38,116 nt of DNA from Pigoraptor vietnamica (taxonomy: Eukaryota; Opisthokonta; Filasterea). The stretch is taken from the NCBI GenBank assembly GCA_943704525.1, contig CALSCQ010001568.1, forward strand, positions 1 through 38,116, read 5' to 3'. Positions within the stretch are counted from its first letter, which is position 1. Every line of letters begins with the position of its first letter. The notes under the pieces were generated by a model. The model ran no database searches. It worked only from the letters and a program-made list of their open reading frames with translations, and was not told where the DNA came from. Below are positions 1 through 38,116 of the stretch, piece after piece. Position numbers and translations under genes: made by a program.

Positions 1-138
<138 letters not shown>

Positions 139-204
139 CAGCTCCACAGCTGTCTTATCTGCCTAGTGTCGCATCTTTCTCGCCCGAGTGGACGCGCAAC
201 TCAC

Positions 205-3200
205 CGGACGCCTCCGTGAACTTACGGGCGACAATCGCCTCGGGGGATATCCACTTGACCGGCAGGCGTTCCCCTGAGCGCCCCTTTCGAAAGTAGTCCT
301 TGTCCATGACGCGGCCAGCGAGGCCAAAGTCGGCGATCTTCACAAGGTACTCTCCAAAGGCGTCTTGCCCGACCATGCAGTTGCGCGCGGCAAGGTCCCT
401 GCAAGGGTACAGGGACACGGTATAAGAAATGAAGTTGCGTAATACCGTCGCTGGTCACCATAGGCAGCTTTGTGCCCGCCGTACGCATTAGCGAGATGGG
501 AGGGCAAAACAAATGCGACAACGTGTGGAGTCGTTCTCGTGTGCCTTCAACACACAAACCGGGCGTGAGGAAAAGAAAGGAAAAAAGACAACCGAGGGAG
601 CAAGTAACAGATAGAGATCAACGAAATAGTAGAGAGCACGGCCACCACGAAGTGCCCACCTGTGCACGACGCCCGCGGTGGCCAGGTACGCCATTCCCAG
701 CGCAATGTGCCGGCTGAACGTCTCAAGCATCCGCACCGTCGACGACCCCGCCACTCGCTGGTGCGGCGGAATCGCCTTGACAAACGACAGGAGGCTCCCG
801 TACGGCACGTACTCCAGAATAATGAGCATGGGCTCGTCCTGCAGGGCGACGCCAACGAGAAGCACGACGTGCGGATGCTGAAGGCCGCGCATAACTTGAG
901 CTTCCGACACGAAATCCTTACGCGCGTCGAAAGAGGCGCCGGGCTTCATCATCTTGGCGGCGCACACGCGCGGGTGTCCCTCTAGGATCACGCGGGCGCG
1001 GCACACGACGCCAAACTCGCCCTCGCCCAGCGTTTCGAACAGTTCGACGGAATCGCGCGCAACCTCGATCGCCCAGAGCGTCTCGTTCTTGGCGAGAAAC
1101 TTGTCCACGAATTCCCTGTGCGTCGCCAGGCTCTCCTTCAGCCGCACGACCGACCGACGCCACAGCAGCAGCGCGACGACGGCGCAGATGGCCAAGACGC
1201 CTCCGACGACCGTCGACGCCGCCACGATTGTGACCGTCTTGTCGCTCGAGGACGGCACCACGGACATCGGCACGCACGCCGGCAGCCCCTCCGAGCTCTG
1301 GCCCATCACCTGTCCCGCGGGACAGTCGGTGATGTCGACGGGTATCCGAAGCGCGCCCATGGTCTCCTTCAGGCGGCCCTGACCCGCCCCGTCGTCGAAC
1401 GCCCCGTACACGAACGGGTTCACGGACCGCAGGCCGAGCAGGTAAGAGCCCGGCACTTGGGCGTGAAGGCAAAAGATAATCTCCGGCTCCGTCCCAAAGC
1501 TGTGCTCGAGGTCGCCGGCGAGCGTGGCGGCGCCCTCGGCAACGAACAGCTGCAGGGACAGCTGTCGGCGAGAAGCAAGCGAGACGACGTTGCCGTACAC
1601 GTCAATGACGCGCACGGAGAGGGGCGAGAGCGTGGTGCCGCTCGTTGACACAAGCGGACGGCCGGCGCCACCACCGATCGATGCATTTCCGGAGCGAACG
1701 AGGAGACTCTCGGGGAGCCCCGTGAATCCCTCACCGCCCTGCCACCCCGGCAGCGTGGATTTGAGATCGGCCGGGAACCGGAGGGACCCCTCGAGCGCAA
1801 AGTTTGACCGCGTCGCGTCGTCAACGGCCACTTCGGAAAAGATGCCCGGCCCAAGGACGGCCATGGGGGCGACGACACTGACGGGATTCACGAAACTCAG
1901 CGATGCGTCGGAGGCGACAAAGGCAACGCCACCGACCGCGGCTTCCGCCGTGTTGTTGTTCCCTGCCACGCACGCACGTAGAGACCCTCCGTCCATCGCG
2001 ATGGCGCCCTGGGCATCGGAGTAGAGACAGCCCCCCATCGCTCGCGCCTGCGCGCCGCGCACGACGCAGTTCGTGAGATTCGCAAACCCGCCCCTGCCGG
2101 ACACTGCCACGGCGCCCCCCGCAACGTCGGCGCTGGCGTCGCTCACGTCGACGTTCTTCGCCACAAAGGTCGCTCGCGCCCCAACATACGCCAGGCCGCC
2201 AGAATCGCTGGCACGCAGCGTTCCGTAGTGGCCGCCCACGAGGGTCGCGATCGCTCCGTTACCCGCGGCATACACCGTCCCGAACGAAGCTCCCATGCGG
2301 GACGCAGAACCGTCCGTCACCACGAGCTGCCCGTGCTCGGAGACGTGCGCGAGCGAGCCGGTTTCAAGCGCAGTCGCGTCCGAAAATGTGCACGCCTGCA
2401 TGTGCACGGTACCACGGTCGTTCAGGCGCACGCCGGCGCCCGCCGAGGCGCTCGCGCCCATGACTGTCGTGTTGTCGACCCGGCAAGCGACACCAGCGCG
2501 AAGCCGCCCCCGGACTCTGCATCGCAATCGGCGAACGCAGAGTCGGCGACGTGTAGTACCGCTTTATCGGTCACGAAGAGCGCCCCGCCGTGCGTCGCAG
2601 ATGCATTCTGCACGGTCACGCGCGCCAACTCGATGCCCGCCCTCTCGCCGGCGAACAGAAAGCCGCCGTTAAACGATGCCGAGACGCCGACCGCCGAAAC
2701 ACCATGCGCAACAACGCTCGCAATGGCGTAAACGGCACCACCCACAGTGGCCGAGCCGTTTCGGAGCTCGAGATTCTCGACGTGGACGAGGCTGCCGGCA
2801 GCATAGAGGAACCCGCCCTTCTCTTCGGCAGAGCAGCCGGACGCGATCAGATTGGCAAACGAAATGTCGCGCTTGCCCAGCAGTGCAAAGGCCCCTCCGG
2901 TGGTCGCCCGGCAGTCGGTCACGTTCACATGCGCCGCAGAGAGCGTCGCATCGACCTCCACCCGCGCGAGCCCTCCCTCCGCCGCGGCGGACACGCGCGT
3001 CGCGTTCAGCCCGACCACGTCCACAGACGCAGATCCGGTGAGATGGAGCACGCCACCCATCGCCGCACGCGAGTTCTGGACGATTACGTCCCGCAGCGTC
3101 GCATTCGCCTGGCCGCCTGCATACAGGAGACCACCGGGTCCCGTCACGCTGAGTGCGCGCGCAGTGACCGATCTCGCGACAAGGCTTGCGGTACCTTGCA

Positions 3201-6200
3201 CGTGAAAGACGCCGCCCGCGTCCGCCCGACCGTCCTCGAAGTGGAGGCCATCGACGGTGCACGCCGCGCTGTCAAGCGCTGCGAACGCCCCGTTGCCGGC
3301 CCACGCGTTCGCCACAACCACGTCTATCACATCCACGTTCGCACCCGCTGACAGCGCGGCGATGACACCGCCGTGTCCGGACGGCGGCCCGACGCCCTCA
3401 GCGCCGATGCCGACGTTTCGAAATGTTGTCCTTCGGACGGTTGCGTTGACGTTGAAGAAGAAGTTGGAGCCCTCGCCCGCAGAGCCGTAGTTCGCAATGT
3501 ACACAAATGCACCCGCCGGATGCCGCGAGGCGAACTGCGCGAGGTCAAAGACGCCGAATTGCGTGAACTGAAAGTTGACGCCGGCCAGCTCGTGAATATT
3601 CGACGTCAGCAGGCGCACGTTCGAAACGACGCCGTCCTGAAACACAAATGAAGGCCCCGGGAGGAGCTGTCGCTGCTGCGCGCTGAAAACGGCGCCAGCA
3701 ACGCCGCCGTCGATGCCGTCAACGCGCACGCCGCGCATGATGAGAGATGCTTGGTACGAGTTGCCCCACATTCGCGAGAGGGCGGACACGGGGGGCCAGC
3801 TCTCGATCATAGAAAATAGCTGCCCAGGCATGTACTCGAAACTCAAGATGCCCACGTCGTAATTCCCTCCGAACGCCGTCACGTTCTCCACGGACGAGTT
3901 TTCGAGAACGCACGCCACAAAGGACGCCGATATGTCGATCAACGAGGGCGTGTAGCCGCCGAGGGAAGGATTCGTGCGAGATAGGGTGTTGTCCGCCTCA
4001 GGCCGCGTGTACAGCATCCGTTTGAGCGTGAGAGAGTGGAGAGCGACACTCTCCGCGCTGCCGTCTAGAGAGACGAACCCGAGGGCCTCTTCGAACGAGC
4101 TGTTGCGCACGCTCAGCGATCCGCAGGTGACACCCGCAAACTTGTAGCCGCCGACCTGACGGAAACCCTCGACACCGACTTGCGGTGCCTCGCAAGAATT
4201 GAAAGGCGAAAGCCCCCCATAAAGAGGAACGTCGACGCCGATCGCGACGACAGAAAATAGAGAAGGTCGGAATCTTCGAGTCGCCAATTGGCCAATTGCG
4301 AGTCGCGGAGGTGCAGTGCGGCCGTTCCAGTCACAAGCAGGCCGACGCGATACAGGCGCTCGAAACGCGAGCCCGCAATGGTCACGGTCGACAGCCCGCA
4401 CGCGCAGAGAACGATCGGCTGCACCTGCAGGAAGCTGTTTTTGTACTGCCGAGCGTCCTTCGTCGAAGCCGTCAGCCTCACGATGTCGCCATGTGCGACA
4501 CCCTCGAAGAAGAACGCGCACGCATTGCTGCTGCCGTCCACCCGATACCCGCTGAATTCGAAACGAAAATCGCGGACAGCGACGTCGGCGGCCACAAGCG
4601 TCGCGCTCCCAAGCACCTCGACGACGTTGCCATCGACGGCGTCAAAGTCGCAGTTCTTCAGCGAAACGGCCGCAGAATCGGACGCCGATATCAGGACGCC
4701 CGTCAGCATGTCACGTAAGTGCGTGTCCGCCATGTCAACACGAGCGCGGCCGCCACAGTCGACGACGCGGCACTCCTGCTGCGACAGCCTATTGCAAGCC
4801 AGCTGCGAAGGATCGTCCTTGTTCGCGTTGTCCTTCAGTCCGCTCACGTCCACCGCGTTCAGTAGGAGAGCGGCGTCGTCGGCGACCCGCACCATGCTCG
4901 CGTTGAAGGCAGTTCCGGGCGCCGGCCAACACGGGCCGACCCCTGCGATCGACACCGTATCCAAAGACAGCCTCGCGGCCTCCACAACGACGGCCAGCGA
5001 TGCCTCCACGCAAGGCGAAAGCGCCGCGCCTGCAACGAGCGTGTTCGTCGCGTTCACCGCCCCGTTGCCACTCACTGCGAACGCGCCACCACGTGACGCA
5101 CGCATTCCGCCCGTGGTGACACTCGAAGTGCCACTCGAATTAGTGCTCGGCAGGGACCGAACCTCGACGACGTAAAAGCAACGCGAGCGTCGTCCTCCAC
5201 GCGCGCGACGCCGCCCCATCCCACCGCCGACGCGCTTTCCACGAGCACTCCGAGCAGTTCAACGGATGCCCTCCCGCTCACGTGGAGCGCGTCGCCGTCT
5301 CCCGCCGCCGTGGACTGTGACACAAAGCACGACGAAACCGCCAAAGCGGCGTCGTCAGTAACAGACGCGACGGCCCCGTCAAGGCCCGCCACGTCCTTCA
5401 CGAAGAGGCCCGTGCTGTCCCACACGTCCTCGGATGGACCGAAAGCGCCGCCGTCGCCCTCCGCGTCGCGGATGAGCGCAATGAAACTCGAAAAGTCCGT
5501 CGCTTGCGTGCCGACAACGCCCACCCGCGCTCGATCCTGGAGCGAGAAGAGGGTGCCTCTGCAACCATCGCACTTCACATTGAGGGCGCGCATTGAAGAC
5601 AGAGTCGCCACGGCATCGCCACCCATGTGAAGGAGGAGACCGCCAGCGCTCGCGCCGCTTTGGGAGTCGGACGCCTCAAGGGAAACATTGCGCGCAATCA
5701 TTGACGCCGAATCCGATGCACGCGCCACGCGCACGTCCGCAAAATTACGAAACGCGACGTTTTCAAGTGACAACATGCCCGCGGAGCGCACGTCAAAGAG
5801 CGCGGGAAGCGCAAAAGCCGTTGCGATGCCAGCGGCGCAGTCCTCCACGACGCCGTTTGAGAGCACGAGATGCCCACCCGCGATGCGCAATGTCGCGGCG
5901 GTGCCATTGCAGCGAATGCGCGCGCCGTTCAAATCAACGACGAGCGTGGCGCCGGGAAGAGACGACAGGTCCACATCGACGCCGTCGAGTGCATCTTGAG
6001 CGCTCCACACGGACAGCGCGGTTGTGGGAAGTCTAACGGCGGGTTGCGCAACAGCCGCGTGCACATAGTCGACGATCCCTCGAACTGGCGCCGTGCTCGC
6101 TTCACAGGCACAGGGCGTTATCAGGGACGAGACAAAGTGGAGTGCGATGATGACCGCAATCGCGATGGCACCAGAGGACTGAGGTACGGACTGGCCGGCG

Positions 6201-6274
6201 CATCTCGCCCGCCCGGGGGCGAGGGCGCCTCTGCGCTCAAGTCTGGAGAGCGCGCCGCAATTGCAGGAGCTCAT
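205..6274 (-). CDS. Receptor tyrosine kinase with beta-helix ectodomain (partial, runs off left edge)
   Basis: Single-pass membrane receptor kinase read on the minus strand. The ATG at 6274 (MSSCNCGAL) precedes a hydrophobic signal segment (AIAIAVIIALHFVSSLI). About 1,600 residues of short repeats rich in GG(A/V)F/L and alternating V/A/N follow, the look of a right-handed parallel beta-helix (Pmp-like) ectodomain. A membrane helix (STVVGGVLAICAVVALLLW) lies near 1170-1240. The kinase begins near 1040: glycine loop GEGEFGVV, AAK lysine, then VVHR|DLAARN split by an intron (399-659), DFGLAGRV, and LPVKWISPEAI near 245. HRDLAARN and the KWISPEA activation segment are tyrosine-kinase hallmarks. 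The last visible exon is 205-398 and its donor is at 204, so the C-lobe end lies outside the window. The ectodomain changes reading frame three times (about 2480, 4250, 5160) with no convincing splice sites, so the exact protein is uncertain. Confidence 0.85.
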
Positions 6275-6572
6275 TGGTCGACCGAAAGCAAGGGCTGTGT
6301 GCGATCTACGTGTGTCGGTGTCCTCGGGGAGTGTGACCACACAGTTTCAAGACAATAAACAAATGGCATCTCAACAAAAAAAAAAAAAAAGTGTTGAAGG
6401 ACACTCGGCTCCGGTGTTGGAAACTGCCGAAAATAGCCACAACGAACTCTCCGATTCCGATGACGTCGGAAAATTAGCACGTGCAGCACACCGACCCACA
6501 CACACGTAAGGAGAGTAACGGCACAAACGTTTGCAAATCGGCAGTGTATTCACAAAAGGGGGGGGTGACGAG
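6275..6572. promoter_or_regulatory. Divergent intergenic region between the receptor kinase and LAS1
   Basis: Fewer than 300 bases separate two head-to-head start codons, so both promoters must sit here or overlap the 5' exons. It holds a 15-base A run near 6376-6390 and a G run of eight near 6558-6565. No clear TATA box. Function is inferred from orientation only. Confidence 0.4.
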
Positions 6573-8584
6573 ATGGCAGGGCACTTGCCGCGCCTCGTTC
6601 CCTGGGCGTCGCGGGGTGAGTGGGAGGACGTGCGCGCGTGGCTGTTCTCCCGAAGTGCGGATGATCGACGTCGGGCGTGTGCGCGCGTCGCTGCGTGGCG
6701 CTCGCGCGGGAAGCTGCCGGTGGCGATCGACTGCACGGCTGCTCTTGTGAGCGTGCGACTGTCCGATCCGCACTCAGTCGTCGATGACGGCGAAGGGGAG
6801 GATGTCTCGCATGTTGCCGCTTCCGCAGGGGGATTCGATGACACGTCGCTACGAATGTCGTACGCGATGTGCCTCGTGCGCTTCGTGAACGGCATTGTCG
6901 ACGGCGCGCAGAGCGGCATCTACGCAAAATCTGTCAGCGGCATCTGCGAGCGGTTGGGAATTGCCGACTGGGTTGTGGACGTTCGTCACGAGGCAACGCA
7001 CACGGGTCTTCCTTCTGTCGCTGCGTTGCGTCTCGCGTCAGCTGCAGCGCTCGCATGGCTGCGGGAGCGCTATTGGGTGCCGCAGCGCGCCCACATCGAG
7101 TCTTCGCTCTCTCGAATACGCGATGGACTCCTCGTTCACCGCGCCGAGTTGAGAGGGATCTTCAAGAATGGCGCAAAGGGCGACAGTGCGGCGGAGGCAC
7201 TGGAGGCGGCGCAGTCGGCGGCGATTGCGCTCGTGAGGACAGTGGCGGCGAGTGCCGTGCGCGATACGTTTGTCCCCACACTCTTGGAACCGGGCGTAAT
7301 GATGCCCGTTTCCGACGTGCGGTTGTTGGGGCTTGATGCCACGCTTGTGCTAGACCAGCGCGTCATGTCCCGGTGGGCTCCGAGCCTCCGCACGTTTTCC
7401 GCCGTGTGGGCGCAGTTTGTTCCCGCCCTCTTCTGTGCCATTGTTGACGAGCTATGCATGACGCGCGACGGCATGGGCGAAAATGGATCCGCTCGAGGTG
7501 ACGGCGCGGGCGAGCGCGATGCAGCGTATCGTGGTTGTGTGGCAGCTCTTGGCGCAAGGATCGTCGAGGACGCACTCGCGGGACGCCCCGCGTTTTCGAG
7601 CTCGCAAGACGCAGCAAGGGGCAAGCAGCCTGTTGACGGCGCGCTTCCCTTGTGGCACGTCGTCGATGCCTGCGAGCGGTTGCCGTCGCCGTATCTTCTT
7701 CCCATGTATGCATCGGCACTAGTCGCCACGGGCGCCACTCCCAGCGAAGCGGACGCGCGCGTGGCCGTTATTCGGTGGGGTTCTATTCCAGCGGAGATTG
7801 TCGCGCTTGTGGCCAAGACGTGCGGTGCTTTGGGCGTGCGAGTGCCCACTGCGGAGGGACAGAAGGGGGACGTGGTTGCTGCGTCGTGTGCGACGGAACA
7901 AGTGGTGAAGGGTGCATCGGTGACAGACGGCGGCAGAAGCGTGTGGTCTCGGCTGTCGGAGAGGGAGGCTGTTCGTTGGCGGTCGCTGGGCCTTGGTGCA
8001 CTTCCGGGCGGTGCGCTGCCGTCGCTGGATTTGCCTGCATTCGTTGAACGGGGACACGGTGGGTTCATGTCGGTGCATTGACCACCGGACCTGCTCGATT
8101 GCGCATGTGCACGCACACAAAGCACACAACACCGCACTCACACACTCGCGCGTGCGCACACACACATTCAAGCACAGGGGCGTTCAACTTGCGAGTGGCG
8201 TTTCGTATCTAATGGTGCATCTTGTGTGCCTCCGCAGGGTCGCTGTTTATAACGCCGGTGCAGTCGTCGGTGGACGACGACATCCACACGGAAACGTGAG
8301 TTGCATGCGAGGAGTTTGTTACAATCCCCTTTCTCCCCTCCACCTCTGCGACACTCACATACACGTACGTTGAGATGACGCTCACATACACGCACGTTGA
8401 AACGATGCTCACATACACGTTAGGTTCCATACAGTTCCACACCCAAGCGCGCACACACGTGTTGTTTTTAATTTCTTCCCCTTTGCGCAGCGTGCACAGT
8501 GTCAAACGTCCCGCGGACGCCAGCAACAAACTGCCAGCAGCGCCGGCGCCAAAGCGCATTCGCCTTGCAGTCGAACTGCTGTGA
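6573..8584 (+). CDS. LAS1: LAS1 family pre-rRNA (ITS2) endoribonuclease
   Basis: Las1 is the HEPN nuclease that, with Grc3/Nol9, cuts ITS2 during 60S ribosome maturation in the nucleolus. The N-terminus (PWASRGEWEDVRAWLF, then AWRSRGKLP) and the segment ADWVVDVRHEATHTGLPS match the family. The HEPN catalytic motif RHxxTH is intact as RHEATH at residues 138-143, followed by ALAWLRERYW. The first in-frame ATG is at 6573. A plain reading ends at 8081, but a good GTGGGT donor follows 8058, and two small exons keep phase: join 6573-8058, 8238-8295, 8491-8584, giving 545 aa ending in a basic stretch (APKRIRLAVELL) that could be a nuclear signal. If the introns are retained the protein would be 502 aa. 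The family identity is secure, and the extra exons are inference from splice consensus and phase. Confidence 0.88.
8354..8434 (+). repeat. Three-copy 26-28 bp repeat in LAS1 intron 2
   Basis: The unit CTCACATACACG begins at 8354, 8380 and 8408, each followed (twice completely) by YACGTTGARAYGAYG. It lies wholly inside the proposed second intron (8296-8490). Confidence 0.7.
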
Positions 8585-8784
8585 ACTAAAAAAAAGCCAG
8601 CGGAAACACCGCGCCGTTGACGTTTGTTCGCGTCCTCTCTTCGTAGCATTTCTTTTCCGTGATGTCCAGACTGTCCACCTTTCACACAATCGACCGCTTT
8701 GTCGAATTTTTAGCGTACTGACACTGCATGCCGAACAGCCATTACTTTGCGTCTCACTTTTTTGCTGGTCGCGTGCGTCCTGCG
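8585..8784. other. Intergenic spacer, LAS1 to HTATIP2-like gene
   Basis: About 200 bases with an eight-base A run just after the LAS1 stop and T-rich patches. I see no gene in it. It probably holds the LAS1 3' end and the promoter of the next gene. Confidence 0.5.
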
Positions 8785-8864
8785 ATGAACGCGACGACTC
8801 TCATCGCCTTCGTCGTTGTTGTCGTTTCGCTGTCTCTGGCATACTTTGAATTCGCGAACGAAAG
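8785..8864 (+). CDS. Candidate upstream first exon with membrane anchor for the HTATIP2-like gene
   Basis: An ATG at 8785 opens a 26-codon segment beginning MNATTLIAFVVVVVSLSLAY, a clear membrane-anchor helix, and ends at a consensus donor (AAAG|GTGAGA). Long forms of animal HTATIP2 also begin with a hydrophobic stretch, which supports its use. Joining in phase to the next exon needs an AAG acceptor at 8924 (reading on through Leu-Glu-Met). The stronger TAG acceptor at 8929 would make this exon non-coding or out of frame, and the protein would then start at 8932. Confidence 0.5.
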
Positions 8865-8931
8865 GTGAGAGAGCGTCGGGCATCTTTCTCCCGTTGCCCT
8901 CTCTCGTTGTGCGCTTTGAGCAAGTCTAGAG

Positions 8932-10226
8932 ATGGGAAGCGATTGCTGCAACAGCAAGGCATCAACCGTCTCCCCGCAACCCGGCAGTATGGCAGCTCCA
9001 GGCCCTCTCGACCACGCCTCTCTGGACACGGACGCCAACCGCGCGGCGGTCCGCGAGAAGAAGCTGCGCGCGTTTGTCCTTGGCGCGACGGGCGAGGTTG
9101 GAAAGGCGCTCGTGCGGGACCTCCTCGAGGCAGATGTCTATGAGGAGGTCACTGCGATGGGGCGCAGCGCATTGCAATACGACGGGCCGAACGTGGACAA
9201 ACTGGTGAGTTGTGCGCGTGTGCCGTGCATCCTAACGCCACATACACACGCACACACACACGCACGCACGTGACAGAAAAACGGGAGCGCACAGACGCAC
9301 GCACACACGCACGCACGTGACAAAAAAGGGGGATGGCACAGACGCACGCACATGCACAGGCATACGCATTCGTTCACTCGTGCATGTAGCGCATTGAGCT
9401 GTGAGTAAAAAAAAAGTGGCTGTGTCCTTCACTTTTTGTGTGTTTCCAATTTGTTTAAACGCTCTCTTGGGTAACTCGCGGTTTGCAGAAGCAAGTCAAG
9501 ATCGACTACGAGAATCTCGAAGCCGACCGCGAGAAATTCCGTGGTTTCGAGTGCGTAAGCTGTTTGGCGCTCAACTGCGAATGTCGCGTTGCTGACGCGT
9601 TCTTTTCCTTCCAGTGCCGGCTATTGCTGCCTGGGAACGACGCGCGCGAAGGCAGGCGCGGTGCGTCTTCTGTTTGGTTCTTTGTGGCTTGTGCGCCTGT
9701 AGTTTCAAGACAAAGATGTCGCAAGCGAATGATTACCTACGTATCCGTGCGTGTATTTGCGTGTGTTTGCGCGCGCGTGTGTGTACAATGTTGCGCGTGC
9801 GATTGTTCCGCGCGCAGCGGAAGTCCTATCGCATTGTGGGCACTTCATTGATACCCAAGCGACACCGTTTCGCACGCAGGAGGGCTTCGTCCGTGTTGAC
9901 CACGACTACACTGTGAATGCCGCCAAGATCACGCGGGAGGAAGGCACCCGCCACTTTGGCCTCGTGACGGCCAGCGGCGCCGATGCAAAGAGCTGGTTTC
10001 TCTACATGGAAACGAAGGGACGAACGGAGAACGACATCAAGGCGCTCAACTTCCCCAGCCTTGCCATCTACCAGCCGGGCTTTCTCGTGTGCGAGCGGTA
10101 CGTGCGTGCGTTACGCGTGCTGCGTGTGGTGCCTGTCGTGCTATCTCCTGCTATCGATCTCTCCGATATCACCGGCCATTCTTTCATCTGTTAACTCTGT
10201 ATTCGAAGCATACGTCGACTGACACA

Positions 10227-10323
<97 letters not shown>

Positions 10324-10349
10324 CTCTCTCTCGCTCTCTCGCTCTCTCG

Positions 10350-10398
<49 letters not shown>

Positions 10399-10621
10399 GC
10401 GCGCGCGCAGCACCGAGCGTCGCATCATGGAGAAGATGGCCGTCTCGATCGTCCCCGCGCTCGGCCGCCTGTTTGCGCCAGACAAGATGTCGGTGCGCAC
10501 GGACACGGTCGCACGCGCCATGCGCCTCGTCGGGACGGACTTCCGCGACGCCGCCCCCATTCGCACGTACAGCAACAAGGACATCATCACGATCGCAGGC
10601 GGAGACCACCCGAAGGCGTGA
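8932..10621 (+). CDS. HTATIP2/TIP30-like atypical short-chain dehydrogenase
   Basis: NAD(P)-binding Rossmann protein of the HTATIP2 (TIP30/CC3) family, whose animal members bind NADPH and are linked to import receptors and membrane trafficking. Exons that keep phase: 8932-9204, 9489-9550, 9615-9660, 9880-10097, 10411-10621, giving 269 aa from the ATG at 8932. Visible motifs are the dinucleotide loop GATGEVGKAL, the family signature YCCLGTTRAKAG, GFVRVDHDY, VTASGADAKSW, and the catalytic YxxxK as YMETK, then YQPGFLVCER. The C-terminal exon matches family length. Starting at 8932 the protein begins MGSDCC, which resembles an N-myristoylation plus palmitoylation signal. With the upstream exon it would instead carry a membrane helix. 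Intron 5 holds a very long TC/CA/CG microsatellite directly before its acceptor. Confidence 0.88.
10230..10408 (+). repeat. (TC)n-(CA)n-(CG)n compound microsatellite
   Basis: About 120 bases of TC/CTCG repeats (10230-10352), then about 45 bases of CA and a short CG run, ending in the CAG acceptor at 10408-10410. The whole tract sits at the 3' end of intron 5 of the HTATIP2-like gene and supplies its polypyrimidine tract. Confidence 0.95.
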
Positions 10622-10819
10622 CGAAACTGCCGAATTATAAAGTCTGTCCAACGCGATTTCCAACTCGCAAGGGCCACTGCGAACGTGTCGGGTTCTGACT
10701 CAACTCTGAGCCGCACCGCCAAAGTACCGAACGAATGCTGAACAGGGAAAAATACTGCAGACATGCACAGGCGTTACGTGTACAAACTCGGCCAGCGAGT
10801 GCGACAATGTTCGACACGG

Positions 10820-11248
10820 CTACAGTCGCCGGGGGTTAAGGTGCGAAGTTTGTCCGAGCGCCGAAACATCCGTCATCGCACCGTTGGTGAGGATGAGCGT
10901 GTGAACACCGCCGAGCGCAGAGACGTCTGCTAATTGGTTACAGTAGCTGTGGTTGAGCGTGTGGACGCCGCCAAGTGCAGATGCCGTCTGATTATCGATT
11001 TCGCGAAAGGTTGAGACGCAGAGCCGGTCGCGCGGGAGTGTCTTCGTCACGAGAATGCGGAATTCGCTGTCGAAAACGTACTTTTCGGCAGCGGTGCGCT
11101 TGAGCTTGTACAGACGGTCGCGGCGAAGCATGCGCAGCAGTCGGCTGCATGTGTGTGCGAGTGCGCGGGCCTCCGGAGGGGCAAGGCACCGCACAATGTG
11201 GCAGACGAAGAGCTCGTCAGGAAGAAAGAGGAGCGTGCGCCCGTCCAT
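10820..11248 (-). CDS. Short F-box protein with degenerate LRR tail
   Basis: A 142-residue frame from the ATG at 11248. It opens with an F-box-like helix set (LFLPDELFVCHIVRCLAPPEARALAHTCSRLL), the kind of motif that binds SKP1 in SCF ubiquitin ligases. It ends with two to three leucine-rich units of the DVSALGGVHTL type, in which the first and last are eroded (TASALGGVHTLNHS, DVSALGQTSHL). Proteins with long arrays of this repeat occur in several protists and large viruses, and full arrays are usually much longer than this, so the gene looks shortened at its 3' end. An in-frame non-ATG extension exists to 11344. It is head-to-head with the macro-domain gene. Either a small functional F-box protein or a remnant of an expanded family. 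Confidence 0.55.
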   Translation of the reverse strand: MDGRTLLFLPDELFVCHIVRCLAPPEARALAHTCSRLLRMLRRDRLYKLKRTAAEKYVFDSEFRILVTKTLPRDRLCVSTFREIDNQTASALGGVHTLNHSYCNQLADVSALGGVHTLILTNGAMTDVSALGQTSHLNPRRL

Positions 11249-11533
11249 TGCTAGTTTTCGGTGCTCACCGAAAGATCTAGGGCGGTTCAAAAAACGAAAA
11301 CACTCTTCAGTTTCTCTCGTGTTGAACGCAACCCCGTGAAACATCGACCTATTGCGGAGCGTGGGTTAGTACTGTCCGGGTTACCACTGGCAGCCAGCAA
11401 GACGATTCGCGTAATGAAACTCACCATCCGTGTTCCGTCAATCAAGTCTCTTCCGGTTACAGCTCTCTTCGTCTCTCCTTTCTCTTCACGCGAAGCTTTC
11501 TCTCTTCCGCGAAGCAGACTGAAGGCAGTTGAC
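11249..11533. promoter_or_regulatory. Divergent intergenic region, F-box gene and macro-domain gene
   Basis: Head-to-head spacing of 285 bases between start codons. It contains a CTTCTCTCT-type pyrimidine stretch near 11450-11510, just upstream of the macro-domain ATG. Shared promoter inferred from geometry only. Confidence 0.35.
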
Positions 11534-12133
11534 ATGGCGACCACCGTGGACGGCGATCTTCTCACGTACGACGCGCAGTACATTGCGCACCAGTGCAACT
11601 GCGTCTCAACGGGCGCAAGAGGGCTGGCAAAGGCCCTCTTCGCCGCATTTCCTCACGCCGACGTCGGTCGCATGATCGCGGAGGATAAGAAGAGGCGCGC
11701 GGGAAGTGTGCCGTCTCGTGGCATTGACTCGTTTTTCGGCCGATCGTCTGGTGCCATGCAGACGGGCGGCGCTTCCTCAATGACAACGCAGAATGCGCAG
11801 CCCGCCCGCCCTCCCGCGCGCAAGCCCGGGACGATATCCGTCCACGGTGACGGCAAAGAAAAGCGGCTCGTTATCAACATGTACGCGCAGTTTACGCCGG
11901 GCGCTCCGAAGCGTGAAGGGACGGACACGGCGGTGGGTCGCGAGCGGTGGTTCGAGAGCTGCCTCAAGGAGATTGAGGGCATCTCCGACCTGCAATCGGT
12001 CGCCTTTCCGCATCTTATTGGCTGCGGTCTTGCGGGTGGCAACTGGCAGAAGTACTATGCCATGGTTGATGCGTTTGCGCTTCGAGTGCGCCCACGCGGC
12101 GTGCGCGTCTTTCTCGTCCGGAAGAGTGACTGA
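11534..12133 (+). CDS. Macro-domain (ADP-ribose-binding) protein with basic/low-complexity insert
   Basis: A 199-residue single-exon protein. The fold signature is split around an insert: GDLLTYDAQYIAHQCNC...GARGLAKALFAAFP (residues 7-40) is the first strand and ligand loop of macro domains. VINMYAQFTPG (113-123) and FPHLIGCGLAGGNW (158-171) are the later strands and the second ADP-ribose loop. Family members bind or hydrolyse ADP-ribose, ADP-ribose-1''-phosphate or ADP-ribosyl groups. Residues 50-100 form an unusual insert (EDKKRRAGSVPSRG then S/T/Q/P-rich) that contains GIDSFFG, like a PCNA-interacting (PIP) box. The start is the first ATG of the conserved frame. An ORF extension upstream to 11261 lacks conserved features. 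Which ADP-ribose substrate it uses cannot be told from the sequence. Confidence 0.8.
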   Translation: MATTVDGDLLTYDAQYIAHQCNCVSTGARGLAKALFAAFPHADVGRMIAEDKKRRAGSVPSRGIDSFFGRSSGAMQTGGASSMTTQNAQPARPPARKPGTISVHGDGKEKRLVINMYAQFTPGAPKREGTDTAVGRERWFESCLKEIEGISDLQSVAFPHLIGCGLAGGNWQKYYAMVDAFALRVRPRGVRVFLVRKSD

Positions 12134-12670
12134 CGGGGCGATATTGTGCGCGGGGCGGTTCTCTCTCTCAAGGACGCGCTTTTTTGTTGCTGCCAGAGTG
12201 AGATGCGATCGTCGCTATACTGTCGACGACGGGTGGTTGGTGTTCGTGAGTTTACTGTTCGCGACAGTGTCTCGCGGCCCATCGGTCGTTGGTCGCGAAC
12301 GTCGAACGTCGATATACGATGGGCATTTCTTCGGCAGCTTGCGGCGGGAGGCAATAATGAGTTGCATGCAAGGGTCGCTTGCTTAGAGTGTGTCTGGCAA
12401 TCGTCGAATTGGCGTGCCGTACGCGCCGTCCGTGTTATAAATCTGTTAACGTCTCTTAGAAAGCGACCCCAAGAGACTCACTGTAAGTTGCAAGCGCATG
12501 TGCGTGTGTGCGTGTGTTGGTCTTGTGTTTCTCACAACGGTGGGGTTTATCTCGTCGGTAACAGTCGTAAATGTGTGAGCCGTGTGTGACGACCCTCTCC
12601 AGCAAGCAAGTCCACACCAACCCGGCGGCAAGTGGATGTGACCTGACGGATCCTTTTCGGCTAATCTTCG
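12134..12670. other. Intergenic spacer
   Basis: About 540 bases between the macro-domain stop and the next ATG. Short open frames here lack homology that I recognise and are not flanked by a consistent splice set. I see no gene. Confidence 0.5.
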
Positions 12671-13183
12671 ATGGCAGAGCTCTTTGAAGCTTGGGGAGGG
12701 CTCGCAACTCGCAAGCGCCGAGTCATGGCCAGTCCTCAGGGTGCGCATCTTTGCTCTGCTCGTTATAAGCAAGTATGCAGCCGACAGACCTTCCATTGCC
12801 ACTCACCTGATTCCAATCGCCACTGCAGCTGCGCACGCGGCGCTGCCGAAAGGCTTCGGTTCGTTTCACTCCGAGAGTGTCGAGTACCTCATCGCGCTCC
12901 CAGAAAGCGAATATCGACCGCCCGCTCTGCCGTTTCCCGTTCCGACGTTTGTGTGGCACAAAGATGCACCGGCAAACGAAAGTGAGAAAGAGGCCGATTG
13001 CGCGACCGATCGCGCCGTCGTGGGGCCGTTCGGGCACCACACGCGCGGTTCGTTGTTTTATCTCGAGGAAGATTGCTGCTTTGTGAATCACGGCGCGTTT
13101 GGGGCGACGCTCGTGCCTTCGCTCGAGTGGTCGCAAAAGTGGCGCATCCGGTGTGAGCGACAGCCGCTCCGGTTCTTCGACAG
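12671..13183 (+). pseudogene. 5' fragment of a class V aminotransferase (isopenicillin-N-epimerase-like)
   Basis: Two exons keep phase: 12671-12740 (ATG, MAELFEAWGG...) and 12829-13183. The end of exon 2 is the conserved opening of PLP enzymes related to isopenicillin N epimerase/cysteine desulfurase: CCFVNHGAFGATLVPS, then [10 protein letters not shown]. In intact relatives some 300 further residues follow, including the PLP lysine. None of that is present. A good donor (CAG|GTGGGA at 13183) leads into a long GT microsatellite, and the next coding sequence is NFKBIL1. It is either a truncated relic, an assembly collapse at the microsatellite, or the 5' part of a fusion, since an acceptor at 13429 would join it in frame to NFKBIL1. 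Confidence 0.5.
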
Positions 13184-13193
13184 GTGGGATGCA

Positions 13194-13196
<3 letters not shown>

Positions 13197-13288
<92 letters not shown>

Positions 13289-13327
13289 TGTGTGTGTGTG
13301 TGTTTGTGTGTTTGTGTGTTTGTGCGT

Positions 13328-13371
<44 letters not shown>

Positions 13372-13390
13372 TGCGTGTGTGTGTGTGTGG
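13197..13390 (+). repeat. (GT)n microsatellite, interrupted
   Basis: Almost pure GT from 13197 to 13279, an AGAGAGAG break, then GT with scattered TTTG and GCGT interruptions to about 13390. It starts 13 bases after a splice donor and has no stop codon in the frame that connects the aminotransferase fragment to NFKBIL1 (Cys-Val repeats). Confidence 0.95.
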
Positions 13391-13511
13391 GAAAATGGAG
13401 CTGACGTCAGGACTTTTGAAAAATTTTAGGGGTTACTTCTCACACCACAGTAACAGTACGCTTATACGCAACTCACACACACGCACACACACACACTCTC
13501 TCACTCTCGAC

Positions 13512-15202
13512 ATGCGACGCCATGGGAGCACTCGGCGTCGCTCCCTCTCTCTCAGCGGGGAAGGGTCCGATGAATCCCCTCCTTCAGTCCACGACAATGG
13601 CATCGATCGAGTTCGCAATCACGGGCGCAAACGCTCGCGGAAGGATCGGCACGTCAGCACGAGTGACAGCGGCGAAGAGAGAGATGCCTCGCGTGGCAGC
13701 CGCCACAGCTCGCGTGTGCAGCGACTAATCCGCCGTGCGTTTCGTGCCGCTCGAAAGGGAAAAACGGGCAAACTCGTGCGCCGGTTGGACGAGCTCTCTC
13801 GCTGTGGGCTGTCGACCGACGACTGCGTGGACGACGATGGCCGCACTCTTCTGCACATTGCGTGTGCGCATGGAGACGTCGACGCCGCGCGCCTTCTCCT
13901 CCACAGGGGATCCTCTGCGTCTAAGCAGGATTATAATGGCGACACGGCGCTTCACGCGGCCGTGTTGTCCCGTCGGTGTTCGCTTATCGCTGCGCTCGCG
14001 CGTTCGACTCCGTCGTCTACGTGGAAAGTTTTGAACTTGGACGGCTTATCTGCACTGTCGCTGTTGGAGGCCCTGCATCGGACGCTCGTGCGTGCTGGGG
14101 ATGGGGGGGATCGTGACCGTCTGGAGGCTGTGGAAAGCGCGCTGCGGGCGATTCGTGAGGGGGAGGAGAGAGAGTGGCGCGAGAGGATGTTTGATGAGAT
14201 TGGCGTCGACGAGTGGGATCGGCGCACGGGCGAAGGTGCGTGCGCGCATTTATAACGCGTCTGTTTGCGAATCTGTGTAATTTGGGCGCCTATGTGTGTG
14301 TGCGCATTCCGTGTGGGCGACTGCGTGTGCGCATGGGTGCGTCAAGTGTATTGTGGCGCCGCGTTTCTCGCATGTTGTTGTGTTAGTTTCTCTGGGGTTG
14401 TTTTCGCCCAGAGCCGCCCGTGACGGTCCAAACTCGATGGCATCCCGTCGCTCCACGCTCACATTTGTAACACGTCCCTGTCTCCTCTATTGTAACACCA
14501 TTCGCTTCTATCGTCCCTTCAGACGACTGGTCGCACGCCGATGAAGAACGCGCCGAGCACTCGTACATTCGTCCGGGCGAGTGGATCGATCGCATCGCAG
14601 AGGAGCACCGCCGGCAACTCAACGCGCAGCGCGCCGCTGCACGGGAACGCGCGGAAGCATACGACCACGCACGTGCGCAACGTGCAGAGAAGGAAGCAGA
14701 ACGTGGACAAGCGCCGCCGTTCGCGACGGGAGACGCAGCGTCGTCTCGCCAACGCATTGGCGTCGGAGCGGCGTCGCTGTTACGGAAGGACGCTCTCTTA
14801 CGACGATTGCGCGAGGACTACGAGGCGAAATGGGCGGATTTTGCGCTCTCGCTCTCGTCAGGCAGCGGAGGTCGCCTTGCGTTTGCGGACGTGCCGTGGC
14901 CACCGGTGGATGAGCTTTCGGAAATGTTCGCGCCGCTTGCGACTCCACCGCTCGCAAACAGTCGCGTCTCTGCGGCTTCGTTCTGGTCGTCCGAGGGGAA
15001 GGTGCAAGGGGAGGCGGGAACTGCGGCGACGGCGACGGGTGAGCTGAAGGTGTGGCTTCGGGCGGAACAGCGCCGCTGGCACCCGGACAAGTTCGTCGCG
15101 CGCGTCAGCGCCATGGCTGTCGACGGGCACAGGGGCGCCATGGAGGATGCGGCCAAGCGCGTGTCGCAGCTCGTGAATGAGGCGTGGGGAAGGGCTGGGT
15201 GA
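13512..15202 (+). CDS. NFKBIL1: NF-kappa-B inhibitor-like protein 1 (ankyrin plus C-terminal WHPD/KF domain)
   Basis: Exons 13512-14235 and 14523-15202 (intron phase 1) give 467 aa. An Arg/Ser-rich N-terminus precedes a basic helix (RRAFRAARKGKTGKLVRRLDEL) and two ankyrin repeats: DDGRTLLHIACAHGDVDAARLLLHR and NGDTALHAAVLSRR. The middle is a charged coiled coil (EEREWRERMFDEI, AEEHRRQLNAQRAA). The C-terminal signature LAFADVPWPP (about residue 361) and LRAEQRRWHPDKF (about 418-432) matches NFKBIL1 and its plant relatives closely. Animal NFKBIL1 is nuclear, found in speckles, and has been tied to splicing and innate signalling. Function here is inferred from family. The frame is open upstream through the GT repeat, so a longer N-terminus is possible, but the conserved part starts after 13512. 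Confidence 0.87.
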
Positions 15203-15484
15203 GCCTTCGTCCGCGTTCTATCAATTTATTGCGCTTTCGCTATAGCTACTTCTGAAGTGCGCCACGTGCCCTTGCGGAGCCATTCGTCTGTCTCAAATTG
15301 TCGCACGCCGTGGCGCGCGAGGCGAGAGCAGCTCAATGTGAGCCCGTGCCTCGTCGAATGCCGGCTGCGAGGGTTGTAGCAGGCGAGTGGGCGAAGTCAA
15401 GTGTGGTGATGTAAACGCGACACGGACGTCAGTCCTTGTGCGGTGACTCCAAGAATAAAATTCGTACTCTGCAACGAAATTAAT

Positions 15485-15820
15485 TCATTTCCGACGTTGC
15501 TGAGATTGTTTTTTGCGCAATTGCTTTTTCTGTTTGTGCAATTGCAACTTTTCGAAGGATTTGCGGCATCGCAACTCTTCGAGACGTTTGATAGCAGAAT
15601 TGACGCCCACAATAAACTCGGGCGCATCAAGAGAAACTGCGAACGCTTCCTTGCACGAAGGATCAACAAACTTTTCCGCAGCATTTTTGAGCTGTTGCAG
15701 CTTCGCGTCGTGCTTGACGCTCCACTCGAATTCTTCTTCGCCCGTTCGAATGAACTTGGAAAACGCGTGTTCCGCGGGCCTGTCGCGGCGATGGTTGCCT
15801 TCGTGCGTCTTGGAGCGCAA
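15485..15820 (-). CDS. Unrecognised minus-strand open frame with basic coiled-coil tail
   Basis: No ATG opens this 111-codon frame; it is bounded only by the open reading. The product is charged and helical (EEEFEWSVKHDAKLQQLKNAA, then LRCRKSFEKLQLHKQKKQL). It ends in a Lys/Arg/Gln-rich tail. I recognise no domain. Composition differs from the neighbouring genes. It could be an internal exon of a gene I cannot delimit, or a remnant of a foreign insertion. Confidence 0.3.
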   Translation of the reverse strand: MRSKTHEGNHRRDRPAEHAFSKFIRTGEEEFEWSVKHDAKLQQLKNAAEKFVDPSCKEAFAVSLDAPEFIVGVNSAIKRLEELRCRKSFEKLQLHKQKKQLRKKQSQQRRK

Positions 15821-16069
15821 ATTTGCGTCGCTGCTGAGGAAGACCTTGACCGTTGTAATGAATTTTATTTTGCCATTGGGGGTGCATCGTCCCTTGTTGA
15901 CTGCGTACGGGACCAGGAGTCAGCCCACGGCACTACGTAAAGCATTGCCATGGAATGTTATCCCAGCGGACTCGGCCTTCAGATCGGCTGACCCGACTGA
16001 GCAGCATCAGCCGACTCCAGACTGAGCCGGCCCAGCACTGTCTATTCAGGTTGAACGCACACTATAAAT

Positions 16070-16348
16070 TCAACCACCGCCGGCGACAAACCGGTTAGTG
16101 AACCCACTTTTCGTCTCCTTGAGAATCGCAGACGCAAGACCACAACTTATCTTGTGGCCACCTTCGCGCCTCCCCTTCCAATACTCTTCTCGAGTTATTT
16201 GCGTGTCCCCTCTGAAGTAGAAAACTTGTCCGTTTTCATCTTGAAACTTTCGGAAGATGTCAGTCTGCGGCTGAACTTTCTTGACGTAGTCGCTCGTCGC
16301 GGACTCGTGCCCCTTGCGCAGCTCATTCGCCGAGATCTCGAACCCCAT
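16070..16348 (-). CDS. Unrecognised small protein or exon
   Basis: A 92-codon frame from an ATG at 16348 (MGFEISANELRKGHESATSD). The middle, FRKFQDENGQVFYFRGDTQI then TREEYWKGRREGG, reads like a real folded protein rather than a shadow frame, and nothing on the other strand explains it. No family recognised. It lies in the same AT-richer stretch and on the same strand as the open frame at 15485-15820. The two may belong together, but I could not establish that. Confidence 0.4.
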   Translation of the reverse strand: MGFEISANELRKGHESATSDYVKKVQPQTDIFRKFQDENGQVFYFRGDTQITREEYWKGRREGGHKISCGLASAILKETKSGFTNRFVAGGG

Positions 16349-16919
16349 CTCGGAGCTTAGCACTGTGACTGAAGTATGACGAACCGAAGGTGCACAGCCA
16401 ACACCAGACAGCGCGCGGTAGCGATATAGCTACTATAGAAGCTATAAAAGCACACTTTTTTCCGTGAGATTAGGAGTGAATGACTAGCCGCCCTCCTCGG
16501 GGGAACTGACATTCTAACCAATGAGAAACCTTCCTTGATCTCGGAAGTGGACGACAACATTAGGTGACGCACTTGTGACGATTCATTTGTTGTGACGTAC
16601 GATTAACGATACAGTACATTTGTTCTCTATGGGCTAAGTATCACAAAACTTGTGTCGATAGAACGTACGAAGTTCAGAAATAGCCATTTCGACCGCGAAC
16701 AAAAAACACTTTGACGGGGCGGTGCCACTTATGCACGCACACGCACACACACTCCCCGCGCACACACGCACACACACGGCCTCGTCCTCTCTTTCCATTT
16801 ATCATTATCACATTGAAGCGTCTGTGAGACAGAGGCGCGCGTGGCCCACTGGCGTGCGTGTGAGAGAGGCGATCTCTCGTTTCTCCTTTGCTGTTCAAAA
16901 CAGCTTGAGACAATTCACA

Positions 16920-19900
16920 ATGGGGAAGGACGGCGGGTCGATGGAGGAGCTTAAGCTCGAGGAGCTTCCTCCCGTCGATGAGAAGAAGTACGGAAAGCGC
17001 CACGAGCACGATCCCAATTTCAAGGTAGGCAGTTGTGTGCAAATGGCGAACCGGGGTATGCAAATGCCAAAAGTGCGCGTTATGCAGTGTGTGTGAGTAG
17101 TGTGCGTGTGCATGTTTGCCTGTGGGCGTATGGGGTTTGTGGGGGGGGAGGGGGGGGTTTCGGTGTGAATGTGTGAGGGGTGTCTGCGTGCCGCGTGCAT
17201 TGCGATTGGACGGAGTTTTTCCACAGCAGTTGCTTTGATCTCCTGTGCCTATTAGTCCCTCAATCGCCCTCTCTCCGGTCCCTCACGTAAACGGTGTATA
17301 ATGCATTGCGTGTGGAGTGTGGGCGGAGTTTCTCCATACTATGTGTGTGCCTTGTACCTTCTTTGCGTATTAGTCCCTCAATCGCCGTCTCTCCGGTCCC
17401 TGACCGGCGTCGCACTTGCATCCCCACCCCAGGGCCCTCTCGACAAGCGCAGCTGCCGCGACCTTCCGTGCTGTCTCCTTTTTGTTGCCTTTTGGGTCGG
17501 CATGATCGTGATTGCGGGCTTTGCCTTCAAAAACGGCGACCCCGACCGCCTCCTCCACCCGACCGACTCGCACGGATTCACGTGCGGAAAGGTCAACGGG
17601 GATGTCGACCTCACGTGAGTCTTGACGTCTTTGGATTAAGACAGTTGTTAATGTCTCTCGCTGAGAATGGACTGTATCGGTAGTGGGCGTGTGTGCGTGT
17701 GTATGCAAGTTGTGTATGATCCATGCGTGCGTGTGTGCGTGTGTGCGCGTGTGCAGGTGTTCGCATGTGTCTCTCCCTAGTTTGTGCGTGTGTGTGTGTA
17801 TGTGTGCTGGGCGGTGGTCGGTGCTGACACGCACTTCTCCGTTCGCAGGAACAAGCGATATCTTGCATTTTTCGACGTGACGATGTGCACGATCCTCCCT
17901 CCTAGCTGCGCACTTACGCGGCAGGTGAGCATTCTCACTTTCCTGTCACGTAGACGCGCACTCGTATGCATCATGCACGCAACCCTCTCTGGCTCGGTGA
18001 TAAGCACTCGTCCCCCTCACGCATTGCATCGCGCCAACGCAACGCCCTCTGGCTCGTTGATAAGCACTCGTCCCCCTCACGCATTGCATCGCGCCAACGC
18101 AACGCCCTCTGGCTCGTTGATAAGCACTCGTCCCCCTCACGCATTGCATCGCGCCAACGCAACCCCTTCTGTCTTGTGGATAGGCACTCGTCACCCACAT
18201 GCATTGCCTCGCGCAAATATGCACTTGTACGCCCATTCACGCATCAATGCTTCTCTCGGACTGGCACATTCAATCGACTTTCGCGTGCTTGTCAGCAAAA
18301 GCGTACGGCCGCGCGCTTCTACGCGCTTCTAACTTTCTCCTTTCTCACATCGCCTTCTCCTTTCTCCTTCTCTCGTTACACTTCTCTCATTACCTTCTCT
18401 ACGACTGCCACGCGCAGGTGTGCGTCGAGAGTTGCCCCTCCCGCAGCGCCGGCTTCCTATTGAGCGGCAGCTCGTACTCGGACAGCCCGCTCTGCGACTA
18501 CGGCGTCAATCCGCAGAACACGGCTGAGCTTGGCAAGGCCATTCTCCAGGGGAAGTGCGCATACTACATCCTCGAGAGCACACCCGTCGTGTACAGATGC
18601 GTCCCTCTTCTGGACCAGTTCCTGGTGCGTTGTGTGTGTGGCGCAGCTGGGGTTGTGCACGTTGTTTGGCTGTGTGTAGTTGTGTGCGCATTCTTGTGTG
18701 TGTCCGTATTTTGAGACGTGTGTGTGTGTGAGTGTGTGCACGCGCGCGTCGGTGTATTTATGTGCGCACGTGCCTGCGAGCGGACGAGACAAGCGTGCAT
18801 CAGCCGTCTCACATCCCCTACCATCCCCTCCCATCCCAGAGTGCGCTTGGCGATGCCTTTGCGTACCAGGTGCCCCTCCCCGACGGCACCTTTTCGAGCC
18901 AGAACATGACCAAGGCGAGCATCAAGCAGGGCGCCAACCACCTCATCGACATTCTCAACGCCCGAAGCATCGCGGAGCAGATATTCTCGGTGCGTTATGG
19001 CTGAGGAACTGTTGTGCGTGTACGTGTGAGATAGTGAGTTGGAGGCTTACGTGGAGACGCCAACTCCTTGTCGAATTTGTGCGCCGGTGCTCACTCACTT
19101 ACACATACACACAAGCCACACTCATGCGCACACTCGCGCCACACTACACACTCACACGCGCGCGTGAAATGGGCCACTGATTTGGACGCACGCAGGACCT
19201 TGAGCGCACGTGGTACTATGTTCTCGCTGGTGGCGCCATTGCGTTTGTGCTCTCCATTACGTGGACATTCGTGTTGCAGGTGCGTGTTCGCCTTCTTTTT
19301 CTGTTGATATCTCACTCGCAACTCAACTTACCTACCCTTCTGGGGAATGTAGACCCGCTTCTCTCCTTTTGCGGATGGTGTTAGTGAGCGCGCTGTCTTG
19401 TTTGTTGTCACGGAGCGAGCGTAATTTACCGCCCTGTGATCCGAAGCTGACATGGCACCGCATACGCATGCACGCACACAAACGCACACGCATGCACATG
19501 CAGATTTTCGCGGCGTGCATGGTGTGGACAAGCATCCTTGGGTCGCTCGCCTGCCTTATCGCAGTCACAATCTACACGTTCATCCAATACCGCGACCAAA
19601 AGTGCGTAAGAGAGACATGTAACTGCGTGTTACGACATGTCGTGGACCTGTGTTAGTGTGTTTCAGAGCCTTTCCTCCTTATGGCTTCGCGTACTCCAAC
19701 GTGTTAATCGCAAATCGGCGCACGAATGCAGGCACCGCAACGACGACGCACTCGTCGACAAGCTCGACACGGCGCGCTTCCAGGAGTATACCTTCCTCGC
19801 GCTCGCCATCGCCGCGGGCGTGCTCAGCCTCGTGCTCCTCCTCGTCATTCTGTTCCTCCGCACGCGCGTGCGCATCGCCGTCGAGATTGTTCGCGAGGCC

Positions 19901-22748
19901 GGAAAGTGAGTGGTGCCTTCTTGCGAATCCCCGAGCGTGCGTGTGGCCGTGCGCTCTGCTCGCAGCATTCAACTTACACACTCTTCCCGTCTCTTCCCTA
20001 TCGTGCATGTATGCATGTGTGTGGTCGTGCTCTGCTCATCGCACACAACTTACACACTTCCCCTATGTCAGGGCCGTCCGCAACATGCTCTCCCTCGTCG
20101 TCTTCCCCCTCTTCACCGTCGTTCTTCTCGTCGCGCTCATCATTTGGTGGATGTGGGTGGCGATTTACCTCGCGACTGCCTCGGACCCGGAGTACGTCCT
20201 CAAGAATTTCACGGGCGAATACGGCGACTGCAACCCGCTCTTCAACTACACTGGCACGGGCGCTGCCTGCGTGTTCAACGGCTACCACGCGAACCTGTGG
20301 GTGTGCGCAGACGATCAACGCTGATATTTTTCTGTGTGTCTGTGTCACGTGGGGGTTCGGAGTTGTCTGCGTTTTTATGTTCGTAGTGCGTGCGCGAGCA
20401 CGGCGCTTGCATTAGGAACCTGTTCGTTTCTCCCGCTCACTTACCATTTTCTGCGAACAGGCGTCTGCGCGGCATGCAAGTGTACCATCTCTTTGGCCTC
20501 TTCTGGACGTCCAATTTCATCGTTGCGCTTGGGCAGACGGTCATTGCTGGCGCAGTCGCCACCTACTACTTCCAACGCAAGGTGGGTGCATGCTAATTTG
20601 CTGGCCTCTGGCGTGTCTGGTTCTTCAGAGAGCATGGAACGTCTCGTTCTTTGCCTGCGTTGAAACTCTTGCGGTCGCTCAACGCGGTGTCCACTCGCCT
20701 GTATCATAGTGTTCCGTTCTTCACAATCGCCACGTGTATTTCCTCTGTTTGTCTGCCGCCCTGTACGTCTTCTCACGCGCACGCACACTATCACCATGTT
20801 TCCTGGTGTTTGTCATCCCCCACTTCTCACACGCGCGCACGCACGCATGCGCAGAACATGCCGATGTTCCCCATTCTCGGCGCGCTCAAGCGGACGCTCG
20901 TGTGGAACCTCGGGTCGCTTGCCTTTGGCTCTCTGATCATCGCAATCGTGCAAATCATTCGCTTTATTTTCGAGTACATTGACAAGCAGACGAAGGACAA
21001 GCAGAACATGTGTGCCAAGTTCCTCTCGTGCTGCTGCAGGTGGGGGGCAATTGCGTGCGCGCGCGTTTGCGAATGCACCTTCTCTCTTGTGTGTCTCTTT
21101 CTTGACAGACGATGGGGGTTCCAACGTATTGCCGCCTATGGATGCGAGGTCACTCGCGTGTTCTAGTGAAATTGTGTCGGCGGTCTCTCTTGTGTACTGC
21201 AGTCGATGGGAGTTCAACCCCTTGGATGCCTATTGAGGCCTCTCTCGTGGTGGAGGGCCGTGACAGCAACGTCATGCACTCCGTGATCTTCTCTGTCGCA
21301 TTCCGTGCCCAATGGTCTCTCTGTCCCCCTCGCCCACGCGTCGACAATGCATCGCATTCGTTTGGCCCTTTTTTCGTACTTTCGATGCTAGTGATTGCGC
21401 ACTCACGAGACTGACGGCGCGTTTCGCTCGTAGGTGTTGCCTTTGGTGCCTGGAGAAGATTTTGAAGCTGCTTTGCAAGAACGCATACATTGAGGTGGGT
21501 TGCGCTCGTCGCGCTGCGTGTGCGGAACTCCATTCTCTCTCATTATGACATTAAGGGTCGATGGGGGTTCAACCCCTACGACTGTTACGAACTGAGGTCT
21601 CTTTAGAGCACATGGAGTCGCTGGACAATCGTGTATGATTCAGGCTGATCCAACGTCTCTTATAAGCCCCACGCGCACGCGTGTGTGTCGCTTGGTGTGT
21701 GCTAACTATGTCTCTCTCCCTCCTTTAGATTGCCATTTATGGCTCGTCGTTCTGCACCGCCGCGCGCCAAGCCTTCAAGATACTCGCGCGAAATTGCCTC
21801 AGGTGCGCCCTTTGCCGCAACACAACTTGCGCTTCTCTCATTCCCTTTTTCTGGTTCGCGACGGCCTGTCAAAGTCTGGCCGTGTGTTGATCCTCTCTCG
21901 TGCACTTTCACATACTCACACGCGCATGCGTGCACACGCACTCTCGCACTCGACCAATCTCACACGCGCTTGCATTCACACGACTGTTTCCATTCGCTCC
22001 ACAGGCTCATTATGGTCGACAAGGTCGGCGACTTCCTGCTGTTCCTTGGGCACATTAGCGTCGTCGCAGCCACTGGAGTCATCTCGTACCAGTTCTTCAA
22101 AACAAAGGAGAACAGCCTCAACTACTACTTGGCGCCCGTCGTGGTGCGTGCCGCTCTCGCTTGCGTGTATGACGTGCCGTGAACCTATGCAGTTTGTGCG
22201 CACTTCCAGCGCTTTTACCGCAAGCACGCACGCCTGCGCGCACCACACACACACACACACACACACTCACTCACTCACTCACGACGCACACGCATATGCA
22301 CGTACGCGCAAACGTTCATACACGCACAAACTCATGCTATCCAACCCGTCGACCCCATAGAGGCACAACATGGATTTGCTCACTCTTCCGTTATCGGCGC
22401 GCAGGTTATCATTATCTTTGCGTACTTTGTGTCCAAGGCCTTCTTCTCCGTGTTCGACATGGCCATCGACACAATCTTCATTTGCTTCTGTGAGTGCCGT
22501 TTCACTTCTCGCACCTCCATCGCATGAGATGCCGTCTCCACTCTTCAGCTCAAGTCGCCCTCAGACGCCGTCTCCACTCTTCAGCTCAAGCCGCCCTCAG
22601 TTGTCGCCTTCACTTTTCAACTCAACTCGCCCTCTGTATGCGTCTCCCAGGCGAGGACTGCGAGCGCAACGACGGCTCGGCGGAGAAGCCCTACTACATG
22701 TCCAAGAGCCTCATGAAGATTCTCAAGTATAAGAACAAGAGCGCATAA
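16920..22748 (+). CDS. Choline transporter-like protein (SLC44/CTL family)
   Basis: Sixteen exons keep phase to give 687 aa: 16920-17024, 17433-17614, 17849-17924, 18418-18624, 18840-18989, 19196-19279, 19504-19601, 19732-19905, 20072-20296, 20461-20581, 20855-21039, 21434-21494, 21729-21802, 22005-22143, 22405-22489, 22651-22748. Family marks: KRSCRDLPCCLLFVAFWVGM leading into TM1, a large Cys-rich loop (exons 3-5: VESCPS, RCVPLLDQF), then nine further membrane segments. The signature YHLFGLFWTSNFI...GQTVIAGAVATYYF (exon 10) is followed by GSLAFGSLIIAIVQIIR, CCLWCLEKILKLLCKNAYI, VGDFLLFLGHISVVAATG and the cytosolic end DGSAEKPYYMSKSLMKIL. SLC44 proteins carry choline or ethanolamine across plasma or mitochondrial membranes. 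Substrate here is inferred. Length matches animal CTLs. Confidence 0.93.
17984..18217 (+). repeat. 60-bp tandem repeat, about 3.8 copies
   Basis: The unit containing CTCGTTGATAAGCACTCGTC and CACGCATTGCATCGCGCCAA repeats with a period of exactly 60. Copies 2 and 3 are nearly identical, copy 1 differs slightly at its start, and the last partial copy is diverged. It lies in intron 3 of the SLC44 gene (17925-18417). Confidence 0.95.
21105..21605 (+). repeat. Three dispersed copies of a CGATGGGGGTTCAACCCC-like element
   Basis: Copies begin near 21110, 21202 and 21558, in introns 11 and 12 of the SLC44 gene. The second and third share GTCGATGGGRGTTCAACCCC, then a GAGGYCTCT stretch about 20-30 bases on. 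The first is diverged (CGATGGGGGTTCCAACG). The core is a short hairpin (GGGG-TTCAA-CCCC) and resembles a tRNA T-arm/B-box. Confidence 0.6.
22529..22637 (+). repeat. 36-bp tandem repeat, three copies, in SLC44 intron 15
   Basis: GCCGTCTCCACTCTTCAGCT begins at 22531 and 22567, and a diverged third copy (GTCGCCTTCACTTTTCAACT) begins near 22602. The pyrimidine-rich array lies just upstream of the intron 15 acceptor at 22650 and probably doubles as its pyrimidine tract. Confidence 0.85.
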
Positions 22749-23239
22749 AGCAACCGCGCGAACGCCGTCGATCGCGTGCGCGGCGCCTGTGCGCGTGTGT
22801 TTTGTGTGCGTGGACGTCGTGCGTACACTCCAGAGGTGTGAAAGCACGAGTCGACTGTAAAAAAGGTGGCTGCCGGAGTGTCTGGACAGCAAAATAATTA
22901 TCGCCGATGACCGCAGTCAGACAGTCGTACTCTCTTGCTTCATTTCCTTGCACAACTGTCCCCGTCCTGCCGTCCCCATTGTCACGTCCTCGTAGTTTTT
23001 CGTGAATCTTGTGTTATTCATTCCCATGCATCTTGCGTCCGCCTACGCCGACGCGATGGTGTCCGCAGGGTGCGCGCGTTAACCGCGACGGAGGACACAT
23101 CCGCAATAAGACGACAAACGCGGACGCGCGCTGTCTAGGACGGCTTCGACGATATGCTGTGACTTTTGGGTTGTCGTCGTGCTTGCGATTCTGTTGAAAA
23201 AGCATCGGCAGAATCGCCTTTACATAATAGGCGCTCGAT
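22749..23239. other. Intergenic spacer, SLC44 to TTL-like copy A
   Basis: About 490 bases. Short open frames here have no coding look. It presumably contains the SLC44 3' untranslated region and the promoter of the next gene. Confidence 0.5.
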
Positions 23240-25502
23240 ATGTTTCGTTCGCTTGGTCGATGGAGCATGTTCCCTCGGCGGCGCCCCGTGCTTTTTGCGG
23301 TCTTCGTGGCCCTGCTCGCGCTCGGTGCGTACGTCCTGAGTTCGAATCCGAAGGGTCGCATGAATGGGCGCGCGGTGGAAAATGGAAGCGAAGCGCACGC
23401 ACAACACTCGTCGGCCCGCGATCGGAGCACGAGTGATGGCGAGAGCGAGAGTGACAATGGACTTGGCGAACCCGTCTCCGTGACCATGTTGGGCGTGCTC
23501 GAGCGAGAAGTGGAGGCGCGACGACGCGCAATGGCGATTCGCGATGTGGGTTTCCCACGTGCCATCGTCGTCCGCAGTCACCTCGAGTGGGCGAAGATCA
23601 TACGCAAACTGTACCGCGACGCCGGTGCGCTTGTGGACATCGTCGTCGACCATGACTCGCAAAAGGAGCTCTTTCCCCTCTCTCGCGAACAGTGGACGGT
23701 CGTCGGCGTGATGGTCAAGTGTGTGAGCAAAACGGAGAACGGCCACCAGGAGTGCATGACGGACGCGGAGTACGACGCGCTCCCTCCGCACGTGCGCGTG
23801 TCGGCGCTGCGGGGCCTTGCGCCGGACGTGCGCATCGGCAAGGACTACTTTTGCGAGACGATGATGTCGGCGATTGACGGGTTCGTGCCACAACGACCTG
23901 TGCCCGCGCCTGGCCACGAGGCCGACGCTTCGCACGATCTCGCGGACGCCCGCAGTTTCTTCTTCCCGTGTTACATACTGCCCGGCGAGCGTGACAAGCT
24001 GCGCGCTGCGGCGAGTGCGTCGAACGGCGCGTGGCCATTCGCGCGTGGACAGGCATGGCTGGTGAAGGCGGCCGACAGGCACAGCGGGCAGGGGTCGTTC
24101 GTCGTCGACTCGTTCAACGACCTCCTCGAGGGAGAGCGGGCGTCGTCCAATGCACCGGGTGTCGCCATGCCCCTGTTGCACCCGCCCCTTCTCATTCGGT
24201 CGCAAAAGTTCGACCTTCGCACGTACGTTCTCGTGACGTCCGTTGCGCCGCTGCGGGTTTACGTGCACGATGTCGGCATCGTTCTCATCGCGGCTGAGGA
24301 TTATAACGTTTCGGCGTCTGGCAGAGACATCCGCCCTCTTCAGTTCCTCACGAACAGCGAAGAAAAGTACGACGTGCGGCCGATTGCGGAGCTCGAGTGG
24401 ACGTTCGATCAGTTGCGCGAGCACTTTACGTCGCTTGGGCACGACACGGCGGCGTTTTTCCATCGCCTGCGCTCTGCGATTGCGCGCGTGTTCCTGTCGT
24501 ACGAGGCGGCGATGTTCAGAAAAGAACAGAGGGGCGGCGGCCCAGTTCTCGACAACAGTCGCAGCTACGCCGTCTTCGGAGTGGACGTCATCATCGACGC
24601 GAACATGCAGCCGAGGGTGATGGAGGTACGTCACGAGACCAGTGGCCACTTGCCGTCGCTGTCAATGTTTTGCAGTGCTCCGCGGCCGTCGTGGTGGATG
24701 TTGTGGTTAACGGACTGGCGGAATGCCTTTTCTCGCACGTCCTCACGTACGGCACTCGTTCGGACACCAGCGCGCACATTGTGCTCGCATATTTGGCACC
24801 ATGTTCCTGTAGTTTGTTCATGCGTCGGTCCCACGGACTATATGTTACATGCTCGCTGTCAACGCGCATTGCCCTTCCTGTTGTAGGCAAACGCGAACGC
24901 GCGCATGTCTCGATCGACGATCGCTGACCAGCTAAAGATCTTCATGGTACGCGACGCGCTCACTCTCATGTACGGCGAGGACGTGAAGGACAGCGACGGG
25001 CGCAATTGCGCGCGTAAATTGCACGACCGCCTGACATCACTTGGGGTCCGTGTGATCGAGGATGAGCAAGGGACTTGCGCTGGTTGGAAGCCTCCAGAAT
25101 CGATGTGTGTCGACGCAGAGGACTTGAGGGTGCTTGTGCGGGGAAGGTGAGCACGCAGGCCATGTCAAGTGCACACGTACCTACGCATACCACGCCACCG
25201 CAGTACTTCGAGCTCCGCTAGAGACACTCAATCATATCTATAATACGTTGTCAGTGTCGATTTTAATGCCCCAATCATCTCTTCGTTCCAGCTGTGAAAG
25301 AGAGCGGTGCCATGCGTCGAGTTCGCCCCCTTGCCTGTGGCGACCGGCCTTTCCAACGGCGGACGGCGAAAAGTACGACGAGTTTGTTGCGCACCTCGCG
25401 CGGCAGCACGGCGGGGACGTGCCACACCGCAGCGCATGGCGCCTTCACTGGCTGGAGACGCAGGTGATGCGGCTGGAGGAGAAAGAGAGGCAGAGTCAAT
25501 GA
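23240..25502 (+). CDS. Tubulin-tyrosine-ligase-like (ATP-grasp) protein with N-terminal membrane anchor, copy A
   Basis: Exons 23240-24625, 24887-25146, 25292-25502 keep phase: 618 aa. Residues 16-35 (PVLFAVFVALLALGAYVLSS) form a signal anchor after a basic start (MFRSLGRW), predicting type II topology. The TTL ATP-grasp core follows: nucleotide-binding WLVKAADRHSGQG (about 272-284), KFDLRTYVLVTSVAPLRVYV (about 323-342), FLTN, and YAVFGVDVIIDANMQPRVME, where the family's E-x-N metal/phosphate site continues across the intron as ME|ANAN. Family enzymes ligate amino acids to tubulin or other proteins. A membrane-anchored, possibly lumenal member is unusual. The last exon adds a conserved tail (SCERERC, CLWRPAFPTADGEK, LETQVMRLEEK) not part of the TTL core. 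A close inverted paralogue lies at 32373-34449. Confidence 0.85.
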
Positions 25503-25845
25503 AGAGAGTGCGTGCGCGCATGTCGAACGCAGAAACGGATTGCATTTCAGTTATTGGAAAATGGGGAGGAGGGAAGACCTAATTCGCTCTCAGAAGTGGC
25601 CGCCGTCATGGACCCGGAAGGGCACATTGGGTCGGTGTAGCACTGCTGCTTTGCCGAGAGGCAGCGAAGTGGAGCTTGGTCCCCGAGTTTTTGCCCACGA
25701 GTCTGCGTTGACGTGAAAGTCTGGGACTGACTTCAGGTCGCCGGTCAGGTCGCCGGTTACATGATGTTACTGCCAATTTACAAGTGGCGGCAAATGAACT
25801 TTGAATGATCTGTATCGCTGCTGGCTTGCCGTCGTGGAAAATCTA
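25503..25845. other. Intergenic spacer, TTL-like copy A to FANCA
   Basis: About 340 bases with no recognisable gene. It must hold the copy A 3' end and the FANCA-like promoter. No clear TATA or other element seen. Confidence 0.5.
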
Positions 25846-28800
25846 ATGGCGCTTCACCGCTCGCGCGAGCTTGCTCTTGACGGAGACGAGACAGACGGTG
25901 AGGACGATAACGACATAGGACACCAGCGAAAGAGGGCGCGAGTGGATGGCGCGGTTGCGGGAGGAGTGACGAGCGTTGTAGCGCCAAACGGTGAGTTATG
26001 CTGGAGAGGGGTAGAGAGTCGCGTGGATGTGCGCTGACGAAGAGGCGTCCTAAAGAGCTTTCTCTTTTCTCTTGGGTCTTGTAGAAGGAGTGAGTGCGTC
26101 TCTATTGTGATATTTTCAAAGTTAGTCGGGAGTGTCCCATGTGGATCCTCGTCTCATCCATTGCATCAATTCCCGGCGCTGTAGGAGGGGACGAAGACAT
26201 CGACGACGACGCTGTGCTCCGTGCTCTTCTCGAAGCAGAGAATGCCGCAAGAGGTGACTATCTCTGCGAAAATGCCCTCGCCATTGAAGTCGTGTGGAAC
26301 ACCGATGCCCACGCGCACGTCCCATCGGTCGTCTCGCCATTTCCTCCATACGACCCTGCTATTGTGCTCCCATCCGCTCACACCAAGGCCGTTGTACACG
26401 TTCCATCCGTCTGTCTCTCCACTTTCTCTGAATTACGCTGTTATTTTATTCTGCACCCATCGACTCTCGCCTTCCCTCTTCTCACAATTTCCGCTTCGTT
26501 CCACTGCCGAGCAAAGTGGAAGCGACTCTCGCTGTCCACGAAAGCGACAGCGGCGACGCTCGTGCCCTATTGTGCGAGTCACTTCGCGCAGTCGACGCCG
26601 CGCTTCCCCTCGACAGCCTCTTGAGCGAGTGCTTGGCGGCTGCGGGGGTGCGACAGACGGCATTCGATGACGGTATGTTACTGTAGCGATATCGTGCATT
26701 GTGCTTCCGACACAGACGCACACTACAATCCTAAAGCACTGTCGCGGCGCACGCATGCGGGCCGTTGTCGTACACACTGCGTTGAATCTAAGGGTCGTTG
26801 CGCGCAAGTGCACTGTCTGCGTGCTTTATCTAAACCGCAAGGTCTCCACCTCTTCAGTGGGAAGCGCCTGCTTCGCTGCACTCGTCGCTCAGAGTCGCGA
26901 CCTGGGCATCCCTTACGAGTCGCTAGCAACAGAGTATGTCGTTGGACTGTTGAAGGAAGGTGAGATTGCGTGTGAACACATGCGCGTGTATTTGCACATG
27001 CACGTGCTGTTGGCATGCAACGCAGGGTCCTGTGTGTGTGCTCTCACGCCAATTTTCCCACCCTGCAACGTTAGTTCGATTCCCGTGGGCACCGCGTGTC
27101 GTCGATCTCAGCGAAGCAGAGTTGCGACGGGTTCGTCTCGTCTCCTCAGTGGTTCAAAGGGAGGGCGTTCGAGTGCAAAGGTGCGTATTCGCAGCGAGCG
27201 TTCACCTATATGGATGCATTGCTGACGGTCAGGGACTGCCCAGGTCGCAGCTGGTGGCCCGCCTCGGTACTTTATTTGAGGTGCCATCGGACACTCGCAG
27301 GTGGGCCAAGGAATGGTGTGCTTTTGATTTGTTTTGCGCATTTCGAGAGCGACAGAAGTGTGTGTGTGTGTGTGCATGTGGATTAGTAGGGGAACATGAT
27401 AGGCGGGAGGGCAGGGGTGCGATTGTGTGGATGTGAGCCAGTGTTGATCAGCAATGGGATGCATCGCCTTTGCAGCACTTCGGGACTCGTTCGGCGGCTT
27501 CTGGTCGCGCGTGAGCTGGACGCCTGCGCCGTCTTCACCGCCGAAGACTTTATTGCGCACTGCCGGACATTGGTATTACCCAGCGGTGCGAGGGAAACGT
27601 CTTCGGTTGGCTTACAAGGCGCACTTTTTATTCAGCTCTTGTGCGATCTCGACGAGAAGGAGTCCAGCTATGCCGGCGCTCCTTCGTCTCCGTCTGTGCT
27701 CAAATTCGTCTGTCCGCGCCTCTCTCTGTGCGCGTTCGACCGATCGTTCGTGCGCAGCGATGCACCGCTCGCGCAGTATTCGCAGTCCGTTTGCGAGGGC
27801 ATGCTCGATATGTGGAACAGCGACGAACGCCACTACATTTCTAGGTGTGTATGGGCTCGCGTCGCCGGTGAATTGCATTGCTTTTGTATTGGGATATTGT
27901 GCTTACCGTTCTCTCTTCAGGTGCAAGGCAGCGCGCCAGTTGCTGCGCCACACGCGCGAAGCAAACGTACCGACTCCGGTGCTTGCGGCGCTCCATGCGA
28001 CCATCCTTTGCTCCTTTCTGGTGACGCGAAAACCCAGTGACCCTCGCCGCGGCGACGTGACGTCGACGAGCGACCACGCGGCTGCCATTGCCGCTCTGCA
28101 GATGAAGGACTTGCCCAACCACGTGCTCATTCTTGCGGACGAGCTCGCGACGTGTGACCGCCTGGTGAATTTGTCGTCAAAGGACGCTGTCGCAGCCTTC
28201 TCTCGCGCTATCCACGGCGCACTGGACGGCCGCGGCTCGTGCGTTAACTCTGTGGCGCTTCGGGCTGTTGTTATGCTCACGGTATCGCGCTGTGGGAAGG
28301 AGCTAGAGGCTTGGGCGGACGCCGTCGTCGCAGAGAGTTCGACCGCATCGGACGCTTCCCTCTTCTTTGTAGCGTTGACGGTGATCCGGGAGGCCGGTCG
28401 TCTCGGGGCTCACGTGTTCCCCGCGTACTCGGATTGGGTAACGCGATTGACGACTGCTGACAGTGGGATCCAAGGTACTATCCATTACACCCACCCTCTC
28501 TCTCTCTCTCTGCGTGGTTTTCTCGTTCACCGTCACAGACCTATCGTCATTTTGTTAGTTTGCGACACGCTGCGCCCTATGCAAACTGCAAACTCTTACG
28601 TACCTCTCTCCTCCGGTGAGAGGACTTTGCTTCTGCTGACACATGCACACATTCTAGAGGTCTTTGCTTCTGCTGACACACGCACACATTTTAGAGGTCT
28701 TTGCTTCTGCTAACACACTCACACATTCTTCGTATCTTTATCCTCAGGTGCGGGCGCTTCCGGGCGCATGTTTCGTTCCATCGATTTCGTGCTCTCGTGT

Positions 28801-31800
28801 TTGAGCGGCGTTGCACACTTGGAAAGCGCGAACGTCTCACGTGTACGTACAATCAATTTCTTCTCGCCAGTCCCTGCTCATGTCCACTGCGCTCTATTTG
28901 CCACGTTGAGAACTTGCATTCATCACAAGAGGTGCATTCACGCTCTGCTGCATAGTCCACTGAAGACCTTTTTTGTTGCACAGCTCCATGCGCGCGTGAT
29001 CTCGGCATCTCCGTCGCTCAAAGACCGTCCCGTCGCCATCGACTTTCTCAAGCGTGTCAGGGCGCGTCTGACGACGCTCAATGCAACGGGCGCGACAGAC
29101 AGCGCAACCTTCCTTCGTGGGGAGGGCGACGCAACCGATGAGTACGCGGCGGCGGTGGTCGAAGTCGCCGAAGCCACAGCGTCGTTTGCGGCGACTGGCC
29201 GTGTTCCCAAGAACGTTCTCGAGATGTCTGTCTTTGCGCGTGAGAGGTACCGGCGCGTATTTCTCCCCGCGCTACTCGCGCCGTCAGACGGATCCCCGGA
29301 GTCCCAGAGTCGGACAGCGTTCATCGCTGCGCTTGAGCGTGCGGGAAAAATTCCACGGCAGGCCTTGGAAGAGTTTGAGTTGGCGTCGACGGCGGCGGCG
29401 ACCGCGAACTCTGCGAGTCTTCGAAGTGCCGGCCATTCTGCCGAGAATGGGGGACACAACACGACCGATTCACTAGATGTCGTCGATCTCTCGCTTTCCG
29501 ATGCGCTGTCGCGGCTCGTGGACGACATCGCCTTGGCCATTCCGGCGGCCGACGGCGAGAACTTGCGCGAGAATGCCCGGCAACGAATCGACTCCGTCTT
29601 GGGAAGACTCTCGAGTGCGCTCGCGAGAGAAATGGGCCCGGCGATAACCAACGCCGGTATGGGGGTCGCGAACACATTACGGTGCGCTGCTGCCCTGTGC
29701 GAACGAGAGGGCCTCGCGTCCAACGCAAGCTCGGCGACAATTTGGGCGTATGCAGCGCACGGTGTGCTTACTATCGCCTTTCGCCACTCTGCGTTCTTTC
29801 GGGAGCTCTGCGGCGCTTTCTGTCGGGCATGCGGACGGTGCGATGGCGGAGCGGTGTGCGCAGGGGACTCGAGTGCGACCGCGTTGGGCCGACTGTGCTT
29901 TTACCTGGCCTCCTTTCCGCTTCCGCCTTCGATGGCCACCCGCTTGAATGGCCTTTCGGCGGGTGTCGCCACATCTCTCGCAGACATCGCTGCATCGTCA
30001 ATGACCATTACGTCGTCCCCGTCCATGCAATGGGCCCTTCGCTTCGCGCGATCGTTCATGGACACCCGCAATGCTCGCGGGTGTGGCGTGCAACAAGCGA
30101 ACAACGCTTCGTTCAACAACGCTCCGTTCCCTTCACTCGATTTCGCTTCGGGACGCCTCAACGGCGGATCTGTCGTTCTTCCGTCCGCTCTCATCTCGAC
30201 CGTTGCGTGGATCGTGGAGCGCACGAATGCCTTTGTGCGCGCGTCCGCGGCCGTCCCACACCTTGCGACAGCCGCCCTGAACGACATGGTCACATTATCG
30301 GCAACGCTCTCTGGGGACATTGATGCATGGCGACGCGAAGGCGGTGCGCTTTCTGCGTCTTACTGGGCTCGACGCGAGCTTGACGTCATGCCGTTGGATG
30401 ATGTGTGCGCGGCGGACCTTCGCCCGTCTGCGTTGTCGTTATGCGCACACTCGTTTGCGCGCCGCCCTACGGAGCATCGCCCGTCATCCTCTGGGGCTGG
30501 TAGAATCGCGTGTGTTCTTGCCGACGCCCTGGCTTCGTCGGGCGGGACGACGCGACCGTCGTTTCTCGATGTCGTCGCAGCGTTTCGAAGTATGGTATCG
30601 AGCGTCGATGTGGGCAGGCGCCCCGACCGCTCTCGTGATGGCCAGATTGGAGGAGAACGTGGCACTCGAGCCAGCGCACGTCGCAGTGCAGGCGTCCCCT
30701 GGCTGCGACACGCCGTCCAGCAATCGCTGGCCGAATTGCGCGGACGTCCGGGGGATATCTTCTTGCGCGTTGACGGCCTCGCTCTTCTTGCGGGGATTTG
30801 CGGCGATGAGACTGCGCTGTTTGGTGCAGACGATTTGGACGCCGACGCGAGCGCATGTGTTCATGTTTTCAACGAGGCGTGTGCCTTGCATTGGGCGGGG
30901 TCTACGTCGCCGTACCCGTGTGCACTTTCATTGTCGCTCACTCGGTGCCTCGTGTCCTGCCTCGGTGGAGCGAGTGTGGCTCAGCGGGCCGCGTTCGCCG
31001 AATGTCCGTGGTTGGTATCGTCTGTCGTCACCCTGTGGGGTGCGCTGCGCCCGTCCATGACGCCGAAGGATGTGGACACGGTGAAAAGCGCTGCGGCGGA
31101 CGTCGAGAGCGCAGCTGCGTCCCTTGTGGTCTGGCGTGATGCCGTTCTAGACGAGTCTGTGACGGAAGTGCAATCCCTTCCCGCCGGTCTTCTGCGGTCG
31201 TCCCCGACGTCAGACGGGGCCGTGTCGCTCCCCTTGTTGGCGTCGTCAGCCCGTGCTCTACTGTCGGGCCTTCTTGCGGCAAAGGACCCGCCGTCGAAGT
31301 GTCGCCTGGTCGTGGCAAAACTGTGTGCGATGCGTAGTGCGGCAAGCACGGGAGGCGCGCAGGAGTCGGCGCAAGCGGGGAAGGCAAAGGCGCTTGACCC
31401 AATCACTATGGCACTTCTAGCAGACAGTCTCCCGAGCGACGCGAGTGCCCCACGTCCGCGGAGCGGCTCCGATGTGCTGAATACGCGTGCATTGCGCTTG
31501 GTCGTCGTCGACGCGGCTGTGAGCGGCTTGTCGGCTTACGGTGCGGCACTCGCGGAACGCATCCACGCACAGTGCGCGCAGCCTCGTACGGCATGCGCTG
31601 CTGTCCGTGGGACTGCCGACGTGACGGAAGGCCTCGTCGATAGGCTCGTGCGCATAACGGCCGCACTGATCAACGAGGACCCGACGCTCATCGCCGCGTT
31701 CGCCGCAACGGAATTCGCGTACCTCGCGTCTCTGCCGGCGGACGAGCGCGATGCGCGCCATCGCATGCTGGGGTGTCGCGCCCTGCTTGAAGGCTCGTCG

Positions 31801-32330
31801 CCTGCGGGAGAAGGCTCGAGTGGCTCCACGCAGGGCGCCACGCGACTAGGACGTCCGCTTTCTCTGTTCGCCGTCGTCCTTGAGATTGAGCCGTCTCGAC
31901 TTCCGGCGTGTTTTCTCTCGCGAGACGCAGCGAAGCTTCTCGTGTCACGTGACTTCCTGTCCGGCCTCATCTTCCAGTTCTGCAACATGGTGGACGCATA
32001 CGCGGCCGTGTCGGGCTCGGAGTGCATCTCGAACGGAGTCGCACGGGTAGGCATTTTCCGTCGCTCATGTGGCACGCTTTTCGCATTGTTTGTACGCCAT
32101 GTGCGGATGGCTGATTTTGTCCCTCTGTTTTTGCTTTGCAGGAGTTTTCGTTTCCGCGGACCATCGCTGCCATTTCGGCGTTTGTCGAGCGCATTTGCGC
32201 TTCTGCGCCGCGCGGTGCTCTTGCGGCGCTCACGCCCTCCGATTTGGACCGGACAGCGCGTCTGGACGCGCGCCTTGCCTCTGCTCTGCGTGCGCGCCTG
32301 TCTGCCGGGAATGCGGATAGGTCCCGGTAA
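25846..32330 (+). CDS. FANCA: FANCA homologue, Fanconi anaemia core-complex scaffold
   Basis: Ten exons keep phase to give 1,655 aa: 25846-25990, 26185-26253, 26517-26672, 26858-26959, 27075-27300, 27476-27844, 27921-28474, 28748-28842, 28984-32046, 32142-32330. Human FANCA (1,455 aa) aligns colinearly. VGSACFAALVAQSRDLGIPY (exon 4) matches the human IGSALQDQASRLGVPV region. ELEAWADAVV...VFPAYSDWV (exon 7) matches LLEDWVARLM...AFLSYADWF. Exon 9 VPKNVLEMSVFARERYRRVF, LPALLAP, RTAFIAALERAGKIP matches [42 protein letters not shown]. The C-terminus LIFQFCNMVDAY...FPRTIAAISAFVERI...LTPSDLDR also matches. QRKRARV in exon 1 looks like a nuclear signal. FANCA dimerises and builds the E3 core complex that monoubiquitinates FANCD2-FANCI at DNA crosslinks. 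The protein is alpha-solenoid throughout. The exon 5 donor (27300 or 27358) is the least certain junction. Confidence 0.87.
28621..28731 (+). repeat. 37-bp tandem repeat, three copies, in FANCA intron 7
   Basis: Units starting AGGNCTTTGCTTCTGCTRAC begin at 28621, 28658 and 28695 and end in CACACATTYTA(G). The array sits just upstream of the acceptor at 28747. Confidence 0.9.
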
Positions 32331-32372
32331 CGGAATATACTTGAGAGTAAGCCTTTCCCAGCGCAGACTTGT

Positions 32373-34449
32373 TTATCCCCCTCGAGATTCCCGAAGCGAC
32401 CGACCCTTCTCCTCCAGCCGCATCACCTGCGTCTCCAGCCAGTGGAGGCGCCATGCGCTGCGGTGTGGCACGTCCCCGCCGTGCTGCCGCGCGAGGTGCG
32501 CAACAAAATCGTCCAACTTTTCGCCGTCCGCCGTTGGGAAGGCCGGTCGCCACAGGCAAGGCTTTGCACCGTCCGGATTGCAGCGCTCTCGCTCGCAGCT
32601 GCGTATGTGCACGCGTCGTTAGTTTCAAAGGGCATCCCTCTGAGTGTAGCACTCGCGATCACCCGGCATACCTTCCCTGAAGGAGTACTGTGAGGTCCTG
32701 CGCATCCACGCAGAGGGGATCCAGCGCACCGCACTTCTCTTCCGCGCTGCCTTTGAACGCGACTCCTAATGAGGTGAGGCGTTCGTGGAGCTTTCGCGCA
32801 CACTCGCTCGTGTCGTCGCCGTACACAAGAGACAGCACGTCGCGCGCCATGGCGGTTTTCTCGGCCATTGCTACGGCGGTGCCTCTTGTCATCTTCGCGT
32901 TGGCGTTCGTCTTATCGAAAGGGACGGCGACGTGAGAAGAAAGAGAAGGTGCGTAAGCGTTAGTGGTGGGTGGAAGAGGCATACGACGGGAAATGGGTAT
33001 TCAAGCGTAAAGGATGTCTGTGTGTGTGTGTGTGTGTGCGCGCGCGCCTATTGGGTGTGAGAGAATGCAAGCTCCGCACAATGCAACTCGAACCTCCATC
33101 ACCCAAGGCTGCATGTTCGCATCAATGATGACGTCCACTCCAAACACGGCGTAGCTGTGGCTGTTGTCTGGGACCGCGCCACCGCCCCCCCTCTCTTTTC
33201 TGAACATCGCCGCCTCGTACGACAGGAACACGCGCGCAATCGCAGAGCGCACGCGTGCGAACAGGGCGTCCACGTCGTGTCCCCTTGCTGCGAAGTACTT
33301 GCGCAACTGTCCAAACGTGCGGTCGAGCTCCGTAATGTCGCGATGCTCGTATTTCGAATCGTGATTCGTGAGAAACTGCAGCGGATCGAGAGAAGTCGCG
33401 TTGGCGGCCGTGTCGTAGTCTTTTGCTGCGAGCAGCGCGAGGCCGGCGTCGTGCACGTAAACCCGCAACGGCGCAACGGACGTCACGAGAACGTACGTGC
33501 GAAGGTCGAATTTCTGCGATTCGACGAGGAGGGGCGGGTGCAACAGGGGCATGGCGACGCCCTCGGACGCCGCCCGCTCTCCCTCGAGGAGGTCGTTGAA
33601 CGAGTCGACGACGAACGACCCCTGCCCGCTGTGCCTGTCGGCCGCCTTCACCAGCCACGCCTGTCCGCGCACGAATGGCCATGCGCCGTTCGACGCACTC
33701 GCCGCAGCGCGCATCTTGTTACGCTCGCCGGGCAGTATGTAACACGGGAAGAAGAAACTGCGGGCGTCCGCGAGGTCGTGCGAAGCGTCGGCCTCACGGT
33801 CTGGCGCGGGCGCAGGTCGTTGCGGCACGAACCCGTCAATCGCCGACATCATCGTCTCGCAAAAGTAGTCCTTTCCGATGCGCACGTCCGGCGCAAGGCC
33901 CCGCAGCGCAGACACGCGCACGTGCGGAGGGAGCGCATCGTACTCCGCGTCCGTCATACACTCCTGGTGGCCGTTTTCCGTTTTGCTCACGCACTTGACC
34001 ATCACGCCGACGACAGCGAGGCCTCCGCGCACCAATGGATATAACTTGGTCTGCGGGTCGCGATCGACGCGGAGCCCAACGCTCCTCCCGACGTCGGTGT
34101 AGAGGCTGTGGTACATATCGGCCCAGGCTGGGTGGCTCCGAACAACCGCAATGCGCTGCGCAAGCGGCGGCATGGCAGAAGCGCGCGCATCAACGGCGCT
34201 CGTGAGAAAGTCCAACATATTATCACGCTGAGTGGTTCGCCGTTGCAATTCGTCGAAATTGTCTCGCGTAGTGGAGCCTGCATCGCCTTGTGCGCTTATC
34301 ACAGCCAAATCGGCGCTGTCAGCGGCTCCCTCAGGTACTGGAGACCTCAGCCGCTTCGAGTGCCATATTGCGAACACGACGGCGAATACGAATATGACCG
34401 TCAACACGCGCAAACGTCGCGACCCGCAAAACAACCTCGTCAAAGGCAT
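32373..34449 (-). CDS. Tubulin-tyrosine-ligase-like (ATP-grasp) protein with N-terminal membrane anchor, copy B
   Basis: Minus-strand exons 34449-33094, 32910-32672, 32598-32373 give 606 aa with the same intron positions and phases as copy A. ATG at 34449 (MPLTRLFCGSRRLRVL) leads into a membrane segment (VLTVIFVFAVVFAIW). The core has GQAWLVKAADRHSGQGSFVV, KFDLRTYVLVTSVAPLRVYV, FLTN and YAVFGVDVIIDANMQPWVME|TNAN. The tail keeps SCERERC and CLWRPAFPTADGEK. Central and last-exon segments are almost identical to copy A at DNA level, while residues before VVGVMVKCVSK and around 33200-33450 differ strongly. Its stop codon lies 42 bases from that of the convergent FANCA gene. Exon 2 uses an AAG acceptor (GATAAG), weaker than most here. 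Substrate unknown. Confidence 0.85.
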
Positions 34450-34882
34450 GTTTAAAGGCGCCGGGCGGCCTGCAGTCGGGCACTGAGACCCGCCGCGGCG
34501 CCGGCCCCACTCGGCGCGGACGGCAACTCTGAACGGTCGGCTCCGGACACACGGCGTGAGCCACTGCAGCCCTCCACTTGTGCAAGTAGTAAGAGAATGC
34601 CAATCGCGCGACTTATAGGACAAAGGACGCCCGTTACTTCGACGAAGTTTTGAGTTCCCGTGTTCCAGGCTTCGCCCAAGCCGTTAGGACTGACGTTGCA
34701 GCGTGCCCAGACACACGGTGTGTCTGCCAGAGAATGTTCCGGGCAGGTTACCAATTGATAGATCACGTGATTGCACGTGAGAGTCCCCACGTGTTGAAAG
34801 TGTTCAGCGCATGACCGTTGAAGTGGACTGCGCTCTTCTTTCTCGCAGCCCTTTGCGCCGAGAGAGACAAAGGCCACAGAAA
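34450..34882. promoter_or_regulatory. Divergent intergenic region, TTL-like copy B and GNL3L
   Basis: 433 bases between head-to-head start codons. I see no gene. Promoters of both genes are expected here from orientation alone. Confidence 0.35.
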
Positions 34883-37800
34883 ATGGTCAAGAAGAGCACA
34901 AGTGGGTCGCTTGTCCCATGTGGCTCCCGCCTTTAGCGAGTCTGCTCTATCACGTGTCAACTCTGTAGTGATCCCTCACGCGCACGCTTGTGTGTCGCAA
35001 TGGGAATGCGACGATTGCTGCCGCTGATCTCCCGTCTCTCGTTGCATGGCTTGCGCAGAGTCGAAAAGCAAGCGCCAATCGGCGTCTCGCCGTTACAAGA
35101 ACATCAAAAATGCGAAGGAGAAGGACCGCAAGGCACGCAAGGAGGCGCGCCAGAACCCAAAGTCTGGCAAGGCCGGTGAGTCTGTGACCCTGATGGGTTC
35201 GATTCCAGCTTCGTTCGCTGGGTCCGTGACTGGTGTGCATGGCGGCGTGAGCTCCATTTCCAGCTTAGTTTAAGCCTTATGTCTGTGGCTAGTGTGCGCG
35301 GCGGCGTGGGTTCGATTCCAGCTTCGTTCGCTGGGTCCGTGACTGGTGTGCATGGTGGCGTGAGATCCTTTTCCAGCTTAGTTTAAGCATTATGTCGTGG
35401 CTAGTGTGCGCGGCGGTGTGGGTTCGATGCCAGCTTCGTTCAACTGCTGAGTCTGTGGGTAGTGTGCATGGCGTGCGTGGGTTCGATTCCAGCTTCGTTC
35501 AACTTTTCTCCAGTCGATCTCTTCGAAGAGAAAGGTCATGCATTGTGATTAATGGCGAGTGTGTAATGTGTTGCAGTCAAGAAGGACCCCGGCATCCCCA
35601 ACCTCTGGCCGTTCAAGGAGCAGGTGCTGCGACAGATTGAGGAGCGGAAGGAAAAGCTGGCGGCTGACAAGGAGCGTGCGAAGGCATGTGAAACACTGCG
35701 ACGTGCCGTGTTACTCGAGTGATCGGCGAAGATGCCGAAGAGATCTGCAGTGTGTTGAATTGATTTGGGTGCGCTGGGAAAAGTTTGGTCTGAATTGTCT
35801 GTGCATTTTTTTTCTGGCGCTCGCAGGAGGCGCGGCGTCGTCTTGTGGAGAAGGCGCGCGTGACGGACCTTTCCAAGATGACGAGGGACGCCGAGAAGAG
35901 GGCGAACGAGTTTGCGCGCACGCACAGCGACTCGGTGGAGGTACTGTACCTGCATTATATGTGTCCATGTCTACGGCGGCAGTGCTGTTGGTTTGAAATA
36001 ATCACACTCGCGAGTTCGTGCTTGTTCGTCGCTTTCACGCGAACTTACAACACACTCACACTCACACTCACACTCACACTCACGCCTTTGCGATATCCAC
36101 GCACGTGATCGTGCACAGCGCGTGATTGGCGCCGGTGGCAAGGGCGGCCGATCGCTCGACAACTCGCGGCGCGCGTACTACAAGGAGTTCCGCAAGGTCG
36201 TGGACTCTGCTGACGTCATTCTCGAGGTGCTTGACGCGCGCGACCCCCTCGGGTGCCGGTGTCCCGAGATTGAGCGCGCGATTATGGCGATGGGAACCAA
36301 CAAGAAGATTGTGCTCGTCATGAACAAGGTCGGTTGCGTGTGTGCCGGCCTTTGCTGTCGTGGGGTAGTGGACTGGCGCCGTCTCTCTGAGATTTGTGCT
36401 TGTTTCTGCGGCCGTGGGATAATGGTCTGGCGCTTTCAAGTTTTGGGGAAGACTCGATGGGTGTTCACGCCGTTTCTATTGAATTGGTGTCTCTGTTGGT
36501 CGTTCTCCGCTGTACGAGTAACCTATACGTGCCTTCATTCGTTTGCGAGTGCTGTTTTCATTACTGTTTCCTCAAAACCCACATCCTTTGCGCAGGTCGA
36601 TCTCGTTCCCCGTGAAGTCGCCGAGCAGTGGCTTGGAATCCTCAGGCGCGAACTGCCGACGATTGCGTTCAAGGCGTCCACGCAGTCGCAGCGCGGTCAC
36701 CTCGCGCAGTCGACCGTGCCGAGTGAGTGCAACCCCTCTGTGTGTCTGCACGTGACATGCCGTCGAGAGTAGTTTCTACGTGTTGTTGATAGTGCAATCT
36801 CCGGCCTTGCTCTCTATCGGATGCCATCTGCCACATTATTTGCCCCATGGGACCGTCCGTGTGCCTCAACCACCCGTTATTCTTCACCGCTCCCTTGCGA
36901 GTTTAACACTTAGCCCTTCGTCTTCGTTTCACCCTTACGACCGTCCTTAGTCGCAACACTTCCTCTCCATATTACCCCTTGCGCCCGTCCTTGGTTTTAA
37001 TTGCCCCTTTCCCTCGCGTCATTCGCAGCGTCCCTCGCGACCGACCAGCTGTTGACGTCAAGCGAGTGCATTGGCGCGGACGCTCTCGTGAAGCTGCTCA
37101 AGAACTACTGCAGGAACGTCGACATCAAGACGGCGATCACGGTGAGCATGTTCAGCCCTTTCCTTCCGCCTGTTCTTCTCATTTCTTCGCTGTCAGATGT
37201 CGTTGTCTCTGTTCTGCCTCAGTGCTGGCTCATTCTCTCTATGTTTCTCCTGCAAGTCGGTGTTGGCTCTTCGATGGTTGGCCACTGACTCTGACGCTCG
37301 TGTTTGCAGGTGGGCGTTGTGGGATATCCGAATGTCGGAAAGAGCTCTCTCATCAACAGCCTCAAGCGAACACGCGCCGTGAACGGTACGCCCAGCATGC
37401 CAGCGGCTTGCACGTCGATTACCCTTTTGTGCCTGTTGCTAGCTGCGTTCGGTGTGCTCGTGTAGGAGTTGTGGCGCGCACATCCATTACGCTCCGTGAT
37501 GCTGGCTTCACTTGGTGTGGGATTCGTTTTCGTTGTGTGTATTCTCGATGTACGTCACGCTTGACTCGTTCACTGACGGTCGGTATCTTTTTGCCGCAGT
37601 GGGTCCCACGCCCGGCGTGACGAAGCAGGCGCAGCTCATCCATCTCGACAAGCACATCCGACTCCTCGATTGCCCAGGAATCGTCTTCCCCTCGGGGAGC
37701 TCCGAGAGCGACATTGTGCTTAGGTACAGCGCTGTGGGACCTCGCAAGGGAACGAGCGTGTATGTGCGTGTATGCGTGTGTGCGTGTGTGCGTGTGTGCG

Positions 37801-38028
37801 TGGTAAGCGCGTACTGTGTGCGTACAAGTTGTTCGTATGTGTCTGACGTGTTTGAACGTCAGGAATTGCGTCAAGGTCGAGCAGCTTGAGGACCCCGTGA
37901 CCCCCGTTGGCATCATTCTCCGCCGCTGCGCCCCCGAGCAGATCATGGAGCTGTATGGCGTCCCCGCATTCAACGACCACAACGAGTTTCTCGTGCACCT
38001 CGCGCGGAAGCAGGGCAAGCTCAAGAAG
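34883..38028 (+). CDS. Nucleostemin/GNL3L-type circularly permuted GTPase (partial, runs off right edge)
   Basis: Nucleolar GTPase of the Nug1/Grn1/GNL3 family needed for 60S ribosome biogenesis. Exons: 34883-34901, 35059-35175, 35577-35683, 35827-35940, 36119-36328, 36596-36722, 37029-37141, 37310-37385, 37600-37723, 37863-38028, with a donor at 38029. This gives 391 aa so far. The basic start [20 protein letters not shown] is the nucleolar-targeting Grn1 domain, then [20 protein letters not shown] and a coiled coil. The GTPase motifs come in permuted order: [20 protein letters not shown] and [11 protein letters not shown]4 MNK|VD (split by an intron), KASTQ (G5), G1 [17 protein letters not shown]2 TPGVT, G3 [14 protein letters not shown] and SLKRTRAV favour GNL3L/Grn1 over nucleostemin itself. 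Exon 1 is only 19 bases, and intron 3 appears to begin with GC rather than GT. Confidence 0.92.
35194..35515 (+). repeat. 112-113 bp tandem repeat carrying B-box-like GGTTCGATTCC
   Basis: Copies begin with TGGGTTCGATTCCAGCTTCG at 35194, 35307, 35419 (one mismatch) and 35478, with spacing 113, 112 and 59, so the third is shortened. Each begins with GGTTCGATTCC, the RNA polymerase III B-box consensus, and is preceded by TGGCTAGTGTG (A-box-like). All lie in GNL3L intron 2 (35176-35576). Confidence 0.9.
36052..36083 (+). repeat. (CACACT)n short tandem repeat in GNL3L intron 4
   Basis: Five or so CACACT units in a row, 35 bases upstream of the exon 5 acceptor at 36118. Confidence 0.85.
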
Positions 38029-38116
38029 GTCCGTGGCGCTGTGACGCAGACTGGGTGTTGTTGTTGTGTGCCGGTGACCTTTGTGCAGTGTCCAGTGGAC
38101 GCAAGAGGGAGGGGGG

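What the first reader, a model, noticed from the sequence alone, without database searches (positions are those of the whole stretch)
25846..32330. A full-length FANCA homologue in a protist
The hand-built 10-exon model keeps phase at every junction and gives a 1,655-residue protein that aligns with human FANCA in order from N- to C-terminus, including the FLPALL(A/T)P...IP block and the last solenoid repeats. Subunits of the Fanconi core complex such as FANCA evolve fast and are patchily reported outside animals, so a clear unicellular homologue would help date the core complex. The match is from my memory of the human protein, compared by eye.
Basis: partly seen in the sequence, partly recalled or inferred. 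Interest (0 to 1): 0.82.

Follow-up and report, generated by a model that had tools for sequence, protein, structure and literature searches.

The report
FANCA gene in an animal-related unicellular genome
The gene is a real relative of human FANCA, a scaffold subunit of the Fanconi DNA-crosslink repair complex, in what looks like a choanoflagellate-type relative of animals; such relatives have been reported before, so it is a useful but expected family member rather than a surprise.

Summary
The ten-exon model rebuilds exactly (1,655 residues, phase kept, stop at 32328-32330). Residues 484-711 are FANCA: Pfam FANCA_helical E=2.7e-14, Fanconi_A_N E=5.6e-5 across two introns, PDB FANCA E=1.9e-12, 0 of 200 shuffles as good. 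'Full length, in order from N to C' is only partly shown. Residues 1-483 do not differ from shuffled sequence. The 944 residues after the core carry no Pfam FANCA domain; an extension anchored on the core is reached by 1, 0 and 7 of 200 shuffles at three gap settings and by 0 of 65 overlapping decoys in raw score at two. The same genome encodes FANCL, FANCD2 and FANCI, with both ubiquitin-acceptor lysines kept. FANCE, FANCC and FAAP100 were not found, but those searches could not show absence. A receptor tyrosine kinase in the window, cadherin arrays and a separate, animal-like thymidylate synthase point to a choanoflagellate-grade holozoan (no tree made). Fanconi_A_N in choanoflagellates and FANCA in early-diverging fungi are already in print. 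The live question is whether FANCA's C-terminal half predates vertebrates, against a published claim for its last domain.

The parts
25846..25990 (+). exon 1, residues 1-49; contains a basic RKRARV stretch that could be a nuclear localisation signal (read by eye, untested)
26185..26253 (+). exon 2, residues 49-72
26517..26672 (+). exon 3, residues 72-124; 5' boundary uncertain (AAG acceptor)
26858..26959 (+). exon 4, residues 124-158
27075..27300 (+). exon 5, residues 158-233; a donor at 27316 also keeps the frame (1,660 aa)
27476..27844 (+). exon 6, residues 233-356
27921..28474 (+). exon 7, residues 356-541; the recognisable FANCA core begins at 484 (Fanconi_A_N)
28748..28842 (+). exon 8, residues 541-572, inside the Fanconi_A_N match
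28984..32046 (+). exon 9, residues 573-1593; FANCA_helical at residues 629-703, FLPALLAP...KIP block, then a long C-terminal half
32142..32330 (+). exon 10, residues 1594-1655 and stop codon 32328-32330

Best explanation
The locus is the FANCA gene of a unicellular, choanoflagellate-grade holozoan. Most likely its long alpha-helical protein acts as in vertebrates: a scaffold and chromatin-targeting subunit that brings the FANCL ubiquitin ligase to crosslinked or stalled DNA, so that FANCD2 and FANCI are mono-ubiquitinated on conserved lysines. Shown: the gene model, the FANCA core (residues 484-711), no second copy of exon 9 found in the assembly, FANCL with its RING, FANCD2 and FANCI with both acceptor lysines. 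Inferred: the host group, that the C-terminal half is homologous FANCA arc, binding to FANCG/FAAP20-like partners, and the function itself.
For: FANCA_helical 53.8 bits over a cut-off of 28, and Fanconi_A_N 23.2 bits (below its cut-off of 27, E=5.6e-5) just before it; the same order in human FANCA. PDB phmmer of the exon-9 frame hits two sequences at E<=1, both FANCA (7kzp_A E=1.9e-12, 6lhs_B 1.1e-5). A two-vertebrate FANCA profile matches residues 484-711 with 62 bits; z=30.8, 0 of 200 shuffles. One match to exon 9 in the assembly, itself. FANCD2 738 bits, K561 equivalent in VIRKQLS; FANCL_C, RING E=9.4e-27 to FANCL 4ccg, FANCL_d2 26.7 bits over 23.7; FANCI_S4, S1 and HD2, K523 equivalent in VLRKSVF (read). 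C-terminal collinearity: anchored extension reached by 1, 0 and 7 of 200 shuffles at three gap settings and, in raw score, by 0 of 65 decoys at two.
Against: FANCA_arcN and FANCA_CTD give no match in the model or in C-terminal fragments, though both score over 330 bits in human FANCA. Residues 1-483 and, as plain pairwise alignments, residues 712-1655 do not differ from shuffles (77 and 29 of 200 as good in local mode, 135 and 40 of 200 in global mode); the left-flank extension is reached by 200, 19 and 18 of 200 shuffles. The right-flank z at gap 11/1 is 4.34 but 3.97 from the 200 shuffles, and one decoy had 4.03; the decoys overlap one another. PDB searches with residues 233-604 and with the last 125 residues found nothing. 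No FANCE, FANCC or FAAP100 match. No RNA data.
Confidence: 0.9

Rival explanations
1. A protein that keeps only the FANCA N-terminal and helical core, joined to an unrelated C-terminal half; the last domain of FANCA was added in vertebrates.
For: Published: pre-metazoan Fanconi_A_N, vertebrate acquisition of the Fanconi_A domain (PMC6792448, passages). No arcN or CTD Pfam match here, and no CTD match in the six-frame genome (where no control rang). Plain alignment of residues 712-1655 to human is not significant (29 of 200 shuffles as good).
Against: 944 residues follow the core, against 822 in human after residue 633, and their anchored extension is reached by 1, 0 and 7 of 200 shuffles and by 0 of 65 decoys in raw score. 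This half diverges faster in vertebrates too: the second vertebrate FANCA scores 434 bits of a self-score of 1763 with the human C-half, against 694 of 1556 with the N-half.
Confidence: 0.3
2. A different helical-repeat family that resembles FANCA by chance or composition.
For: Most of the protein's length is unrecognised.
Against: Core z=30.8; both PDB hits at E<=1 are FANCA; two adjacent FANCA Pfam domains in the right order.
Confidence: 0.02
3. The exons belong to two or more genes, with FANCA only in exons 7-9.
For: Exons 1-6 have no statistical link to FANCA and one acceptor is weak.
Against: All junctions keep phase; the best local match of the N-part lies near the expected diagonal (residues 59-158 to human 30-124), though it is not significant.
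Confidence: 0.08

Closest known systems
Vertebrate FANCA (7kzp_A, human; 6lhs_B, Xenopus as I recall) in Fanconi core-complex structures
   Same: End of Fanconi_A_N and helical domain in the same order; TG.(I/V)P..V(M/L)E.S(I/V)F and FLPALL.P...IP blocks; 30 and 23% identity in the core; similar overall length
   Different: 1,655 against 1,455 residues; arcN and CTD not recognised by Pfam; the recognisable Fanconi_A_N part is only the last third of that domain (profile 237-353 of 355)
Choanoflagellate proteins with Fanconi_A_N (PMC6792448; outline and passages)
   Same: FANCA N-terminal domain in a unicellular relative of animals; Fanconi_A domain reported there only from vertebrates
   Different: Here a whole gene of ten exons with a long C-terminal half can be read; no sequence of theirs was compared
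FANCA of early-diverging fungi such as Mucor lusitanicus (PMC11061109; passages, Results part 1 and Discussion part 1)
   Same: FANCA together with FANCL and FANCD2 outside animals

Membership tests
FANCA | FANCA helical domain (PF24781) | tested here: met
   53.8 bits, cut-off 28, E=2.7e-14
FANCA | Fanconi_A_N (PF15865) directly before it | tested here: inconclusive
   E=5.6e-5, 23.2 bits, below the curated 27; only profile 237-353, right order
FANCA | arcN (PF24783) | tested here: not met
   no match in model or fragments; human control 337 bits. Divergence and absence are not told apart
FANCA | C-terminal domain (PF03511) | tested here: not met
   no match; human control 355 bits at 1225-1431. 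Weak collinear signal up to human 1273
FANCA | nearest sequences of known structure are FANCA | tested here: met
   2 of 2 PDB sequences at E<=1 for the exon-9 frame are FANCA
FANCA | binds FANCG and FAAP20 in the core complex | not testable with these tools
   needs biochemistry; no search for FANCG or FAAP20 was made
Fanconi pathway in the same genome | FANCL RING E3, FANCD2 and FANCI with acceptor lysines | tested here: met
Fanconi core complex, other subunits | FANCE, FANCC, FAAP100 | tested here: inconclusive
   no match in 1 of 1 genome each; none of 14 control genomes rang, so absence is not shown
Choanoflagellate (host) | receptor tyrosine kinases, cadherin arrays, separate thymidylate synthase | tested here: inconclusive
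   kinase with HRDLAARN (joined by eye over an intron), DFGLA and PVKWISPE in the window; 47 cadherin matches on two contigs, 39 over the cut-off, though one prokaryote control rang too; TS with no match to four DHFR motif patterns in ~3.7 kb upstream, best PDB scores with chains I recall as human. No tree was made

The most novel reading that the evidence does not exclude
The C-terminal half of FANCA, including the arc and at least the start of the CTD, was already present in the unicellular ancestor of animals and has diverged beyond Pfam's reach, contrary to the published view that the Fanconi_A domain was acquired in vertebrates; so a FANCA-type scaffold around FANCL is at least as old as the split of animals from their unicellular relatives. 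(Odds lowered from 0.65 to 0.6 on re-checking, because one decoy's z comes level with the real one at the first gap setting.)
Probability: 0.6. Interest if true: 0.5.

Novelty: new member of a known kind. Interest (0 to 1): 0.35.

Why it matters
A whole FANCA gene beside FANCL, FANCD2 and FANCI in a unicellular relative of animals supports a core complex with a FANCA-type scaffold before animals, and gives a concrete sequence with which to test whether FANCA's C-terminal domain is a vertebrate addition, as has been published, or simply evolves too fast to be recognised.

Tried and rejected
PDB searches with a 372-residue piece (residues 233-604) and with the last 125 residues found nothing at E<=10. 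Pfam on three C-terminal fragments found no FANCA domain, only two chance-level hits of other families (E 0.088 and 0.19). A scan of viral contigs for relatives gave 39 pattern matches and no homologue. EF-1 alpha was tried as a marker of the host; its middle part, with the diagnostic insertion, is not in the assembled pieces found. 18S rRNA was tried and the machine gave no usable answer. An eye match of the last exon to human 1278-1331 is not upheld: the plain local alignment and the two anchored paths place the tail differently. In one search the fourth of five sequences, meant as a FANCL piece, was mistyped in two letters and matched nothing; it is not used.

No claim is made that something is absent from print. 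Papers: PMC6792448 (outline and passages), PMC11061109 (outline, passages, Results part 1 of 2, Discussion part 1 of 2), PMC2730050 (passages), PMC10085685 (passages), PMC4657327 (search listing only).

Full report
Gene model. The window is contig C645 of a eukaryotic assembly of 32.5 Mb in 1,395 contigs. Nine of nine introns start GT and end AG; only the one before exon 3 lacks a pyrimidine-AG acceptor (alternatives). Exon 5 has two usable donors.

Identity. Pfam finds FANCA_helical (residues 629-703, 53.8 bits, E=2.7e-14) and, just before it, the end of Fanconi_A_N (residues 483-605, 23.2 bits, E=5.6e-5, under the curated 27 bits). Before splicing, Fanconi_A_N scored 12.6 bits, so the exon 7-8-9 junctions are supported by homology. 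PDB phmmer of the exon-9 frame returns two sequences at E<=1, both named FANCA (that 7kzp is human and 6lhs Xenopus is recalled). A profile of these two matches residues 484-711 with 62 bits at profile positions 411-633, human about 408-629. In the core the local score is 289 against a shuffle mean of 44.7 (z 30.8, 0 of 200). Identity to the two vertebrate sequences is 30 and 23% in a 231-column alignment. Exon 9 has one match in the genome, itself.

How much is full length. Human FANCA carries four Pfam domains: Fanconi_A_N 170-524, helical 544-625, arcN 648-880, CTD 1225-1431. Only the first two are seen here. Pairwise tests outside the core fail: residues 1-483 are matched or beaten by 77 of 200 shuffles and residues 712-1655 by 29 of 200 (local; in global mode 135 and 40 of 200). 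Four smaller cuts gave local z 1.1 to 2.3. A stricter question is whether the alignment, once anchored next to the core, extends. To the right 1, 0 and 7 of 200 shuffles reach the real score at gap settings 11/1, 8/0.5 and 6/0.3; to the left 200, 19 and 18 of 200 do. At the first two settings I also used 65 decoys: overlapping 944-residue pieces of a string of nine open frames of this genome (one of them the FANCA N-part, two without any Pfam match), their reverses, and the reverse of the real flank. 0 of 65 reached the real raw score at either setting. By z, 0 of 65 reached it in that run (4.34 against a highest decoy 4.03 at 11/1; 3.09 against 2.73 at 8/0.5), but the 200 shuffles give the real flank only 3.97 at 11/1, so at that setting one decoy is level. 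The 11/1 path ends at residue 1336 against human 1273, its best block being residues 1241-1264 against human 1158-1181. I read this as probable homology of the C-terminal half with an unresolved tail, not as proof.

Partners. FANCD2 (three pieces on C1110, best 738 bits) aligns with FANCD2 6vaa_B over residues 165-1347 of 1,451 and keeps the K561 position in VIRKQLS. FANCL has its C-terminal RING in two exons on C1309 (E=9.4e-27 to FANCL 4ccg) and a FANCL_d2 match. FANCI is on C298 (S4; S1 and HD2), and the exon ending VILVLRKSVFAR keeps the lysine at position 523 of 7kzq_U. That K561 and K523 are the ubiquitin sites is recalled. FANCE, FANCC and FAAP100 gave no match, but none of the 14 control genomes rang and introns cut the frames, so these are not absences. 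FANCG, FANCB, FANCF, FAAP20 and FANCM were not searched.

Host. The window itself holds a receptor tyrosine kinase (ectodomain, hydrophobic segment, HRDLAARN joined by eye over an intron, DFGLA, PVKWISPE). The genome holds cadherin arrays on C1328 and C874: 47 matches at E<=0.001 of 50 scored candidates, 39 over the cut-off; the same family rings in 1 of 14 control genomes, a prokaryote. The thymidylate synthase on C341 has no match to four recalled DHFR motif patterns in the upstream ~3.7 kb, and its best PDB scores (498 bits) are with chains I recall as human, against 444.5 bits for the best DHFR-TS fusion (60 of 117 sequences shown). From established knowledge, receptor tyrosine kinases and large cadherins together mark animals and choanoflagellates, and a separate TS fits opisthokonts. 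I conclude a choanoflagellate-grade holozoan, without a tree.

Prior work. Lopez-Escardo et al. 2019 (PMC6792448, passages) report Fanconi_A_N in uncultured choanoflagellates, its pre-metazoan origin, and a vertebrate acquisition of the Fanconi_A domain. Barua et al. 2024 (PMC11061109) report FANCA in Mucoromycota and a fragmentary pathway in Salpingoeca, Monosiga, Capsaspora and Sphaeroforma, and hold that the full core set likely arose in the ancestor of vertebrates. Zhang et al. 2009 (PMC2730050, passages) placed most core subunits in the ancestral metazoan. The present gene agrees with FANCA being older than animals, and adds a whole gene whose C-terminal half bears on the vertebrate-acquisition claim.

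Verdict. A real FANCA homologue, ordinary in kind, with one open and testable point. Interest 0.35.

Noticed in passing
roughly 23231-25490 (+) and 32400-34683 (-): Two tubulin-tyrosine-ligase-like genes stand in inverted orientation on either side of FANCA; four arm pairs of 147-450 nt are 77-96% complementary. The FANCA gene fills most of the spacer.
   Followed up: partly
1-2563 (-): Receptor tyrosine kinase with a weak beta-helix match in its ectodomain (E=0.029, under cut-off), running towards the contig edge.
   Followed up: partly
L019, G000:C788 about 27190-28687 (-): A 39% GC stretch in an assembly whose window is 59% GC, with a thymidylate synthase fused (by eye) to a DHFR-like part and AT-rich neighbouring frames; it may be a giant-virus piece (inference) and differs from the TS on C341. 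Observed only.
   Followed up: partly
L013, L014, L015 (G000:C137, C435, C310): EF-1 alpha ends lie at contig ends, with the C-terminal piece on two contigs, as if multi-copy genes broke the assembly.
   Followed up: no
28843-28983: The intron between exons 8 and 9 is 141 nt and open in frame, so its retention would add 47 residues without a frameshift.
   Followed up: no
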